From positions 627,501 through 691,500 of the forward strand of contig NZ_PXOQ01000009.1 of NCBI RefSeq assembly GCF_003008425.1: 64,000 bases of DNA, read 5' to 3'. This document shows, in pieces, positions 1 through 64,000 of the stretch. How positions within the stretch are numbered: the first letter of the stretch is position 1; the number at the start of each line of letters is the position of its first letter. The position numbers were made by a program, and so were the translations under genes. Below the pieces are notes generated by a model that was not told the DNA's origin, ran no database searches, and was given only the letters and a program-made list of their open reading frames with translations. This DNA is from Aurantibacter aestuarii (lineage in GTDB: Bacteria; Bacteroidota; Bacteroidia; Flavobacteriales; Flavobacteriaceae).

Positions 1-2
1 AG

Positions 3-332
3 AAAGTAGCTACTGTTATTAACGGTAAGCCAAACTTTGAAGCGATGGTAGAAGGACATACAGACAACGTACCATACAAGTCTGGTGGTGTATTACAAGA
101 CAACTGGGATTTAAGTGTTAAGCGTAGTACTTCTATTGTAAGAGCTTTACAAGACTTAGGTGTTGCACCAGAGAAGCTTATTGCAGCTGGACGTAGTAGT
201 TACGTGCCATTAGTATCTAACGATACTGCTGAAAACAGAGCTACAAACCGTAGAACTAAGATTTTAATTTTACCAAAAATTGATCAATTTTACAACATGA
301 TAGAAAATGAAATGAAAAGCCTTTCTAAATAA
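3..332 (+). CDS. OmpA-family outer membrane protein, C-terminal part (5' truncated)
   Basis: The reading frame is open from base 3, so the gene begins before the window. The visible 109 residues are the C-terminal half of an OmpA/MotB-type peptidoglycan-binding domain: VEGHTDNVPY, then NWDLSVKRS, the LIAAGRSSYVPL stretch and the closing NRATNRRTKI signature containing the Asp and Arg that grip diaminopimelate. Such proteins tie the outer membrane to peptidoglycan in the periplasm. The protein ends about 15 residues after the domain. A strong hairpin terminator follows within 30 bases, so this is the last gene of its transcript. The N-terminal architecture cannot be seen. Confidence 0.92.
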   Translation, partial: KVATVINGKPNFEAMVEGHTDNVPYKSGGVLQDNWDLSVKRSTSIVRALQDLGVAPEKLIAAGRSSYVPLVSNDTAENRATNRRTKILILPKIDQFYNMIENEMKSLSK

Positions 333-360
333 TTAGATACTTTTTAATTTCAATTTGAAA

Positions 361-393
361 CCGCCAAAACTTTAGAGTTTTGGCGGTTTTTTT
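361..393 (+). terminator. Rho-independent terminator after the OmpA-family gene
   Basis: CCGCCAAAAC and GTTTTGGCGG form a 10-bp stem with a short loop (TTTAGA), followed by seven T. It lies 28 bases after the stop codon. Confidence 0.9.
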
Positions 394-411
394 GTTATAA
401 AATTTATGCTT

Positions 412-442
412 TTTGATATGATACTTTTTTAAAGTAAATTCG
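412..442 (+). promoter_or_regulatory. Candidate Bacteroidota-type promoter for the small lipoprotein
   Basis: TTTG at 412-415 and TAAATTCG at 435-442 are separated by 19 bases. This fits the Bacteroidota sigma-A consensus TTTG-N19/21-TAnnTTTG with one mismatch in the -7 element. It lies between the preceding terminator and the lipoprotein start. No experimental support. Confidence 0.5.
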
Positions 443-504
443 TTAAACAACAGAACTAAAAAATGAAACCATTTAATTATAAAAAGTTCTATTTTGACAA
501 AATC

Positions 505-978
505 ATGAAAAAAACAGCCCTTTTGATCCTTTTTCTTAGCTTATTAATATTTGCATGTAAAAACAATAATAAACAAGAATCTAAACAGATGGTTTTAGAA
601 AAAAACTACGATTGGTTGTTAGGAAAATGGGAACGTGACAGCAACGACAGCTTGAAACAAACCTTTGAAATCTGGACTAAAACAGATGCTACTTATAATG
701 GTCATGGATTTATTTTAGAACAAAAAGATACGGTTTGGGAAGAACAGATGACTCTTAAAGAAAAAAATGGTGTTTGGGAATTATCCGTAAAAACGCCTGG
801 TCAAAATGATGCTGTAAGCTTTAAAGAAACGAGCTACACAGATAGCACGTTTGTTGTTGAAAATATAAAACATGATTTCCCAAAAAAAATTAAGTACTGG
901 AAACAAAACAATATCTTAAATGCGGAAGTAAGTAGTGATGAAGCTACAATTGATTTTAAATTTAAACCCGTATTGTAA
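505..978 (+). CDS. Small lipoprotein resembling the DUF6265 family
   Basis: A start at 505 gives a textbook lipoprotein signal: MKK, a hydrophobic run and the lipobox LIFAC, so the mature protein would be lipid-anchored at Cys18. The frame also has an ATG at 463, but that would place 14 polar residues before the signal peptide, so 505 is preferred. The mature domain opens with YDWLLGKWER and continues with alternating beta strands (FEIW, GHGFIL, WELSVK, FVVENIKHDFPKKIKYW). The W-L-x-G-x-W opening resembles DUF6265 proteins, small beta-barrel-like domains of unknown ligand. No catalytic motif is apparent. 157 residues. Downstream gene is convergent, 10 bases away. Confidence 0.75.
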   Translation: MKKTALLILFLSLLIFACKNNNKQESKQMVLEKNYDWLLGKWERDSNDSLKQTFEIWTKTDATYNGHGFILEQKDTVWEEQMTLKEKNGVWELSVKTPGQNDAVSFKETSYTDSTFVVENIKHDFPKKIKYWKQNNILNAEVSSDEATIDFKFKPVL

Positions 979-988
979 GTTATTTGCC

Positions 989-2050
989 CTATAAAAAGTT
1001 TTTCATATTCACATCCTCATAGTTTCTCTTGACAAACTCTAGGACATTGGTAACAATTTCCCCCATATTGGTACTTTTTCGAATGCCTAAATCTAAGGTG
1101 TAATTATAAATTTCTTCGCGAAGTTGCTCCATATGAGCTGGTGTAGAAATCGTGTCTTCAGACATACAATTTAAAAGCTTTTTTAAGCGTTTTTTATAAC
1201 TTAACATACGTCTGGCAACAATAGAGCGCTCCTCTATCTGATATTGCTCAATAGATTCCAAGTCAATTTTTTCTTTTACCAAGTTGACCATTTTGGTGTT
1301 TTCTTTAAAAAATTGAGGACGATACACCTTTAATTTACCTTCATAACACTGCTGGTCAAAGTCTATAGCTCTAATTTTATACACAACGTGATCAAAATCA
1401 TGCGTTGGGATAATTACATAATTATAAGAGCGCATATCGCCCAATAATCGTATTAAACAACGCTCGTTAAACTTGACAAACTCTTTGGCTATTTGTGTTT
1501 TTTCTGAAGGAATACAATCATCTAAATAATTTTCTATAAATACGTCTCCTGGAATCCCGGCAATGTGTTCTTCGATTAAAGTATCTTTATATACTAAAAA
1601 ATTTAACTGATCTGGAGACAGCATTTGCTCTAGCTCTAATCCGTAAATCCTAGAAGCATCGGCTGTTTTTACATAAAAATAAGTGTAATTATCATTTAAG
1701 ATATTCCTTATTTTTATACGAAAAGGTTTAGAATTTCCAAACGTGCAAAAATCTATTGCATCTACATTTAAATATTTTGTTATAGCTTCACTTCCATCTG
1801 AATTTAAACTAGAATAAACGCGTTTTAAACTTTGATCTATTTCTTCTCGTTCAAATTGATTGTAGAAAACTCTAATCCAAAGTGTATCGTTATCTTCTTT
1901 ATCGTACACAACTATAGAACCTTCAAAACGTAATAAATCGTCGTAAAAAATTGGCAATCTAGTGTTCCTGTTATATTCAAGCAAATATTCATTTAATTTT
2001 TCTGAAACGGGATAAGTTGCCTTTTTGTGTGTTATTTTTACGTCTTTCAT
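989..2050 (-). CDS. Conserved protein of unknown function with protein-kinase-like motifs
   Basis: 353 residues, no signal peptide or membrane segment, so probably cytoplasmic. I do not recognise an assigned family. The order of motifs is suggestive of the kinase-like (APH/HipA/choline-kinase) fold: YFYVKT with Lys128 followed by YGLELEQML (possible beta-3 Lys and alpha-C Glu), a hinge-like stretch EEHIAGIPGDVFIENYL (160-176), then LLGDMRSYN (202-210) resembling the catalytic GDxxxxN loop, and RAIDFDQ (227-233) resembling the metal-binding IDFD. A glycine-rich loop is not obvious. The C-terminal 100 residues are helical and basic. It lies downstream of the YciO-type gene on the same strand, 40 bases away, so the two may be co-transcribed. 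The kinase idea is inference. Confidence 0.72.
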   Translation of the reverse strand: MKDVKITHKKATYPVSEKLNEYLLEYNRNTRLPIFYDDLLRFEGSIVVYDKEDNDTLWIRVFYNQFEREEIDQSLKRVYSSLNSDGSEAITKYLNVDAIDFCTFGNSKPFRIKIRNILNDNYTYFYVKTADASRIYGLELEQMLSPDQLNFLVYKDTLIEEHIAGIPGDVFIENYLDDCIPSEKTQIAKEFVKFNERCLIRLLGDMRSYNYVIIPTHDFDHVVYKIRAIDFDQQCYEGKLKVYRPQFFKENTKMVNLVKEKIDLESIEQYQIEERSIVARRMLSYKKRLKKLLNCMSEDTISTPAHMEQLREEIYNYTLDLGIRKSTNMGEIVTNVLEFVKRNYEDVNMKNFL

Positions 2051-2090
2051 TAAGTGTTTTAAATTCTAAAGTGATAATTGGTTAAAATGA

Positions 2091-2711
2091 TTAAAGAATA
2101 TCTAGAGAACCTTTTCCTTCACGTAACACCTCTGGAGTTCCGTTTGAAAAATCGATTATAGTAGAGGCCTGATTGTCTCCATAGCCGCCATCTATAACAA
2201 CGTCGACTAGTTTGTCCCATTTTTCGTGAATAAGTTCTGGATCTGTGGTATATTCTAAAATCGTGTCTTCATCTCGTATAGATGTGGAAACTATAGGATT
2301 TCCTAAAAGTTTTACCAGTTCTAAGATGATATTGTTATTTGGTACACGAATACCGACTTCCTTTTTCTTTTTAAATACGCTTGGTAAACTTTTTGACCCA
2401 GGTAAAATAAATGTATAAGGTCCGGGTAATGCTTTTTTAAGTATTTTAAAGGTGGAAGATTCGATTTGCTTGGTATAATCGCTAAGATTACTTAAATCAT
2501 GACAAATAAAGGACCAGTTAGCTTTATCCAGCTTAACGCCTTTTACTTGAGCTAAACGCTCTAAAGCTTTACTATTGGTAATATCGCAACCCAGACCATA
2601 TACGGTATCTGTTGGGTAAATTACCAAACCTCCTTTTCTAAGAACCTCAACCACTTTCTTTATTTCTTTTGGGTTAGGATTCTCTTCGTAAATTCGTATT
2701 AATTCAGCCAT
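2091..2711 (-). CDS. L-threonylcarbamoyladenylate synthase-like protein (Sua5/YciO/YrdC family, YciO type)
   Basis: The YrdC-like nucleotide-binding fold is shown by YPTDTVYGLGCD (32-43), SFICHDLSNLSDY, PGPYTFILPG, the GIRVPNN strand and IVSTSIR, ending with STIIDFSNGTPEVLREG. Family members of the YrdC/Sua5 branch make threonylcarbamoyl-AMP from threonine, bicarbonate and ATP for t6A37 of ANN-decoding tRNAs. Length (206), TFILPGSK and the RVPNN and DVVIDGGYGDNQASTI patterns match YciO more than YrdC. YciO shows little of this activity in E. coli, so the exact role is uncertain. It is leftward, with the kinase-like gene downstream. Confidence 0.85.
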   Translation of the reverse strand: MAELIRIYEENPNPKEIKKVVEVLRKGGLVIYPTDTVYGLGCDITNSKALERLAQVKGVKLDKANWSFICHDLSNLSDYTKQIESSTFKILKKALPGPYTFILPGSKSLPSVFKKKKEVGIRVPNNNIILELVKLLGNPIVSTSIRDEDTILEYTTDPELIHEKWDKLVDVVIDGGYGDNQASTIIDFSNGTPEVLREGKGSLDIL

Positions 2712-2901
2712 AACATTTTCAATTTATAGGTAAAGCCTAAGTCTCACAAAAATTTAACGTTTATTTGGACATTTACAAGATTAATAATTAAAGTTTTCTA
2801 AATTAAAGAATAAATTACTGTTAATCTACAATAGATAATAACTTATTAATTGTTCATTAGTATGAACTTAATATTTTATGTTGAATTTAAACTTTATAGA
2901 T

Positions 2902-3351
2902 ATGAAAAACTGGATAATTACATTTGCTTTATTATGTGCCTTTTCAATAAATGCACAAATTTCATTTAGGACAGGAATCGTACAAATGGATAGAGATTTA
3001 AACACTATCAATACGCAAGCTAGTTTAAATTTTGATACTTATAAATCGAATTTAAGTGTAACTTATAACACTCCTGTATCTAAAATTGACTATATGAGAC
3101 AACGTTTAAATATGGTACCTGGTGAAATTTATCTAGCATTAGAAATAGGTAGAATATCTCGAACTAATATAGATAATGTGTTAACAGTATATCGCCGAGA
3201 TAAAGATAACGGTTGGGGTCACATTGCTAAGGAATTAGGTATAAAACCAGGCTCTTCAGAGTTTCACCAATTAAAAAACAACGTAAGCTCTAAAAAAAAC
3301 AAATCTAAAGGTAAAAGCAAAAATAAAAGTAAGGGAAAGAAAAAGAAATAA
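2902..3351 (+). CDS. Small secreted protein with a lysine-rich tail
   Basis: A start at 2902 gives a clear signal peptide (MKNWIITFALLCAFSINAQ, cleavage after Ala-Gln likely); the frame also opens at 2878, which would add eight residues before it and is less likely. The 130-residue mature protein has a first part with TQASLNFDTYKSNLSVTY and a helical middle containing GEIYLALEIGRI and GWGHIAKELGIKPGSSEFHQLK. The tail is almost entirely Lys, Ser, Asn and Gly, about 24 residues with more than half Lys, as in proteins that bind nucleic acid or anionic polymer. Unrecognised family. Upstream gene diverges; the convergent helicase gene ends 48 bases away. Confidence 0.65.
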   Translation: MKNWIITFALLCAFSINAQISFRTGIVQMDRDLNTINTQASLNFDTYKSNLSVTYNTPVSKIDYMRQRLNMVPGEIYLALEIGRISRTNIDNVLTVYRRDKDNGWGHIAKELGIKPGSSEFHQLKNNVSSKKNKSKGKSKNKSKGKKKK

Positions 3352-3374
3352 TTTAATTTTATTCACATGATACA

Positions 3375-3411
3375 TGTTATGGGTTAGTTGCGATGTAACT
3401 AACCTATAACA
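3375..3411. terminator. Long hairpin between convergent genes, overlapping the helicase stop codon
   Basis: TGTTATGGGTTAGTT pairs with AACTAACCTATAACA (one bulge) around a 7-base loop. The stem includes the stop codon of the leftward helicase gene (3399-3401). There is no long T run, so it may act as a bidirectional terminator or mRNA 3' stabiliser. Confidence 0.5.
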
Positions 3412-5741
3412 TTTAATTTTGCAAAACGTAATAGCAATTTTTTAGTACCACCTACATCAAACTTAATTTCAGCTTTGGTATCGGTTCCTTTGCCTTCTAA
3501 GCTTAAGACCTGACCTTTTCCGAACCTTAAATGGGTTACAATATTTCCAACTACCAAATTGGTATCAAACAGTCCATCTGCTGTAGATGCATCTTGTTTT
3601 GCTGCACTTACTTTCTTTAGGTTTTTGGGTGTTGCCGCCTGATACTTCTCTGGTACCGATCGCTCGGTTTTCTTTTTAAATTGTGGCGTGACCGCTTTTT
3701 TAAACCTTATTTTATTAGGTTCTACATCCCCAAAAATGTCTGCAGATAGCATTGGATTTATACGCATTTCTTCTTTTGGTGTGATGTATTCTAGATACTG
3801 GTCATCTATTTCTTCTATAAAACGACTTGGCTCAGAATCTACCAACTTACCCCAACGGTAACGAGATAAGGCATATGTTAAATAGGCTTGTTTCTCAGCT
3901 CTTGTTAATGCTACATAAAATAATCTTCTTTCCTCTTCCAGTTCGCTTCTGGTATTCATACTCATGGCACTTGGAAATAAATCTTCTTCCAATCCCACAA
4001 TGAATAAATGATTGAATTCTAGTCCTTTAGATAAGTGAATGGTCATTAATGCCACACGATCATCATCGCCTTTATCATTATCCAAATCGGTTGCTAAAGC
4101 CACATCTTCCAAAAACTCTGGTAAAGAACCTCTGGAGTCTACTACTTCTTCTTGGCCTTCTACGAAATCTTTAATACCATTTAAAAGTTCTTCAACATTT
4201 TCAAGTTTTGCAACGCCTTCAGGTGTCCCGTCTTTATTAATTTCTTTAACTAAACCAGTGACTTTTACCACATGTTCTGCCAATTCAAATGCATTAGCCG
4301 TTTCATTCATAACCTGAAACGATTCGATTAACAAACCGAAATCTCTCAATTTATTCTTTGCACCAGAATTAATGCCAATATCCACCTTATCTATATTCTG
4401 AATCACTTCAAAAATTGAACGTTTATAGCCATTTGCCGCAACCGTAAGACGATCTACCGTTGTTTGACCTATACCTCTTGCAGGGTAATTAATCACTCGT
4501 TTAAGAGCTTCTTCATCTTTAGGGTTTATAATAAGTCTTAAGTAAGAAAGAACATCTTTAATTTCCTTACGCTGATAAAACGACAGTCCGCCATATATTC
4601 TATACGGGATATCACGTTTTCGTAAGGCGTCCTCCATTGCTCGGGATTGAGAATTGGTACGATATAAAATAGCAAATTCACTGTTTTTAAGCTGCTCGTT
4701 CATTTTAGTATCCCAAATAGTACTAGCTACAAAACGACCTTCATCACCATCGGTTAGACTACGGTGTACTTTTATTTTTCCACCTTCATCATTCGCCGTC
4801 CAGACAATTTTTTCAAGTTTTGTTTTATTCTTTTCAATGACAGAATTGGCGGCATTTACAATGTTTTTAGTAGAACGGTAGTTTTGTTCTAAGCGATACT
4901 CTTTAACATCGTCATAATCTTTTTGAAAGTTTAAAATATTACTAATATTTGCACCACGAAAGGCGTAAATACTTTGAGCATCGTCTCCCACGACACATAT
5001 ATTCTGAAACTTATCGGCTAACGCTCTAACAATTAGGTATTGAGAGTGGTTGGTATCTTGATACTCGTCTACCAATATATATCTAAACTTATCTTGATAT
5101 TTTGCTAAAACCTGCGGAAAACGCGTTAATAACTCATTGGTTCTTAATAATAAATCATCAAAATCCATAGCTCCAGCTTTAAAACAGCGGTCTACATATT
5201 CTTGATAGATTTCACCCATTTTAGGTCGCCTTGCCATAGCATCGGCTTCCATAAGTTCTGGGTTTTTAAAATAAGCCTTAACAGTAATTAAATTATTTTT
5301 ATAAGAAGAAATGCGGGAATAACACTGTTTGGTTTTATAAATGTCTTTATCTAAACCCATTTCTTTTATAATAGAGCCCAAGAGTTTTTGGGAATCCTGA
5401 GTATCATAAATAGTAAAGTTACTTGGAAAACCTAAATGATGTCCTTCCACTCTAAGAATACGTGCAAAAACCGAGTGAAAAGTCCCCATCCACAAGTTTT
5501 TAGCTTCACTTTCTCCTACAATCTGGCCAATACGCTCTTTCATTTCGCGAGCTGCTTTATTGGTAAAGGTTAAGGCTAAAATATTAAACGAATCGACCCC
5601 TTTATGCATTAAATAGGCAATACGATAAGTTAACACACGAGTTTTACCAGAACCTGCGCCTGCAATAACTATCATGGGACCATTAACCTGAACGGTTGGT
5701 GCATATTGTGCTTCGTTTAACTGACTTAAATATTTTTCCAA
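3399..5741 (-). CDS. UvrD/PcrA-type ATP-dependent 3'-5' DNA helicase (superfamily 1A)
   Basis: 780 residues, usual for PcrA/UvrD. Motifs in order: Q-motif LNEAQ (8-12), Walker A AGAGSGKT (27-34), motif Ia LTFTNKAAREM (57-67), GTFHS (86-90), Walker B DEYQDT (225-230), GDDAQSIYAFRGA, LEQNYRST, and the C-terminal helicase motifs MTIHLSKGLEF and RRLFYVALTRA. The C-terminal 60 residues (GNIVTHLRFGKGQVLSLEGKG) form the Tudor-like domain that contacts RNA polymerase in PcrA. Role: unwinding in nucleotide excision and mismatch repair and clearing of RecA filaments or stalled polymerase. Flanked by an AsmA-like gene on the same strand, 82 bases upstream. UvrD and PcrA cannot be told apart here. Confidence 0.96.
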   Translation of the reverse strand: MEKYLSQLNEAQYAPTVQVNGPMIVIAGAGSGKTRVLTYRIAYLMHKGVDSFNILALTFTNKAAREMKERIGQIVGESEAKNLWMGTFHSVFARILRVEGHHLGFPSNFTIYDTQDSQKLLGSIIKEMGLDKDIYKTKQCYSRISSYKNNLITVKAYFKNPELMEADAMARRPKMGEIYQEYVDRCFKAGAMDFDDLLLRTNELLTRFPQVLAKYQDKFRYILVDEYQDTNHSQYLIVRALADKFQNICVVGDDAQSIYAFRGANISNILNFQKDYDDVKEYRLEQNYRSTKNIVNAANSVIEKNKTKLEKIVWTANDEGGKIKVHRSLTDGDEGRFVASTIWDTKMNEQLKNSEFAILYRTNSQSRAMEDALRKRDIPYRIYGGLSFYQRKEIKDVLSYLRLIINPKDEEALKRVINYPARGIGQTTVDRLTVAANGYKRSIFEVIQNIDKVDIGINSGAKNKLRDFGLLIESFQVMNETANAFELAEHVVKVTGLVKEINKDGTPEGVAKLENVEELLNGIKDFVEGQEEVVDSRGSLPEFLEDVALATDLDNDKGDDDRVALMTIHLSKGLEFNHLFIVGLEEDLFPSAMSMNTRSELEEERRLFYVALTRAEKQAYLTYALSRYRWGKLVDSEPSRFIEEIDDQYLEYITPKEEMRINPMLSADIFGDVEPNKIRFKKAVTPQFKKKTERSVPEKYQAATPKNLKKVSAAKQDASTADGLFDTNLVVGNIVTHLRFGKGQVLSLEGKGTDTKAEIKFDVGGTKKLLLRFAKLNVIG

Positions 5742-5823
5742 AAGAGCTCTTTTTTATTGAGGTGTAAAAATAAGCATTACTCGTGTGTTTACTAAACGAT
5801 ATATTTAGAAGTTTTAAACAAGC

Positions 5824-7392
5824 CTATTTTTTTCCATTACCCGCCATAGCTCCTAAAAGACCTTTACGAGCATTTAACCAAATAAAATTAAACACAGATT
5901 TAGTAGGATCACGTTCCACATCCTTAACGTCAGACCATCTAAAATTATTTTTATTCTCTTTGCTATCTTTAGCTATAAATAAATTTAAAATATTAGATAA
6001 AAACTTTTTTTCTTTTTTAGTTTCTCGGTCAAGTAAGTCTACTTTAAAATTTTCATAGCGTGTTTTAAAATCTATAGCACTACGCCTTTTATCGCCGCCA
6101 ATTGTAAAATAGGTTTCTTCTAAAACACCTTCTAAACCAATACTTAAGTTTGGAGTAACAAAAGGATTTAAATCTTCTGCTGGCAATGCACCAAAACCGG
6201 CTTTAAAAAGAAATCTATCATTCTTATCATTTACATTAAAAGACCAGTCAACTTTTAGCTGTGTTGATTTCATAAAGGTGGTATTTACTTTAATTTCAAC
6301 AGCTTTTTCTTTAGGATAATTGTTTCCTAAATTCGCTATAGTTGCATTTAAATTTTTAAAATAAATTTCTCCAGGTTGAGCACCAACTTTAACCTTCTCA
6401 GCATAAGTAATTTTGGAATCTGATATTAAGATAGAATCTATAGCTAATTGATGTTTTATATATCTAAGTTGTTCGCTATACAGTTTTTTGTGAGTTAAGT
6501 CGTCTGCCTTTAATTTATTCCTATAAATTGTTGCATCCATTTTTTCTAATCTTATTTCTGGTATTTTTAAACTTATAGCATTAGAATCTAATCCTTTTAA
6601 CACATACTTTTTTGCATTAATAGCACTAAAAGCAATTAAGAAATGATCTCGTTCTTTTGAAATATGGTTATTAAGCTCCTTTCTTGAATATTTTGTTTGG
6701 AATGTTCCATTATTCATCTGAAAAATTTTATCTGTAATTTTAAAATTTTCCACATTTAAAATTTCAAATTCACTGGTTTGAGCCATTAAAGATTCCCCTT
6801 CAATACGAAAAGATTTAAAATTAAATGGAATAGATTTTTTATTATCCTTTGCATTATAATTAATCTTATTAAAAAAAATGTTTAAGGATTTTGCAGATGT
6901 ATTAATATTATGAAGTGAATCGTATTTTTTGAAAGACCCATTGGTTAAAGACAGTTGTTCTAAATAAATTTTAACAGGTTTTTTACTTTCGTCTGACTTA
7001 TTTAAAGAATCAGATTTTATTTTTTTTAGTTTTGAGTTATACTGGACTACTTTAGGAGAATTCATCTTTAAATCGGTAATAGATAATTTTCTATTATAAA
7101 TTAAATCCCTATAACTAACACCTTCTATTTTTATAGTTTTTAGTGTAGCCGAAAGAAGTTTAGTGCTCAAATCTGGACTGTTTAATTGCAGGCTTACACT
7201 GTCTAATTCTGCTGAAGCACTTAATAAATCAATTTCGATTTGTTTATAATCAAGTTGAATATGTAATGGAAGATTTCTTAAACCATCCTCAATTTTATGC
7301 GTGATGTATATTGAAAGACTTACGTATAAAGCAATTACAACAACCAATGAAACGGTTATGATTGATAAAGTTTTACGTATAAATTTATTCAT
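5824..7392 (-). CDS. AsmA-like membrane-anchored protein of unknown function
   Basis: 522 residues. The N-terminus has one transmembrane helix (about residues 10-32, IITVSLVVVIALYVSLSIYI) followed by repeated beta-strand segments of the type found in AsmA, DUF748 and related proteins: LDYKQIEIDLLSASAELDSVSL, LKTIKIEGVSYRDLIYNRKL, ITDLKMNSPKVVQY. These 'layer-by-layer' strands suggest an elongated beta-groove reaching across the periplasm, a fold implicated in lipid movement between the envelope membranes. The family placement is by general pattern. Leftward, upstream of the helicase gene and downstream of the M36 peptidase terminator, so probably its own promoter. Confidence 0.7.
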   Translation of the reverse strand: MNKFIRKTLSIITVSLVVVIALYVSLSIYITHKIEDGLRNLPLHIQLDYKQIEIDLLSASAELDSVSLQLNSPDLSTKLLSATLKTIKIEGVSYRDLIYNRKLSITDLKMNSPKVVQYNSKLKKIKSDSLNKSDESKKPVKIYLEQLSLTNGSFKKYDSLHNINTSAKSLNIFFNKINYNAKDNKKSIPFNFKSFRIEGESLMAQTSEFEILNVENFKITDKIFQMNNGTFQTKYSRKELNNHISKERDHFLIAFSAINAKKYVLKGLDSNAISLKIPEIRLEKMDATIYRNKLKADDLTHKKLYSEQLRYIKHQLAIDSILISDSKITYAEKVKVGAQPGEIYFKNLNATIANLGNNYPKEKAVEIKVNTTFMKSTQLKVDWSFNVNDKNDRFLFKAGFGALPAEDLNPFVTPNLSIGLEGVLEETYFTIGGDKRRSAIDFKTRYENFKVDLLDRETKKEKKFLSNILNLFIAKDSKENKNNFRWSDVKDVERDPTKSVFNFIWLNARKGLLGAMAGNGKK

Positions 7393-7461
7393 ATATTAAA
7401 TATATCGAGCATCACCAAATAAAACAATAAATTATGAAATATTTATCTAGCAATTCAAAAT

Positions 7462-7492
7462 AAAAAAAGCAGCGATAAAAATCGCTGCTTTT
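7462..7492 (-). terminator. Terminator after the M36 peptidase gene
   Basis: AAAAGCAGCGAT and ATCGCTGCTTTT form a 12-bp stem with an AAAA loop; on the minus strand it is followed by a seven-base U tract. Starts 22 bases after the stop codon. Confidence 0.9.
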
Positions 7493-7513
7493 AATTTTAT
7501 TATTGTCTAGTAA

Positions 7514-10500
7514 TTAATACTTAACAATCTGTTTCACGCTTCTGCGTGTTTCGTCCTCTAAAATCAAAAAGTAAGTACCGACAGATAAATTACTAATATT
7601 TAAAGTTATTTTATCATTATTAACTCTTTGTAGGTTAGCACTATTAATTAAATTTCTTCCCATAACATCAACAAGATTAACTTTAGCGTCTTTTAATGAG
7701 CTTCCGCTTGTAATAGTGACATTACCATTTGTAGGATTAGGAAAAATTGCAAGTTTATCAAATTGATTATCTTCAACTGATAATGTACCACTTACCACAA
7801 AGTTATCAATGATTGCGCCTTCATCTGCATACGCTTCATCCGCTTGATACACAAATCTAAATACCATGTTTGTTTCTGCTGATCCTGAGGTATCAAAAGC
7901 AGATAATGGGTAACTAAAGGTGTGTAAAGCTCTGTTTTGTCCACCAGCAGAATGTGAACTAGGAGAAATTCCATCTCCTGTCCATTGTTTCCCTATACAA
8001 TTAAAGCAATCTGTTCCATTTGGTAATCTACTACTATTGTACCAATCTGGATCTGTAGCGTCTCCAAGCACATTCCAAGTTGAACCATTATTTGTAGAGT
8101 ATTCTAAAAATAAAATATCCCAATCTGGTTCAATATCAAAACCTAAATCAAACTGAACGGTTGCATTTACTAAATTTGATAAATCATAACATCTAGATAA
8201 TAAATAGAACTTATTTTGATCTCCATGAATACCATCTAAATTAGTTGCATATACCGTAGAATTATTCGCTGCTGCTCCATTTAATATCATACCTGCTGCA
8301 GCACCTCTTTCCCAAGTAGCTCCATTTCCAATTTCATCATATGCCACAAGTACATCACCAGCATTTTCAAATGTATTAACCACATTATTCTGACCAATTG
8401 CATTTACATTTACTATAAATGATTTAGGTGCAGAAACTGGATTTGTTCCTGTCACAACAATCTCATGAGTCCCAGGAGTTAAATTTCCGTAGTCAAATGC
8501 GGATGCTGGAGAAACACTACAACTTGCGATATTATTAGAATAAGTTCCTGCTATTGGAGCTCCTCCATCTACAGTGTATGTATAATCGAACTGTGAAATT
8601 GAATTTGCGTCGAAATTAGCAAATAATAAATTAACTGCAGAAGAACCACAAGTATCATTTGTTATTTCTGCCAAGATACTAGACGCTGGCATGTCAAAAG
8701 CTTCTGTTCCATCCGCTCTTGATCCAGAAGTTCCTTGAATAGCAGATACTCCTAAACCTCTTCTTGCAAATACTTCCCATATTAAACATTGATCTTGTCC
8801 TCCTGTTAAAGCTACGTCTGCTGCTAAAAGCGCATCTCTAGAATCTACAAAACCAGAACCACAAGGCTGTAGTTTTAAACCATCCAGAACCAATTGCATA
8901 ACTTTATTATTTCCGCCATTACCATTATATACATCAGGGTCAAAACCATATTTATCAATATATGCCCAAGTTAAATCCCATAGCATAGCACACCAAACAG
9001 AACCTACACCATGTGGAACAGACTCTACTTTAATATCGTCATAGGTATGAGGATTTACAGCCATATTTGTTGTATAATAATATGGTCTAATTCCTTGTGG
9101 CAAGTTTCTTGAGTAGTTAGCAATACTTCTGTTTGTAGTTGCAACGTCCGAAGGTTTCATAGTAATTACTAGTCCAACCCAGTCTGCCCAACCTTCACCT
9201 TGTTGTTCTTGTCCAGATAGACAACTACTATTGTTTGGTCCACCACCTAATCGGATTGATATACCATGACCGTATTCGTGAGCTACAATATTGTTATCTA
9301 AATCTCCATCTCTGTTTGGATTAGCGGTTGTCCATAAAAACATTTGCATTCTTCCATTTCCACCATCTGCAGGTGTTGAAAAATTAGCATTATTTGTTCC
9401 ACTTCCATCTTGTGCTTCAACTATGGCATAGTCTCCACCAATTCCACCATTTCCATAATTATTTTCCTGAAAATTTCCTGCAGCCTCATCAAATCCATAA
9501 TTATAGTAGATATCATGCATCATATTGCTTACATAAAATAAGTTTACAGTTGCTGCTGCACGATAGTTAACCGGTGCTAAATTTAAATTAATTGGAAAAT
9601 TAAATGAAAGTGCAGCTCCACCATTAGGTTCATTTCCAGAACTTGAATTACTACCATTACTATCTTCATAAGCATGAACATTATTACCTCTGGTAATTGT
9701 AAATTCTGGTCCAGAAATACCGTCGGTATCATGCCACCCAAATGGAGAAGCTACAATATTTTCAGGATCTACAACTAAAGTTCTTGGGTCTGTATTTGGA
9801 CTTTCAGCAGGTAATTCATAAACATTATATTCTGCACCACCTACACTTGTAGTAGACTTCGTTTTAAACAAATTAAATGTATTAGTTTCTTTAACTGGTA
9901 AAACATTATGAGTTTCATCATGCTTGTGCTCTCCTGGTCCAAAATCACAACTTATAACATAGTCACTTGATTGTAAAATTTCTCCTGTTACAGCATCTAC
10001 CCTAGCATTCCAATTGTGTTGAGCATCTAAAGTATATAGACTTAAATCCCAAGATAATTTTAATTCTCCATTTACATTAGTGTAAACCAACTGGACCGGA
10101 ATGTCTTTAAAAAACAAATTTGATTTATCATAAACATAAGTGTTATCTTCAGAATTTAATAATTTAGGATTTAATATCTGAGGTGTATTAAATTTTGAAG
10201 CCACAATATTTATAGCTTCCACTTGAGAAATTGATGGTGTTACAGTATTAATCTTTTCTGCAACATTAGAGACAAGAGCACTACCCACATAAAAAACCTG
10301 ATTATCTTTAATAGCTATACTTGAAATAGCATTAAAAACCTCTATACCTTGATGTTTTTGACCCAAAAAAACATGTGTAATTTGTGTTTTTTTGGATAAA
10401 TATTCACTATCAACATAAAAATTTTGAATATCGCTTTCTGAAAGTTTATATTTACTTTGAGATAAATATTTTTTAATTGGCTCTAAGTATTTTGAACCTT

Positions 10501-10585
10501 TTACTTTGCTTTGCGCTAGTGTAGAAGCGGAACAAAACAAAACCAACAACATAAAAATGAAGAATCTAGAATAGTTTTTTATCAT
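7514..10585 (-). CDS. Secreted M36 (fungalysin-type) metallopeptidase with T9SS sorting domain
   Basis: The ATG at 10585 gives 1023 residues starting MIKNYSRFF with a signal peptide ending near STLAQ; a TTG eight codons upstream is less plausible. Order of parts: signal peptide; FTP-type propeptide (about residues 40-200, with the strand HVFLGQKHQGIEVFNA); catalytic domain with the zinc motif HEYGH at about 436-440 and the downstream Glu in GEGWADW; a PKD/cohesin-like segment around 640-740; a jelly-roll-like stretch with WTGDGISPSSHSAGG; and a C-terminal type A T9SS sorting domain (FPNPTNGNVTI ... GTYFLILED ... KQIVKY). The enzyme would be exported across the outer membrane by the Por system and released or attached to the cell surface, degrading external protein. 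PorQ of the same system is encoded near 46 kb. Confidence 0.93.
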   Translation of the reverse strand: MIKNYSRFFIFMLLVLFCSASTLAQSKVKGSKYLEPIKKYLSQSKYKLSESDIQNFYVDSEYLSKKTQITHVFLGQKHQGIEVFNAISSIAIKDNQVFYVGSALVSNVAEKINTVTPSISQVEAINIVASKFNTPQILNPKLLNSEDNTYVYDKSNLFFKDIPVQLVYTNVNGELKLSWDLSLYTLDAQHNWNARVDAVTGEILQSSDYVISCDFGPGEHKHDETHNVLPVKETNTFNLFKTKSTTSVGGAEYNVYELPAESPNTDPRTLVVDPENIVASPFGWHDTDGISGPEFTITRGNNVHAYEDSNGSNSSSGNEPNGGAALSFNFPINLNLAPVNYRAAATVNLFYVSNMMHDIYYNYGFDEAAGNFQENNYGNGGIGGDYAIVEAQDGSGTNNANFSTPADGGNGRMQMFLWTTANPNRDGDLDNNIVAHEYGHGISIRLGGGPNNSSCLSGQEQQGEGWADWVGLVITMKPSDVATTNRSIANYSRNLPQGIRPYYYTTNMAVNPHTYDDIKVESVPHGVGSVWCAMLWDLTWAYIDKYGFDPDVYNGNGGNNKVMQLVLDGLKLQPCGSGFVDSRDALLAADVALTGGQDQCLIWEVFARRGLGVSAIQGTSGSRADGTEAFDMPASSILAEITNDTCGSSAVNLLFANFDANSISQFDYTYTVDGGAPIAGTYSNNIASCSVSPASAFDYGNLTPGTHEIVVTGTNPVSAPKSFIVNVNAIGQNNVVNTFENAGDVLVAYDEIGNGATWERGAAAGMILNGAAANNSTVYATNLDGIHGDQNKFYLLSRCYDLSNLVNATVQFDLGFDIEPDWDILFLEYSTNNGSTWNVLGDATDPDWYNSSRLPNGTDCFNCIGKQWTGDGISPSSHSAGGQNRALHTFSYPLSAFDTSGSAETNMVFRFVYQADEAYADEGAIIDNFVVSGTLSVEDNQFDKLAIFPNPTNGNVTITSGSSLKDAKVNLVDVMGRNLINSANLQRVNNDKITLNISNLSVGTYFLILEDETRRSVKQIVKY

Positions 10586-10683
10586 CGTATTAACGTATTT
10601 TTTCTGCAATATAACGATAAAACCGAATAGTTAAAACATTAATATTGAAATTATTATCCTTTTTTTATTAAACGAACAAAAAC

Positions 10684-12234
10684 ATGAATATTTCCAGTTT
10701 TTTAATATCTATACCATGGTGGGCATGGATTCTAATCATTCTATTTATAATTGCAGTAAGAGATATATTTCAACGAAAACATACTATTAGTCATAATTAC
10801 CCAGTTGTTGGACATATAAGATATATTTTAGAGAGTATTGGACCTGAGTTAAGACAGTATTTAGTAGCTAACAACAGAGAAGAATTACCTTTTAACCGTA
10901 TAGAACGTGGCTGGGTTTATGCCTCTTCTAAGGGTGAAAATAATTATGAAGGATTTGGTACCGACAGAGACATTTATTCACACCAGCACTTATTTGTAAA
11001 TAATGCTATGTTTCCGTATAAAGTGGATGATTTCCATCCCAATAAAGAAGATTATGCTTTTTTACCTTGTGCTAAAGTAATGGGAGAATTTAACAATCGT
11101 AAAAGGCCTTATAGACCTAAATCGATTATAAATGTATCTGCTATAAGTTATGGTTCACTCTCAGCAAAAGCTGTAGAATCGTTAAATAAAGGCGTTAAAA
11201 TTGCAGGTGCTTATCATAATACTGGAGAAGGTGGTTTATCTCCCTATCATAAAAATGGTGGTGATATTGTGTTTCACTTTGGAACTGGATATTTTGGAGT
11301 TAGGACAGAAGATGGCAATTTTTCCATGGAAAAAATGAAACAGCTGGTTGCTGAAAATCCTTACATACGTGCTATTGAAATTAAATTATCTCAAGGTGCC
11401 AAACCAGGAAAAGGTGGCGTATTACCTGGTGAAAAAATAAGTCAGGAAATTGCAGATATTAGAGGTGTTGAAGTTGGTAAAACCGTATTATCTCCACCAA
11501 ACCACAAAGCATTTAACACAATTCCTGAAATGGTTGATTTTATAGAAGCCATAGCTAAAGAAACAGGATTACCTGTAGGCATCAAAGCTGCTATTGGTAA
11601 ACTAGACCAATGGGAAGAATTGGCTATATTAATGAAACAAACTGGTAAAGGTCCAGATTTTATTACAGTTGATGGCGGTGAAGGAGGAACAGGTGCTGCA
11701 CCACCAAGTTTTGCAGATCATGTAAGTTTACCATGGGTATATGCATTTGGAGACTTATATAGATTATTTAAAAGTTATGAATTAACAGAGCGTATTGTAT
11801 TTATTGGTAGTGGGAAATTAGGCTTTCCTGCCAAAGCTGCTATGGCTTTTGCTATGGGTGCCGACTGTATAAACGTAGCCAGAGAAGCCATGATGAGTAT
11901 TGGTTGTATCCAGGCTCAGGTTTGCCATACTAACCGATGTCCAAGTGGTGTTGCTACACAAAACAAATGGTTACAACGTGGAATTGATATTCCTTTAAAA
12001 TCTGAACGTTTAGCCCAGTATTTTAAAACATTTAGAAAAGAATTTTTAGAAATTACCCATGCTGCAGGTTATGAACATCCGTGCCAATTTACTATGGATG
12101 ATATCGAAGTAAATGTAGATGACCATAATTTATCTAAAGAATTGAGTGGAACCTACCACTACTCTAAAGTAGAAGTTCCATTTAATGGGATGCAAAGTTT
12201 AAAAGACTGCCATCATTTAGGTGGAAAAAATTAA
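10684..12234 (+). CDS. Stand-alone FMN-binding glutamate-synthase-like protein, membrane-anchored
   Basis: 516 residues. An N-terminal hydrophobic helix (residues 9-26, IPWWAWILIILFIIAVRD) is followed by the GltS central/FMN barrel: INVSAISYGSLSAKAVESLN, HNTGEGGLSPYH, IKLSQGAKPGKGGVLPG, the FMN loop VDGGEGGTGAAPPSF, and the iron-sulfur cysteines C408-x5-C414-x4-C419 in GCIQAQVCHTNRCPSG, the spacing of the [3Fe-4S] cluster of glutamate synthase. It lacks the glutamine amidotransferase domain and the C-terminal helix domain of GltB. The family is common but its substrate is not established, so glutamate synthesis should not be assumed. A -10-like region and RBS are not evident. Followed by a bidirectional terminator. 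Confidence 0.93.
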   Translation: MNISSFLISIPWWAWILIILFIIAVRDIFQRKHTISHNYPVVGHIRYILESIGPELRQYLVANNREELPFNRIERGWVYASSKGENNYEGFGTDRDIYSHQHLFVNNAMFPYKVDDFHPNKEDYAFLPCAKVMGEFNNRKRPYRPKSIINVSAISYGSLSAKAVESLNKGVKIAGAYHNTGEGGLSPYHKNGGDIVFHFGTGYFGVRTEDGNFSMEKMKQLVAENPYIRAIEIKLSQGAKPGKGGVLPGEKISQEIADIRGVEVGKTVLSPPNHKAFNTIPEMVDFIEAIAKETGLPVGIKAAIGKLDQWEELAILMKQTGKGPDFITVDGGEGGTGAAPPSFADHVSLPWVYAFGDLYRLFKSYELTERIVFIGSGKLGFPAKAAMAFAMGADCINVAREAMMSIGCIQAQVCHTNRCPSGVATQNKWLQRGIDIPLKSERLAQYFKTFRKEFLEITHAAGYEHPCQFTMDDIEVNVDDHNLSKELSGTYHYSKVEVPFNGMQSLKDCHHLGGKN

Positions 12235-12240
12235 TTTATA

Positions 12241-12278
12241 AAAAAAGCGTAATCTTAAATTGATTACGCTTTTTTTTA
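12241..12278. terminator. Bidirectional terminator between convergent genes
   Basis: AAAAAAGCGTAATC and GATTACGCTTTTTT form a 14-bp stem with a TTAAATT-type loop; T tract on one strand and A tract on the other serve both the glutamate-synthase-like gene and proA. Confidence 0.9.
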
Positions 12279-12290
12279 ATGAATCTGGTT

Positions 12291-13490
12291 TTAAACTCTA
12301 ACTTGTCCGTTTCCAAAAACATAATATTTATTGGTCACTAACTGTTCCAAACCTAAAGGACCTCTATGGTGTAATTTGTCTGTACTTATAGCAAGCTCTG
12401 CACCTACACCCATAGCACCTCCATCTGTAAAACGTGTTGATGCATTTTGATATACCGCTGCACTGTCTACTTGCTCCATAAACGACAATCCTGTTTCTTT
12501 ATTATTAGTCATTATGGTTGAAGAATGACCACCAGAATAGGTGTTTATTTTTGAAATGGCTTCTTCTGTTGATTTTACTGTAGCAATACAACATTTTAAG
12601 GCTAAAAATTCTTCGTACCAAATCGATTTGTCTTTAATCTCCTCAACTTCATCAAATTTACTAGCAACACTTTTATCTCCCAAAATTGTAACATTTTGAG
12701 ATTTTAATAGCGTTGTAAGTTCTTGTAATTTATCTTCAAACCCATCAATAGACTCATTAATTAAAATTTTATCTAATGCATTACAAGCCGAAATCTTATC
12801 GGTTTTAGCGTTTTTTATTACCTCTAAACTCATAGTCCAATCTGCCTCAGTATCTACATATAAAAAATTATTACCTCTACCGCTTACCAAAACAGCACAA
12901 ATAGCATGTTCTTTTACAAAAGCAATAAGACGCTCCCCGCCACGAGGCACAATTAAATCTAAAGGCTCTGTAGGCTCTTTTAAAAAAGCTTGTGTTTGTT
13001 CCCTATTTAGAGTTAATAGCTTAATATAATCATGCTCCAAATTATGCTCGCTTAAAGCTTTATGCCAGAAACTTACCAATACTTTATTACTATGTATAGC
13101 TTCTTTCCCACCTTTTAATAATATTTTACTATTTGCTTTAAAGGCTAAAACAGCAGCTTCTATAGTCACATCTGGTCGAGATTCATAAATAATCATTATT
13201 GTTCCAAATGGTGAGGTTTTATTTAAAATTTCCAGACCATTATCTAAATGTTTTTCTGAGATGACTTTACCTACAGGATCTTTCTGAGAAGCAACCTGTC
13301 TAACCGCCTCAATCATTCCATCTATTTTTTTATTATCTACTACTAGTCTATCATACATTGCCTGGTCTTCCTTGGTAAATGCATCCAAATCTTTTTGATT
13401 GGCTTCTAGCAATTCCTCTCTATGTGTATCCAGTATACGCATCATACTTTGTAATACATTATTTTTTGTTGTGGTATTTAATAACTTCAT
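12291..13490 (-). CDS. proA: Gamma-glutamyl phosphate reductase
   Basis: 399 residues of the aldehyde dehydrogenase superfamily. Reduces gamma-glutamyl phosphate with NADPH to glutamate-5-semialdehyde, the second step of proline synthesis. Seen: SPFGTIMIIYESRPDVTIEAA (93-113), the NADP-binding stretch LKGGKEAIHSN, LIVPRGGERLI (179-189), the catalytic-cysteine motif KTDKISACNALD with Cys236, and the C-terminal GGAMGVGAELAISTDKLHHRGPLGLEQL. Length is typical. It lies 20 bases downstream of proB, so the two steps are made from one transcript, which ends at the hairpin at 12.24 kb. Confidence 0.97.
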   Translation of the reverse strand: MKLLNTTTKNNVLQSMMRILDTHREELLEANQKDLDAFTKEDQAMYDRLVVDNKKIDGMIEAVRQVASQKDPVGKVISEKHLDNGLEILNKTSPFGTIMIIYESRPDVTIEAAVLAFKANSKILLKGGKEAIHSNKVLVSFWHKALSEHNLEHDYIKLLTLNREQTQAFLKEPTEPLDLIVPRGGERLIAFVKEHAICAVLVSGRGNNFLYVDTEADWTMSLEVIKNAKTDKISACNALDKILINESIDGFEDKLQELTTLLKSQNVTILGDKSVASKFDEVEEIKDKSIWYEEFLALKCCIATVKSTEEAISKINTYSGGHSSTIMTNNKETGLSFMEQVDSAAVYQNASTRFTDGGAMGVGAELAISTDKLHHRGPLGLEQLVTNKYYVFGNGQVRV

Positions 13491-13510
13491 AATCGTTTTT
13501 TCTCTTTTAT

Positions 13511-14281
13511 TTATAATGATACTTTTGTTCCTACGTTTTTACCTTCAATAATGTCTATAATTACATTATCAGTTTTTCCATTCGCTATGTATGTAGGTAT
13601 ATTTTTAGCGGCAGCTTCTTTGGCATAGTTAAGTTTTGATCCCATACCTCCACGACCTTCGGCTTCGCCTTTTTCATTTTTCTGAATGTACTTATTCACG
13701 TCCTGGTCTAAATCTACATTTTTAATAAGCTCACTAGAGTCTGAATCGGGATGACCGGTATACAAACCATCTATATCTGTTAAAATGATTAATTTATCGG
13801 CATTTAAAAGTTGCGCCACAAGACAAGCCAACTCATCATTATCTGAGAACATAGACATTGTTACTGAAACAGCATCATCTTCATTTGCAATAGGAATAAC
13901 GCCTTCCGACATTAAGCCTAAATAACAATTAATCATGTTTTGTCTGTGAACACCAGGGTTAAAATCTCGCTTAGTTGGTAATACCTGTGCACATTTTAGC
14001 CCATAATCGTGAAAAATATTATAATAAAGACGCATCATACGAGGTTGCCCAATTGCTGAATACACTTGTCTACGAATAGTATCGTCCTCAATATTAGATT
14101 TTCCTAATACTTCTTTTCCAGCAATTACGGAACCTGAAGACACGAGCACACATATAATATCTCGCTCATACAGCTCTGCAACCTGTTTTACCAAATTTCT
14201 TAATAAAGGTCTTATAATTCTGTTATCTTTATTGGTCATTACGTTTGTACCAACTTTAATAACTACAATTTCCTTATACAT
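13511..14281 (-). CDS. proB: Glutamate 5-kinase, short form without PUA domain
   Basis: 256 residues of the amino-acid kinase fold. Phosphorylates glutamate with ATP in the first step of proline synthesis. Motifs: VIKVGTNVMT (7-16), VLVSSGSVIAGKE, NEDDAVS, FSDNDELACLVAQLLNADKLIILTDIDGLYTG, and GGMGSKLNYAKEAA. E. coli ProB carries an extra C-terminal PUA domain of about 100 residues; it is absent here, as in several other lineages, and the protein ends soon after the kinase fold. Upstream of proA on the same strand. The intergenic space before it (to 14.43 kb) holds a terminator for the preceding lipoprotein gene. Confidence 0.95.
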   Translation of the reverse strand: MYKEIVVIKVGTNVMTNKDNRIIRPLLRNLVKQVAELYERDIICVLVSSGSVIAGKEVLGKSNIEDDTIRRQVYSAIGQPRMMRLYYNIFHDYGLKCAQVLPTKRDFNPGVHRQNMINCYLGLMSEGVIPIANEDDAVSVTMSMFSDNDELACLVAQLLNADKLIILTDIDGLYTGHPDSDSSELIKNVDLDQDVNKYIQKNEKGEAEGRGGMGSKLNYAKEAAAKNIPTYIANGKTDNVIIDIIEGKNVGTKVSL

Positions 14282-14382
14282 ATCTGTTTTTAAATGATTA
14301 AACCATATGATAAGATTTTTAACCTACTTATGAAATATAAGCCGTTAAACTATTGTTAATACTAAAACAAGTGACATAAATA

Positions 14383-14411
14383 AAAAAACGACCTATTAGG
14401 GTCGTTTTTTT
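14383..14411 (-). terminator. Terminator after the large lipoprotein gene
   Basis: AAAAAACGACC and GGGTCGTTTTTTT make an 11-bp stem with a TATTA loop; U tract on the minus strand. 23 bases after the stop codon at 14434. Confidence 0.88.
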
Positions 14412-14433
14412 AAATTTTAAAATTTTAATCTCT

Positions 14434-16194
14434 TTAAAAATCTCGTTTCACATGGACCGAACCTGAGACATTATGTGTGGTATTGGTTGTGGTATCCAAT
14501 AACGTCCCATTATATGTAAAATCTATATAATCGTTAACATTTGCTCCAAACGCCGATATATTAATTTCAAACGTTTGTATAACGAACTGAGCTACCGAAT
14601 TTTCATAAAAATTTATACTACTTGTGGCATAATCGTATATTCCTGGACTGTTTGCATTTAAACTAAAATTTATCTCTGTAGTTTGACCATTACCTAATCC
14701 AATTATAGAAAACCCATTTGTTCCAGTATCATAACTATCGGCTTGAACATAAATTTCTACAGGATCACTATTTAACTGAAATGTAATAAATTCATCTACC
14801 GTATTACAAGAAATAATACTTCCCACGTTTGTTACCGGTGTTGTAAAGGTGTGATTTAAAATTCCAGTAGATTGAAGCGCATCATAATCGACACCTTCTA
14901 GTGTAAAACTATTATTGCTGTTACACACGACTGTATTAATATCTATTGACCCATCTGTGATATATTGATACGAAACACTTGACCCATAAACCAATTCTAC
15001 ATAACCATTTGTAATAGGATTATTACTACAGTCATAAAAATCTCCAATTACATTTGTAGCGGTTACCGAACCTGATGGAACAGAAATGGTTGTTGTATTT
15101 CCTGTACCTGTAAAAGGACCAATGCTTGAAGTGAAAATGGAATTCCCACAAGTATCTAACACATTAACAGAAATAACTTCATTGCTTGGTACCAAGCCAC
15201 AAATTTGTCCATTGGCATTAGAGATTCCTTGTCTCGGAAATGTATTTCCTGAGAATGTTAAAGTCACAGTTACGTCAGATAAAGATAGACCAGAAGTTAC
15301 ATCTAAGACTGTCATACATAAATCGGTTGTAGGAAAAAATGCGTCACAATTCCACCACGAAAAATGAGATACATCTCCCACGTAGGTGTTTCCTGTTTTT
15401 GTAGCAAAACCTTCTTCAACCCAATACCCTTTTGTTTCATCAAAATGCCATAAAGGAATGGCTGCTGGTGCACTCGCAGAAATAGTCGAATGTATTGGCA
15501 CTTCAATTTGAGCAACACTTCCGGTAGCTAAGTTTAAATCTTGACCTGAATCTCCTGTTAATTCTACATTCAACATCCCATAAGTTGCCAAAACACCTTC
15601 AGAATTATTTGCATTTTCTGCCTGAAGATTCCCTGGCATTTTAGATTCTAAATCTGGATCTCCAGCATCTAAATAATACATAGAGACATTCACATTACCA
15701 GTATAGGAATTGCCTGAACTATCACTAAAATTACCGTCAAAAGTCACTTTGGTTCCATTAGGCAAGGTCACCTCACTACTAGCACCTGAAGTAATTGTGA
15801 CATCTGGTGTTCTAGTAATTAGAGTTATTGCTATTTTATTGATTCCTTCAGTAGGAACTGTGGTTTTTAACGCTTGATAATACCCGTTTTTTAAAACTTT
15901 AATATAAGCTTGTTTCGATTTAACGGTTGCATCATCAATAATAAAAACCCCTCGAGAATCCGTCATAACACTTGTGCTACCGATAGATACCTGAGCACCA
16001 GAGACGCTATTTCCAGAATCATCTGAGACCTTTCCTAAAAAAGTCCTTTGTATATCCGAACCTTGGTTTACAGGTGTCGCTGTAGAGTTGTCTGTGTTGT
16101 TTGTGTTATTTAAAGCAGCATCATCGTCAGACGAGCAGCCTAATGTAAATAACAAGGCGATAAGCAAAAGCTTAAGTGTGTTTAATTTTTTCAT
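14434..16194 (-). CDS. Large lipoprotein with carboxypeptidase-regulatory-like domain
   Basis: 586 residues. A lipoprotein signal (MKKLNTLKLLLIALLFTLGCSS) puts the lipid on Cys20, followed by an Asp/Asn/Thr-rich linker. Next is a carboxypeptidase-regulatory-like (transthyretin-like) domain (about residues 50-125: GKVSDDSGNSVSGAQVSIGSTSVMTDSRGVF), then beta-rich segments with TNGTKVTFDGNFSDSSGNSYTGNVNVSMYYLDAGD and a ZU5-like block ending HFDETKGYWVEEG and GDVSHFSWWNCD. A second carboxypeptidase-like module appears around VTLTFSGNTFPRQGISNANGQICG. Likely outer-membrane or surface lipoprotein; function unknown. No enzymatic residues recognised. Followed by its own terminator. Confidence 0.8.
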   Translation of the reverse strand: MKKLNTLKLLLIALLFTLGCSSDDDAALNNTNNTDNSTATPVNQGSDIQRTFLGKVSDDSGNSVSGAQVSIGSTSVMTDSRGVFIIDDATVKSKQAYIKVLKNGYYQALKTTVPTEGINKIAITLITRTPDVTITSGASSEVTLPNGTKVTFDGNFSDSSGNSYTGNVNVSMYYLDAGDPDLESKMPGNLQAENANNSEGVLATYGMLNVELTGDSGQDLNLATGSVAQIEVPIHSTISASAPAAIPLWHFDETKGYWVEEGFATKTGNTYVGDVSHFSWWNCDAFFPTTDLCMTVLDVTSGLSLSDVTVTLTFSGNTFPRQGISNANGQICGLVPSNEVISVNVLDTCGNSIFTSSIGPFTGTGNTTTISVPSGSVTATNVIGDFYDCSNNPITNGYVELVYGSSVSYQYITDGSIDINTVVCNSNNSFTLEGVDYDALQSTGILNHTFTTPVTNVGSIISCNTVDEFITFQLNSDPVEIYVQADSYDTGTNGFSIIGLGNGQTTEINFSLNANSPGIYDYATSSINFYENSVAQFVIQTFEINISAFGANVNDYIDFTYNGTLLDTTTNTTHNVSGSVHVKRDF

Positions 16195-16336
16195 AATAAT
16201 TTGGTTTGTTTTTATTAAGGTAATTCAAAAAAATAAAAACTAATAAATTAATGGTTTAAAGGTAGATTTGATAGGTTAAAAAGGCATAAATCAACTAAAT
16301 TGGAATTAAATAGCACTAAAATTTAATCCAACCTTC

Positions 16337-16367
16337 TTGTACATTTTATGAAAAGCATTTAAGTTTA
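16337..16367 (+). promoter_or_regulatory. Candidate promoter of the small membrane protein gene
   Basis: TTG at 16337-16339, 20 bases, then TAAGTTTA at 16360-16367, one mismatch from TAnnTTTG. The gene starts 16 bases downstream. Confidence 0.45.
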
Positions 16368-16383
16368 CATAAAATTTAAAAGC

Positions 16384-16914
16384 ATGAATTCTACTTTACT
16401 AAACCTATTATATTTTACTGTACCAGCGCTAATTACAGGCGTTTTAGCTTATGTGTTATTACAACAGTTTTTTAAAAATGAAAAAAGCCGTAGAGAACAT
16501 GACAATTTAAGTTTAAAACATCTTGAAACGACTAAAGAAAGTTTACCTGTAAGACTTCAGGCTTATGAGCGTATGAGTTTATACTTAGAACGCATTTCTC
16601 CTAATAATTTACTTTTAAGAGTAAGCCCTATTACTGAAGATTCTAAAGGTTATGAAAACTTATTGATACAAAATATTGAGCAGGAGTTTGAACATAATCT
16701 TGCACAACAAATCTATCTTACAGACGATTGCTGGAGTGTTATAAACACCTCAAAAAATGGTGTGATTAAAACTATTAGAAAAGCTAATATTAGCGAGAAA
16801 GTAACCACAGCAAATCAATTAAGAGAAGCTGTTTTAACCGAAATGGTAGAAAAACCCTCACCTACATTAGTCGCATTGTCTTATATAAGAAATGAGGTTA
16901 GTAAATTGTGGTAA
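16384..16914 (+). CDS. Conserved small membrane-anchored protein of unknown function
   Basis: 176 residues with one N-terminal transmembrane helix (about residues 8-27, LYFTVPALITGVLAYVLLQQFF) and a cytoplasmic-looking soluble part containing ESLPVRLQAYERMSLYLERISPNNLLLRV, a conserved-looking amphipathic helix pair, and QNIEQEFEHNLAQQIYLTDDCWSVINTSKNGVIKTIRKA. I have the impression of a family restricted to Bacteroidota but cannot name its job. No motif suggests an enzyme. Single gene: own promoter candidate upstream and a repeat-bearing convergent gap of 74 bases downstream. Confidence 0.75.
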   Translation: MNSTLLNLLYFTVPALITGVLAYVLLQQFFKNEKSRREHDNLSLKHLETTKESLPVRLQAYERMSLYLERISPNNLLLRVSPITEDSKGYENLLIQNIEQEFEHNLAQQIYLTDDCWSVINTSKNGVIKTIRKANISEKVTTANQLREAVLTEMVEKPSPTLVALSYIRNEVSKLW

Positions 16915-16918
16915 TGTA

Positions 16919-16940
16919 GTTGTTGGTTGTTGGTTGTTGG
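16919..16940. repeat. Short GGTTGTT tandem repeat
   Basis: TTGTTGG repeated three times in direct tandem just after the stop codon of the preceding gene. The same unit occurs at 53.42 kb. Period seven. Confidence 0.75.
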
Positions 16941-16988
16941 TAAAGATAATTTATCACTTTCAAGTTTTAAACTTGAAAAACTCAAATT

Positions 16989-17915
16989 TTATCGAATGGT
17001 TTCAATATTTGGACTTTGGTCCATAGTTTGTCCTTCACTGTGTTTTGACTCTGCATATTCATAACCTTGTTGCCACCATTGCTCCATTAAATGCTTATTA
17101 AAAATTAAAGAATTTTCTGTTAGTTTGGTTGGGGTATAATATAAATTAAGCTTAACATTTCTATATTTAGCTGCTAATTTTCCTATTGCTATATCTCCTT
17201 TTTCAACCTGATCCATTAAATGCCCAAAAAGACTAATCATTAAAGAGAATGGATTTTTACCTAATATTTTACTGTAGCTTAAATCTTCACTTTCTAAAAT
17301 AATAGCATCTACCTCTGTAGCGCCTCTTAAAATGGCTTCTCTAATTGGGATGACACATCCTAATCCTCCATCGGCATACTCGTAGCCATCTTTGATCACT
17401 AAAGACATAAATGGAATGTAATTACACGAAATCCAGATCCATTCACAAAACTCTTCATAACTATAATCTTTTATAGATTTGTACTCGGTTCTATTCATTG
17501 ACAAATTAGTAACGGTAACCACAACATCTTCTTTGGTGGCTCTAATTTTGTCATATTCTTGTTTTGTAAAATTCTTTTTAATGTTTCGTCTTAGTGCTTT
17601 ACTTTCTCCAAAGGTGCGTTTCTTTTTTATAAACTGTATTAAAGAGTTAAAGTAGTTTATGGTAACATATTCCCTATCGCCCTTTTTCCTAACCTTAAAT
17701 GGGTTGATACTAAAAATAGATTTTTGATTAACATTGGTATAAATATCATATAACTTACCAATATCATTTACAGCAAGATGAGGTACTAATAAACTTCCTG
17801 TAGAAGTCCCCAAATACATATCGTAATCCCGTTTTTCTTGCTCTATTAAATATTGGGCAACGCCACCTGCAAAAGCGCCTTTACTACCGCCTCCTGAAAT
17901 TACTAATGCTCTCAA
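16989..17915 (-). CDS. Patatin-like phospholipase
   Basis: 308 residues. Serine lipid acyl hydrolase with a Ser-Asp dyad: oxyanion loop GGGSKGAF (8-15), nucleophile elbow GTSTG (36-40) with Ser38, and DGG (182-184) supplying the Asp. No signal peptide or membrane helix, so probably cytoplasmic or loosely membrane-bound; substrate unknown. The start is a TTG one base after the stop codon of the M1 peptidase gene (no ATG is nearby and the family begins just before this point), which suggests translational coupling. Length is typical of bacterial stand-alone patatins; no beta-barrel domain as in PlpD. Confidence 0.92.
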   Translation of the reverse strand: MRALVISGGGSKGAFAGGVAQYLIEQEKRDYDMYLGTSTGSLLVPHLAVNDIGKLYDIYTNVNQKSIFSINPFKVRKKGDREYVTINYFNSLIQFIKKKRTFGESKALRRNIKKNFTKQEYDKIRATKEDVVVTVTNLSMNRTEYKSIKDYSYEEFCEWIWISCNYIPFMSLVIKDGYEYADGGLGCVIPIREAILRGATEVDAIILESEDLSYSKILGKNPFSLMISLFGHLMDQVEKGDIAIGKLAAKYRNVKLNLYYTPTKLTENSLIFNKHLMEQWWQQGYEYAESKHSEGQTMDQSPNIETIR

Positions 17916-17916
17916 T

Positions 17917-19896
17917 TTACTCTTTTTTGTTGGTTTGTGATTCTAATAATTGTTGTGCGAAATTTTTAAATCGCCAGTTATGATGTTTGGTTGCTTCTTT
18001 TAAATGACTTAACACTTCATCTGTAATAGCATTTAAATCTCTAAGATACATAAATGCAGCTTGTCTTACGTAAAAAGGATAAATAGGACTCGTATATGCT
18101 ACTAACTCTCTAAAATAAGCCGATTTATCTTCATTATTATAATCTACCGTATTAAGTGCTAAAATTAACCAAAGTAAACGTACGTTTTTGGTATTATCAC
18201 CAATAACCGCTTTGGTTTGGTCTAAGTATTTAAAACGGTCTTCCGGGAAATTCACCCACAATTTATATAGTGCAGCTTCTTTAGTTAAGTAGGACGCATC
18301 GTTTAATAAAGTTTCAAATTCCAACTTTAAATGTTCTGGGATTTTTTGTAATGTAAACGCTATAGCTTGTCTTGTTTTTAATGAATTTGAAAAAGTTTCT
18401 TCAAAAACTAATTCTGGTTGCTGATTAATAATTCGAGTTTTGGCTATATCAGAAATTGGCGCGCGTAACCAATCTTTACACTTGCCATTTTTAACTTCAC
18501 AATCTGTTTTTTGAAACTCTTGATAAAAATTACTTTTATTCAAACTCTCCTCCATAGCTTCAAATTGAAGTGTTTGATCTTCCAACCATGATTTTACAAA
18601 TTCATCTAAATTTTTATTTGAAGCTCGCTCCACTTCAGCTATAAAATTTTTAGTCTCAACATTTTTAAACTTATAAGTATTTAAATAGGTTTTTACTGCG
18701 GTCCTAAAGGCTACATCTCCAACCTTTTCTCTAAGCATATGCAAAGCCCAAGCTCCTTTTTTATAAAAAGTTACACTACTGGAATTAGGATTGAGTAATG
18801 CAGTGCTTTGTCCTACAAGATCCTGCTCAAGTAATTCTTGCGAATACTTATACAACTGATCATAATAATAATCTTCTCCAAAAATCTCTTTTTCGGCTAA
18901 CAACGCATAATAGGTCGCAAATCCTTCTTGCAACCAATGGTGCGTACCAGAAGTTTCGGTTACTAAATCTCCAAACCATTGATGCGCCAGTTCGTGTGCA
19001 TTAACATTGACATAATTATTATCATTAAACTCTATATCGTCCACCACAAAAGCATCAGAAAAAATAGTGCAACTGGTGTTTTCCATCCCTGAATACAAAA
19101 AATCTTTTACGGGAACCTGTTTATAATTCTGCCAAGGATAAGCCACACCTATCTCTTTTTCTAAACCATCAAATAATTGTTTAGAGTATCTGTAAGTAGA
19201 TTCTGTTTTTAGTGAATCTTCAGAATAATAATAAAACTGAAGCGGGATTCCACTTTTTGAGCTTTCTGCAAACGAGCCATACTTTCCAATAGCCAAAGCC
19301 ACCAAATAACTGGACATAGGTTGATTCATTTTATAATGCCATGATGTTGTAGATCCATTGGTTTCTTTAGTAGATAATTTACCATTTGCAATAACTTCAA
19401 AATCCTTATTAAAGTCTATTTTTAAATCGAACACTATTTTATCATTCATATCATCTATACTTGGCAACCAATTGCTTGTATATTTTCCTTGACCTTGGGT
19501 CCATAGTTGCGGATGATATTCTGCATGTGTTTCATCTTTATTCCAGTCTATAAAATATAGCGCTTTTGTAGGATGAGCTTTGTAATTAATGATTAACGTA
19601 TACGTCTTACCTACTTTAAAATTAGTTTTGTAGATGATTTGCTGGTTGTTATACTCGAAATCAACTTTTTTATTTTCATTATACACCTGAGTAATTTCCA
19701 TTTTTTTAGCATCGATAAAAACAGAATCTGTTGGTTGTAACACTTCAAAAGAAATTGTTGCAACACCTTCTACTAAAGCTTTTTTGGGCTGAAAAGACAA
19801 CTCTGCTGAAATTGTTTTAAAGTCCACAACTTTAGTTTGTTGAGAAAAAACCGCAGATGCGATTAAGAAAGTACATAGTGTAAAATACATTTTCAT
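17917..19896 (-). CDS. M1-family metallopeptidase (aminopeptidase N-like), secreted
   Basis: The ATG at 19896 starts the signal peptide MKMYFTLCTFLIASAVFSQQ; a TTG four codons earlier also opens the frame. 659 residues. The N-terminal beta domain is followed by the substrate-binding GMEN loop (270-273), the zinc motif HELAHQWFGD (301-310) with the third ligand in LQEGFATYYA, and a catalytic Tyr region. A shortened helical C-terminal domain ends at about 659. The protein would act in the periplasm or at the surface, removing N-terminal residues from peptides. No T9SS sorting domain is visible. Upstream of, and coupled to, the patatin gene. Confidence 0.94.
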   Translation of the reverse strand: MKMYFTLCTFLIASAVFSQQTKVVDFKTISAELSFQPKKALVEGVATISFEVLQPTDSVFIDAKKMEITQVYNENKKVDFEYNNQQIIYKTNFKVGKTYTLIINYKAHPTKALYFIDWNKDETHAEYHPQLWTQGQGKYTSNWLPSIDDMNDKIVFDLKIDFNKDFEVIANGKLSTKETNGSTTSWHYKMNQPMSSYLVALAIGKYGSFAESSKSGIPLQFYYYSEDSLKTESTYRYSKQLFDGLEKEIGVAYPWQNYKQVPVKDFLYSGMENTSCTIFSDAFVVDDIEFNDNNYVNVNAHELAHQWFGDLVTETSGTHHWLQEGFATYYALLAEKEIFGEDYYYDQLYKYSQELLEQDLVGQSTALLNPNSSSVTFYKKGAWALHMLREKVGDVAFRTAVKTYLNTYKFKNVETKNFIAEVERASNKNLDEFVKSWLEDQTLQFEAMEESLNKSNFYQEFQKTDCEVKNGKCKDWLRAPISDIAKTRIINQQPELVFEETFSNSLKTRQAIAFTLQKIPEHLKLEFETLLNDASYLTKEAALYKLWVNFPEDRFKYLDQTKAVIGDNTKNVRLLWLILALNTVDYNNEDKSAYFRELVAYTSPIYPFYVRQAAFMYLRDLNAITDEVLSHLKEATKHHNWRFKNFAQQLLESQTNKKE

Positions 19897-20048
19897 AATT
19901 AGAACCAATCAACTTACAAGCCAAAATACATTTTTAAGATACATCAAGTCAAGATTAATTAAAGTTTTAATAAAGTAAGATTGTCAATTAGGAAAAAATC
20001 ACTTTAAAAAGCCTTTATTAATTAGTTGAAAACATTTAAATTCGTCTT

Positions 20049-22151
20049 ATGAGTATAAATCTTCAAACTCCTATAGATTACTTAAAAGGCGTAGGTTCCA
20101 GCAGGGCGACCTTACTTAAAAAGGAACTGGGAATTGCTACGTTTCAGGATTTACTCAATTTATTTCCTAACCGTTATCTCGATCGGACCAAATATTTTAA
20201 AATAAATGAATTGGTTAATTCCAATGCCGAAATCCAAGTTATAGGACGCATTATAAAATTTCAAGATGTAGGTACTGGAAGAGCAAAACGTCTGGTTGCT
20301 ACATTTACAGACCAGACAGGTAGTATGGAACTGGTTTGGTTTAGAGGTGCCAAATGGATAAAAGAAAGCTTAAAATTAAATACCGATTATGTGGTGTTTG
20401 GAAAAACAAATGTGTTTGCAAATAAGCACAGTATGCCACATCCAGAAATTGAATTATTAAGCGAACATGAAAACGGATTACGAAGTGCTATGCAAGCCAT
20501 TTATCCGTCCACAGAAAAATTATCAAATCGCGGTATTTCCAATCGAGTTATTACTAAAATAATGCAGCAATTATTTTTAGAAACGAAAGGAAAATTTAGC
20601 GAAACTTTACCCGAAAATTTACGTTCAGATTTAAAATTAATTACAAAATCTGAAGCCCTTTTTAACATTCATTTTCCTAAAAATTCCGAGCTACTTTCTA
20701 AGGCTCAATTCCGATTAAAATTTGAAGAATTATTTTATATTCAGCTGCAATTAATTCTTAAGAATTTAATTCATAAATCTAAAATAAAAGGCTTTCCTTT
20801 TACTGAAATTGGCACTTATTTTAATACCTTTTTTACCCAACATTTACCTTTCGAATTAACAGGTGCGCAGAAGCGCGTTTTAAAAGAAATTAGAAACGAC
20901 TTAGGAAGCAATGCTCAAATGAACAGATTGCTTCAAGGTGACGTGGGATCCGGTAAAACCATTGTGGCCTTAATGACCATGTTAATGGCTTTAGATAACG
21001 GTTTTCAAGCCTGTTTAATGGCGCCTACTGAAATTTTGTCAGTACAACATTACAATGGATTATTGGAACTATGTAAGCCACTCAATATCAGAATAGAACT
21101 ACTTACAGGCTCAAGTAAAACTTCAAAACGAAAAACCATTCATGAGGCTTTAGAAAGCGGAGATTTACAAATTTTAATTGGTACTCATGCTTTACTTGAA
21201 GATAAGGTTAAATTTAAAAATTTAGGTCTTGCTATTATAGATGAGCAGCATCGTTTTGGTGTAGAACAACGTAGTAAATTGTGGAAAAAAAATACTAATC
21301 CGCCACATGTTTTAGTCATGACTGCAACGCCAATTCCGCGTACTTTAGCCATGTCTGTTTACGGCGATTTAGACATCTCTATGATAGACGAATTACCAGC
21401 CGGAAGACAACCTATAAAAACGGTTCATCGTTTTGACAATAACCGCTTAAAAGTCTTTAATTTTATTCGTCAAGAAATCAAAAAAGGGCGACAAGTTTAT
21501 GTGGTTTATCCGCTTATTCAAGAAAGCGAATCTATGGACTATAAAGACCTTATGGATGGCTACGAAAGTATTGCTCGAGATTTCCCAATGCCGGAGTTTC
21601 AAATCTCAATTGTGCACGGTAAAATGAAACCTGCCGATAAGGAATTTGAGATGCAACGTTTTGTTAAAGGAGAGACCCAAATTATGGTTGCAACTACCGT
21701 AATAGAAGTTGGTGTAAATGTGCCCAATGCCAGTGTTATGATTATTGAAAGTGCGGAACGTTTTGGCTTATCTCAACTTCACCAATTAAGGGGTCGTGTG
21801 GGTCGAGGTAGCGAACAAAGTTATTGTATTTTAATGACGAGCCATAAATTAAGTGAAGACAGTAAAACCAGACTACAAACTATGGTTAGAACCAATGATG
21901 GTTTTGAAATTGCTGAAGTGGATTTAAACCTGCGTGGACCTGGCGACATTATGGGAAAACAACAAAGCGGGATTTTAAATTTACGAATTGCAGATATGGT
22001 TAAAGACAAAGATTTGTTGGAATTAGCTCGTTTTCATGCCAAGAAAATTTTAAATAATGACCCTAGTTTAGCCTTAGAAAGTAATAAAGTTATATTAAAT
22101 ACCTATAAACAAATGGGTAAGTATAAAAACATCTGGAATTATATTAGTTAG
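20049..22151 (+). CDS. recG: ATP-dependent DNA helicase RecG
   Basis: 700 residues, normal for RecG. The wedge/OB domain lies at the N-terminus (about 1-150: TPIDYLKGVGSSRATLLKKELG and VIGRIIKFQDVGTGRAKRL). Helicase motifs: GDVGSGKT (297-304), APTEILSVQHY, IGTHALL, DEQHRFGVEQR (398-408), MTATPIPRTLA, then the second lobe with VYPLIQESE, TTVIEVGVNVPNA, and HQLRGRVGRG. RecG remodels stalled replication forks and branches Holliday-like junctions. Its stop codon overlaps the end of the convergent TPR/HTH gene by 4 bases. Rightward single gene. Confidence 0.97.
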   Translation: MSINLQTPIDYLKGVGSSRATLLKKELGIATFQDLLNLFPNRYLDRTKYFKINELVNSNAEIQVIGRIIKFQDVGTGRAKRLVATFTDQTGSMELVWFRGAKWIKESLKLNTDYVVFGKTNVFANKHSMPHPEIELLSEHENGLRSAMQAIYPSTEKLSNRGISNRVITKIMQQLFLETKGKFSETLPENLRSDLKLITKSEALFNIHFPKNSELLSKAQFRLKFEELFYIQLQLILKNLIHKSKIKGFPFTEIGTYFNTFFTQHLPFELTGAQKRVLKEIRNDLGSNAQMNRLLQGDVGSGKTIVALMTMLMALDNGFQACLMAPTEILSVQHYNGLLELCKPLNIRIELLTGSSKTSKRKTIHEALESGDLQILIGTHALLEDKVKFKNLGLAIIDEQHRFGVEQRSKLWKKNTNPPHVLVMTATPIPRTLAMSVYGDLDISMIDELPAGRQPIKTVHRFDNNRLKVFNFIRQEIKKGRQVYVVYPLIQESESMDYKDLMDGYESIARDFPMPEFQISIVHGKMKPADKEFEMQRFVKGETQIMVATTVIEVGVNVPNASVMIIESAERFGLSQLHQLRGRVGRGSEQSYCILMTSHKLSEDSKTRLQTMVRTNDGFEIAEVDLNLRGPGDIMGKQQSGILNLRIADMVKDKDLLELARFHAKKILNNDPSLALESNKVILNTYKQMGKYKNIWNYIS

Positions 22152-23953
22152 ATTTTTTGTAAAAACTGATTTAATTTTTGTCCTTTTTTTAAATTTAATT
22201 TAGACCTAATAGAAGCTCTGTAATTATTTACTGTTTGAGTGTTAATACTTAGAAGAGTCGCAATTTGTTTGGACTTGTAGTTTAATCTTAAGTAAGATAT
22301 AATTTGAATCTCTTTTTCGTTTAGTATAGGGTATTTTGATTTTAAGTTATATAAAAAATCACCAATTGTATTATCTACTTCTTTATTTAATTTTATTTTT
22401 TCAGTATTTACAGCTAAAGCTTCGTTAACCATAAAACTTAATTCTTTAAAGTCGCCATTAGATTTATAAGTTGATTTTAAAGATGATAATCTTTTTTTTA
22501 GTACTTCTAAAAGCTTGCTTTGTTCTATAATTTGAATTGAAAAATCTGTCATTTGATTATTTGCAAAAGAAATTTTATTATTTAAATTAATTTCTTTTAA
22601 TCGCGAGATTTCTTTTTGATATTCGGTATTCTTTTTATTTATAGCTTTAAGCCTTAATTGCCTGTAAATAAAAAATATAAGTCCTAAAATTAGAAAAATG
22701 TATAAATAGTTTCTAAACTTATTTTTTGAATCTTTAAGGTTTAATAATTCTATTTCTTTATTTTTTAAACTTAACCGTTGCTTATAATCATTTAAATTAT
22801 TTCTTATTTCAATTTGTTTTAATTCATCAGCATTTTTTTGGACATCTATTTTCTCTTTCAAAACAGAATATTTTTTAAAATATTGAAGTGCTTGGGTAGG
22901 ATTACCAGTAACTTCATATAGATTAGATATTTTTAAATAATTCTCAGAGTTTAAAACGTCTTTATTCATTAAAACACCCAATTCTAAAGCCTCATTATAG
23001 TATTTAATAGCCTCAACATATTTAGATTCCGCACTTAAAATGTCCGCTTTAAGTGTTAAGCCAGAACTCAATAAGTCATCATTTTTTAATAGTATACTTT
23101 GCCTTATTACATTTTCGTTAATTTGACTAGCTTCATTATATTTTTTTAAAAAATATAAATTTTCAGCTCGCAGTAACAGGTTTTTAGTGTTTAAAAATTT
23201 ATTATTTGAGTTTATTTTAAATTTATCAGCTTCATTCAAAACCTCTAAAGCTTTTTCATAATTACCTAGCTCTGTATAATAAATACTAGAATTATTTAAA
23301 ATCATTAAAGTTGCTAAATCATTATTTGTCTTCTTACTAAGGTCAAGACTTTTATTGTAATAAGTAATGGCATTATTAAAATCTTTATTAAACGCGTAGT
23401 TTACAGCAAAAAGGTTGTAAATTTTAACTAAAGCATCATAATTATTATATTTTAAAGCTTCAGTTTCTGCCTTTATATTGTATTTTAAAGAATTATTTAT
23501 ATCGTTATATGTGTAATAAATCGAGCCTAAAAGAACATAAAACTCTGACTTATCTTTGATGTTCTCGTTTTCAAGCTCAAACATTAAAGTTAATGCCTCT
23601 TCAAGCCTATTTAGTTTATAAAGATTTTTAACTTTTAATAAGCTTAAAACAAATACTCTTGAATCGTAATTTTTTTGATTAAATAATTTAATTAGCTTAA
23701 CAATTTTCTTAAAAGATTCCTCATAATTACTATTTAGATAAAGTAGCTCTGCCTTATGATACTCTAATTCTAATTTTAATGAATCTGACAGGTTGTATTT
23801 CCCATTTTCTATTCTTGAAATAGCACTTTCCTTATGTAAATTAGAGTTTGATTTATTCAAACTCTCAAACAACTGAATAATATTTTCATCATTTTGAGCC
23901 ATTAAGCACAAATTCAAACCAAAAAAAAATAAAAGACTAATTCTCAAACACAT
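22148..23953 (-). CDS. TPR sensor-type protein with membrane helix and C-terminal LuxR-like HTH
   Basis: 601 residues. Signal-like N-terminus (MCLRISLLFFFGLNLCLMAQ), a long array of TPR repeats (about residues 30-370, for example YYTELGNYEKALEVLNEADKF and YVEAIKYYNEALELG), one transmembrane helix near 413-432 (FRNYLYIFLILGLIFFIYRQL), a coiled coil (RLKAINKKNTEYQKEISRLKEINLN), and a C-terminal helix-turn-helix: EKEIQIISYLRLNYKSKQIATLLSINTQTVNNYRASIRSKL, the LuxR/GerE pattern. The layout fits Bacteroidota membrane-bound regulators in which periplasmic TPRs could sense a protein and the cytoplasmic HTH binds DNA. It diverges from the large surface-protein gene at 24.09 kb, 138 bases away, so that gene is a plausible target (inference). 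Confidence 0.85.
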   Translation of the reverse strand: MCLRISLLFFFGLNLCLMAQNDENIIQLFESLNKSNSNLHKESAISRIENGKYNLSDSLKLELEYHKAELLYLNSNYEESFKKIVKLIKLFNQKNYDSRVFVLSLLKVKNLYKLNRLEEALTLMFELENENIKDKSEFYVLLGSIYYTYNDINNSLKYNIKAETEALKYNNYDALVKIYNLFAVNYAFNKDFNNAITYYNKSLDLSKKTNNDLATLMILNNSSIYYTELGNYEKALEVLNEADKFKINSNNKFLNTKNLLLRAENLYFLKKYNEASQINENVIRQSILLKNDDLLSSGLTLKADILSAESKYVEAIKYYNEALELGVLMNKDVLNSENYLKISNLYEVTGNPTQALQYFKKYSVLKEKIDVQKNADELKQIEIRNNLNDYKQRLSLKNKEIELLNLKDSKNKFRNYLYIFLILGLIFFIYRQLRLKAINKKNTEYQKEISRLKEINLNNKISFANNQMTDFSIQIIEQSKLLEVLKKRLSSLKSTYKSNGDFKELSFMVNEALAVNTEKIKLNKEVDNTIGDFLYNLKSKYPILNEKEIQIISYLRLNYKSKQIATLLSINTQTVNNYRASIRSKLNLKKGQKLNQFLQKI

Positions 23954-24055
23954 AAAAAAATATACAGTTGTAAAAAGTATAAATATAGTATATAATTAAA
24001 GAATAAAAGTATAAAAATGTTATATACTTAAAACTGTATTTATCTGAGTCACTTA

Positions 24056-24063
24056 TAAATTTG
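24056..24063 (+). promoter_or_regulatory. Candidate -7 promoter element for the surface-protein gene
   Basis: TAAATTTG matches TAnnTTTG exactly, 28 bases before the ATG. A TTG box about 20 bases upstream is not evident, consistent with a regulator-dependent promoter. Confidence 0.45.
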
Positions 24064-24091
24064 AAGAAATAATTTAAAAGCCTAAAGTCAG

Positions 24092-27000
24092 ATGAAAAAA
24101 ATTTTACATTTAATCCTTATCATATCTAGTGTTTCCTTTGCTCAAGTTGGTATTGGCACAGTAACACCAAGTGGTTCTTTAGAAATAGTTAGTAATAATG
24201 AAGGATTAATTATTCCTAGAATTGCGCTTACCAGTACAACAGATAATACTACAGTACAGACATTAACCGTTTCAGAAATTATTTATAATACAGCTTCGAT
24301 ATCCGATGTTACTCCTGGTTTTTATTATTGGAATGGCACAATATGGATTCGTATAGGCTCTGAAGCTTCAAACTCTTGGGAATTACTAGGCAATTCAGGA
24401 ACTATTCCTGGTACAAATTTTATAGGTACAACAGATGCACAAGATTTAGTTTTTAAAACAAATAATACAGAAAATGTAAGAATTGAGAAAGACAATGGAA
24501 ATCTTTTAGTTGGTGGAACCTATCCAAGTGCAAGACTATTTCTCAATACACCTAATACAAATACTACAAACAATTATGGCCTAAGAAGTATTTTAGAATC
24601 TAACTTAGGCACTTTAGGTAGTTACTCGGGCTACTTTGTAAATAACACAAATACTTCAGGTTGGAAATATGGCTTAAGATCTAATATTTCATCTGCTGGC
24701 TCAGGAAGAAGGTATGGTGGTTATTTCCAAACTTATGGCCCAAATGTCGATCATTCATCACAAGTGACAGGAATTTTAAATGAGGTTTTCATGGGAAATA
24801 GAACTGCATCTGGAACAACCAGTCATTTCGGGATAAAAAACACACTATCGCTTTCCTCTGGTAACCATACAACAAGCGGAGATTTTATTGCGTTTGACAA
24901 TACCACATACGGTTCCGGAAATATTAATAATGCCAATGTATTTGGCATATTTAACCAAGTAGAAGTTCAAGGTAATGGTAATAGATATGGTGTATTTACT
25001 AATTTCCCGCTAGATGAAAACACAGGAAATGGAAATAAATATGGGTATTTTTCTTACATCCATCCTTCTGCTGGAGGCATACATTATGGACTATATTCTC
25101 AAGTAACTAAAGCAAATTCTTTTGCTGGTTATTTTTTAGGTAGAGTATCGATAGGTACTGCGGTAGGCAATGAATATATCTTACCATCTACAAGAGGTAC
25201 AAATGGTCAAATAATGGTTACAGACGCGACTGGTAATGTAACTTGGGCTAACCCTTCCGCTGGAGGAAGTGACGCAGATTGGTATGCAGAAGGGACAACA
25301 GCTGCTCCTACTAATATTACTGATAATATTTTCACCAATGGAAATGTAGGAATTGGAGACAACACCCCAGATGCTAATTTAGACATAGCAAGCTCTGGAG
25401 ATGCTAAAATTATTATTGAAGCAGACACAGGGAATGGTGCTGAAGACAACAACCCTGAAATACAACTGATTCAAGATGGAGGAGCTGTTACTGCGAGTAT
25501 TCAATTAGAAGGAAATACTGGCGCTGTTTCGACAGGAACTGGAGAAAATGATTTACTTATTAGAACGACTCATCCTTCATCAGATATTCAGATTTTACCT
25601 GTAGACAATTTAACTACGACTTTTAAGTCAAATGGTCAAGTTCAACTTAACGAATATACAACTGCTACAACATTTACTGGAACCGCAACATCACTTTTAG
25701 CAGTAGATAATGTAGGTAACATAATTCAACAACCACTAGCTGCCACTAGTACAGATTGGTCAATAGTTGGTAATGCTGGAACAACCGCAGGTACTAATTT
25801 TTTAGGCACAACAGACGCTCAAGATTTATCTTTTAGAACCAATAACACAGAGCAACTACGAATAAAAACTTTTGGTACGTTATATACTCCTAACCTTTAT
25901 AGAAACACTTCGCTAGGAGATTTTGCTCTTGGAGAATTCCAAACCGGAACAAATACCTATAATACTGCTATGGGATATGCAGCTGGTTATCCAATAACAT
26001 CGGGAACCAGAAATACACTTGTTGGAGCATTTACTGGCAGAAACATGACAACTGCAAGAAGAAACACAGCTATTGGTTACTATTCCTTATATAACTTAAC
26101 TACAGGTGAACAAAATGTTGCAATTGGTAGAAATGCACTAAGGGACATTACAACTGCTTCAAATAATGTAGCTATTGGAGATCAAAGTCTGGAAAAGCTT
26201 GGAACTTTTAATGGTAGAAACGTTGCTGTAGGTCGTTTTACTTTAAGTGATATGGTGAATGGTAATTATAATACGGTTCTAGGTTTCCAATCTGGTGTTT
26301 ATATGGATAATGCAGAATATAATATTGGCATTGGAGCTTTTTCTATGGGTAGTACTCGATCTGGCGGTGTGGCTACAGGTGCTTCATCTCACAATATTGG
26401 AATTGGTACCTCTTCATTATCTGAGATAAATTCTGGTTCTCACAATATTGCAATGGGAGAACGAAGTTTACACTTGGTTTCTTCGGGTTCAAATAACTTA
26501 TCATTAGGAAACAGATCTGGAAGCCTTTTAACTACAGGCTCTAATAATATTTTCTTAGGTGCGTTTGCGGGAGATTTATTAACCACAGAAAGCAATCTAT
26601 TATATATTGAAAATACAAGTACTAACTCACCTTTAATTGGTGGTAATTTTAACACCAACAGAGTTGGTATTAATGTAAATACTACATCAGGGTTAACACA
26701 CACCTTAACTGTTGGCGGTAATGTAAGAGCTACAGCTGGTTTTAGCACGCCTACAAACACGTATCCAGATTATGTTTTCGAAAACTATTTTAATGGAAGT
26801 TCTACTATAAATTCAGAGTATAAATTTACTAAGCTAAGAGAAGCCATTATATTTGTAAAAGAAAATGGACATTTACCAAATGTAAAATCTTTTGAAGAGA
26901 TTAAAGCTAATGGTATGGCTATTGATTTAGGTGAAACTTCAATTAAAAACCTAGAAAAAATAGAAGAAAATTTCTTATATATTTCTGAATTAAATCAAAA

Positions 27001-27094
27001 ATTAGAAGATTCTAAAAAAGAAAACGAAACACTTAAAAATCGTATTGAAAAACTTGAACTCTTAGTTTTAAAATTAATAGAAGAAAATAAATAA
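24092..27094 (+). CDS. Large secreted repeat-rich surface protein (trimeric-adhesin/tail-fibre-like)
   Basis: 1000 residues with a signal peptide (MKKILHLILIISSVSFAQ). After it come GIGTVTPSGSLEIVSNNEGL, a segment found in many Bacteroidota secreted proteins, and a region rich in Tyr-Gly blocks (KYGLRSN, RYGGYF, RYGVFTN, KYGYFS, HYGLYS). Two copies of a module appear: WELLGNSGTIPGTNFIGT (about 108-125) and WSIVGNAGTTAGTNFLGT (about 553-570), each followed by TDAQDL and TNNTE. Residues about 620-840 hold 23-25-residue repeats with N-x-A-I/M-G cores (NTAMGYAAG, NTAIGYYSL, NVAIGRNAL, NVAIGDQSL, NIGIGTSSL, NIAMGERSL), as in the left-handed beta-roll of YadA-like heads. A C-terminal segment ENGHLPNVKSFEEIKANG precedes a trimer-type coiled coil (950-1000). 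Probably an elongated surface fibre. Confidence 0.85.
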   Translation: MKKILHLILIISSVSFAQVGIGTVTPSGSLEIVSNNEGLIIPRIALTSTTDNTTVQTLTVSEIIYNTASISDVTPGFYYWNGTIWIRIGSEASNSWELLGNSGTIPGTNFIGTTDAQDLVFKTNNTENVRIEKDNGNLLVGGTYPSARLFLNTPNTNTTNNYGLRSILESNLGTLGSYSGYFVNNTNTSGWKYGLRSNISSAGSGRRYGGYFQTYGPNVDHSSQVTGILNEVFMGNRTASGTTSHFGIKNTLSLSSGNHTTSGDFIAFDNTTYGSGNINNANVFGIFNQVEVQGNGNRYGVFTNFPLDENTGNGNKYGYFSYIHPSAGGIHYGLYSQVTKANSFAGYFLGRVSIGTAVGNEYILPSTRGTNGQIMVTDATGNVTWANPSAGGSDADWYAEGTTAAPTNITDNIFTNGNVGIGDNTPDANLDIASSGDAKIIIEADTGNGAEDNNPEIQLIQDGGAVTASIQLEGNTGAVSTGTGENDLLIRTTHPSSDIQILPVDNLTTTFKSNGQVQLNEYTTATTFTGTATSLLAVDNVGNIIQQPLAATSTDWSIVGNAGTTAGTNFLGTTDAQDLSFRTNNTEQLRIKTFGTLYTPNLYRNTSLGDFALGEFQTGTNTYNTAMGYAAGYPITSGTRNTLVGAFTGRNMTTARRNTAIGYYSLYNLTTGEQNVAIGRNALRDITTASNNVAIGDQSLEKLGTFNGRNVAVGRFTLSDMVNGNYNTVLGFQSGVYMDNAEYNIGIGAFSMGSTRSGGVATGASSHNIGIGTSSLSEINSGSHNIAMGERSLHLVSSGSNNLSLGNRSGSLLTTGSNNIFLGAFAGDLLTTESNLLYIENTSTNSPLIGGNFNTNRVGINVNTTSGLTHTLTVGGNVRATAGFSTPTNTYPDYVFENYFNGSSTINSEYKFTKLREAIIFVKENGHLPNVKSFEEIKANGMAIDLGETSIKNLEKIEENFLYISELNQKLEDSKKENETLKNRIEKLELLVLKLIEENK

Positions 27095-27118
27095 GTAAAC
27101 CTACTTACTTATCATGCA

Positions 27119-27153
27119 AAAAAGCGCTTAATATAGTTTTAAGCGCTTTTTTT
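27119..27153 (+). terminator. Terminator after the surface-protein gene
   Basis: AAAAAGCGCTTAA and TTAAGCGCTTTTT form a 13-bp stem (with TATAGT loop) and T7. 25 bases after the stop. Confidence 0.9.
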
Positions 27154-27212
27154 ATCATTAAATTTTATATTATAAAATAAAACCGTGTATTTGCATAAAG
27201 TTAATTGTCAAA

Positions 27213-27794
27213 ATGCTTCACCTCAAATTAGATACCGACCCACGTTGGGCGAAAATAGCAGAACAAGATTTAGAAGAAATTTTAAGTGATCATGCTTGGT
27301 GCGAACAAAAAGCAGCCACCAACGCCATAACTATAATTACTTTAAATTCTGAACATGAAGATTTGGTTGAAGAACTTACCGAGTTGGCACAAGAAGAATT
27401 AGAGCATTTCCAGCGTGTTTGTAAGCAAATTAAAGCTAGAGGATACAAATTAGGTCGCGAGCGCAAAGACCATTATGTAAATGAGCTTTACAAGTTTATG
27501 AATAAAGGTGGAAATCGCTTACAAAGTATGGTAGATCGTTTATTATTTTCAGCAATGATTGAGGCACGAAGCTGTGAACGCTTTAAATTACTCCACAAAC
27601 ATATTGAAGATGAAGAGTTATCTCAATTCTATTACGAATTGATGGTAAGTGAAGCTGGACATTACACGACTTTTATCACTTTAGCCCGAAAATATGGAAA
27701 AGGTATAGATGTTGAAAAACGTTGGCAGGAATTAGTGACTTTTGAAGCAGATTTAATTAAAAATTACGGAACACACGGAAGTATTCATGGATAG
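27213..27794 (+). CDS. miaE: MiaE-type tRNA-(ms2io6A37)-hydroxylase, copy 1
   Basis: 193 residues, four-helix ferritin-like fold with a diiron site. Ligands fit the MiaE pattern: Glu31 in HAWCEQKA, ExxH at Glu62/His65 (EELEHF), Glu117 in IEARSCERF, ExxH at Glu147/His150 (SEAGHY). MiaE hydroxylates 2-methylthio-N6-isopentenyladenosine at tRNA position 37, needing O2 and reductant, so cells encoding it normally have MiaA and MiaB. The first 60 residues and both ExxH motifs match the second copy at 31.68 kb. Single gene rightward; the next feature downstream is rnpB on the other strand. Confidence 0.9.
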   Translation: MLHLKLDTDPRWAKIAEQDLEEILSDHAWCEQKAATNAITIITLNSEHEDLVEELTELAQEELEHFQRVCKQIKARGYKLGRERKDHYVNELYKFMNKGGNRLQSMVDRLLFSAMIEARSCERFKLLHKHIEDEELSQFYYELMVSEAGHYTTFITLARKYGKGIDVEKRWQELVTFEADLIKNYGTHGSIHG

Positions 27795-27874
27795 GGTTTA
27801 GGGTTTAGTAAAGTTTAAATTTAAACACACGACTAACAAATAAAACACTAAAAATAACTAACAATTGTACTCTA

Positions 27875-27914
27875 GACTGGGAACTGCCAACTGAAGACTG
27901 AGTACTGTAGACTT
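27875..27914. repeat. Heptamer array, RACTGNN family, copy 1
   Basis: Successive 7-base units GACTGGG, AACTGCC, AACTGAA, GACTGAG, TACTGTA, GACT, strictly period 7, with a conserved ACTG core. It abuts the 3' end of rnpB. Two further arrays lie at 53.47 and 59.05 kb. Confidence 0.8.
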
Positions 27915-27920
27915 AAAAAA

Positions 27921-28222
27921 AAGCAGATCTATAAGCCGAATTCTGTACTCTTAAAAAGAGCCCTTATCATTTATCTACATGTTATGTTACCATAACACTC
28001 TAGCTCTCTACCCTTTAACATCACGCGTGTACGTTCAAACGTTAATTTACATGAGATTGCACCACATAGAGTTTACCTGGTTTCACTACAGCATGACCTG
28101 TACATACTTTCTGTTGCACTTTTCCTAGCCTCACGACTGGTGGCTGTTAACCACTATGCTTACACTTTGGTGTTCGGACTTTCCTCATCTTAAAACTAAG
28201 ATGCGATAAGGCGACCTGCTTT
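27921..28222 (-). ncRNA. rnpB: RNase P RNA (bacterial type A)
   Basis: The catalytic RNA of RNase P, which cuts the 5' leader from pre-tRNA. On the minus strand it begins AAGCAGGTCGCC and soon shows GAGGAAAGTCCG (5' part of P4) and ends with AGAATTCGGCTTATAGATCTGCTT, the conserved 3' end whose AGATCTGCTT pairs with the 5' AAGCAGGTCG in P1. The universally conserved ACAGAA-like segment occurs midway (CAACAGAAAGTA). Length of about 302 nt is near the Bacteroidota norm. The RNA is expressed from the strand opposite its flanking genes. A -7-like TACTTTTG (28229-28236, minus strand) sits seven bases before the 5' end. A U-rich tract follows the 3' end. Confidence 0.95.
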
Positions 28223-28228
28223 AAGCTA

Positions 28229-28236
28229 CAAAAGTA
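28229..28236 (-). promoter_or_regulatory. rnpB: Candidate -7 promoter element of rnpB
   Basis: Minus-strand TACTTTTG, an exact TAnnTTTG match, ends seven bases before the first base of RNase P RNA, as expected for a start at 28222. No clear TTG box upstream. Confidence 0.6.
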
Positions 28237-28268
28237 ATCTTTTATAGCTATTAAAGCTTAAAATCTAT

Positions 28269-28276
28269 TAAATTTG
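28269..28276 (+). promoter_or_regulatory. Candidate -7 element for the secreted protein gene
   Basis: TAAATTTG, exact match to TAnnTTTG, 27 bases before the ATG at 28304. It is only 33 bases from the oppositely oriented rnpB element. Confidence 0.45.
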
Positions 28277-28303
28277 CGACTTTTAAAATTTTAAAACAAT
28301 CAA

Positions 28304-29260
28304 ATGAAAACAATTTATTCAATTTTAGCATTTTTATTATTAACAACTACTTCAGGTTTTGCACAAGGAAAAGCTGTTCAAAAATTAATTAAAAACACAA
28401 AAGATCTTACGTCAAGACCATTAAAAGTAGTTTTCAAAAAAGAAACTAAAGAAAGTAATTTACAATATAACACTATGCTTAAAGAAGCAATAGAAAGTGA
28501 ATGGACAATAAACAAAGATATTGCATTTATATCTTATGAAGAATTTAGAACGCTTTATAAAAATAAAAATAGCACATATGCTTTTTTGAGACAAGAAAAT
28601 GGATCTACCACAGGTAGCAGTATGTTTAGTTCAAATGGAGGCTTACCAAAGGTTAATTCTGGAAGTGGAGAAACAAGATTTGAATCATCACAAAAATTTT
28701 CAAATTTAAATTTAATAGGTTTTGATTCAAAAGGCAAAAAAATTAGTGTTTACCCAATAGACTTTAAACTTGATAAAAACTCTGATAAAGCAGAATACTA
28801 TATTCTTATACAAGATTTTCAAAATAGACTAATATCATTTTTAAACATACCATCTAATACAAAAAAAATAAAAATGAAAGAAGCTAAAGCTATGATGGCC
28901 AAAGCACTTTTAGAACAAAAAGAGAATATAAAAAAGCTAGAAAGCAAAATTCTTTATATAAATGAAACGTCTTTATCCGAAAAAAATAAAACGTATTTTA
29001 AAGATTTTTATAAATTTGATTATAAAATTGTAACCAAAGAAGAAATTTACAAAGCTGTTTTAGATAACGATGACAACATTGTAATTCTTTACTCTGACAG
29101 TATCAGAACTGCTAGCACAGGACAACAATTAGTGTTTTTTAATGACATGAAAAATATGAGCACCATCAGTTTTGGCAATCCTAATGGAAATGTTTTTGAT
29201 TTGTTTTCAAAAGAAATATCTAAGAAAGACTTAGAAAATCTAAAGAAAACTTTAAAATAA
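28304..29260 (+). CDS. Secreted protein of unknown function
   Basis: 318 residues with a signal peptide (MKTIYSILAFLLLTTTSGFAQ). The mature part opens with KAVQKLIKNTKDLTSRPLKVVFKKETKES, then NTMLKEAIESEWTINKDIAFISYEEFRTLYKNKNSTYAFLRQ, and continues with Lys-rich amphipathic helices (MKEAKAMMAKALLEQKENIKKLESKILYI). The pattern VVFKKETKES-LQYNTMLKEAIESEW is found in several small Flavobacteria periplasmic proteins, but I do not recognise an assigned family. A start at 28304 is supported by the signal peptide. Between rnpB (opposite strand) and dnaX, with own terminator. Confidence 0.65.
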   Translation: MKTIYSILAFLLLTTTSGFAQGKAVQKLIKNTKDLTSRPLKVVFKKETKESNLQYNTMLKEAIESEWTINKDIAFISYEEFRTLYKNKNSTYAFLRQENGSTTGSSMFSSNGGLPKVNSGSGETRFESSQKFSNLNLIGFDSKGKKISVYPIDFKLDKNSDKAEYYILIQDFQNRLISFLNIPSNTKKIKMKEAKAMMAKALLEQKENIKKLESKILYINETSLSEKNKTYFKDFYKFDYKIVTKEEIYKAVLDNDDNIVILYSDSIRTASTGQQLVFFNDMKNMSTISFGNPNGNVFDLFSKEISKKDLENLKKTLK

Positions 29261-29280
29261 CCTTCTGTTAATAACTCCAT

Positions 29281-29323
29281 AAAAACAAAGCTCAATTTAA
29301 TTACTAAATTGAGCTTTGTTTTT
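29281..29323 (+). terminator. Terminator after the secreted protein gene
   Basis: AAAAACAAAGCTCAATTTA and TAAATTGAGCTTTGTTTTT form a 19-bp stem with loop ATTAC. Immediately followed by the dnaX promoter element. Confidence 0.9.
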
Positions 29324-29324
29324 C

Positions 29325-29332
29325 TAAATTTG
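29325..29332 (+). promoter_or_regulatory. dnaX: Candidate -7 promoter element of dnaX
   Basis: TAAATTTG exact match to TAnnTTTG, 22 bases before the dnaX TTG start, immediately after the preceding terminator. This supports a separate dnaX transcript. Confidence 0.5.
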
Positions 29333-29354
29333 TGATAACAAAATAAATTAGCAT

Positions 29355-30443
29355 TTGGAACATTTTGTAGTATCGGCACGTAAATACAGACCACAAACCT
29401 TTAAGGATGTTGTTGGTCAAGATGCTATTACAAATACGTTGTTAAATGCTATTGAAAATAATCATTTAGCACAAGCTTTATTATTTACAGGTCCACGTGG
29501 TGTTGGTAAAACCAGCTGCGCGCGTATTCTGGCTAAAATGATTAATGCCGAAGGTCATGATGAAGCAGATGAAGATTTTGCTTTTAATATTTTTGAGTTG
29601 GATGCAGCTTCTAATAACTCGGTAGACGATATTAGAAATTTAACCGACCAAGTGCGTATACCACCACAAGTTGGAAAATACAAGGTGTATATTATAGATG
29701 AGGTGCACATGCTGTCTCAAGCTGCTTTTAACGCCTTTTTAAAGACGTTAGAAGAGCCACCAAAACATTGTATTTTTATTTTAGCGACCACCGAAAAGCA
29801 TAAAATTATCCCAACCATTTTATCGCGTTGCCAGATTTTCGATTTTAAACGAATTACCGTTACCGACGCTAAAAATTATTTAAAATATATTGCTGAAGAA
29901 CAAGGTATTACTGCCGAAGATGATGCTCTACATATTATAGCTCAAAAGGCAGATGGCGCTATGCGAGATGCTTTATCTATTTTTGATCGTGTGGTAAGTT
30001 TTTCAGGTAAAAACTTAACCAGACAAGCCGTAACAGAGAACTTAAACGTTCTAGATTATGAAACCTACTTTACCTCTACCGATTATATCTTAGAAAACAA
30101 AATTCCAGATTTATTGGTTCAATTTAATGACATCTTATCTAAAGGATTTGATGGTCACCATTATATTGCAGGTTTGGCTTCACATTTTAGAGATCTTTTA
30201 GTGTGCCAATCTCCAGAAACTATTGCTTTATTAGAAGTAGGCGAACAAACTAAAGAGAAGTACGCGCAACAAGCCCAAAAAGCAAGTCAGGATGTTTTAA
30301 TTCAAGGTATAGATTTGGCTAATGCAACCGATTTGAAATATAAGAGCAGTAAAAATCAGCGTTTATTAGTAGAGCTTTGTTTAATGCAACTAGCGTCTTT
30401 AACGCACGATTCTGCTAAAAAAAAAAGCTTAGCCGCTACATAA
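29355..30443 (+). CDS. dnaX: DNA polymerase III subunit gamma (short product of dnaX)
   Basis: 362 residues, TTG start (MEHFVVSARKYRPQTF is the normal N-terminus of this family, and no ATG is available). AAA+ clamp-loader ATPase: Walker A GPRGVGKT (about 45-52), DEVHMLSQAAFNAFLKTLEEPP, sensor 1 ATTEKHKI, SRCQIF and the arginine-finger region RCQIFDFKR, then helical domain III (GMRDALSIFDR and LVELCLMQL). The frame ends at TAA five codons after ten consecutive A. This short product lacks the tau extension. Two products are expected from one gene (see the tau entry). Confidence 0.93.
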   Translation: MEHFVVSARKYRPQTFKDVVGQDAITNTLLNAIENNHLAQALLFTGPRGVGKTSCARILAKMINAEGHDEADEDFAFNIFELDAASNNSVDDIRNLTDQVRIPPQVGKYKVYIIDEVHMLSQAAFNAFLKTLEEPPKHCIFILATTEKHKIIPTILSRCQIFDFKRITVTDAKNYLKYIAEEQGITAEDDALHIIAQKADGAMRDALSIFDRVVSFSGKNLTRQAVTENLNVLDYETYFTSTDYILENKIPDLLVQFNDILSKGFDGHHYIAGLASHFRDLLVCQSPETIALLEVGEQTKEKYAQQAQKASQDVLIQGIDLANATDLKYKSSKNQRLLVELCLMQLASLTHDSAKKKSLAAT

Positions 30444-31093
30444 TATCTCCTTCATTTTTTAGAGCAAAAGGTATAGAGCCTATTAAAGTAAATCCAGCTG
30501 TTTCAACAGAACAAAAGGAAAATACTCAGCAACCAAAGCAAGAAATAGCTCAAGAAACAGCAAACAAGCTTAAAACTTCGGAACCCGTTAAGGAAAATCC
30601 GCCAAAACCGAGAGTTCCTTTAGATTTATCAGGAAAGAAAACTTCAGGTTTGTCTTTAAAAAGTATTCGCGCTAAAAAAGAGCATCAAATAAAGCAAATG
30701 GATGTGGTGGTAGATGAAGAAGATTTACCAACAGATGCGTTTACAGAAGAAGCTTTTTTAGAAGCTTGGAAAGCTATTCTAAAAATTACAGAAGACAACA
30801 GACAAATGAATCTGGCCTCTATTCTTAATATGGATCAACCCAAATTAGACGGCGCAACAATTCATTTAACCTTTCCTAATGAAACCAATAAAATTGAATT
30901 AGAACGTAATTCTTTCGAAATTTTAAACTTTTTACGAAAACAATTAAATAATTACAGTATAGGCTTTAATATTACTATTAATGAAGTCTTACAAACTAAA
31001 TTTGCCTATACACCGCAAGAAAAATACGAGAAGTTAAAAGAAAAAAATCCAGCAATCGATTTTTTAAGATCTACCTTCGATTTAGATTTGTAA
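29355..31093 (+). CDS. dnaX: DNA polymerase III subunit tau (long product of dnaX by -1 frameshift)
   Basis: If the reading frame shifts by -1 within the A10 run (about 30417-30426), translation continues open to 31093, giving 579 residues (357 before and 222 after the shift). The downstream part begins KLSRYIISPSFFRAKGIEPIKVNPA, a Gln/Glu/Pro-rich linker, then a folded region ending FAYTPQEKYEKLKEKNPAIDFLRSTFDLDL. The final 150 residues (FTEEAFLEAWKAILKITEDNRQMNLASILN ... RSTFDLDL) are the DnaX C-terminal domain conserved in Flavobacteria, which in full-length tau binds polymerase and helicase. Alternatives: the true genome has 11 A, giving one full-length protein, or the extension is a pseudogene; conservation of its sequence argues against decay. 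Confidence 0.8.
30417..30426 (+). promoter_or_regulatory. dnaX: A10 slippery site for dnaX gamma/tau frameshifting
   Basis: Ten uninterrupted A between GCT and GCTTAG; the zero frame (GCT AAA AAA AAA AGC) meets TAA five codons later, and the -1 frame is open for 222 residues. In E. coli dnaX an A6G heptamer promotes ribosomal -1 frameshifting and in Thermus a run of nine A causes transcriptional slippage; either could operate here. A strong downstream stimulatory hairpin was not found. Confidence 0.75.
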
Positions 31094-31124
31094 CTTAACG
31101 GTTTAATAAACAACGTACTTTAAC

Positions 31125-31670
31125 ATGAAGTCTATTTTATCTTTTGGGTTATTAATAAGTATTATTTGCACGTTTTTAAATTGTGATGGTCGTGATCGAT
31201 TGAAAGATCATAAAAAAACGAGTTTAGCAGCATTCAATCAACAAAAGTCGTCAAACACAAATATTACTTATATTCCTGAAAGCTATTCTGAAAAAGTTAC
31301 GGATACAATTTTCTCTAATGGATATCATGTTTATATAAAACAATACACAGTTAAGGACAGAAGTATTAAAGTAGAAAAAAAGGATCAAATTAATGTTTTT
31401 AAGGATACCAATACAGATATTAAAGTTTCACTTAATAATGAAATTATATTTGATAAATCTTTCTCAATTAAGGATCCTATAATTACTGAACATTTAAGTC
31501 AATTAGAGTTAGAAAATTTCTATTTAAGAAATGTCTGGACAGAAAAACTTGATAAATATTACCCAGATGTACCTTGTATTTTGATGGATTTTTTTAATCC
31601 TAAAACTATGTTTTCTACTACAGTAATGATTACTCCATTGAAAGATGAATTTATATTTGTAGAACTATAA
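31125..31670 (+). CDS. Small lipoprotein of unknown function
   Basis: 181 residues. The signal MKSILSFGLLISIICTFLNCDGRD places the lipobox at LNC (Cys20), so probably a lipid-anchored periplasmic or outer-membrane protein. The mature part is beta-rich: NITYIPESYSEKVTDTIFSNGYHVYIKQYTVKDRSIKVE, then HLSQLELENFYLRNVWTEKLDKYYPDVPCILMDFFNPKTMF and MITPLKDEFIFVEL. I do not recognise a family. It starts 31 bases after dnaX and ends 9 bases before the second MiaE gene, so all three are probably co-transcribed. Confidence 0.7.
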   Translation: MKSILSFGLLISIICTFLNCDGRDRLKDHKKTSLAAFNQQKSSNTNITYIPESYSEKVTDTIFSNGYHVYIKQYTVKDRSIKVEKKDQINVFKDTNTDIKVSLNNEIIFDKSFSIKDPIITEHLSQLELENFYLRNVWTEKLDKYYPDVPCILMDFFNPKTMFSTTVMITPLKDEFIFVEL

Positions 31671-31679
31671 TTTTAAACT

Positions 31680-32279
31680 ATGGAAGACGCTATAAAAATG
31701 TTAGGCCTTAAGTTACCAACAGATCCAAGATGGGTAAATATCGTAGAGAAAAATGTGGAAGATATTTTAACAGACCATGCCTTTTGCGAACAAAAAGCTG
31801 CTAGTACTGCCATTTCATTTATTGTAAGTTTCCCAGAATATAGCGATTTAGTGACCGAAATGACCGCTTTAGTTAAAGAAGAAATTAGTCATTTTAAAAT
31901 GGTACACGATAAAATTTTAGAACATGGCTGGACCTTAGGTAGAGATAGACGTGACGACTATGTTTTAAAACTAGTTACCTTTTTTCCAAAAGGCGGTAGC
32001 AGAACGACACAATTGGTGCACAGATTGCTTTATGCTGCTTTAATTGAAGCCAGAAGCTGTGAACGCTTTAGATTATTAAGTGAGCAACTAAAAGATAAAG
32101 AACTTGCAGAGTTTTACCGTAAACTTATGGTAAGCGAAGCAAATCATTATACCATGTTTTTAGGTTTTGCAAGACAATATGGCGACCGCAAAGAAGTAGA
32201 CCAGAAATGGCAAGACTTGTTGACTTTTGAAGCTGAAATTATGAAAGATTTAAGCAAGAGCGAGTCTATCCACGGATAA
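31680..32279 (+). CDS. MiaE-type tRNA-(ms2io6A37)-hydroxylase, copy 2
   Basis: 199 residues, the same ferritin-like diiron fold as the gene at 27.2 kb. All six presumed metal ligands are kept: Glu37 (HAFCEQKA), Glu68/His71 (EEISHF), Glu123 (IEARSCERF), Glu153/His156 (SEANHY). It differs in the central region, with KGGSRTTQLVHRL instead of KGGNRLQSMVDRL, and in the flexible N-terminus (MEDAIKMLGLKLPTDPRW). Both copies end in a similar SIHG tail. Whether each is active, or has a different tRNA or substrate, cannot be told. Cotranscribed with the lipoprotein upstream (9-base spacing). Confidence 0.85.
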   Translation: MEDAIKMLGLKLPTDPRWVNIVEKNVEDILTDHAFCEQKAASTAISFIVSFPEYSDLVTEMTALVKEEISHFKMVHDKILEHGWTLGRDRRDDYVLKLVTFFPKGGSRTTQLVHRLLYAALIEARSCERFRLLSEQLKDKELAEFYRKLMVSEANHYTMFLGFARQYGDRKEVDQKWQDLLTFEAEIMKDLSKSESIHG

Positions 32280-32344
32280 TATTAGGGTTTAATTAAACCA
32301 TAATCAATTTTCGTGGTCTTAACTATAGACCAAAAGAAATTTAA

Positions 32345-33328
32345 ATGAAAATCTATTTTTTTTATTTGTGTGCTGCGCTTATTGTTTTATGCAGTCAAAC
32401 TGAACACTTTCTGCAGATAAATAATAATTCACCCAAACTAACATCTAAACCAACTTACAAGGTACTTATTGATGAAGATATTGTTTATGCTGAAGGATTA
32501 GTACATAAAGATATCAATAGTCCAGATGCTTCTGTACTTCCACTTAAACTGGATGTCTATAAACCCGACAATCAAACTACAAATAGACCAGTTTATATGT
32601 TCATTCATGGCGGTGGATTTTCTGGCGGATCTAAAACTCAAGAAGCGGTTGTAAATTTAGCCCACTATTATACCTCTAGAGGCTGGGTTTTTGTTTCGAT
32701 AGATTACAGATTAAAAAAACATAAAGGAACAGTTCCCAAAGAATGGATTCATACAGCTAAAGAAGTTCCCAGTTCTAAAGCAAATCAATTTTTAGCTATT
32801 TATCCAGCAGTTAGAGATGCTAAAGCCGCTTTAAGGTGGGTAGTTGCACATGCTAAAGATTATCATATTAACACCAATTACATTACTGTTGGTGGCGCTT
32901 CTGCGGGTGCTATGACCGCAATTGCTTTAAGTATCTCTAACCTGGAAGATTTTAGAGATGAATTAACCATTACACAAGATTCTACCTTACATACAACACA
33001 TATAGACGAAACCTACCAGATTAAAACCTTAATTAATCTTTGGGGCTCTAAAATTGCTTTAGATGGATTGGAAAAATCATATAACGTTAATAGATTAAGT
33101 AAGAATGCTCCAGCATTATTTACTGCGCATGGAACGTTAGACCCCATAGTACCATTTAGTCATGCAGAAGTATTAAACTCAATATACAAGAACTTTGAAA
33201 TTCCGCATGCCTTTTACCCTTTAGAGAATAAAAAACACGGGGTTTGGAACGGTACAATTAATTCTAAAAGATTAGAAGAATTAGCGTTTAATTTTATTGT
33301 AAAACAGCAGAAATTACAAGTAGATTAG
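32345..33328 (+). CDS. Secreted alpha/beta-hydrolase (esterase/lipase-like, HSL-type)
   Basis: 327 residues with a signal peptide (MKIYFFYLCAALIVLCSQ). Oxyanion motif HGGGFSGGS at about 88-96, nucleophile elbow GGASAGAM at about 183-190 with Ser in GASAG, then VVAHAKDYHINTNYITVGG, and later HGTLDPIVPFSHAE with a likely catalytic Asp, and the closing His region NKKHGVW. The pattern matches BD-FAE/carboxylesterase-type hydrolases that often act on acetylated xylan, but the substrate is unknown. Ends at a bidirectional terminator. Not obviously coupled to MiaE (66-base gap). Confidence 0.88.
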   Translation: MKIYFFYLCAALIVLCSQTEHFLQINNNSPKLTSKPTYKVLIDEDIVYAEGLVHKDINSPDASVLPLKLDVYKPDNQTTNRPVYMFIHGGGFSGGSKTQEAVVNLAHYYTSRGWVFVSIDYRLKKHKGTVPKEWIHTAKEVPSSKANQFLAIYPAVRDAKAALRWVVAHAKDYHINTNYITVGGASAGAMTAIALSISNLEDFRDELTITQDSTLHTTHIDETYQIKTLINLWGSKIALDGLEKSYNVNRLSKNAPALFTAHGTLDPIVPFSHAEVLNSIYKNFEIPHAFYPLENKKHGVWNGTINSKRLEELAFNFIVKQQKLQVD

Positions 33329-33354
33329 AAGAATACGATAATTATATATACAAT

Positions 33355-33394
33355 AAAAAAAAAGTCCAACACATGCTGTGTTGGACTTTTTTTT
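33355..33394. terminator. Bidirectional terminator between convergent genes
   Basis: AAAGTCCAACACA and TGTGTTGGACTTT form a 13-bp stem around a three-base TGC, with A and T tracts on the two sides. Serves the hydrolase and the outer membrane protein gene. Confidence 0.92.
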
Positions 33395-33409
33395 ATTGTT
33401 AAGCGTGGA

Positions 33410-33943
33410 TTACATTTTTAAACCAAATCCAAACTGAAGATTTTTATTTATAGCATCTAATCCTGTTTCATCATCAAAAACATTTGTTAAGCCATAAGAA
33501 AAACGAGCATCTACAAAAAATACATCTGTAATCATATAAGTTAATCCAGCAATACCTGCGTAAACTATATTTTGGAAACCATCTTCATAATCGTGTGCTT
33601 TTAAACTTACTTGTGGACCAACACCTAAAGCAATTTGGTCACAAATTTTGTAACTAAACAGAACTGGTAATTGGATATAATCTAAACGTAATCCATCATC
33701 TTTAGCACCTTCAGCTGAAAATTGAATCTCAGGCATTATAGAAAACTTTTTAGAAATACCATAATCGGCAACAAAACCAATTGCAAACCCATTTCTGTGC
33801 GCGTTTAAAACCCCTTCTGGAACTTCTGGACTAAAATCTAAGTTTGTAACGTTTAGACCTACTCTAGCACCAAAAAGATTTTCCTGAGCAAAAGTGCTTG
33901 TGATACTTAAAAGTAAAAAAACAAAAAGTAAATTTTTTTTCAT
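33410..33943 (-). CDS. Outer membrane beta-barrel protein (PorT-like/OMP_b-brl_2 type)
   Basis: 177 residues with signal peptide MKKNLLFVFLLLSITSTFAQ. The mature chain has the eight-strand pattern of small Bacteroidota barrels: ENLFGARVGLNVTNLDF, GFAIGFVADYGISKKFSIMPEIQFS, LRLDYIQLPVLFSYKICDQIALGVGPQVSL, FFVDARFSYGLTNVF and a C-terminal aromatic end (LQFGFGLKM). Strand order GLNxTN ... IMPEIQFSAEG ... LDYIQLPV ... GPQVS is the same as in the three tandem paralogues at 55.6-57.9 kb, which are longer. Ligand unknown. Leftward, ending at the shared hairpin. Confidence 0.85.
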   Translation of the reverse strand: MKKNLLFVFLLLSITSTFAQENLFGARVGLNVTNLDFSPEVPEGVLNAHRNGFAIGFVADYGISKKFSIMPEIQFSAEGAKDDGLRLDYIQLPVLFSYKICDQIALGVGPQVSLKAHDYEDGFQNIVYAGIAGLTYMITDVFFVDARFSYGLTNVFDDETGLDAINKNLQFGFGLKM

Positions 33944-34025
33944 CTGGATTTAAATTACATTAAAATTATAAGTAGCTAATATAATTTTTTTTTTGATAAG
34001 ATGCATATACTAATAGACAAAGCGC

Positions 34026-34949
34026 TTAATTTATCTTTGAATGGCTAGAAACCGTATTGTTGTATATACTTTTTATGATACCATCAGACAATCCTATCTT
34101 CGGAACATAGATGTTTTTTGCATTACTCCATTTCATTGCAGATAAATAAATCCGGCATGCAGGTATAATTACATCGGCTCTATCTTGGTTTAAATCTAGA
34201 TTATAAATACGTTCTTCATAAGAATATTCCTGAAGCATTTTATAATAAGAGCTTAAATAAAAATAAGTTAAAGGTTTACTTTGCTGTTTTCCAGAGAGTT
34301 TAAATATTTTATTAATATTTCCTCCAGAACCAATCACCGCAATGTTTTGATAACTTTTAGTTTTTTCGTTTATCCAAACTTCCAACTCTTTCCAAGATTC
34401 ACTAGAAACAATATCTTTTAATAAACGAACAGTTCCTATTTTAAAAGATTTAGAATCTATTTTTTCCCCTTTATGAATAATAGAAAACTCCGTACTTCCA
34501 CCTCCAACATCTACATATAAATAGGTTTTATCTAATTCTATATAGGCATTCAAATCTGTAGCTGCAATAATAGTTGCTTCTTCCTCACCATCTATAATGT
34601 CTATGTGTATATTGGTTTCTTTAGCTATAATTTTAGCTAAATCATGTCCATTTTTTGCTTCACGCATTGCAGATGTTGCACAAGCTTTATATTTAACCAC
34701 TCGATGAGACTTCATCAGTAGTTTAAAAGCTGTCATTGTATTTACCATACGTTCACTGTTTTCTTTAGAAATTTTGCCTTTTACAAAGACATCTTCTCCA
34801 AGTCGAATTGGCACTCGTACTAAAGAACTCTTTTTAAACTGTGTTGGTTTACCTTTAAATTCAACAATATTAGAAATTAATAAACGTACCGCGTTAGACC
34901 CTATATCTATAGCGGCATATTTTTTTATGTTAAGCATATTATTGGTCAT
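34026..34949 (-). CDS. ppx: Exopolyphosphatase (Ppx/GppA family, short form)
   Basis: 307 residues of the ASKHA-type fold. Motifs: AAIDIGSNAVRLL (12-24), then DGEEEA, YLYVDVGGGSTEFSIIH, IGSGGNINKI. Splits Pi from polyphosphate, or hydrolyses pppGpp. About 200 residues shorter than E. coli Ppx, lacking its C-terminal domains, as in the family's short members. The ATG at 34949 overlaps the ppk stop by 11 bases; a second ATG at 34937 falls just after the stop and may be the real start. Either way it is translationally linked to ppk, so polymer synthesis and breakdown are co-expressed. Confidence 0.94.
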   Translation of the reverse strand: MTNNMLNIKKYAAIDIGSNAVRLLISNIVEFKGKPTQFKKSSLVRVPIRLGEDVFVKGKISKENSERMVNTMTAFKLLMKSHRVVKYKACATSAMREAKNGHDLAKIIAKETNIHIDIIDGEEEATIIAATDLNAYIELDKTYLYVDVGGGSTEFSIIHKGEKIDSKSFKIGTVRLLKDIVSSESWKELEVWINEKTKSYQNIAVIGSGGNINKIFKLSGKQQSKPLTYFYLSSYYKMLQEYSYEERIYNLDLNQDRADVIIPACRIYLSAMKWSNAKNIYVPKIGLSDGIIKSIYNNTVSSHSKIN

Positions 34950-36996
34950 TTAAATGTGCTTGCAAAACATTATAGGTTTCAAATTGAGACCTTAATTTTG
35001 GTTTTTTATCTTTTTTATAGGAATTATTTCCTGCCTGATTTATAATTCTTGCCTTCACATTATCATTCCAGCAAAGATCAAATATAGTTAATAATTGTTT
35101 TTTAATAGACTCGGCGTAAATAGGACAACTTACTTCTACCCTATTTTCAATATTTCGAGTCATCCAGTCTGCTGAAGAAATATATATTTTAGGGTCGTTA
35201 TCGTTACAGAAAATATAAGTTCTGGTGTGCTCTAAAAATTTATCGACTATACTTATAACCTCTATGTTTTCACTCATGCCCTTAACTCCAGGAACTAAAC
35301 AACAAATACCACGCACAATCATTTGAATTTGAACTCCAGCACGACTTGCCTCATAAAGCTTATCTATCATTTTATAGCTTGAAATACTATTCATTTTTAA
35401 TCGAATGTAAGCTGGTTTACCAGCCTTTTTATTTTCGATTTCTTTATCTATAAGTTTATAAAAGGTATTTTTAGTATAATGAGGCGAGGTTACAATATGT
35501 TTATAACGGTATATCTTATAGTTAACTTCAAAGAAATTAAAAACTTTATTTATATCCTTTAGGATTTTAGAATGTGATGTAAACAGCGTGAAATCCGTAT
35601 AAACACGCGCGGTTGACTCATTAAAATTACCCGTACTTACAAAGCCATAACGTTTTAATTTTCCATCTTCTTCTCGCTCTATCACACACATTTTACTGTG
35701 AACTTTTAAGCCTTGAACTCCAAAAATTAGATTAACACCTTCACGTTGCATTTGTTCTGCATACTCAATATTTGCTTGCTCATCAAAACGTGCTTGAATT
35801 TCCATAGAAACCGTAACTTTTTTACCGTTTTTTGCAGCGTTTATTAGAGAACTTGCCACTTGAGAAATTTCTGCTAATCTATAAATAGTTATTTTTATAG
35901 ACTTCACTTTAGGGTCTAAAGCCGCTTCTCTTAAGAATTTAACTACGTAAGAAAAGGTATGGTATGGTGTATATAAGAAATAATCCTTTTTGTCTATCGC
36001 TTCAAAAATACTTGTTTCAAGACTCAAACCTTTTACAGGTAATGGTTCTATTTTTTCATAAAGCAAATTGGTTCTTCCTAAACTAGGAAAACTCATATAA
36101 TCTCTACGATTATGATATCTTCCACCAGGAATTCTACTGTCGGTGGAATCAATCCCCATTTTATGAATAAAAAATTGCAAAGTATCTTTAGCGATGGTTT
36201 TATCATAAACGAAACGTACCGGTTCGCCTTCTTGGCGCTCCTTAACACTATCGCTTATTTTTTCCATAAAACTCTTACTTAAATCACTCTCCAAATCTAA
36301 TTCTGCATCTCGAGTGATTTTAATCATATGCGCCGATATTTTTTTATAATCGAATATGCTAAAAATATCATTTAAACAAAGCCTTAACACATCATCGACC
36401 ATTATAATATAGTCTTTACCATCTTTTTGAGGTAACACGATAAAACGGTCCATATTTTTAGAAATCTCAATAAGCGCATATTGATGCTTGCCTGTTTTTA
36501 AGTGCATATTTATTGCTAAATAAGCCGCACTATCCTTAAGATTTGGAAGATCGATATCTTCATTTAAAATAATAGTCACAAGTGCAGGACTAATTTTCTT
36601 AATGAAATAATCTTTTAAAAACTCGGTTTGATTTTGGTCTAGTTCATCTTCTTTAATAATGAATATATCTTCCTGTTCTAATTCATTTTCAATAGCACTT
36701 AAAATTTTTAAGCTATCGGTCTGTTGTTTAATTACAATTTTTGTAATTAACTCCAATAATTCTGAAGCTGTTACGCCACCTAACTCACTTTTCCCTGCTT
36801 TACCTGCATAATCTATACGTTTGACAGTAGCATATCGCACTTTAAAAAATTCATCTAAATTATTAGAAAAAATTCCTAGAAAACGCATACGCTCTATAAG
36901 TGGTACGGTTTTATCTCCCGCTTCTTGTAATACTCTTCCGTTAAACTGTAACCAGCTTATTTCACGATTTAAATAACTATTATGTGTTTTGGTCAT
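34939..36996 (-). CDS. ppk: Polyphosphate kinase 1
   Basis: 685 residues, normal length. It polymerises inorganic polyphosphate from ATP at the membrane periphery. The domain order is N-terminal (NREISWLQFNGRVLQEA), middle, and two C-terminal phospholipase-D-like parts. Active-site residues: His433 in LKVHSKMCVIE (the autophosphorylated histidine), Arg/Asp in ARFDEQANIEYA, and His590 in LEHTRTYIF, followed by YISSADWMTRNIENRVEVSCPI. A minus-strand TATATTTG at 37014-37021 is an exact -7 element, 17 bases upstream, suggesting an internal promoter. Overlapped with ppx downstream; SixA gene 37 bases upstream. Confidence 0.97.
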   Translation of the reverse strand: MTKTHNSYLNREISWLQFNGRVLQEAGDKTVPLIERMRFLGIFSNNLDEFFKVRYATVKRIDYAGKAGKSELGGVTASELLELITKIVIKQQTDSLKILSAIENELEQEDIFIIKEDELDQNQTEFLKDYFIKKISPALVTIILNEDIDLPNLKDSAAYLAINMHLKTGKHQYALIEISKNMDRFIVLPQKDGKDYIIMVDDVLRLCLNDIFSIFDYKKISAHMIKITRDAELDLESDLSKSFMEKISDSVKERQEGEPVRFVYDKTIAKDTLQFFIHKMGIDSTDSRIPGGRYHNRRDYMSFPSLGRTNLLYEKIEPLPVKGLSLETSIFEAIDKKDYFLYTPYHTFSYVVKFLREAALDPKVKSIKITIYRLAEISQVASSLINAAKNGKKVTVSMEIQARFDEQANIEYAEQMQREGVNLIFGVQGLKVHSKMCVIEREEDGKLKRYGFVSTGNFNESTARVYTDFTLFTSHSKILKDINKVFNFFEVNYKIYRYKHIVTSPHYTKNTFYKLIDKEIENKKAGKPAYIRLKMNSISSYKMIDKLYEASRAGVQIQMIVRGICCLVPGVKGMSENIEVISIVDKFLEHTRTYIFCNDNDPKIYISSADWMTRNIENRVEVSCPIYAESIKKQLLTIFDLCWNDNVKARIINQAGNNSYKKDKKPKLRSQFETYNVLQAHLNDQ

Positions 36997-37033
36997 GGTT
37001 TGATTTTGAAAAACAAATATATTTTAATTTGGT

Positions 37034-37522
37034 TTATTTTAAAGATTTAGGATATAATGTTCTGATTGTTAACCCTTTCTTAACCTTGCTCCAATTGTCT
37101 TGTTCAAATTGAATTTGAACTAAACCCGAAGTTGGGATATTATCTATAAATTTAGATCCTAATTGACTGGCTAATAAAGTAAATGTTGGATTATGCCCGA
37201 AGATAACTAATGTATTTATATCATTTGGAGTGGATGTAATAACATTAAAAGCTAATTCTCCAGAAAAATCGTATAAATCATTGTTTAAATAAGTGTTTAC
37301 AGATGACCAATCTAGATGCTTAATAAAAATTTCACTGGTTTGTTTGGCCCGTTCTGCATCACTAATAACAATTTTATCAGGTTTTAAAAAATCCGATTCT
37401 TTTAAATGCTTCGCCATTAATGCGGCATCTGTTCTACCTCTTTTTTTTAAAGGGCGCTTATGATCTGGAAGATCATGTTTCCATGAAGATTTTGCATGTC
37501 TAATTAGGATAAGTGTTTTCAT
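37034..37522 (-). CDS. sixA: SixA-type histidine phosphatase
   Basis: 162 residues from the ATG at 37522 (MKTLILIRHAKSSW), the correct start of the RHxx signature; an upstream in-frame ATG at 37588 lies inside pdxH and is unlikely. The catalytic His9 sits in LIRHAKSSW, followed by DLPDHKRPLKKRGRTDAALMAKHLK, with the second His in FGHNPTF. The family (histidine acid phosphatase, 2H phosphoglycerate-mutase-like) removes phosphate from protein histidine or small molecules. It sits one base after the pdxH stop, so translational coupling is likely. Its role next to ppk/ppx is unknown. Confidence 0.9.
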   Translation of the reverse strand: MKTLILIRHAKSSWKHDLPDHKRPLKKRGRTDAALMAKHLKESDFLKPDKIVISDAERAKQTSEIFIKHLDWSSVNTYLNNDLYDFSGELAFNVITSTPNDINTLVIFGHNPTFTLLASQLGSKFIDNIPTSGLVQIQFEQDNWSKVKKGLTIRTLYPKSLK

Positions 37523-37523
37523 A

Positions 37524-38171
37524 TTAAGGTTGTAATCGGGTTTTAGACCATGTTTTATGGTCTTGAAGCTTAAATAAAATTCTGTCATGTAATCGATTTG
37601 GTCGACCTTGCCAGAATTCTACAGATATTGGTTTTACAATATAGCCTCCCCAAACTTTTGGTCGTTCTACAGGTTTAGAGCTATATGCTTGCTCCAATTG
37701 CTTCAACTGATTTTCTAGTAATTCTCGAGTTTCTATGGGCTCACTTTGGTGAGATACCACTGCTCCTAATTGACTACCTTTTGGTCTAGATTGAAAATAA
37801 GCATCACTTTCTGCTTCAGATATTTTAGACACCTCACCTTTAATAATAACCTGACGCTCTGCTTTTTCCCAAAAAAAAGATAAGCATACCTTCGAATTTA
37901 CTTTTATAGCTCTACCTTTTTCACTTTTATAATTGGTGTAAAATATAAAACCTTCATCAGAAAATTTTTTTAATAATACAATTCTACTTTTAGGAAAACC
38001 ATCTGTGCCAATAGTAGAAATTGTCATTGCATTGGTTTCGGTATCTTTAAATCTCTGGTCTACTTCATTAAACCAAGTTGTAAAAAGCTCTAATGGCTTT
38101 TCTGGCGTATTATCGAGTAATAATTCACCATATTCGTATGATTTTCTGTAATCACCTAAATCTTTTTCCAT
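37524..38171 (-). CDS. pdxH: Pyridoxamine 5'-phosphate oxidase
   Basis: 215 residues. An FMN flavoprotein that oxidises pyridoxine/pyridoxamine 5'-phosphate to PLP. Motifs: DLGDYRKSYEYGEL, EPLELFTTWFNEVD, NAMTISTIGTDGFPKSRIVLLKKFSDEGFIFYTNYKSEKG, FFWEKAERQVIIKGEVSKIS, SRPKGSQLGAVVSHQSEPI, and the C-terminal WGGYIVKPISVEFWQGRPNRLHDRILF with the FMN/PLP-binding Arg. Family length. It precedes sixA by one base and lies 73 bases downstream of rnz; a probable member of the pyrR-to-ppx leftward run. Confidence 0.97.
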   Translation of the reverse strand: MEKDLGDYRKSYEYGELLLDNTPEKPLELFTTWFNEVDQRFKDTETNAMTISTIGTDGFPKSRIVLLKKFSDEGFIFYTNYKSEKGRAIKVNSKVCLSFFWEKAERQVIIKGEVSKISEAESDAYFQSRPKGSQLGAVVSHQSEPIETRELLENQLKQLEQAYSSKPVERPKVWGGYIVKPISVEFWQGRPNRLHDRILFKLQDHKTWSKTRLQP

Positions 38172-38244
38172 ACTATAAAATTAAACCTTTTTTTTAGGTT
38201 TTATATAGCATTAAGCAAGTCTTAACAAAGTTTTTTGTATTCCG

Positions 38245-39150
38245 CTAGATATCGAAAACCTTACCGTCATCTGCAAGATAAACTGGAGAATAGATGGTCT
38301 CTGCTTCTTCTTTAAAAGCATCTAAATTATCATATCTTGTAGAATAATGGCCTAAAATTAACTGCTCAACATTTGCCAGCTTGGCAATTGCAGCAGCTTG
38401 TTTGGCTGTAGAATGTTTTGTTGGTGCTGCAAGTTCTATATGCTGATCTAAGAATGTAGACTCATGATAAAGCGCAGTAACGCTTGAGATTAGCGGAATA
38501 ATGGATTCATTGTAAGCCGTATCACTACAAAACGCATAACTTTTTGGTGGAGCGGCTGGTTTAGTCATTAACTCATTACGTACTATTACACCTTTCAAGT
38601 TAGGAACATCTGCTCCTTGTTTAAGTTTTCTGTAATAAGCTACGTCTATACCTTCGTTTAAAACGGCGTTCATATCTAACTTTCTATCGCCTTCTTTTTC
38701 TCTAAACAAAAATCCGTTAGTATAAACTCTATGATCCAAAGGAATGGTCTCTACAGTAACCTTTTCATCTTCAAAAATCAATTCACTTTTATTATTAGTG
38801 AGCTCATGAAATATCAAGTTATAATTAGTCCATGAATTACCTAGTTTTAGCTGAAGTAATATAGATTCTTTTAAACCTTTTGGCGCATAAATGTGCAAAT
38901 CGGCTTCTCTACCAAGTAGTCGAAATGTAGAAATTAAACCCACCAAACCAAAACAATGGTCTCCATGTAAATGAGAAATAAATATATGTTTTATTCGGTT
39001 GAACTTTATTTTATGTCTTCGCAATTGTACTTGCGTACCTTCTCCACAATCAATTAAAAACAAATGATTATTTATTTCTAAAACTTGAGCTGTAGGGTTT
39101 GTAAAAGTTCGGGGCGTTGCACTGTAGCAACCTAATATATTTAATTTCAT
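38245..39150 (-). CDS. rnz: Ribonuclease Z (tRNA 3' endonuclease)
   Basis: 301 residues, metallo-beta-lactamase fold. Cleaves the 3' trailer of pre-tRNA lacking or carrying CCA. Zinc motif ISHLHGDHCFGL (HLHGDH at 60-65); the N-terminal segment has the conserved GCYSATPRTFTNPTAQVL and GEGTQVQLRRHKIKFNRIKHIFISH; the C-terminal HSTAKQAAAIAKLANVEQLILGHYSTRY carries other zinc-binding His. The exosite is reduced, as is common in short-form RNase Z. Leftward, downstream of the STAS-like gene. Confidence 0.96.
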   Translation of the reverse strand: MKLNILGCYSATPRTFTNPTAQVLEINNHLFLIDCGEGTQVQLRRHKIKFNRIKHIFISHLHGDHCFGLVGLISTFRLLGREADLHIYAPKGLKESILLQLKLGNSWTNYNLIFHELTNNKSELIFEDEKVTVETIPLDHRVYTNGFLFREKEGDRKLDMNAVLNEGIDVAYYRKLKQGADVPNLKGVIVRNELMTKPAAPPKSYAFCSDTAYNESIIPLISSVTALYHESTFLDQHIELAAPTKHSTAKQAAAIAKLANVEQLILGHYSTRYDNLDAFKEEAETIYSPVYLADDGKVFDI

Positions 39151-39192
39151 TTTGTTGGTAAAAAAGGGCTATTATAGAAAGAAATTACATGA

Positions 39193-39525
39193 TTAAAATC
39201 CTAAATCACGCTCCATATCTTCCATTTCTATAATATCATAAGCTTCTTGAAGGCTTGGTACCACAACAATTTCATCTGGAGACTTACTAGAATCAAAACT
39301 TTCGGTAACAATAACAAAGGAATGTTTTTTTGCTCTATGTTGATTAGATATTTGTAAAAACTCAATAATATCTTCCAATACGATAGATTTAATGCTAGTT
39401 AAATGAACTATAATATTCTGGTTTTTGAACTTTGGATAAAGAGCTTCAATTTTTTTAACAAGTTCAATTATAGTTGCTTTTTCTTGAGTTATAATTGAAG
39501 TATTTTCGTTGGTATTTATAATCAT
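39193..39525 (-). CDS. Small STAS-like protein between pyrB and rnz
   Basis: 110 residues, no signal or membrane segment. The pattern IIELVKKIEALYPKFKNQNIIVHLTSIKSIVLEDIIEFLQISNQHRAKKHSFVIVTES resembles the beta-alpha arrangement of anti-sigma factor antagonists (STAS/SpoIIAA-like), with a Ser where such proteins may be phosphorylated (inferred). Its C-terminal end IVVVPSLQEAYDIIEMEDMERDLGF is typical of the family. The ATG lies two bases after the pyrB stop, so it is coupled to pyrB. This protein is at times labelled as ribonuclease Z by neighbourhood, but no metal motif is present. Confidence 0.75.
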   Translation of the reverse strand: MIINTNENTSIITQEKATIIELVKKIEALYPKFKNQNIIVHLTSIKSIVLEDIIEFLQISNQHRAKKHSFVIVTESFDSSKSPDEIVVVPSLQEAYDIIEMEDMERDLGF

Positions 39526-39527
39526 AA

Positions 39528-40457
39528 TTAGTTTTTTATTTTGGAAGCTAATAGGTAAATAACTGCCATTCTTACAGCTACTCCATTTTGAACCTGATCT
39601 AAAATTATAGATTGTCCAGAATCGGCCACATCACTCGTGATTTCTACACCACGATTAATTGGTCCTGGGTGCATAATAACAATTTCTTTATCTAATGAAT
39701 CTAGTAAGTTTTTATTAACTCCATATTGTTGGGTATATTCTCTTGTAGATGGAAAGTAACTGATAGCCATACGCTCATTTTGAACTCGAAGCATGTTTGC
39801 CACATCGCACCAGTTTAAGGCTTTACGCAAATCGTGCTCGACTTTAACTCCTAGTTTATGAATGTGTTGAGGAATTAAAGTATTTGGTCCACAGACCATA
39901 ACATTTGCTCCTTGCAGTTTTAATGCATAGATATTAGACAAAGCCACACGGCTATGCAAAATATCACCAACAATAACTACATTTTTACCCGCGACCTCTC
40001 CTAAGCGCTCTCTAATAGAAAAAGAGTCTAATAAAGCTTGTGTTGGATGTTCATGCGCTCCATCTCCTGCGTTAACTATAGCTGCCTTAATATGCTTAGA
40101 CAAGAAAACTCCAGCTCCTGGATTTGGATGGCGCATAACTACCATATCCACTTTCATAGACAAAATATTATTTACAGTATCTATTAAAGTTTCTCCTTTT
40201 TTAACCGATGATTGTGCTGCTGAAAAATTAATAACATCTGCAGAAAGACGTTTTTCAGCTAACTCGAATGATAGTTTTGTTCTTGTTGAATTTTCAAAAA
40301 ATAAATTAGCAATAGTAACATCTCTTAGGGAAGGCACTTTTTTTATCGGGCGATTAATGACTTCCTTAAAGTGATCTGCGGTTTCAAAAATTAAATCGAT
40401 GTCACTTTTTGTGATGTATTTTATGCCTAGCAAGTGGTTTACACTTAGTTCGTTCAT
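39528..40457 (-). CDS. pyrB: Aspartate carbamoyltransferase catalytic subunit
   Basis: 309 residues. Condenses carbamoyl phosphate with aspartate, step 2 of UMP synthesis. Motifs: FFENSTRTKLSFE with STRT at 57-60 (carbamoyl-phosphate site), DMVVMRHPNPGAG, HEHPTQALLDSF, GDILHSRVALSN, MLRVQNERM, and MHPGPINRGVEI with the aspartate-site residues. Full length. No pyrI regulatory chain gene is adjacent; the Bacteroidota enzyme is often regulated otherwise. It lies 75 bases downstream of pyrR and is followed at 2 bases by the STAS-like gene. Confidence 0.97.
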   Translation of the reverse strand: MNELSVNHLLGIKYITKSDIDLIFETADHFKEVINRPIKKVPSLRDVTIANLFFENSTRTKLSFELAEKRLSADVINFSAAQSSVKKGETLIDTVNNILSMKVDMVVMRHPNPGAGVFLSKHIKAAIVNAGDGAHEHPTQALLDSFSIRERLGEVAGKNVVIVGDILHSRVALSNIYALKLQGANVMVCGPNTLIPQHIHKLGVKVEHDLRKALNWCDVANMLRVQNERMAISYFPSTREYTQQYGVNKNLLDSLDKEIVIMHPGPINRGVEITSDVADSGQSIILDQVQNGVAVRMAVIYLLASKIKN

Positions 40458-40474
40458 TTTTTTTACTTTTGGCT

Positions 40475-40499
40475 TCTAGCTATTAGCTATTAGCTATTT
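40475..40499. repeat. TTAGCTA tandem repeat upstream of pyrB
   Basis: TAGCTAT units repeated three times in direct tandem (period seven). A related stretch at 53.40 kb reads TTAGCTCTTAGCTATT. Between pyrR and pyrB. Confidence 0.7.
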
Positions 40500-40532
40500 A
40501 ATCAATACCTTAAGTTTTTAATTCTTATAAAT

Positions 40533-41072
40533 TTAATTTTTCACCAAATAAACCGCATCTTCATTTTCATTCTCGATCCAGTTGACTTTTACTTTCTCTC
40601 CTGTTATAGCATCTACTTGTCGCCCTCTATAGTTTGGTTGTATAGGTAGGTGCCTACTAAATCGTCTATCTATTAAAGTTAATAGCTCCACTTCTTTAGG
40701 CCTTCCAAAAGATTGGATTGCTGTTAATGCTGCATTAATACTTCTACCTGTGTATAACACGTCATCTATAAATACAACTTTTTTATCTTCAACTAAAAAA
40801 TCTATTTGTGTTTTGTTGGCTTCTAAAGGTTTACTTGTTCTTCGGAAATCATCACGGAAAAAAGTAATATCTAAGTGCCCTAATTTTAAGTCTGAAATTT
40901 GATAATCTTCTTTTAAAATAGAGGCAATTCTATTGGCTAGAAACTTTCCTCTTGGTTGTAAACCAATAAGAACCGTGTTACTGAAATCGTTATGATTTTC
41001 GATTAATTGACAGGCTAATCGATGAAGAATAATAGTAATTTCTGATGCATTAAGTAACACTTTTTGGCTCAT
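40533..41072 (-). CDS. pyrR: Bifunctional pyr-operon regulator/uracil phosphoribosyltransferase PyrR-like
   Basis: 179 residues, type I phosphoribosyltransferase fold. The PRPP loop VVFIDDVLYTGRSINAAL (98-115) is diagnostic; also GLQPRGKFLANRI and LLTLIDRRFSRHLPIQPNYRGRQVDAI. In Firmicutes PyrR binds pyr mRNA and attenuates transcription; Bacteroidota homologues head pyr gene clusters but the RNA control mechanism is less clear. I see no antiterminator/terminator pair in the 460-base region between this start and the upstream genes. It is the first gene of the leftward pyrR-pyrB run. Confidence 0.93.
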   Translation of the reverse strand: MSQKVLLNASEITIILHRLACQLIENHNDFSNTVLIGLQPRGKFLANRIASILKEDYQISDLKLGHLDITFFRDDFRRTSKPLEANKTQIDFLVEDKKVVFIDDVLYTGRSINAALTAIQSFGRPKEVELLTLIDRRFSRHLPIQPNYRGRQVDAITGEKVKVNWIENENEDAVYLVKN

Positions 41073-41096
41073 AATTTTTCTAACCTGTTTGTTTTA

Positions 41097-41128
41097 CAAA
41101 TGTAAGTGAAAAAATTATAGATAACAAT
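41097..41128 (-). promoter_or_regulatory. Strong candidate promoter of the pyrR-pyrB gene run
   Basis: Minus strand: ATTG (41125-41128), 20 bases, then TACATTTG (41097-41104), an exact TAnnTTTG match. It lies 24 bases upstream of the pyrR ATG. Confidence 0.65.
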
Positions 41129-41162
41129 TTGATAATTTATATTATTCTCAGTTATCATTTAT

Positions 41163-41192
41163 AAAAAAACCTCTCGTTTCCGAGAGGTTTTT
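41163..41192 (-). terminator. Terminator after rpsA
   Basis: AAAACCTCTCG and CGAGAGGTTTT make an 11-bp stem with a TTTC loop and U tract on the minus strand, 45 bases after the rpsA stop. Confidence 0.9.
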
Positions 41193-41236
41193 CATTTATA
41201 GTTAAAAAGATTTCTGCCTAGACAGATGCGGTACGA

Positions 41237-43069
41237 TTATTTCTTACCGTCCATTTTATCTTTTAATGCTTGTAATGCATCATTAGCGTCTCCTAATGTA
41301 GGTTTTGCTTCTGCTGCTTGAGCTTCAGCTTTTTTAGCTGCTGCTTTTACGTTTTGCATTTCTTCTGCTTTAAAGATAGCTGTATGAGAAGCTACTACAC
41401 GCTTAAATTCTTTATTAAATTCAATAATAACAAATTCAGCAGTTTCACCTTTCTTAATTTGCTTACCATCTTCTTTCTCTAAGTGACGAGAAGGAACAAA
41501 AGCAACGATATCCTCGTTAAACTCGATAGTAGCACCTTTATCTACAACATCTGTTAATTCAGCTGTATGTTTAGTACCAACTGCAAATTCAGTTTCATAC
41601 TTATCCCATGGGTTAGAAGTCGTTTGTTTGTGACCTAAAGATAATTTACGTCCTTCAACATCTAATTCTAATACCACTACATCTAATTTATCACCAACGT
41701 TACAGAATTCTGATGGATGCTTGATTTTCTTAGTCCAAGATAAGTCTGAGATGTAAATTAATCCATCAATACCTTCTTCTAATTCAACAAAAACACCAAA
41801 GTTTGTAAAGTTACGTACAATACCTGTATGCTTAGAACCTACTGGATACTTAGATGTAATATCTGTCCATGGATCTGGGTGAAGTTGTTTGATACCTAAA
41901 GACATCTTACGATCTTCACGATCTAAAGTTAGAATTACTGCTTCAACTTCATCTCCAACATTTACGAAATCGTTAGCCGAACGTAAGTGTGTTGACCAAG
42001 ACATTTCAGAAACGTGAACTAAACCTTCAACACCATCTGCTACTTCAATAAATGCACCGTAATCTGCAATTACAACTACTTTACCTTTTACTTTATCTCC
42101 TACAGCAACAGTTTCTCCTAATGCATCCCATGGGTGCTTAGATAATTGCTTAAGACCTAATTGGATTCTTGATTTGTTTTCGTCGAAATCTAAAATTACA
42201 ACGTTTAACTTCTGGTCTAACTCAACAATCTCATTTGGATGGTTGATACGAGACCAAGATAAATCTGTAATGTGAACTAATCCGTCTACACCACCAAGAT
42301 CGATGAATACACCGTAAGAAGTAATGTTTTTAACCACACCTTCTAAAACTTGACCTTTCTCTAATTGACCAATAATTTCTTTTTTCTGCTCCTCGATATC
42401 AGCTTCAATAAGTGCTTTATGAGAAACCACAACGTTTTTAAATTCGTGATTAATTTTCACTACTTTAAATTCCATTGTTTTATTTACGTAAACGTCATAA
42501 TCTCTAATTGGCTTAACGTCAATTTGAGAACCTGGTAAGAATGCTTCAATACCAAATACGTCTACAATCATACCACCTTTTGTACGACACTTAACAAAAC
42601 CATTTACGATTTCGCCAGTTTCATTTGCTTTAATAACACGATCCCAAGCTTTGATAACTCTAGCTTTACGATGAGATAATACTAATTGTCCTGTTGCATC
42701 TTCACGCACATCAATTAATACTTCTACTTTATCGCCAACTTTTAAATCTGGGTTGTAACGGAATTCGTTTAACGAAATTACACCTTCAGATTTAGCGTTA
42801 ATATCAATAATTGCATCACGATCTGTAATATGAATTACAGTTCCTTCTACAACTTCGTCATCTAAAGTGTCAACGAAATTTTCTGATACTAACTTTTCAA
42901 ATTCTTTTAACTGAGAATCTTCAACCTCATCAATACCTTCTTGGTAATTGTGCCAGTTAAACTCTTTTAAGAATTTTTCAGGGTTTGCTTGAGCTTCAGA
43001 TACTACTGGAGCTTGAGTTGCTTTTGCTTCAGTTGCTTCAACTTCAGCGTTGTTTTTGTTTTCAGCCAT
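41237..43069 (-). CDS. rpsA: 30S ribosomal protein S1
   Basis: 610 residues with six S1 (OB-fold) repeats: VVEGTVIHITDRDAIIDIN, IVNGFVKCRTKGGMIVDVF, LEGVVKNITSYGVFIDLGG, VKGKVVVIADYGAFIEVAD, HTGIVRNFTNFGVFVELEE, HTAELTDVVDKGATIEFNE. The first two are more diverged, as in the family. The N-terminal 60 residues are acidic and low-complexity and the C-terminus is Ala/Glu/Lys-rich. S1 helps bind mRNA to the 30S subunit. In a lineage with few Shine-Dalgarno sequences it may be especially important. Single gene with terminator; the upstream 280-base gap holds no other gene. Confidence 0.97.
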   Translation of the reverse strand: MAENKNNAEVEATEAKATQAPVVSEAQANPEKFLKEFNWHNYQEGIDEVEDSQLKEFEKLVSENFVDTLDDEVVEGTVIHITDRDAIIDINAKSEGVISLNEFRYNPDLKVGDKVEVLIDVREDATGQLVLSHRKARVIKAWDRVIKANETGEIVNGFVKCRTKGGMIVDVFGIEAFLPGSQIDVKPIRDYDVYVNKTMEFKVVKINHEFKNVVVSHKALIEADIEEQKKEIIGQLEKGQVLEGVVKNITSYGVFIDLGGVDGLVHITDLSWSRINHPNEIVELDQKLNVVILDFDENKSRIQLGLKQLSKHPWDALGETVAVGDKVKGKVVVIADYGAFIEVADGVEGLVHVSEMSWSTHLRSANDFVNVGDEVEAVILTLDREDRKMSLGIKQLHPDPWTDITSKYPVGSKHTGIVRNFTNFGVFVELEEGIDGLIYISDLSWTKKIKHPSEFCNVGDKLDVVVLELDVEGRKLSLGHKQTTSNPWDKYETEFAVGTKHTAELTDVVDKGATIEFNEDIVAFVPSRHLEKEDGKQIKKGETAEFVIIEFNKEFKRVVASHTAIFKAEEMQNVKAAAKKAEAQAAEAKPTLGDANDALQALKDKMDGKK

Positions 43070-43350
43070 GTTTGTTTGCTGATTAAAATTTTGTATTCTG
43101 AGTGTTTAGATTTATTTAAACGACTGACACACAGAAGTGTTAAAAATAGTTTTTAGTTCAATTCCTTTTAAAAAATCATTTGCCGTTAAAAGGACTGCAA
43201 AAATACTATAAATTATTAAAACAGACAACAGGTAACGTATTGAAAATCATTCTTTTTTAAACTTTAAGTTTTATTTAGCGATTAACCTCATTTCTTTTTA
43301 CTGAAAAATGGTATATTTAAGCCTATTAACAATCAAAAACATATCAAATT

Positions 43351-43731
43351 ATGGCAGTAAAAGCAAAATATCAAAAAGTATTAGACTTAGGAGAAAAATT
43401 AAATATTCAAAATGGAGATGTTTCAGAAGAAAATGGTGTTTTAAAGATAAAAGGTACCGCTGCAACTCCTTACGAGAAAAATTTATTATGGGACCAAATA
43501 AAAGCTGCTGGCGGAGAAAACCCAACAGATGTACAGGCAGATATTAGAGTTGCTGACGAATCTATTTATGCTAGACACACCGTTGAGAAAGGTGAAAGTT
43601 TAAGTAAGATTGCTAAGCATTATTATGGTGACCCAATGAAATACAAGGCTATTTTTGAAGCTAACACAAACATCTTAAAAGATCCTAACGTTATTCACCC
43701 AGATCAAGAATTAGTGATTCCGAATATGTAA
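43351..43731 (+). CDS. BON-LysM domain protein (Kbp/YgaU-like)
   Basis: 126 residues. Start MAVKAKYQKVLDLGEKLNIQNGDV; BON-like first half (VLKIKGTAATPYEKNLLWDQIKAAGGENPTDVQADIRV), then the LysM domain in the last 55 residues (YARHTVEKGESLSKIAKHYYGDPMKYKAIFEANTNILKDPNVIHPDQELVIP). E. coli Kbp of similar build binds potassium in the cytoplasm. No signal peptide, consistent with that. Divergent from rpsA with 280 bases between and no obvious promoter. A terminator follows. Confidence 0.9.
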   Translation: MAVKAKYQKVLDLGEKLNIQNGDVSEENGVLKIKGTAATPYEKNLLWDQIKAAGGENPTDVQADIRVADESIYARHTVEKGESLSKIAKHYYGDPMKYKAIFEANTNILKDPNVIHPDQELVIPNM

Positions 43732-43761
43732 TTGTTAGAGGTTTTATGTTAAACGAAATCT

Positions 43762-43799
43762 AAAAAATCCCAGTTGAATGTTTTCAAATGGGATTTTTC
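43762..43799 (+). terminator. Terminator after the LysM gene
   Basis: AAAAATCCCA and TGGGATTTTT pair around GTTGAATGTTTTCAAA, with internal weak pairing; T-rich end. About 30 bases after the stop codon. The remaining 210 bases to 44.01 kb show nothing else. Confidence 0.8.
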
Positions 43800-44010
43800 T
43801 TATCGTATTAAAAATTAAAATATAATTTGGTTTGTTAGAAATTCATTTTTAACTTTCTTTCATTTATACAACTCAAAGACAGCATAGCAGTAAGTAAAAA
43901 GAAATTGATTGTCACTAACCCATTTATTGATTTCACTATACTTACAGTTTTTAGCACAAACTAAAAAAATTGTTAACACAGTATTATGAAATTTTTCAAC
44001 TTATGCTTTA

Positions 44011-44751
44011 CTAATCTAAACTATCGACTATTTTCATGTAAACTTTTTTGTTAAATAGTATTCTTTTATAGTACACAGTTAGCTTACTAGTACTATCATC
44101 TATCTCAGTTTTTTTTATGTGCTGTTGAGACACAAACCCTTTTATTATTTTTTCTCCAGACGAATCTAAATTTATCCAAAATCGAACTTTATTTGTTTCT
44201 TCATTGCCCCGAAAAGAATCAATACGCTTAACATTATCATAACTGTTTTCAATATGAGCCGCTAATAAAGTTCTATTTTCATCAACTTTACCTACATATT
44301 CTAAGCTATGAATACTCTTCCCTAAATTTAATGTATCACTTATATGTAAATCAACGAAGTAACTCCTATCTTTAAGTATATTCCCATTTGAGTCATAAGT
44401 AATATACTGGTTAATTTGAGGTGCTTTTTTATCTGAAAAAAAAATTTCTCTTTCCTCTAATAATCGTTTAGATTTGGAACTGTATATATTAAACCAAATC
44501 AAAGTGTCATTTTCAAAAGGGTTATTCTTTTCACCAACCTTAACTAAATTAGTATAATCAAGAAGAGAATCTAGGATATAAACATATCTATTATTTTTAT
44601 TTCCCCTATTATTATTTGGATTAAAGGCAGAGATATCTTTTGTGACAGAAAAATTTATATTTTCTGACTTTTTAATATTGGTTTCTTTATTATTACAGCT
44701 AATTAAAATAATACAAAAAAATAATATTGTTATTTTTATTATCAATTTCAT
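44011..44751 (-). CDS. Lipoprotein of unknown function
   Basis: 246 residues from the ATG at 44751 (MKLIIKITILFFCIILISCNN), a lipobox at LISC; a TTG two codons upstream also opens the frame. The mature protein is AT-rich-coded and Asn/Lys-rich, with NNNRGNKNNRYVYILDSLLDYTNLVKVGEKN, then beta strands such as FWINLDSSGEKIIKGFVSQQHIKKTEIDDSTSKLTVYYKRILF. No recognised family. Its base composition is more A+T-rich than its neighbours. Leftward, between the LysM gene and cmk, 45 bases after the cmk stop. Confidence 0.65.
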   Translation of the reverse strand: MKLIIKITILFFCIILISCNNKETNIKKSENINFSVTKDISAFNPNNNRGNKNNRYVYILDSLLDYTNLVKVGEKNNPFENDTLIWFNIYSSKSKRLLEEREIFFSDKKAPQINQYITYDSNGNILKDRSYFVDLHISDTLNLGKSIHSLEYVGKVDENRTLLAAHIENSYDNVKRIDSFRGNEETNKVRFWINLDSSGEKIIKGFVSQQHIKKTEIDDSTSKLTVYYKRILFNKKVYMKIVDSLD

Positions 44752-44795
44752 TGTCAAAATATTTATTAGTATTGCATATTTAAACTAAAGACCTC

Positions 44796-45491
44796 CTACT
44801 TCAATCCGTCTATAGTAATTGTAGCTATATGTAACACTTTCGCAAATTGTTCCTCACGTGTAAGGTGAGAATTATCAATTTCTGTAGCATCTGCAGCTTT
44901 AATTAAAGGGGAATCTTCTCTATGAGAATCTATATAATCGCGTTCCTGAACATTTTTTAGTACTTCGTCAAACTCTACTTCATCACCTCGCTCTATAAGC
45001 TCATCAAAACGACGCTGCGCTCTGGTTTGTGCAGACGCAGTCATAAATATTTTAAGTTCTGCGTTAGGAAATACTACTGTACCAATATCTCGACCGTCCA
45101 TAACCACGCCTTTATCTTGCCCCATTTTTTGCTGTTGTTTGACCAACAAATAACGAACTTCTGGAATAGCCGCAACTTTACTTACAAATTTAGAAACTTC
45201 TAAAGTCCTTATATCGTGTTCTATATTTTTTCCGTTTAAATAAACTTCTGCAAAACCTTTATCTGAATTAAACTGAAACGAAATCGTAATATCGTCCAAT
45301 TTCTCTACAAGAGCTTCAACATCAAATGCTTCAGAAGAAATATAATTATGCTGCATAGCAAAATAAGTTACAGCTCTATACATAGCACCAGAATCTACAT
45401 AAACATAACCTAAATGTTTTGCTAATTGTTTGGCAACTGTACTTTTTCCTGTAGATGAAAACCCATCTATAGCTATGGTAATTTTTTTCAT
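44796..45491 (-). CDS. cmk: Cytidylate kinase
   Basis: 231 residues. Phosphorylates CMP and dCMP with ATP. P-loop GFSSTGKST (10-18), the NMP site SGAMYRAVTYFAM, DGRDIGTVVFPNA (conserved DGRDxGTxVFP) and the C-terminal QERDYIDSHREDSPLIKAADATEIDNSHL. Length fits. It overlaps the porQ stop by four bases (ATGA-type overlap), so the two are translationally coupled, an arrangement seen in other Bacteroidota. Confidence 0.97.
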   Translation of the reverse strand: MKKITIAIDGFSSTGKSTVAKQLAKHLGYVYVDSGAMYRAVTYFAMQHNYISSEAFDVEALVEKLDDITISFQFNSDKGFAEVYLNGKNIEHDIRTLEVSKFVSKVAAIPEVRYLLVKQQQKMGQDKGVVMDGRDIGTVVFPNAELKIFMTASAQTRAQRRFDELIERGDEVEFDEVLKNVQERDYIDSHREDSPLIKAADATEIDNSHLTREEQFAKVLHIATITIDGLK

Positions 45492-46510
45492 TCTCTTAAA
45501 TCTATTTGCAAACCAAAGAAACTTACATTTGATGCTGCCGCATAACGTGCATGGGTATAACTAAACTTAAGTTTATTAATTTTCACTGCAAAACCGGCTG
45601 AAATCCCTGAAAAGTTTCTTTGATCATTAATACGTAATTCTTCTGCTCTTCTAAAGTTATAACCCAATCGGATATTAAAACCTTTATCTGGAAACAATTC
45701 TGCTCCCAAAATAGTATGCCTTATAACCTGACCTAGAAAGCCCACCTTATCTTCTTCAATATTACCTTCTAAATCGGTTTCAATACGAGCTGGATTAGGC
45801 TCGCCAATAGGCCACTGTTGAAGATTCTCAAAGGTAAGATGCCAACGTAAAGGTAAATTCTCTAAAGTTTGTGACAACCCCAAATTAATTTCCAATGGCA
45901 AAGTCTCTTTAAGTCCTGCATAGGTTGTAATTTGGGTTCCTAAGTTTCTCACCACAAGAGTTGCTTGAAACTCTAGACGCTCATCTATATAAAGCAATCC
46001 TAAGTCGGTTGCTGCACCAAAAGAACTGTATTGCTCTAAGCTGGATGTAATAAGTTTTACATTGGTTCCTGCATAGAAATCGGAATAGCCAATTTGCCAA
46101 GCATAGCCTAAAGATAATGCTGCTTCATTTCCTGTAAACTCACCGGTAGCAAGGCCATTTTCGTCATAACCATCAAATTGTCCGTAATTTACATAAGTCA
46201 TTCCTGCGTGAAAAGTCTGAGTACGTCTATCCCAGGTATAGGCGTAAGCAGCCGTACCATATGAAATATCTCCTAAATAATTACTATAGTTAACCGCAAG
46301 CTGATTATCCATATTAATATTAATGGTCGATGGATTATATAAGGCTTGAGTAACGTCGTAGTCTACATTTGTAAGTACTTTACCTCCTAAAGCGGCTTGT
46401 CTTGGAGACGACACCAGATTAAGAAATTGATAGGTTGAATTCCCTCCTAACTGCGCAACCGCAACTCCAGAAAGTAAAAACCCAATAACAAAAAAGTAAA
46501 CTATTTTCAT
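45488..46510 (-). CDS. porQ: Type IX secretion system protein PorQ
   Basis: 340 residues with signal peptide MKIVYFFVIGFLLSGVAVAQ. The PorV-like barrel pattern with GGNSTYQFLNLVSSPRQAALGGKVLTNVDYDVTQALYNPS at the start, then SLGYAWQIGYSDFYAGTNVKLITSSLEQY, LPLRWHLTFENLQQWPIGEPNPA and NIRLGYNFRRAEELRINDQRNFSGISAGFAVKINKLKFSYTHARYAAA matches PorQ (PorP/SprF-related, FadL-like). It is a required or accessory part of the T9SS outer-membrane apparatus. It shares a four-base overlap with cmk. T9SS clients seen here include the M36 peptidase. Confidence 0.92.
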   Translation of the reverse strand: MKIVYFFVIGFLLSGVAVAQLGGNSTYQFLNLVSSPRQAALGGKVLTNVDYDVTQALYNPSTININMDNQLAVNYSNYLGDISYGTAAYAYTWDRRTQTFHAGMTYVNYGQFDGYDENGLATGEFTGNEAALSLGYAWQIGYSDFYAGTNVKLITSSLEQYSSFGAATDLGLLYIDERLEFQATLVVRNLGTQITTYAGLKETLPLEINLGLSQTLENLPLRWHLTFENLQQWPIGEPNPARIETDLEGNIEEDKVGFLGQVIRHTILGAELFPDKGFNIRLGYNFRRAEELRINDQRNFSGISAGFAVKINKLKFSYTHARYAAASNVSFFGLQIDLRE

Positions 46511-46572
46511 GCAGGCGCAAAGTAAATAAATCTATCTTAGAACGGATTAAAGATAGATTTATTTTTTACGTT

Positions 46573-49023
46573 TTATTTTATGCTTTTAAAATTACTTACT
46601 TTTTTATTAGTAATGGCTAATTTTATGACATCTTTCATATCGGAAACATAATGAAACGTTAAGCCTTTTAAATATTCTGGTTTAATCTCCTCAATATCTC
46701 TTCTATTATCTTCACACAATAGTATTTCTTTAATCCGTGCACGTTTAGCTGCTAGAATCTTTTCTTTAATACCTCCAACTGGTAAAACTTTACCTCTTAA
46801 AGTGATTTCCCCTGTCATTGCAAGACTCTTTTTCACTTTCTTTTGAGTAAATAAAGAGACTAAAGACGTTAACATGGTTACCCCTGCACTTGGTCCATCC
46901 TTAGGTGTTGCGCCTTCTGGTACATGAATATGTACATTATATTTATCAAAAATTCCCGATTCTATCCCAAACTCGTCTGCATTAGATTTAATGTACTCCA
47001 TTGCAATGGTAGCAGACTCTTTCATTACTTTTCCTAAGTTACCAGTTATAGATAAATTTCCTTTTCCTTTAGATAAAATAGATTCTATAAATAAAATATC
47101 GCCTCCAACACTAGTCCATGCTAAACCTGTAACTACACCAGCCACATCATTATTCTCATATTTATCACGTTGTAATTTAGGACTACCTAAAATTTCAACA
47201 ATATCATCATTAGTAATTTTCACGTTATACGCTTCGTCCATTGCTATATTTTTTGCTGCGTAACGCACCATTTTAGCAATTTGCTTTTCTAAACCTCTTA
47301 CTCCAGATTCTCGCGTATAACCTTCTACAATTTTTTCTAGTTGTGGTTTAGCTATTTTAATATCTTTTGCTTTTAAACCATGCTCTTCTATTTGCTTTGG
47401 TAATAGGTGCTGTTTAGCAATTTCTACTTTTTCTTCAATAGTATAGCCAGTAACATTTATAATTTCCATACGGTCACGTAAAGCCGGCTGTATGGTGTTT
47501 AAACTATTAGATGTTGCAACAAACATAACCTTAGACAAGTCGTAACCCATCTCTAAAAAGTTATCATGAAATTCTTTATTTTGCTCTGGATCTAAAACTT
47601 CTAGCATTGCAGAAGATGGGTCTCCTTGATTTGAATTAGACAACTTATCAATTTCATCTAAAACAAATACCGGATTAGACGTTCCTGCTTTCTTAAGACT
47701 TTGGATAATACGTCCTGGCATAGCACCTATATAGGTTTTTCGGTGCCCTCTAATTTCCGCTTCGTCTCTTAAACCTCCTAAAGAGATTCTTACATATTCA
47801 CGACCTAAAGCTTCTGCTATAGATTTTCCTAAAGACGTTTTACCTACTCCAGGAGGTCCATATAGACATAAAATAGGCGATTTCATATCGTTACGCAATT
47901 TTAAAACTGCCAAGTATTCAATAATACGTTTCTTTACATCATCTAAACCATAATGGTCACGGTCCAGAATTTTCATAGCACGTTTTAAGTCGAACTTATC
48001 TTTACTAAACTCGTTCCATGGTAAGTCCAGAAATAAATCTAAATAATTACGTTGAATCGAATAGTCTGCAACCTGCGGATTCATACGCTGAAGCTTGGCA
48101 ATTTCTTTATTAAAATGCTTCGCCACCTTTTCGTTCCACTTTTTAGATTTAGCACGCGTTTTCATTTCTTCCAGCTCTTGGTCGTTATTAACACCACCTA
48201 ATTCTTCCTGAATGGTTTTTAATTGCTGATTTAAGAAATACTCACGTTGCTGTTTATTCATGTCCGTCTGGACTTTGGACTGAATATCGTTTTTCAAAGT
48301 TAATTTTTGCACTTCAATATTTAAAAAACGTAGAGTTTCTAAAGCTCTTTCTTTTAAGTTTCCAATTTGAAGTAATTTTTGTTTTTCAGGAACAGTTAAA
48401 TTCATGTTAGACGAAATGAAACTGATTAAAAAACCATCACTTTCAATATTTTTAATAGCAAATGAAGCCTCACTAGGAATATTAGGGCTTTCCTTTATAA
48501 TTTGAAGTGAAATTTCCTTAATAGTTTCTATGATTGCCCTAAACTCTTTATCCTTTTTTGGATTGACACTTTCAACTTCCTTAACTGTTGCTCTAATGTA
48601 AGGTTCTTCTTGAACAACTTGGTCTAAAGCAAAACGTTTTTTACCCTGAATAATAACAGTAGTATTACCATCGGGCATTTTTAAAACTTTTAAAATACGA
48701 GCTACAGTACCTACATGATGTAATTCTTTTGCTGAAGGATCTTCTATAGTTTCATCTTTTTGGGCAACTACGCCAATAACTTTAGAGCCTTTATTAGCAT
48801 CGTTTATAAGTTTAATGGACTTATCTCTTCCAGCTGTAATTGGAATAACTACTCCTGGAAACAACACGGTATTTCTTAAGGATAGTATTGGTAAAGATTC
48901 CGGAAGCTCTTCATTATTGATAGCGGCTTCATCTTCTGGCGTCATTAATGGTATTAATTCTGAATTTCCATCAAAATCTTGGAGTGACAAACTGTCAAGT
49001 GTTAAAAAATCTGATTTTTTCAT
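46573..49023 (-). CDS. lon: ATP-dependent protease La (Lon)
   Basis: 816 residues. N-terminal substrate-binding domain ([27 protein letters not shown]), coiled middle ([18 protein letters not shown]), AAA+ module with Walker A GPPGVGKT at 389-396, Walker B-like [10 protein letters not shown], sensor motifs, and the C-terminal protease with catalytic Ser712 in [10 protein letters not shown] and a Lys further on ([10 protein letters not shown]). Degrades misfolded and short-lived proteins in the cytoplasm. Single gene. Upstream are a 160-base gap and the terminator of the preceding gene. Confidence 0.98.
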
Positions 49024-49137
49024 AGATATATTTGAGCCAAAGTGTCATTTATATTATGCACTTTGGAGGATGTTTTATTAATAAATACTTGTATTACTTA
49101 GTAGTTCAATATATATGCCACAGACGTTTTATGGCAT

Positions 49138-49163
49138 AAAAAAACCCGCAATTTGCGGGTTTT
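49138..49163 (-). terminator. Terminator after the two-domain lipoprotein gene
   Basis: AAAACCCGC and GCGGGTTTT around AATTT; U tract on the minus strand, 20 bases after the stop. Confidence 0.85.
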
Positions 49164-49182
49164 AAACTTTTATTTTTAAGCT

Positions 49183-50133
49183 TTAATAAGTAACAGAAAA
49201 AGCACCTTCGGTAACATCTATGTTAACCGATCCAGGAACTTGAGGGAATTCTTCTGCTATAAATGAAAAAGTTCCGCTAATTGTGTTGTTAGTTGTATCG
49301 TGTGAAATTATTGTAAATGTTCCATTTGCATTATAAACTTCGGAAGGATCATCTCCAACGTATTGACCTGTATTAGTAAAATTACCAAAACCGTCAAAAG
49401 AATATGTACCAGGTGCAATATCACCATCAATTGATAATGATAACGATTCGCCATTATTCTTAAATCCATTAATAGTAAGTATTTGTTGACCTGAAAAATT
49501 AGACAAAATAGCATTTGCAGCATCTTCTACAAATTCTACACCATCTAATTTTGCAAAAAATGTATTTGAATTATTAGAACTTCCTACACCATCCTGAAAT
49601 AAAACATCTGTAAATATACCATTTGTAAAGGCTTTTGTTTGAGCAGTACCTGTAGAATAATTATTTCCAGTAAATTCAAATGAGCCTGACATTTTATTAT
49701 TTACTTCATCAATAGATGTGATTGTAACTTGTCCTTGAGATTGGACGCCATCTGTTACTGAAACCCAAGTGCCAAATCCTTGATTATTTGGTTCTACATA
49801 AGAACCACCACTTAAAGTTAAGCCATTTTGAACTCCTAAGTCATATGTACCAGTGGTAGTACCCTGTATGGTTAAAGTTACTAGTTCACCGTTTGCACCT
49901 CTTAAACCTGAAATATTTATTACTTCATCAGTTCTTGTAGCGGAAATTTGGTCTGCTACAAAAGTTTGAGAATCAAAATCTACTTGGAAAATTCCAGTTT
50001 GAGTATTATTTATATTTCCATTGTTTTGAGAATTTGGGTTAGATAAGTCAAATCCCTCTAATGGCTCATTGTCACAAGAGTTAAATGCAAAAACCGTAAG
50101 GATAGTAAATAGGTAAAAACAGTATTTCTTCAT
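49183..50133 (-). CDS. Lipoprotein with two DUF6252-like domains
   Basis: 316 residues; lipoprotein signal MKKYCFYLFTILTVFAFNSC, Cys20. Two homologous halves: residues about 50-165 (FQVDFDSQTFVADQISATRTDEVINISGLRGANGELVTLTIQG ... KMSGSFEF) and about 190-316 (FFAKLDGVEFVEDAANAILSNFSGQQILTINGFKNNGESLSLSIDG ... TISGTFSF). Each has the pattern of a small beta-sandwich ending in a 'xISGTFxF' strand, resembling DUF6252. Function unknown. Single gene with own terminator; the MFS gene is 30 bases upstream on the same strand. Confidence 0.8.
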   Translation of the reverse strand: MKKYCFYLFTILTVFAFNSCDNEPLEGFDLSNPNSQNNGNINNTQTGIFQVDFDSQTFVADQISATRTDEVINISGLRGANGELVTLTIQGTTTGTYDLGVQNGLTLSGGSYVEPNNQGFGTWVSVTDGVQSQGQVTITSIDEVNNKMSGSFEFTGNNYSTGTAQTKAFTNGIFTDVLFQDGVGSSNNSNTFFAKLDGVEFVEDAANAILSNFSGQQILTINGFKNNGESLSLSIDGDIAPGTYSFDGFGNFTNTGQYVGDDPSEVYNANGTFTIISHDTTNNTISGTFSFIAEEFPQVPGSVNIDVTEGAFSVTY

Positions 50134-50162
50134 TTCTAAAATGGTTTATTTTAACAAACATA

Positions 50163-51455
50163 CTAATTTTTTGGCACTCTAAACAACATAATAATACCAA
50201 CTATAAAAAAAACAACTAAAAACAGTATGGCATTTCGCATACTTCCTGTAATTTGGTCTATAGTTCCATATATAAGCATTCCTATAACTATCCCTATTTT
50301 CTCTGCAACATCGTAAAAGCTAAAATAAGACGTTGTATCTTTTGTTTCTGGTAAAAATTTAGAATAGGTAGAACGTGCTAAAGATTGAATACCACCCATA
50401 ACAAGTCCTACAAGTCCTGCTGCAATGTAGAATTGGAGAGGCGTAATCATGAAGTAAGCATATACACATAAACACATCCAAATGGCATTAACAGCAATTA
50501 GTGTTTTTATATTTCCAAACTTACTAGATGCTCTTGAAGTTAATACCGCTCCTACAATCGCGATAAGTTGAATGATTAGAATGCTCCCGATTAATCCAGT
50601 CGTTTTAGCCTCATCTGTTCCCCAAGCAATTTCTTCTTCTCCAAAATAAACAGCTACCAACATAATCGTTTGAACCGCCATACTAAACACAAAAAACGCA
50701 GACAAGTAGCGTTTTAGTTTTAAATTTTGCTGAAGCTCTTTCCACACGAGTTTTAATTCATTAAAACCATTAAACAAAACCTGTTTAGTTATTTTTTTTC
50801 CTTTTGAAGTGCCTTTAGGTAAAATTTTGAATGAATACTGACTAAACCCAATCCACCAGATTCCAACCATAACAAAAGAATATTTCATCATGCTTATTTT
50901 TTCTCCATCCGGTGCAGTCATTACCATAATTAGGTTTATAATAAGAAGTAAAACACTACCAATGTAGCCTAAACTAAAACCTTTTGCACTAATACGATCC
51001 TGCTGTTCTGGAAACGCTATGTCTGGTAAATAAGAATTATAAAACACCAAACTTCCCCAATAGCCTATAAGCCCCATAAAATAGAATAATAGGCTATAGT
51101 AAATTTCATGAGATTCTATACCAAAAAAATACAACCCTATACATCCCAAACCTCCTACATAACAAAAGAATTTCATAAAATTTTTTTTGTTACCAACATA
51201 GTCGGCTATTCCGGATAATATTGGAGATGTTATTGCAACCACTAAAAAGGTAAATGCTGTCACAAAGGTGATGAGTGCTGTGTTTTTAAATTCAAATCCA
51301 AAAACAGAAACAACTTTAATACGATCTAAAAATAAGGCCGAATAAAATATGGGGAATATAGAAGAAGCTATAGTTAAAGTATACACTGAATTAGCCCAAT
51401 CGTAAAATGCCCAAGCATTTAATAATTTCTTATCTCCTTTTTGAAGTGTTTGCAT
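50163..51455 (-). CDS. MFS transporter (UMF1/Atg22-type)
   Basis: 430 residues with about 12 hydrophobic segments. The N-terminus NAWAFYDWANSVYTLTIASSIFPIFYS is the family signature (YDWANSxx), followed by SPILSGIADYVGNKKNFMKFFCYVG (A-like motif) and YFSFYDVAEKIGIVIGMLIYG. The UMF1 group resembles the yeast vacuolar amino-acid exporter Atg22; the bacterial substrate is not known. Downstream on the same strand is the two-domain lipoprotein gene (30 bases), so co-transcription is possible. Confidence 0.9.
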   Translation of the reverse strand: MQTLQKGDKKLLNAWAFYDWANSVYTLTIASSIFPIFYSALFLDRIKVVSVFGFEFKNTALITFVTAFTFLVVAITSPILSGIADYVGNKKNFMKFFCYVGGLGCIGLYFFGIESHEIYYSLLFYFMGLIGYWGSLVFYNSYLPDIAFPEQQDRISAKGFSLGYIGSVLLLIINLIMVMTAPDGEKISMMKYSFVMVGIWWIGFSQYSFKILPKGTSKGKKITKQVLFNGFNELKLVWKELQQNLKLKRYLSAFFVFSMAVQTIMLVAVYFGEEEIAWGTDEAKTTGLIGSILIIQLIAIVGAVLTSRASSKFGNIKTLIAVNAIWMCLCVYAYFMITPLQFYIAAGLVGLVMGGIQSLARSTYSKFLPETKDTTSYFSFYDVAEKIGIVIGMLIYGTIDQITGSMRNAILFLVVFFIVGIIMLFRVPKN

Positions 51456-51516
51456 AAAAAAAGCTGCACATTAATTAGTTCAGCTTCGAAAATAACTAAT
51501 TTATTTTATATCTGTA

Positions 51517-52347
51517 TTAATATTTTCCAATTGGTCTAAATTGAGTCACACCAAATTTTTTAGCTTCAGCTTTTGCATTTGGAGCTAATTGTTTTAAATT
51601 ATTTATTCTTGTTTGATTAGATGGGTGTGTACTTAAAAACTCTGGTGGGGCTTGTCCTCCGCTAGCTTGTCCCATTCTTACCCAAAGTTGAGCTGCTTCA
51701 TCTGGATTGTATCCTGCAATAGCCATTAAATATAACCCAATACGGTCAGCTTCTGTTTCATGACTTCTACTAAAAGGTAACATGACGCCAACTTGAGAAC
51801 CAACACCATAAGCTTGATTAAATAATGCAGCTTTTTGCTCGTCTTGTATTAGTACATTTCCTGCTACTGCTCCCAATTGTTGCACCATTCCAGCACTCAT
51901 ACGTTGCTGACCATGATTTGCTAAAGCGTGAGCAACCTCATGCCCCATAATTGCAGCAATTGCTGTTTCATTTTGAGCAACTGGTAAAATCCCCGTGTAA
52001 AACACTATTTTTCCACCTGGCATACACCATGCATTAACAGCATCATCTTGTACTAAATTGTATTCCCACTTATAATCATTTAAATATCCGGGTTGACCAT
52101 TTGCAGTTAACCATCGTTCTGCAGCAATAGCAATACGTTGCCCTACTCGAGTAATCATTTCTGCTTCGGTAGTATTATTAACAACTCTATTTTCTCCAAG
52201 AAACTGGTTGTACTGAGCGAATGATGTTGGAAAAAGTTGTGAATTTGGTACTAATGCTAAAGTTTTCTTTCCAGTAAAAGGGTTTTCTGAACAACTGAAA
52301 AAAACAGCTAGCATTACAAGTGTTAAGGTTAGTTTATTTAATTTCAT
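51517..52347 (-). CDS. M48-family metalloprotease lipoprotein (LoiP/YcaL-like)
   Basis: 276 residues; lipoprotein signal MKLNKLTLTLVMLAVFFSC, Cys19, then SENPFTGKKTLALVP, as in LoiP. The zinc motif HEVAHALANH (136-145) and the third ligand Glu in HETEADRIG (about 195) are present, together with NAWCMPGGKIVFYTGIL and GYNPDEAAQLW. These proteases sit on the periplasmic face of the outer membrane and cut misfolded proteins. Single gene, leftward, diverging from msrB. Confidence 0.93.
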   Translation of the reverse strand: MKLNKLTLTLVMLAVFFSCSENPFTGKKTLALVPNSQLFPTSFAQYNQFLGENRVVNNTTEAEMITRVGQRIAIAAERWLTANGQPGYLNDYKWEYNLVQDDAVNAWCMPGGKIVFYTGILPVAQNETAIAAIMGHEVAHALANHGQQRMSAGMVQQLGAVAGNVLIQDEQKAALFNQAYGVGSQVGVMLPFSRSHETEADRIGLYLMAIAGYNPDEAAQLWVRMGQASGGQAPPEFLSTHPSNQTRINNLKQLAPNAKAEAKKFGVTQFRPIGKY

Positions 52348-52496
52348 AATATTTAATTTTTTATAAATGTAGAAAATAAAGTCTAGTCTATAATTAAGGT
52401 TTACATTAATTTAACGACTTATACTATTGTAGGTTAATATTGTCTTAATTTATAACGGCAACCTATTTATTATATTAATTTTAAAATAAAAATTTT

Positions 52497-52979
52497 ATGA
52501 AACCTATTCTATTAATAACTATTTTCCTATTTGCCTTTAGCTGTAAAAGTGAAGCACAACAAACTAAAAATGAAAACTCAACTACATTTGAAGTTACTAA
52601 AACCAGTGAAGAGTGGAAAGCTGAGTTAAGTCCTGAAGAGTATAATGTTTTAAGACAAGCTGGTACAGAGCGTCCTTTTTCTAGTCCTTTAAATGAAGAA
52701 AAACGAAAAGGTACATTTGTCTGTGCTGCCTGCAAAACTCCTTTATTTAAAAGCGAACATAAATTTGATTCTGGAACAGGATGGCCAAGTTTTGACAGAG
52801 CGATTGAAGGAAATGTAGCTTACTCTACCGATAAAAAAATTGGATATACTAGAGTTGAAGAACATTGTGCTACTTGTGGTGGGCATTTAGGCCACGTGTT
52901 TGATGACGGTCCTACCAAAACTACAGGTAAAAGACATTGTATAAATGGTGTTGCTTTAGATTTTGTTCCAGAAAAATAA
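52497..52979 (+). CDS. msrB: Methionine-R-sulfoxide reductase B, lipoprotein-type copy
   Basis: 160 residues. Signal with lipobox (MKPILLITIFLFAFSCKSEAQ, Cys16), so it is probably exported and lipid-anchored. MsrB repairs R-methionine sulfoxide in oxidised proteins. Zinc cysteines C76/C79 and C124/C127, catalytic C148 in RHCINGVAL. In the loop before GWPSF this copy has DSGTGWPSF, so the resolving Cys found in the second copy is absent, and an external reductant or a different partner may be needed. Followed after four bases by the second msrB. Confidence 0.93.
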   Translation: MKPILLITIFLFAFSCKSEAQQTKNENSTTFEVTKTSEEWKAELSPEEYNVLRQAGTERPFSSPLNEEKRKGTFVCAACKTPLFKSEHKFDSGTGWPSFDRAIEGNVAYSTDKKIGYTRVEEHCATCGGHLGHVFDDGPTKTTGKRHCINGVALDFVPEK

Positions 52980-52983
52980 AACC

Positions 52984-53376
52984 ATGAAAGATTATAATAT
53001 AAAAAAAACAGATGCAGAGTGGCGTGAGCAATTAAGCAATGAGCAGTACCGCGTTTTAAGACAACAAGGTACAGAGATGCCACATACTGGAAAATATAAT
53101 TTGCATTTTGAGGATGGAACTTACAAATGTGCGGGTTGTAACGAAGCTCTTTTTGAGAGCTCAAGCAAGTTTGAGTCGTCTTGTGGATGGCCTAGTTTTG
53201 ACGAAGCTATAAAGGGTAAAGTCGAGCATATTTTAGATAAATCTCATGGAATGATTCGAACAGAAATTGTATGCGCCAATTGTGGCGGACATTTAGGTCA
53301 TGTGTTTAATGACGGACCTACCGAAACAGGCACACGTTTTTGTGTAAACTCGGCCAGTATTGAATTTAAAAAGTAA
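52984..53376 (+). CDS. msrB: Methionine-R-sulfoxide reductase B, cytoplasmic copy
   Basis: 130 residues from the ATG at 52984 (MKDYNIKKTDAEW); an in-frame ATG at 52963 would overlap the end of the first copy. No signal peptide, so cytoplasmic. Zinc cysteines C49/C52 and C97/C100, catalytic C120 in RFCVNSAS, and the resolving C67 in SSCGWPSF are all present. Four bases after the first copy, likely one transcript. The pair suggests one enzyme for the envelope and one for the cytoplasm, from a local duplication or from independent gain. Confidence 0.95.
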   Translation: MKDYNIKKTDAEWREQLSNEQYRVLRQQGTEMPHTGKYNLHFEDGTYKCAGCNEALFESSSKFESSCGWPSFDEAIKGKVEHILDKSHGMIRTEIVCANCGGHLGHVFNDGPTETGTRFCVNSASIEFKK

Positions 53377-53396
53377 TATTTAGTTGTTTGTTGTTG

Positions 53397-53439
53397 ACTT
53401 TTAGCTCTTAGCTATTGGTTGTTGGTTGTTGGTTGTTGG
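53397..53439. repeat. TTAGCTATT and GGTTGTT tandem repeats
   Basis: Composite direct repeats: TTAGCTCTTAGCTATT followed by four GGTTGTT units. GGTTGTT also occurs at 16.92 kb and TAGCTAT at 40.48 kb. Confidence 0.7.
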
Positions 53440-53465
53440 CTAAAAAATAATACCTTGTAAATATT

Positions 53466-53508
53466 AACTACTGTTAACCGATAACTGATTACTGACAACT
53501 GATAACTG
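53466..53508. repeat. Heptamer array, RACTGNN family, copy 2
   Basis: Units AACTACTG, TTAACCG, ATAACTG, ATTACTG, ACAACTG, ATAACTG; the last four are strictly period 7 with the ACTG core. It joins directly to the GC-rich element. Confidence 0.8.
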
Positions 53509-53605
53509 CGTGAGTGATGACGCATTGTTGGAGCTCTTTTGCTGTGATGGCGCCTAAGCCACAGCAAAAAGCGACTGCGGAAAGCACGACCTTTAGGGCA
53601 CGCCA
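53508..53605. mobile_element. Candidate REP/MITE-like GC-rich palindromic element
   Basis: About 98 bases, markedly GC-rich against the AT-rich surroundings. Ends: GCGTG at 53508-53512 and CACGC at 53599-53603, an inverted pair. Inside, CTTTTGCTGTG (53536-53546) pairs with CACAGCAAAAAG (53560-53571) around a GGCGCC-bearing centre. No transposase is encoded; a 64-codon frame across it on the minus strand is not credible as a gene. It may be a non-autonomous mobile element or REP-type hairpin; its copy number cannot be seen from this window. Confidence 0.4.
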
Positions 53606-53648
53606 TAAAAAAACAGTATTTCCACTCTATATTTTAAGCATTCTTTCG

Positions 53649-53656
53649 TAAATTCG
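53649..53656 (+). promoter_or_regulatory. lpdA: Candidate -7 promoter element of lpdA
   Basis: TAAATTCG, one mismatch from TAnnTTTG, 29 bases before the lpdA ATG. No clear TTG box upstream. Confidence 0.35.
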
Positions 53657-53685
53657 TAGCTTGTTAAATACGAAATACATATATA

Positions 53686-55062
53686 ATGAGTAAATACGAT
53701 GTTATAGTTCTTGGAAGTGGTCCTGGTGGTTATGTTACTGCTATTCGTGCTTCGCAATTAGGATTAAAAACCGCTGTTATAGAAAAAGAAAGTCTTGGTG
53801 GTGTTTGTTTAAATTGGGGTTGTATTCCTACAAAAGCCTTATTAAAATCGGCTCAGGTTTTTGAATATTTAAAACATGCTAACGATTATGGATTAGTGGT
53901 TAAGGAATATGACAAAAATTTTGACGCTGTTGTAAACAGAAGTCGTAACGTAGCTGAAGGCATGAGTAAAGGTGTTCAGTTTTTAATGAAAAAAAATAAA
54001 ATTGACGTTATTAATGGTTTTGGAAAGGTTAAGCCTGGAAAAAAAGTAGACGTTGATGGTAAAGAATATAGTGCAGACCATATCATTATTGCTACTGGTG
54101 CGCGTTCTAGAGAGTTACCTAGTTTACCTCAAGATGGCGAAAAAGTAATTGGTTACAGACAAGCTATGACTTTAAAGAAACAACCTAAGAAAATGATTGT
54201 GGTTGGCTCTGGTGCTATTGGAGTAGAGTTTGCTTATTTCTACAATGCTATGGGAACTGAAGTGACTGTAGTGGAATATTTAGATCGTATTGTTCCTGTT
54301 GAAGATGTTGACGTTTCTAAACAAATGGAAAAATCGTTTAAGAAAAGTGGTATAAACGTGATGACTTCTGCCGAAGTAACTAAAGTGGACACTTCTGGTT
54401 CTGGAGTTAAAGCGACGGTTAAAACTAAAAAAGGTGAAGAAGTTTTAGAAGCTGATTTGGTTTTAAGTGCTGTTGGTATTAAAACAAATATTGAAGGTAT
54501 TGGTTTAGAAGATGTTGGTATTGCAGTGGACAGAGACAAAATTCTAGTAAACAACTATTATCAAACTAACATTCCTGGTTATTATGCTATTGGAGATGTT
54601 ACTCCTGGACAAGCTTTGGCTCATGTAGCTTCTGCTGAAGGTATTTTATGTGTTGAAAAAATTGCTGGACATAACGTTGAAGCTTTAGACTATGGAAACA
54701 TTCCTGGTTGTACTTATGCTTCTCCAGAAATTGCAAGTGTTGGTTTAACAGAGCAACAAGCAAAAGATAAAGGTTACGAGATTAAAGTTGGTAAATTTCC
54801 ATTTTCAGCATCTGGTAAAGCAAGTGCTGCAGGTACCAAAGATGGTTTTGTAAAAGTTATTTTTGATGCCAAATATGGTGAATGGTTAGGTTGCCACATG
54901 ATTGGTGCTGGCGTGACAGATATGATTGCTGAAGCTGTTTTAGGTCGTAAACTTGAAACTACAGGTCATGAAGTACTTAAAGCTGTACATCCGCATCCAA
55001 CTATGAGTGAAGCGGTTATGGAAGCTGTAGCAGATGCTTATGATGAAGTGATTCATTTGTAG
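53686..55062 (+). CDS. lpdA: Dihydrolipoyl dehydrogenase (E3)
   Basis: 458 residues. An FAD enzyme that reoxidises dihydrolipoamide with NAD for the 2-oxo-acid dehydrogenase complexes and the glycine cleavage system. FAD site DVIVLGSGPGGYVTAIRAS, redox-active disulfide C41/C46 in GGVCLNWGCIPTKALL, NAD site VVGSGAIGVEFAYFYNAMG, FAD-binding YYAIGDV, and the catalytic HPHPTMSEAVMEA near the C-terminus, with the His-Glu pair that activates the thiol. Family length. A promoter-like box precedes it. Single rightward gene with bidirectional terminator after it. Confidence 0.98.
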   Translation: MSKYDVIVLGSGPGGYVTAIRASQLGLKTAVIEKESLGGVCLNWGCIPTKALLKSAQVFEYLKHANDYGLVVKEYDKNFDAVVNRSRNVAEGMSKGVQFLMKKNKIDVINGFGKVKPGKKVDVDGKEYSADHIIIATGARSRELPSLPQDGEKVIGYRQAMTLKKQPKKMIVVGSGAIGVEFAYFYNAMGTEVTVVEYLDRIVPVEDVDVSKQMEKSFKKSGINVMTSAEVTKVDTSGSGVKATVKTKKGEEVLEADLVLSAVGIKTNIEGIGLEDVGIAVDRDKILVNNYYQTNIPGYYAIGDVTPGQALAHVASAEGILCVEKIAGHNVEALDYGNIPGCTYASPEIASVGLTEQQAKDKGYEIKVGKFPFSASGKASAAGTKDGFVKVIFDAKYGEWLGCHMIGAGVTDMIAEAVLGRKLETTGHEVLKAVHPHPTMSEAVMEAVADAYDEVIHL

Positions 55063-55081
55063 AATTAATCAATAATTTTAT

Positions 55082-55117
55082 AAAAAATGCGGTTTAGATA
55101 ACTAAACCGCATTTTTT
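55082..55117. terminator. Bidirectional terminator between lpdA and aroQ
   Basis: AAAAAATGCGGTTTAG and CTAAACCGCATTTTTT form a 16-bp stem around ATAA. Serves the convergent lpdA and aroQ. Confidence 0.92.
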
Positions 55118-55153
55118 ATATAAATTATTTAAAAATTACTTTTTTTTTAAGCT

Positions 55154-55576
55154 TTAAGATGTAATAAAACTATGTAAAGCCAATTCATAACTTTGTAAAC
55201 CAAAACCCAAAATAACTCCTTTAGCATTTGGAGAAATGTAGGATTGATGTCTAAATGCTTCTCTGGAAAACGTGTTAGATATATGTACTTCTACAACAGG
55301 TGTACTAATTGCCTTTATGGCATCTCCAATTCCAATTGATGTGTGCGTATAGGCAGCAGCATTAAGAATAATACCATCGTAGGAGAAACCAACATTTTGT
55401 ATTTTATCTATTAATTCTCCTTCAATGTTAGATTGAAAATGTTCTAACTCAATATTAGTAAACTCCCCTTTTAATTTCTGAAATACCTCTTCAAAAGTGT
55501 CATGACCATATATTTCTGGCTCACGCTTGCCTAATAAATTAATATTAGGTCCGTTTATTATAATAATTTTTTTCAT
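55154..55576 (-). CDS. aroQ: 3-Dehydroquinate dehydratase, type II
   Basis: 140 residues from the ATG at 55576 (MKKIIIINGPNINLLGKREPEIYG); an in-frame ATG at 55615 would add 13 residues not found in the family. Trans-dehydration of 3-dehydroquinate in the shikimate pathway, by a dodecameric enzyme. Motifs: GPNINLLGKREPEIYG with the catalytic Tyr-type loop, FQSNIEGELIDKIQ, ILNAAAYTHTSI, VEVHISNTFSREAFRHQSYISPNAKGVILGFG with the catalytic His. Leftward. The upstream gap holds the terminator of the first barrel gene. Confidence 0.96.
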   Translation of the reverse strand: MKKIIIINGPNINLLGKREPEIYGHDTFEEVFQKLKGEFTNIELEHFQSNIEGELIDKIQNVGFSYDGIILNAAAYTHTSIGIGDAIKAISTPVVEVHISNTFSREAFRHQSYISPNAKGVILGFGLQSYELALHSFITS

Positions 55577-55615
55577 GTGTATTAGCTTGAAGTAAAAGTA
55601 CAAAACTTTAAACAT

Positions 55616-55647
55616 AAAAAAACCCGAAACGAATGTTTCGGGTTTTT
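55616..55647 (-). terminator. Terminator after barrel paralogue 1 (duplicated stem)
   Basis: ACCCGAAAC and GTTTCGGGT make a 9-bp stem with loop GAAT and flanking A/T tracts. The same 9-bp stem, with other loops, follows each of the next two paralogues. Confidence 0.92.
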
Positions 55648-55655
55648 AAATTGTA

Positions 55656-56324
55656 TTAAAAATTAAACCCTAGAGAGAATTGAAATACTCTATTTCTAAA
55701 TTCTATTTCACTTGCATCTTCATTTAATTCTTCTCCTTTATAAATATTGGATAATCCTAAATTATATCGGATTGAAAAATTCACTTTTTCAGTTACTTTA
55801 AATCCAAGACCAAATACAGCTCCAAAATCTATGGTTTTAAAATTGTCAATTACACTATCCTCCCCTTTAATAGTAAATTGTTCATCTTCATTTTCAAACT
55901 CTGCTCTAGCAGTAATTAAAAACCCAACCTGAGGACCAACTTCTATACTAAATCTATCAGCTAAATAGTATTTTGCTAGTACAGGAACGTTAATATAATT
56001 TAATCTTAAAATAATGTCAGACTTGGCAAATGTTGGGAATCCGTTAATATTGGTCTGTATAAATGTATTTTCTCTTGCACCTTGTGAAGAAAATAATAGT
56101 TCCGGTTGAAAAGAAAATTTTGATGACACAGGAAATTCCGCAAAAAAACCAAGATGAAATGATATTCTTGAAGTAACATCAGAATCACCTTCTCCTGCGA
56201 TAGTAGCAACATTTAATCCACCTTTAAGACCTCCAAGTACTGATAAAGGAGCTGAAGTCTCCTTTTGAGCATTAATAAGATATGGAAAACACATCAATAC
56301 AACTAGAAAAGTTATTTTTTTCAT
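55656..56324 (-). CDS. Outer membrane beta-barrel protein, tandem paralogue 1
   Basis: 222 residues; signal peptide MKKITFLVVLMCFPYLINAQ. PorT-like OMP_b-brl_2 type: GGLKGGLNVATIAGEGDSDVTSRISFHLGFFAEFPVSSKFSFQPELLFSSQGA, LRLNYINVPVLAKYYLADRFSIEVGPQVGFLI, IDFGAVFGLGFKVTEKVNFSIRYNLGLSNIY and the end VFQFSLGFNF. Same strand order as the next two genes. Ligand unknown; possibly porin-like or adhesive. The candidate promoter (minus strand TATTTTCG at 56366-56373) and terminator are its own. Confidence 0.88.
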   Translation of the reverse strand: MKKITFLVVLMCFPYLINAQKETSAPLSVLGGLKGGLNVATIAGEGDSDVTSRISFHLGFFAEFPVSSKFSFQPELLFSSQGARENTFIQTNINGFPTFAKSDIILRLNYINVPVLAKYYLADRFSIEVGPQVGFLITARAEFENEDEQFTIKGEDSVIDNFKTIDFGAVFGLGFKVTEKVNFSIRYNLGLSNIYKGEELNEDASEIEFRNRVFQFSLGFNF

Positions 56325-56365
56325 TTGTTTTAAATTTTAAAATAGTTGATTTCTTAATTTTGGTG

Positions 56366-56373
56366 CGAAAATA
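56366..56373 (-). promoter_or_regulatory. -7-like element of barrel paralogue 1
   Basis: Minus-strand TATTTTCG. The same sequence precedes paralogue 2 (57161-57168), within a nearly identical block of about 60 bases that also includes the terminator of the next gene. Confidence 0.45.
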
Positions 56374-56394
56374 ATAATTAAAAGGTTAGGTCAT

Positions 56395-56426
56395 AAAAAA
56401 ACCCGAAACAAAAGTTTCGGGTTTTT
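56395..56426 (-). terminator. Terminator after barrel paralogue 2 (duplicated stem)
   Basis: ACCCGAAAC, loop AAAA, GTTTCGGGT with flanking A/T tracts. Stem identical to the one at 55.62 kb. Confidence 0.92.
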
Positions 56427-56449
56427 AAATATCTATTGAACTTTTCTAA

Positions 56450-57136
56450 TTAGAAAGAGTATCCTACTGAAAATTGTAAAACATTATTTTTTACGTCAAA
56501 CGCTTCTCCGTCCTCATCATCTTCTGCAATAGAAGTTAAACCTAAATTATAGCGTAAACCAAAGTTTAAACCCATATTTAATTTGAAATTAGCGCCAAAG
56601 CCCAATCCAAAATCAATCCCTTTAAATTCATTCTTTACAGTTGCTTTTGCTGATTCCGTATCTGTAATAGTCTCTCCGTCAAAAGTTACAGTTTCTCGAT
56701 AATCATATTCCAAATCTGCTGATAATAAAAAGCCTACTTGAGGCCCTGCTTCTAAACTAAAACCATCTACAACATAAAACTTAGCTAGAACAGGTAAATT
56801 CAAATAGTTTAATTTTAATATTGTCTCTTCTTCTATAGAAAATGATCCTCCTTCAAAAGTTCCAGATTCTTTTTCAGTAGATTCTGTTCCTTGTTGAGAA
56901 AAAATCAATTCTGGTTGAATTGAAAATTTATCTGATATCATTATCTCTGCAACACCACCAATGTGAAACCCTAATTTTGAAGAACTTTCAGCTATATCTT
57001 CACCAGATAAATCTGCTAAATTTAAGCCTGCTTTAATTCCAAAACTAACATTTGTCGTTGAGTTTGAAACATCATCTTGAGCATTTACAATTAGTAAACT
57101 AAATAATAAGGATAGGTTTAATATTATTTTTTTCAT
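56450..57136 (-). CDS. Outer membrane beta-barrel protein, tandem paralogue 2
   Basis: 228 residues; signal peptide MKKIILNLSLLFSLLIVNAQ. Same family: FGIKAGLNLADLSGEDIAESSSKLGFHIGGVAEIMISDKFSIQPELIFSQQGTE, LKLNYLNLPVLAKFYVVDGFSLEAGPQVGFLLSADLEY, GIDFGLGFGANFKLNMGLNFGLRYNLGLTSI and VLQFSVGYSF at the end. The 3' coding end (about 30 bases coding for FSVGYSF and stop) is nearly identical in DNA to paralogue 3, showing recent duplication or conversion. Has its own promoter element and terminator. Confidence 0.88.
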   Translation of the reverse strand: MKKIILNLSLLFSLLIVNAQDDVSNSTTNVSFGIKAGLNLADLSGEDIAESSSKLGFHIGGVAEIMISDKFSIQPELIFSQQGTESTEKESGTFEGGSFSIEEETILKLNYLNLPVLAKFYVVDGFSLEAGPQVGFLLSADLEYDYRETVTFDGETITDTESAKATVKNEFKGIDFGLGFGANFKLNMGLNFGLRYNLGLTSIAEDDEDGEAFDVKNNVLQFSVGYSF

Positions 57137-57160
57137 TTTTTTATAATTATATATTTTTTG

Positions 57161-57168
57161 CGAAAATA
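57161..57168 (-). promoter_or_regulatory. -7-like element of barrel paralogue 2
   Basis: Minus-strand TATTTTCG, 24 bases before the start. Same sequence and flanks as for paralogue 1. Confidence 0.45.
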
Positions 57169-57189
57169 ATGATTAAAAGGTTAGCTCAT

Positions 57190-57220
57190 AAAAAAACCCG
57201 AAACTTTCGTTTCGGGTTCT
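57190..57220 (-). terminator. Terminator after barrel paralogue 3 (duplicated stem)
   Basis: ACCCGAAAC, loop TTTC, GTTTCGGGT with A/T tracts. Same stem as the other two. Confidence 0.92.
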
Positions 57221-57239
57221 TTATATTTTAATTTTCTAA

Positions 57240-57896
57240 TTAGAAAGAGTATCCTACTGAAAATTGGAATACATTGTTTTGAGCTTTGAAATCACCTGAA
57301 TCTTCATAGATATTAGATAAACCTAAGTTGTAACGTACCGCAAAGTTTAATCCACCGTCTAATTTGTAACCAGCACCAACACCAACAGCAAAATCAATTC
57401 CTTTAAAAGAATCTTTCACATCTACCTCTTCAGAAAAAGATTCAGTTTCAGTACTTCCTCCAAAAGTAACACTTTCAGTTCCTTCACTTTCAACATTAGC
57501 TCCAATTAAAAAACCTACTTGTGGTCCAGCCTCTAAACTAAATCCTTCAGTAACATAAAACTTAGCCATAACTGGTAAGTTAATGTAATCTAATTTTAAT
57601 TTATCTTCGTACTCACCATCAAATACTACTCCATTAGACTCAAAAGACTCTTTGTATTCTTCTTGAGTTCCTTGAGAAGAATATACTAACTCTGGTTGAA
57701 CTGAAAATTTATCAGAAACCATAAATTCAGCATAACCACCAACATGGAAAGAAATTCTAGAAGAAGCATCTTCAACATCTCCACCAATAGTAGCAACATT
57801 TAATCCAGCTTTAGCACCGAAAGTCATTCCTGAGTCTTGAGCGTTTGCTGTAATTGCCATTAAAGCCACAGCTGCACTTAATAATAATTTTTTCAT
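57240..57896 (-). CDS. Outer membrane beta-barrel protein, tandem paralogue 3
   Basis: 218 residues; signal peptide MKKLLLSAAVALMAITANAQ. The same order of strands: FGAKAGLNVATIGGDVEDASSRISFHVGGYAEFMVSDKFSVQPELVYSSQGTQ, KLDYINLPVMAKFYVTEGFSLEAGPQVGFLIGANVE, GIDFAVGVGAGYKLDGGLNFAVRYNLGLSNIYED and VFQFSVGYSF. Its codon use looks highly biased (for example frequent GCT, GGT, TCT and GAA), as in well-expressed genes. The first gene of the leftward set, divergent from xerD. Role unknown. Confidence 0.88.
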   Translation of the reverse strand: MKKLLLSAAVALMAITANAQDSGMTFGAKAGLNVATIGGDVEDASSRISFHVGGYAEFMVSDKFSVQPELVYSSQGTQEEYKESFESNGVVFDGEYEDKLKLDYINLPVMAKFYVTEGFSLEAGPQVGFLIGANVESEGTESVTFGGSTETESFSEEVDVKDSFKGIDFAVGVGAGYKLDGGLNFAVRYNLGLSNIYEDSGDFKAQNNVFQFSVGYSF

Positions 57897-57928
57897 TTGT
57901 TTTAAATTTTAATTGTTGATTTATAATG

Positions 57929-57936
57929 CAAACATA
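57929..57936 (-). promoter_or_regulatory. -7 element of barrel paralogue 3
   Basis: Minus-strand TATGTTTG, an exact TAnnTTTG match, 32 bases before the ATG; a TTTTGA box lies about 15 bases upstream of it. Confidence 0.5.
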
Positions 57937-58090
57937 AAAATTATTTCTTTTCAAAATCCTATTTTTTATCAAAAAAACATCAAAATATTAAAATAAACTA
58001 CATAATGTTCTGTTTTTAAGCAACTTAAATGTAATTAATATCAAATTATTAACGTTTTAATAAAATTGAAATTGTTTAAATTTACCAGCT

Positions 58091-58987
58091 ATGACATGGA
58101 CTAACTTACTTAAAGATTATTTATCATACCTAAAAATTGAGCGTGGATTATCACAAAATACCATAGACAGTTATCAATTAGACCTAAAGAAACTAATTCT
58201 ATACTTAGAAACTAACCATATTACAACAAGTCCTTTATATATTACAAAAGACGAATTAACTCAATTTATTTATAGTATTTCTAAAGAATTAAATGCAAGA
58301 AGTCAGTCTAGAGTAATTTCTGGTTTAAAAGGGTTTTTTAATTTTTTAGTGTTTGAAGACTACAGAGCAGACAATCCTATTGAAACTTTAGAATCTCCTA
58401 AAGTTGGAAGGAAATTACCTGACACCTTATCTGAAGTTGAGATTAATCAACTTATTGAAGCTATAGATTTAAGTAAACAAGAAGGTGAACGAAACCGAGC
58501 CATTTTAGAAACTTTATATGGATGTGGCTTACGTGTAAGCGAATTAATTAATTTAAAACTTTCGGATTTATTTTTTAAAGAGGGCTTTATAAGAGTTACA
58601 GGTAAGGGTGATAAACAACGTTTTGTACCTATTATTGACCATACTATAAAATATATAGAGTTTTATAAAACCTACACCAGAAACCATTTAAAAATTCATG
58701 AAGACTATACTGATGTATTATTTCTTAATAGAAGAGGTAAGAAACTAACCCGAGCTATGATTTTTACCATTATTAAACAATTGGCTACAAAAATAAGCTT
58801 AGATAAAACCATTTCTCCACATACTTTTAGACACTCATTTGCCACACACCTTCTAGAAAATGGCGCCGATTTAAGAGCTATACAACAAATGCTGGGACAT
58901 GAAAGTATTACAACAACAGAAATATACATGCACATGGACCGAACACATTTACACGAAGCTATAAATAGTTTCCATCCGCGTAGATAG
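58091..58987 (+). CDS. xerD: Tyrosine recombinase XerD-like (chromosome dimer resolution)
   Basis: 298 residues. SAM-like N-terminal domain (about 1-90, LLKDYLSYLKIERGLSQNTIDSYQLDLKKLILYLE) and catalytic domain with R148 (GCGLRVSEL), K172 (GKGDKQRFVP), H244 and R247 (SPHTFRHSFATHLLENG), H270 (MLGHESITTTEIYMHMD) and nucleophile Y279. Pairs with XerC at the dif site to resolve chromosome dimers after replication; a dif site was not located here. No phage or integron genes are near, supporting the housekeeping role. The XerC/XerD choice is by general similarity. Confidence 0.93.
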   Translation: MTWTNLLKDYLSYLKIERGLSQNTIDSYQLDLKKLILYLETNHITTSPLYITKDELTQFIYSISKELNARSQSRVISGLKGFFNFLVFEDYRADNPIETLESPKVGRKLPDTLSEVEINQLIEAIDLSKQEGERNRAILETLYGCGLRVSELINLKLSDLFFKEGFIRVTGKGDKQRFVPIIDHTIKYIEFYKTYTRNHLKIHEDYTDVLFLNRRGKKLTRAMIFTIIKQLATKISLDKTISPHTFRHSFATHLLENGADLRAIQQMLGHESITTTEIYMHMDRTHLHEAINSFHPRR

Positions 58988-59001
58988 TAACTAGTAAAAC
59001 T

Positions 59002-59037
59002 AAAAAACCTCAAATTGAATTTCAATTTGAGGTTTTT
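59002..59037. terminator. Bidirectional terminator between xerD and rny
   Basis: AAAAACCTCAAATTGAA and TTCAATTTGAGGTTTTT form a 17-bp stem around one or few bases. Serves both convergent genes. Confidence 0.9.
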
Positions 59038-59051
59038 ACTATAAATTTATT

Positions 59052-59100
59052 GACTGCAAACTGCCTACTAAAGACAGCTTACTGGAGACTGCTTACTGAT
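59052..59100. repeat. Heptamer array, RACTGNN family, copy 3
   Basis: Units GACTGCA, AACTGCC, TACTAAA, GACAGCT, TACTGGA, GACTGCT, TACTGAT, period 7. The rny stop codon lies at its end. Same unit family as at 27.88 and 53.47 kb. Confidence 0.8.
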
Positions 59101-60674
59101 TATTTAGCAATATTAACAGCTCTGGTTTCTCGTATTACAGTTACTTTAACTTGTCCTGGATAAGTCATATCTGTTTGAATTTTTTGAGAAATTTCGAAAG
59201 ATAAATCCGATGCATTTTGGTCGGTTACCTTTTCGCTTTCTACTATAACTCGTAATTCACGACCTGCCTGAATAGCATATGCTTTTTTAACACCATTAAA
59301 TCCAAATGCGATTGCTTCCAAATCTTTTAAACGTTGTATGTAAGAGTCTAAAACCTGACGTCTTGCTCCTGGTCTTGCTCCAGATATAGCATCACACACT
59401 TGAATAACTGGAGATAGTAATGATGTCATTTCAATTTCATCGTGGTGAGCACCAATAGCATTACAAACTTCTTCTTTTTCTCCAAATTTCTCTGCCCACT
59501 GCATACCTAAAATAGCGTGAGGAGTTTCCATATCCGCCTCAGCATCTGGTACTTTACCAATATCGTGCAGTAAACCAGCTCTCTTAGCTAATTTTGGGTT
59601 TAAACCTAACTCTGCAGCCATTACACCACATAATTTAGCAACTTCTCTAGAGTGTTGTAATAGATTTTGACCATAAGAAGAACGATACTTCATACGACCA
59701 ACCATTTTTATTAATTCAGGATGTAATCCATGAATTCCTAAATCTATAACAGTACGTTTACCAACCTCAATAATCTCTTGTTCTATTTGCTTTTGAGTTT
59801 TATTTACTATTTCCTCAATACGTGCAGGGTGAATTCTTCCGTCGGTAACTAATTTATGTAAGGACAAACGAGCTACTTCACGTCTTACCGAGTCAAAACA
59901 CGATAGAATAATAGCTTCTGGTGTATCATCAACAATAATCTCCACACCTGTCGCAGCTTCTAAAGCACGTATATTTCGTCCTTCACGACCAATAATTCGT
60001 CCTTTAACATCATCACTTTCAATATTAAATACTGAAACACAATTGTCTACTGCTTCTTCTGTACCAATACGTTGAATGGTGTTTATAATTATTTTCTTAG
60101 CATCTTGTTGCGCCGTTAATTTAGCTTCTTCTGCTTTATCACGTACATATGCCATAGCATCACTCTTAGCTTCATTACGAAGTGACTCTACCAATTGAGC
60201 TTTGGCTTCTTCTGCAGATAAGGATGAAATAACCTCTAATTGCTCTACTTGGCTCTTATGCAAGCGATCTACTTCTTCCTGTTTACGCTCTAAATGAGCT
60301 AATTTATCTTCGTATGATTGTAATTTAGCTTCTAAATCACTATTTAATTTTGCATTTCTTGACAGCTCACTTGAAACCTGAGATTCTTTATCTCTGGTTC
60401 TCTTTTCAGATTCTGCCATTTTTTTGTCTTTAGCAGAAATAACTTTTTCATGCTCAGACTTTAACTCTATAAATTTCTCTTTTGCTTGAAGAATTTTGTC
60501 TTTTTTTATTGACTCTCCTTCAGATTTTGCTTCTTTTAAAATAGCACTTGCAGATTTTTTAGCATTTTTAATAAGCTTCGAAGCATTATTTTTCTCAAGT
60601 ACTTTTGCTATAATGAAACCAATAATAACGCCTAAAAAGACGCCAATAATTGAAAATAAAATTGTGTTATCCAT
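59100..60674 (-). CDS. rny: Ribonuclease Y
   Basis: 524 residues. An N-terminal transmembrane helix ([21 protein letters not shown], about 5-25), a long coiled coil ([33 protein letters not shown] ... [29 protein letters not shown]), KH domain ([47 protein letters not shown]) and HD domain with [44 protein letters not shown]. It starts mRNA decay at the membrane. Family-typical length. The region upstream (60.69-60.88 kb) holds the 6S-like RNA. Confidence 0.96.
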
Positions 60675-60691
60675 GATTAAAATTTATATAT

Positions 60692-60880
60692 AAAAAAAGC
60701 CTACACTAATTTTATGTTTTGTATAAACTCCTTAAAACAAGTTTAGGGCTAACTAATTGATCAAGGATCTGTCCTAAATACCAGAATAAACTGGCACTAA
60801 CAGCTTGCTTTTACAATTAAAACTCACCCTTTTTAAGAGCATTAACGTTGAGTTTATCAAAAAAAATAATTAATGTAGGC
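60692..60880 (-). ncRNA. 6S-like regulatory RNA (candidate 6S-Flavo RNA)
   Basis: A 182-nt rod (60699-60880) ending on the minus strand in a U7 tract (60692-60698). Ends pair as GCCTACA with TGTAGGC, then TAATT pairs after a C/A mismatch; next stem ATAAACTC with GAGTTTAT; an interior asymmetric bubble; terminal hairpin with CTGT/ACAG and TGCCAG/CTGGTA. This matches the 6S architecture (long closing stem, central open bubble resembling promoter DNA, apical hairpin), whose RNA binds the housekeeping RNA polymerase holoenzyme. The position beside zapA is the same as E. coli ssrS. 6S-Flavo is known from Flavobacteriia. No covariance search was run. Confidence 0.8.
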
Positions 60881-60904
60881 AGTAACCTTATTATGTAATG
60901 AACG

Positions 60905-61198
60905 TTATAAATCTAAATGCTTGTCTAAACTTTCATTTAAAGCTTGAAGTTTGTCAATTACTTCAACATTTACATTTACTTTATTTATGCTATGTTGTTC
61001 AACCTGGTTGGCAAATTGTAAGGCGCACATGGCTAATACATCTTGTTTATCCTGGACTGAATAACTTTTCTCAAACTGTGTAATCATGGCATCAATTTGT
61101 TTGGCAGCTTTACGCAAGCCTTCTTCTTGATTTGGATGTATCGTTAAAGGATAAACTCTATTTGCGATAGATAATTTTATTTTTAACGATTCTGCCAT
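60905..61198 (-). CDS. zapA: Cell division protein ZapA
   Basis: 97 residues; binds and bundles FtsZ filaments at the division ring. Family pattern: LKIKLSIANRVYPLTIHPNQEEGLRKAAKQIDAMITQFEKSYSVQDKQDVLAMCALQFANQVEQ, with the conserved YPLTI, aromatic and AMCALQ region and a C-terminal helix. It is 14 bases after the upstream coiled-coil gene, co-transcribed; the candidate 6S RNA begins 24 bases after its stop codon. Confidence 0.95.
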   Translation of the reverse strand: MAESLKIKLSIANRVYPLTIHPNQEEGLRKAAKQIDAMITQFEKSYSVQDKQDVLAMCALQFANQVEQHSINKVNVNVEVIDKLQALNESLDKHLDL

Positions 61199-61212
61199 AA
61201 TTATGCTTTTAT

Positions 61213-61503
61213 TTATTCTGAAAGTTGACTAATACAATAATCTATTTCCCGAATTAAAGCGTTTATTTTGAGTTTTGTTTCTCTTTTATTATCGTCACTG
61301 CCAAGCATAGCATTTGCAACTTTTAAAGTTTCAAACTGTTGTTTCCAGTGTAAAACTTCATCTTGCGTGTGGGTTAAATTAGACTGAAATTCTTGCAAAT
61401 TTTGCTTTAGCAATTGATTTTCTTGTTTTAAAATGCTATGCTTTTTAAAAAGCTTAAGCATTTTATTTTCAAGAAGATTCAATTGGTCTTCAATCTGTCC
61501 CAT
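61213..61503 (-). CDS. Coiled-coil partner of zapA (ZapB-like)
   Basis: 96 residues, predicted as a single long coiled coil: EDQLNLLENKMLKLFKKHSILKQENQLLKQNLQEFQSNLTHTQDEVLHWKQQFETLKVANAML. The short basic C-terminus ends RDLIREIDYCISQLSE-like (INALIREIDYCISQLSE). Neighbouring zapA and the coiled-coil form suggest a ZapB-like division role, but there is no proof. Its promoter candidate is at 61524-61555 (minus). Confidence 0.85.
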   Translation of the reverse strand: MGQIEDQLNLLENKMLKLFKKHSILKQENQLLKQNLQEFQSNLTHTQDEVLHWKQQFETLKVANAMLGSDDNKRETKLKINALIREIDYCISQLSE

Positions 61504-61523
61504 TTACAACTATACTTATCACA

Positions 61524-61555
61524 CAAAGTTATAAGAACTAAGTTAAATTAACAAT
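61524..61555 (-). promoter_or_regulatory. Strong candidate promoter of the zapB-like/zapA genes
   Basis: Minus strand ATTG (61552-61555), 20 bases, then TAACTTTG (61524-61531), an exact TAnnTTTG match, 20 bases before the start of the coiled-coil gene. The spacing equals that of the pyrR promoter at 41.1 kb. Confidence 0.65.
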
Positions 61556-61674
61556 TGTTTTATTATATATTTTATTTAATTTTTGAAATTGCTTTGTTTT
61601 CAATACTTTGGTATATCTATTGTAAATAAATTGAGTGTTCATTCTATTCCCAAATATTTAATGATTTGATTTTT

Positions 61675-63363
61675 ATGAGATATATGCCCCTATTTTTTTG
61701 TCTTTTTTTTATCAGCTTAAACGCACAAGATATATATCCTAAAGACTATTTTAAAAACCCGCTTGACATAGATATTGTACTTTCTGGTTCATTTGGAGAA
61801 TTACGCTCCAATCATTTTCACTCTGGTTTGGATATTAAAACACAAGGTCGTGAGGGTTTAAACATCTATTCTAGTGCAGATGGTTATGTAAGCCGCATTA
61901 AATTATCTCATTATGGTTACGGAAAAGCTATTTACATTACGCATCCTAATGGCTACACAACCGTTTATGGTCATTTAAAAGATTTTTCTGGTGAAATTGA
62001 AACTTACATTAAAAATAAACAATACGAAAAGGAAACTTATGAGATTGAATTATTTCCTACACCAACAGAACTTGTTTTAAAACAAGGAGACTTAATTGCA
62101 TTATCTGGAAACACAGGTGGTTCTGGTGGTCCACATTTGCATTTTGAAATTAGAGATAACGAAGAGCGCATAATAAATCCAATGCTGTTTGGTTTAACAG
62201 TAAAAGACAGTAAATCTCCGGAAATTGATGGGTTTTACGCCTATCCCTTAAATGACACTTCTCATGTAAACGGTTTTAATTCTAAGCAAAAAATAAGACT
62301 TACGAAACTTAAAACAGGAAGCTATAAAGCTGCAAATATAACCGCATACGGACAAATAGGTTTTGGTATAGAAAGTACAGACCAACACGATTTAGCTTAT
62401 AATAATAATGGTGTTTTTAAAATTGAAACCACTTATAATGGAGTCCCTAATTATAAAATAAATTTTGAACGCTTTTCTTTTGACGAATCAAAACATATTA
62501 ATCAATATATAGACTTTGAGCATTACTATGATAAAAAGAAGCGCATTCAAAAACTATATAAAGATTTAAATAATCCCTTAAGCCTCTACAAGTCTACCCT
62601 AAAAGATGGTATTATTAATGTAACCGAAAATAATGCTCATATTTATAAGGTGAACGTAAGCGATTATGATGGTAATAGTTCTGAAATAAGCTTGAATATT
62701 ACACCCGAGAAATCAACTAATATTATAAAAGAAGAAATATCAAAAACAAACAAGTTTATTAAGCGTGATGAAATTACAGAGTTAAAAGCTAACCACATCT
62801 CGGTAACTATTCCAAAATATACATTTTACAAAGACGTAACTCTAGATTTTAAAGTTAGTGGTGATACGGTTTCTATAACACCAAAAAACAAAGCGTTAAC
62901 TAATTACATTACTGTTTCTTTTGATATTTCAAACTATAAAGATAAAGATGTCGATGGTTTATATATTGCAGAACTTGTAGGCTGGAATAAATTTCCAAGT
63001 TATTCCTCAACCAAACGTATTGGCGATATTATTTATACTAAAACAAAAACTTTAGGAAGTTATACTGTTGCTTTTGATAAGGATAAACCAAGTATAACAC
63101 CTTTAAATTTTAGTGATGGAAAATGGATAAGCAACCATAAAACGCTAGAATTAAAAATAAATGATGCTACCACTGGCGTTGGCAATTATAGAGCGACCGT
63201 AAATGGTAAGTTTATTTTAATGGAGTATGACTATAAAACCAAAAAATTAGTTCATTTTTTTGATGATAATAAAGTTACAGACACTGAAAATAAATTAAAA
63301 TTAATCGTTACAGATAATGTAGGAAATAGCAGTACATTTGAAGCAACATTTTTTAGAAAATAA
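61675..63363 (+). CDS. M23-family metallopeptidase (LytM-type)
   Basis: 562 residues from the ATG at 61675 (MRYMPLFFCLFFISLNAQ), a signal peptide; a TTG three codons upstream also opens the frame. The LytM domain is unusually near the N-terminus: HSGLD (His49, Asp53) then GPHLHFEIRDNEE with the HxH motif, giving all zinc ligands for a peptidoglycan-cutting endopeptidase. After residue 170 the protein is beta-rich and repeat-like (ENNAHIYKVNVSDYDGNSSEISLNI, VSGDTVSITPKN, ATTGVGNYRATVNGKFI), possibly for wall binding or scaffolding. The downstream TonB-receptor gene starts 11 bases after its stop. Confidence 0.92.
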   Translation: MRYMPLFFCLFFISLNAQDIYPKDYFKNPLDIDIVLSGSFGELRSNHFHSGLDIKTQGREGLNIYSSADGYVSRIKLSHYGYGKAIYITHPNGYTTVYGHLKDFSGEIETYIKNKQYEKETYEIELFPTPTELVLKQGDLIALSGNTGGSGGPHLHFEIRDNEERIINPMLFGLTVKDSKSPEIDGFYAYPLNDTSHVNGFNSKQKIRLTKLKTGSYKAANITAYGQIGFGIESTDQHDLAYNNNGVFKIETTYNGVPNYKINFERFSFDESKHINQYIDFEHYYDKKKRIQKLYKDLNNPLSLYKSTLKDGIINVTENNAHIYKVNVSDYDGNSSEISLNITPEKSTNIIKEEISKTNKFIKRDEITELKANHISVTIPKYTFYKDVTLDFKVSGDTVSITPKNKALTNYITVSFDISNYKDKDVDGLYIAELVGWNKFPSYSSTKRIGDIIYTKTKTLGSYTVAFDKDKPSITPLNFSDGKWISNHKTLELKINDATTGVGNYRATVNGKFILMEYDYKTKKLVHFFDDNKVTDTENKLKLIVTDNVGNSSTFEATFFRK

Positions 63364-63374
63364 AATTTAGCTTT

Positions 63375-64000
63375 TTGAAAACAATCTATTTTTTTACAAG
63401 TTTTTGCCTTTTATTAGTTGCTAATGTGACTTTAGCTCAAAATGCGAGTATAAAAGGTGTGATTTTAGATGAATTTAACCAACCTATAGAAGGTGTTAAT
63501 ATTTCGTCTAACGGAAATGGCACACAATCTAACGAAAATGGTTTTTACAAGCTAGATGTTGCTGCTAACGAAACCTTTAACATCACCTTTTCACATATAT
63601 CTCATAAAAACGTTTCTGCTAACTTTCTTTTAGAACCAGGAGAACAATTTGAGTTTAACCCGGTAATGAAAGTAGACATCGAGCAAATTTCTACTGTTAC
63701 CATTAACGGGAAAAAGCGTAAAGATGTTGAAGGAATAGTAACCATTGCTCCTGCTCTACTTCGTAAAATCCCTGGCGCTAATGCAGGTGTAGAAAATATT
63801 TTAATGACGCTACCTGGCGTTAATTCAAATAATGAATTAAGTACACAATATTCTGTTAGAGGTGGAAATTTTGATGAAAACTTAGTGTATGTTAATGGTA
63901 TTGAAGTATACAGACCTTTTTTAATACGTTCGGGACAACAGGAAGGTTTTAGTTTTGTAAATAGTGATTTGGTTAGCAATGTTGAATTTTCAGCAGGTGG
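63375..64000 (+). CDS. TonB-dependent receptor with N-terminal carboxypeptidase-like domain (3' truncated by window)
   Basis: From a TTG at 63375 the frame is open to the window end, giving the first 208 residues. A signal peptide (MKTIYFFTSFCLLLVANVTLAQ) precedes a CarboxypepD_reg-like domain (ASIKGVILDEFNQPIEGVNISSNGNGTQSNENGFYKLDV), a linker and the plug: IVTIAPALLRKIPGANAGVENILMTLPGVNSNNELSTQYSVRGGNFDENLVYVNGIEVYRPF. It moves an unknown large substrate across the outer membrane using TonB energy. Eleven bases after the M23 gene, so probably co-transcribed. The sequence is incomplete at the end, so the barrel and partner SusD-like protein cannot be seen. Confidence 0.92.
   Translation, partial: MKTIYFFTSFCLLLVANVTLAQNASIKGVILDEFNQPIEGVNISSNGNGTQSNENGFYKLDVAANETFNITFSHISHKNVSANFLLEPGEQFEFNPVMKVDIEQISTVTINGKKRKDVEGIVTIAPALLRKIPGANAGVENILMTLPGVNSNNELSTQYSVRGGNFDENLVYVNGIEVYRPFLIRSGQQEGFSFVNSDLVSNVEFSAG

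Follow-up and report, generated by a model that had tools for sequence, protein, structure and literature searches.

A Flavo-1-type repeat upstream of lpd in Aurantibacter aestuarii and the possibility that its fold acts as DNA

Results

The window analyzed here, a 64,000-nucleotide stretch of the Aurantibacter aestuarii genome, contains an intergenic gap between msrB, which ends at 53376, and lpd, which starts at 53686, and a GC-rich block is housed in this gap at 53508-53604. The block is 97 bp long, one base shorter than first reported (53508-53605), its folding strand is the + strand, and its orientation matches that of msrB and lpd. The GC content of 53508-53605 is 0.551 compared with 0.321 for the whole window, and the sides of the gap around the block have values of 0.305 and 0.238. 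Upstream of the block are two heptamer arrays, TTGGTTG x3.6 at 53415-53439 and ACTGATA x5.6 at 53470-53508, of which only the latter touches the block, abutting its 5' end. An earlier note on this DNA took the block to be joined to a heptamer array; the ACTGATA array does abut it, but a simple period-7 scan of this genome placed such arrays no more than 130 nt from a copy in 3 of 38 cases, compared with 2.5% of random intergenic points, so that the association is at most weakly non-random, and the array is probably outside the element proper. No comparable period-7 array was seen at the ortholog of the block in G001, the only other genome of the genus in our comparison. Heptamer arrays whose units are related (GTTGTTG, TAGCTAT) occur at three places in the window, 16915-16944, 40470-40502 and 53408-53443, the last spanning the 53415-53439 array, all in non-coding or gene-end DNA.

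The ends of the block form a closing stem, P1, in which GCGTG (53508-53512) pairs with CACGC (53599-53603). Inside it, the three base pairs of P1b are formed by GTG (53514-53516) and CAC (53585-53587), and next to them an A at 53517 faces a G at 53584 in a mismatch conserved among the copies. In the lower part of P2, GCA (53522-53524) pairs with TGC (53576-53578) in both the DNA and the RNA folds, and the surrounding TTGTTGGAGCTCTTTT and AAAAGCGACT are conserved in alignments A1 (described below) and A2. The P2 hairpin is built from GCT-C-TTTTGCTGTG (53533-53546, with the C at 53536 bulged) and CACAGCAAAA-AGC (53560-53572), the inner palindrome being CTTTTGCTGTG paired with CACAGCAAAAAG, and a small hairpin, P3 (CCTTTAGG), occupies 53590-53597. 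The + strand folds as DNA at -19.4 kcal/mol (z -1.91) and as RNA at -32.9 kcal/mol (z -1.34), and the closing stem and the inner palindrome are part of the optimal fold in both cases; folding of the - strand is weaker. Thus the earlier description of a GC-rich block in a non-coding gap (55% GC versus 32% in the window), with GCGTG/CACGC ends and an inner palindrome, was accurate, and the stems it named are exact and present in the optimal + strand fold. The z-scores of this single sequence are modest, so that the case for a structured element rests on comparison.

DNA similarity, the Rfam match, the fold and the alignments together identify the block as a whole element of the Flavo-1 type (Rfam RF01705). 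In cmscan it scored 18.9 bits against RF01705, for which the curated threshold is 42. The model aligns with P1b, with the A.G mismatch and with the hairpin; in the upper P2 the sequence is a different one. The consensus structure of RF01705, an inner hairpin interrupted by purine internal loops, is present, and it pairs in all members of A1, an alignment of eight copies that were gathered from DNA similarity or synteny, independently of the covariance model. In P2 the window copy has TTGTTGGAGCTCTTTT...AAAAAGCGACTGC where the classic type has GCATCCTTTTTT...AAAAAAGATATAGC, and we refer to copies of the former kind as the GGAGCTC subfamily. Its members were also found in G001, in the complete genome G072 and on a Persicobacter megaplasmid; because of this last copy the subfamily extends outside the order, and most of its copies are missed by the Rfam model since they score below the cut-off. 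Nevertheless the two types constitute one superfamily, because they replace each other at orthologous places: one swap distinguishes C4:449525 of A. aestuarii from C48 of G001, and another lies immediately next to the start of a gene that we take to be ssrA (tmRNA) from its conserved GGGGTCGACTGGTTTTGACAGCGA start, where A. aestuarii (L020, C16:4894) and G072 (L293), which belong to different genera, carry different P2 types and have P1, P1b and the P3 CCCGATAGGG in common. We regard it as close to certain that the block is a repeat of the Flavo-1 type and that it belongs to a subfamily which largely escapes Rfam.

In the A. aestuarii genome 25 Flavo-1 matches exceed the cut-off and 33 have E <= 1e-3, and six further copies, including that of the window, were found by DNA similarity and are absent from the Rfam matches at E <= 1e-3, giving at least 39 copies in total, which are single and scattered. 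Flavo-1 was present in 74 of the 120 sampled genera of Flavobacteriaceae, with from 1 to at least 36 copies, and the complete genome G072 has 43. The impression recorded in the earlier note, that similar blocks occur in intergenic regions of Flavobacteria, is therefore borne out, and the copy search of the BLASTN type with mapping that it had proposed returned many copies of conserved structure rather than a single one.

When the copies were placed side by side, the element was seen to exceed the 76-position Rfam model and to form a three-way junction, in which the closing stem P1, corresponding to the inverted ends first noticed, encloses two arms, the long P2 and the small P3. The lower part of P2 is the region covered by the Rfam model and P2 contains conserved purine mismatches, while P3, usually of the form CC...GG, is very variable in length and sequence. 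The stems covary strongly across copies. Among the eight copies of A1, all of the GGAGCTC type, P1 pairs in 8/8 with five different sequences and P1b pairs in 8/8. Among 106 anchored classic-type copies, collected by means of the Rfam model and thus perhaps biased toward paired ones, the lower stems comprise 1060 cells, of which 1048 are Watson-Crick, 5 G.T and 6 A.C, and five positions, P1b covarying among them, use two to four pair types. As a control, tRNAs from nearby DNA, nine only, contain 12 G.U in 188 pairs. In the apical stems G.U amounts to 6.2% on the + strand, similar to the tRNA value, and 1.9% on the - strand, so that the contrast with RNA is limited to the lower stems. Adjacent to P1b, the purine mismatch reads A.G in 99 of the 106 classic-type copies and G.A in the other 7, the two bases being swapped in step, and in the GNA/GNA internal loop of these copies the purines are kept while the middle base is free. 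Only on the + strand do these mismatches bring two purines together, which makes this strand the probable target of recognition, and since arm copying would be expected to have erased the mismatch, the complementarity of the arms is presumably not merely a by-product of such copying.

Orthologous sites in G001, where the neighboring DNA is ~80% identical, show how the stems change. An ortholog of the window copy lies at the same place upstream of lpd, and there P1 has become GCGTAA/TTACGC and P1b GTA/TAC, the apical P2 stem is wholly different yet paired, and P3 is replaced by a 29-nt hairpin that also pairs; many other hairpins occupy the P3 position in other copies. More than ten other element sites are common to the two genomes. 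In ten orthologous pairs, comprising 100 lower-stem pairs, 87 were unchanged, 12 carried double compensatory changes and 1 a single change. In some of these double changes a whole module seems to have been replaced, and others resemble paired point changes.

We also looked for signs of movement. In G034, near-identical P2 hairpins are set in unrelated flanks; these hairpins, the dispersal and the patchy copy number indicate that the element may well have spread in the past. No target-site duplication was found in 55 classic-type copies (the window copy not among them), where the best direct repeat at the flanks averaged 1.0 compared with 0.98 in shuffled pairings, although the flanks are A/T-rich, with TT before and C[C/A][A/T]AA after the element. 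No clean empty site was found between A. aestuarii and G001, because differences in presence coincide with changed gene content or order: the lpd site is filled in G001, and three other sites without a copy there also differ in gene content or order. Nor was there a replication-strand bias (26 lagging and 17 leading copies in G072, 9 and 11 in G062; hand tally from positions and skew), and no mobilizing enzyme was identified. As for carriers, a phage collection gave no match to the element, a genuine classic copy is present on each of two viral contigs, and plasmids hold one copy, on the Persicobacter megaplasmid; the GGAGCTC motif had 28 matches on viral contigs, which without exception lack the 3' arm and were set aside as chance. 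Two other candidate effects were examined and rejected. A 24-kb inversion between the congeners (L023/L034 versus L089/L095 of G001) is real by flank order and both of its intergenic breakpoints are near Flavo-1 copies, but they fall outside the elements, in DNA with other repeats, and so we do not attribute it to Flavo-1. An insertion preference beside intrinsic terminators, suggested by eye in G034, amounted to 5/90 on each side versus 3.3%, not convincingly above background.

The element has a tendency in orientation in some genomes. In A. aestuarii its 3' end faces a stop codon in 31 of 39 copies, often within ~30 nt, so that the folding strand here is mostly antisense to the abutting gene (23 antisense versus 6 sense in tandem contexts); the window copy is an exception. 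Placement of the 3' end just after a stop codon and antisense to the gene is a tendency of A. aestuarii and G001. Loci of other genomes gave 45 antisense versus 18 sense, a count inflated by the inclusion of orthologs, and four complete genomes (G015, G062, G069 and G072) showed no bias, 11 versus 12.

The search for a REP-associated tyrosine transposase (RAYT) proposed in the earlier note turned up a single gene in A. aestuarii, at L044:1390-1938 on C4 (NF047646, 95.9 bits), and the palindrome beside it is a different one: inverted 30-nt palindromes particular to the gene, CCCCACGCTGGCGCGAGCATCATGCTCGTG and its complement, lie on either side of it at L044:1313-1342 and 1964-1993. A second tandem copy of the CCCCACGCTGGCGCGAGCATCATGCTCGTG REP lies on one side of the gene. 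By hand tally, a RAYT is encoded in 25 of 74 Flavo-1-positive and 10 of 46 Flavo-1-negative genomes, and in 4 of the 23 genomes with ten or more Flavo-1 copies; 12 of 19 high-copy genomes lacking a RAYT had no match to any Y1 transposase.

Discussion

Flavo-1 is a known motif without an explanation. A 2022 review counts it among the most abundant bacterial sRNAs (PMC9029176), and in the literature on flavobacterial dispersed hairpin repeats we found no prior work on the present element. The position of P1b, the A.G mismatch and the flanking arms, together with P2 types that are interchangeable at orthologous sites, tie the element to RF01705, and the difference is that Rfam models the P2 part alone and labels it an sRNA.

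Our best reading, for which we consider the chances evenly balanced, is that the fold acts as DNA and that the element is non-autonomous, formerly mobile and served in trans by some protein. In this reading the folded + strand, with P1, P2 with its purine mismatches and the variable P3, would act as DNA, and the hairpin would be recognized while single-stranded or extruded by a trans-acting protein that is neither a RAYT nor an IS200-type Y1 transposase. Copies would have spread between genes in the past and then stayed long at their sites, whole hairpin modules would be exchanged between copies, and selection, perhaps aided by arm-templated repair, would hold the complementarity of the arms during sequence turnover. 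A broader proposal, which we offer more tentatively, is that Flavo-1 as a whole may be structured mobile DNA with a strand-specific three-way junction, moved or maintained in trans by a non-Y1 protein, whose modules are exchanged and whose GGAGCTC subfamily has been missed by Rfam. DNA is favored over RNA because the lower stems are almost free of G.T (5 of 1060 cells versus 12 G.U in 188 tRNA pairs), and a structured DNA element is favored over an sRNA because of the dispersal, the module swaps at orthologous sites and the strict Watson-Crick pairing of the lower stems. Against a DNA element stand the lack of an enzyme, of a target duplication, of a clean empty site and of the replication-strand bias that is known in some single-stranded DNA transposons, and long retention at common sites is not typical of a pure parasite. 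The non-autonomous mobile element suggested in the earlier note nevertheless remains the leading reading of the dispersal.

Integron attC sites are known for sequence-variable stems, conserved unpaired bases and a strand-specific fold of single-stranded DNA, and the Flavo-1-type element shares all three, as a functional analogy only: attC sites stand in cassette arrays, whereas the Flavo-1-type copies are single, scattered and in both orientations, and the terminal order GTTA...TAAC of the element is the reverse of that in attC. Should Flavo-1 prove to be a repeat that folds as DNA, a large number of sRNA annotations in Bacteroidota would be wrong and a protein that recognizes a three-way junction with purine mismatches should be expected; the DNA-element reading can be tested directly by way of the covariation, the module swaps and the GGAGCTC subfamily.

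The principal alternative is a structured non-coding or regulatory RNA transcribed from the + strand, as in Rfam, of which the window copy would be a divergent member. Structured RNAs typically show covariation and internal loops rich in purines, the discoverers rated Flavo-1 as probably an RNA and not cis-regulatory (Weinberg et al. 2010, PMC2864571), and the + strand RNA fold of -32.9 kcal/mol, the sense of the window copy relative to msrB and lpd, and the excess of G.U on the + strand in the apical stems agree with this. However, the lower stems are nearly free of G.U, tens of copies adjoin unrelated genes, in A. aestuarii most copies have the + strand antisense to the gene they abut, and in RNA-seq of Flavobacterium psychrophilum the Flavo-1 matches had no consistent strand relative to transcribed regions and many lay outside them (PMC9723704). 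We thus consider an RNA unlikely, though it deserves to be kept in mind.

The element might instead be used by the host at gene ends, as a cruciform or an mRNA 3' structure that protects mRNA, causes termination or controls supercoiling, as some REP/BIME sequences do. The 31 of 39 copies with the 3' end toward a stop codon, the antisense excess (23:6 and 45:18) and the structure kept at orthologous sites speak for such a role, but the second of these counts is inflated by orthologs, the bias is absent from the four complete genomes, the window copy breaks the rule, the element contains no terminator-like T-tract and terminators are not enriched beside copies. The antisense bias fits poorly with an mRNA hairpin formed from the folding strand, and a neutral DNA element does not explain it either. 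Taken together, a gene-end function seems to us rather improbable.

MITEs of DDE transposons are short non-autonomous elements with inverted ends that generate a target-site duplication. A classical MITE, which carries the short inverted repeats found at the ends of a DDE transposon and is moved by a related insertion sequence, would account for the short inverted ends, the A/T-rich flanks and the size near 100 bp, but it is very improbable here, because none of the 55 copies has a target duplication, the ends covary freely and are not a fixed binding sequence, and the internal structure is conserved. Least credible, and in our view largely refuted, is the REP/REPIN sequence mobilized by a RAYT that the earlier note proposed: the copies are dispersed, intergenic, non-coding palindromes with paired ends and a RAYT does exist in the genome, so that the hairpin repeat itself stands, but the palindromes at the RAYT are unrelated to Flavo-1, copy number does not follow the presence of a RAYT or Y1 transposase, high-copy genomes free of Y1 occur, and in contrast to the 20-40 bp REP hairpin (PMC2817692) with a GTAG- or CGTC-type head the element is a three-way junction of ~100 bp (97 bp in the window, three stems, ends GCGTG/CACGC) that needs no RAYT or Y1 transposase across genomes.

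Two features of the P2 loops may be added. At a set of sites of G001 (L089-L092, L097-L099 and L102) the apical P2 is 85-89 nt long, near-constant in length and with little common sequence, and six of these sites carry short hairpins in A. aestuarii; we read the long loops as diverged descendants of a long-loop ancestor. Finally, a repeat of the form TTGAGCGYAGTCGAAAC is located inside the P2 loops of copies L024, L034 and L037, and it also lies beside several copies, in the 3' and 5' flanks of L016 and L007.
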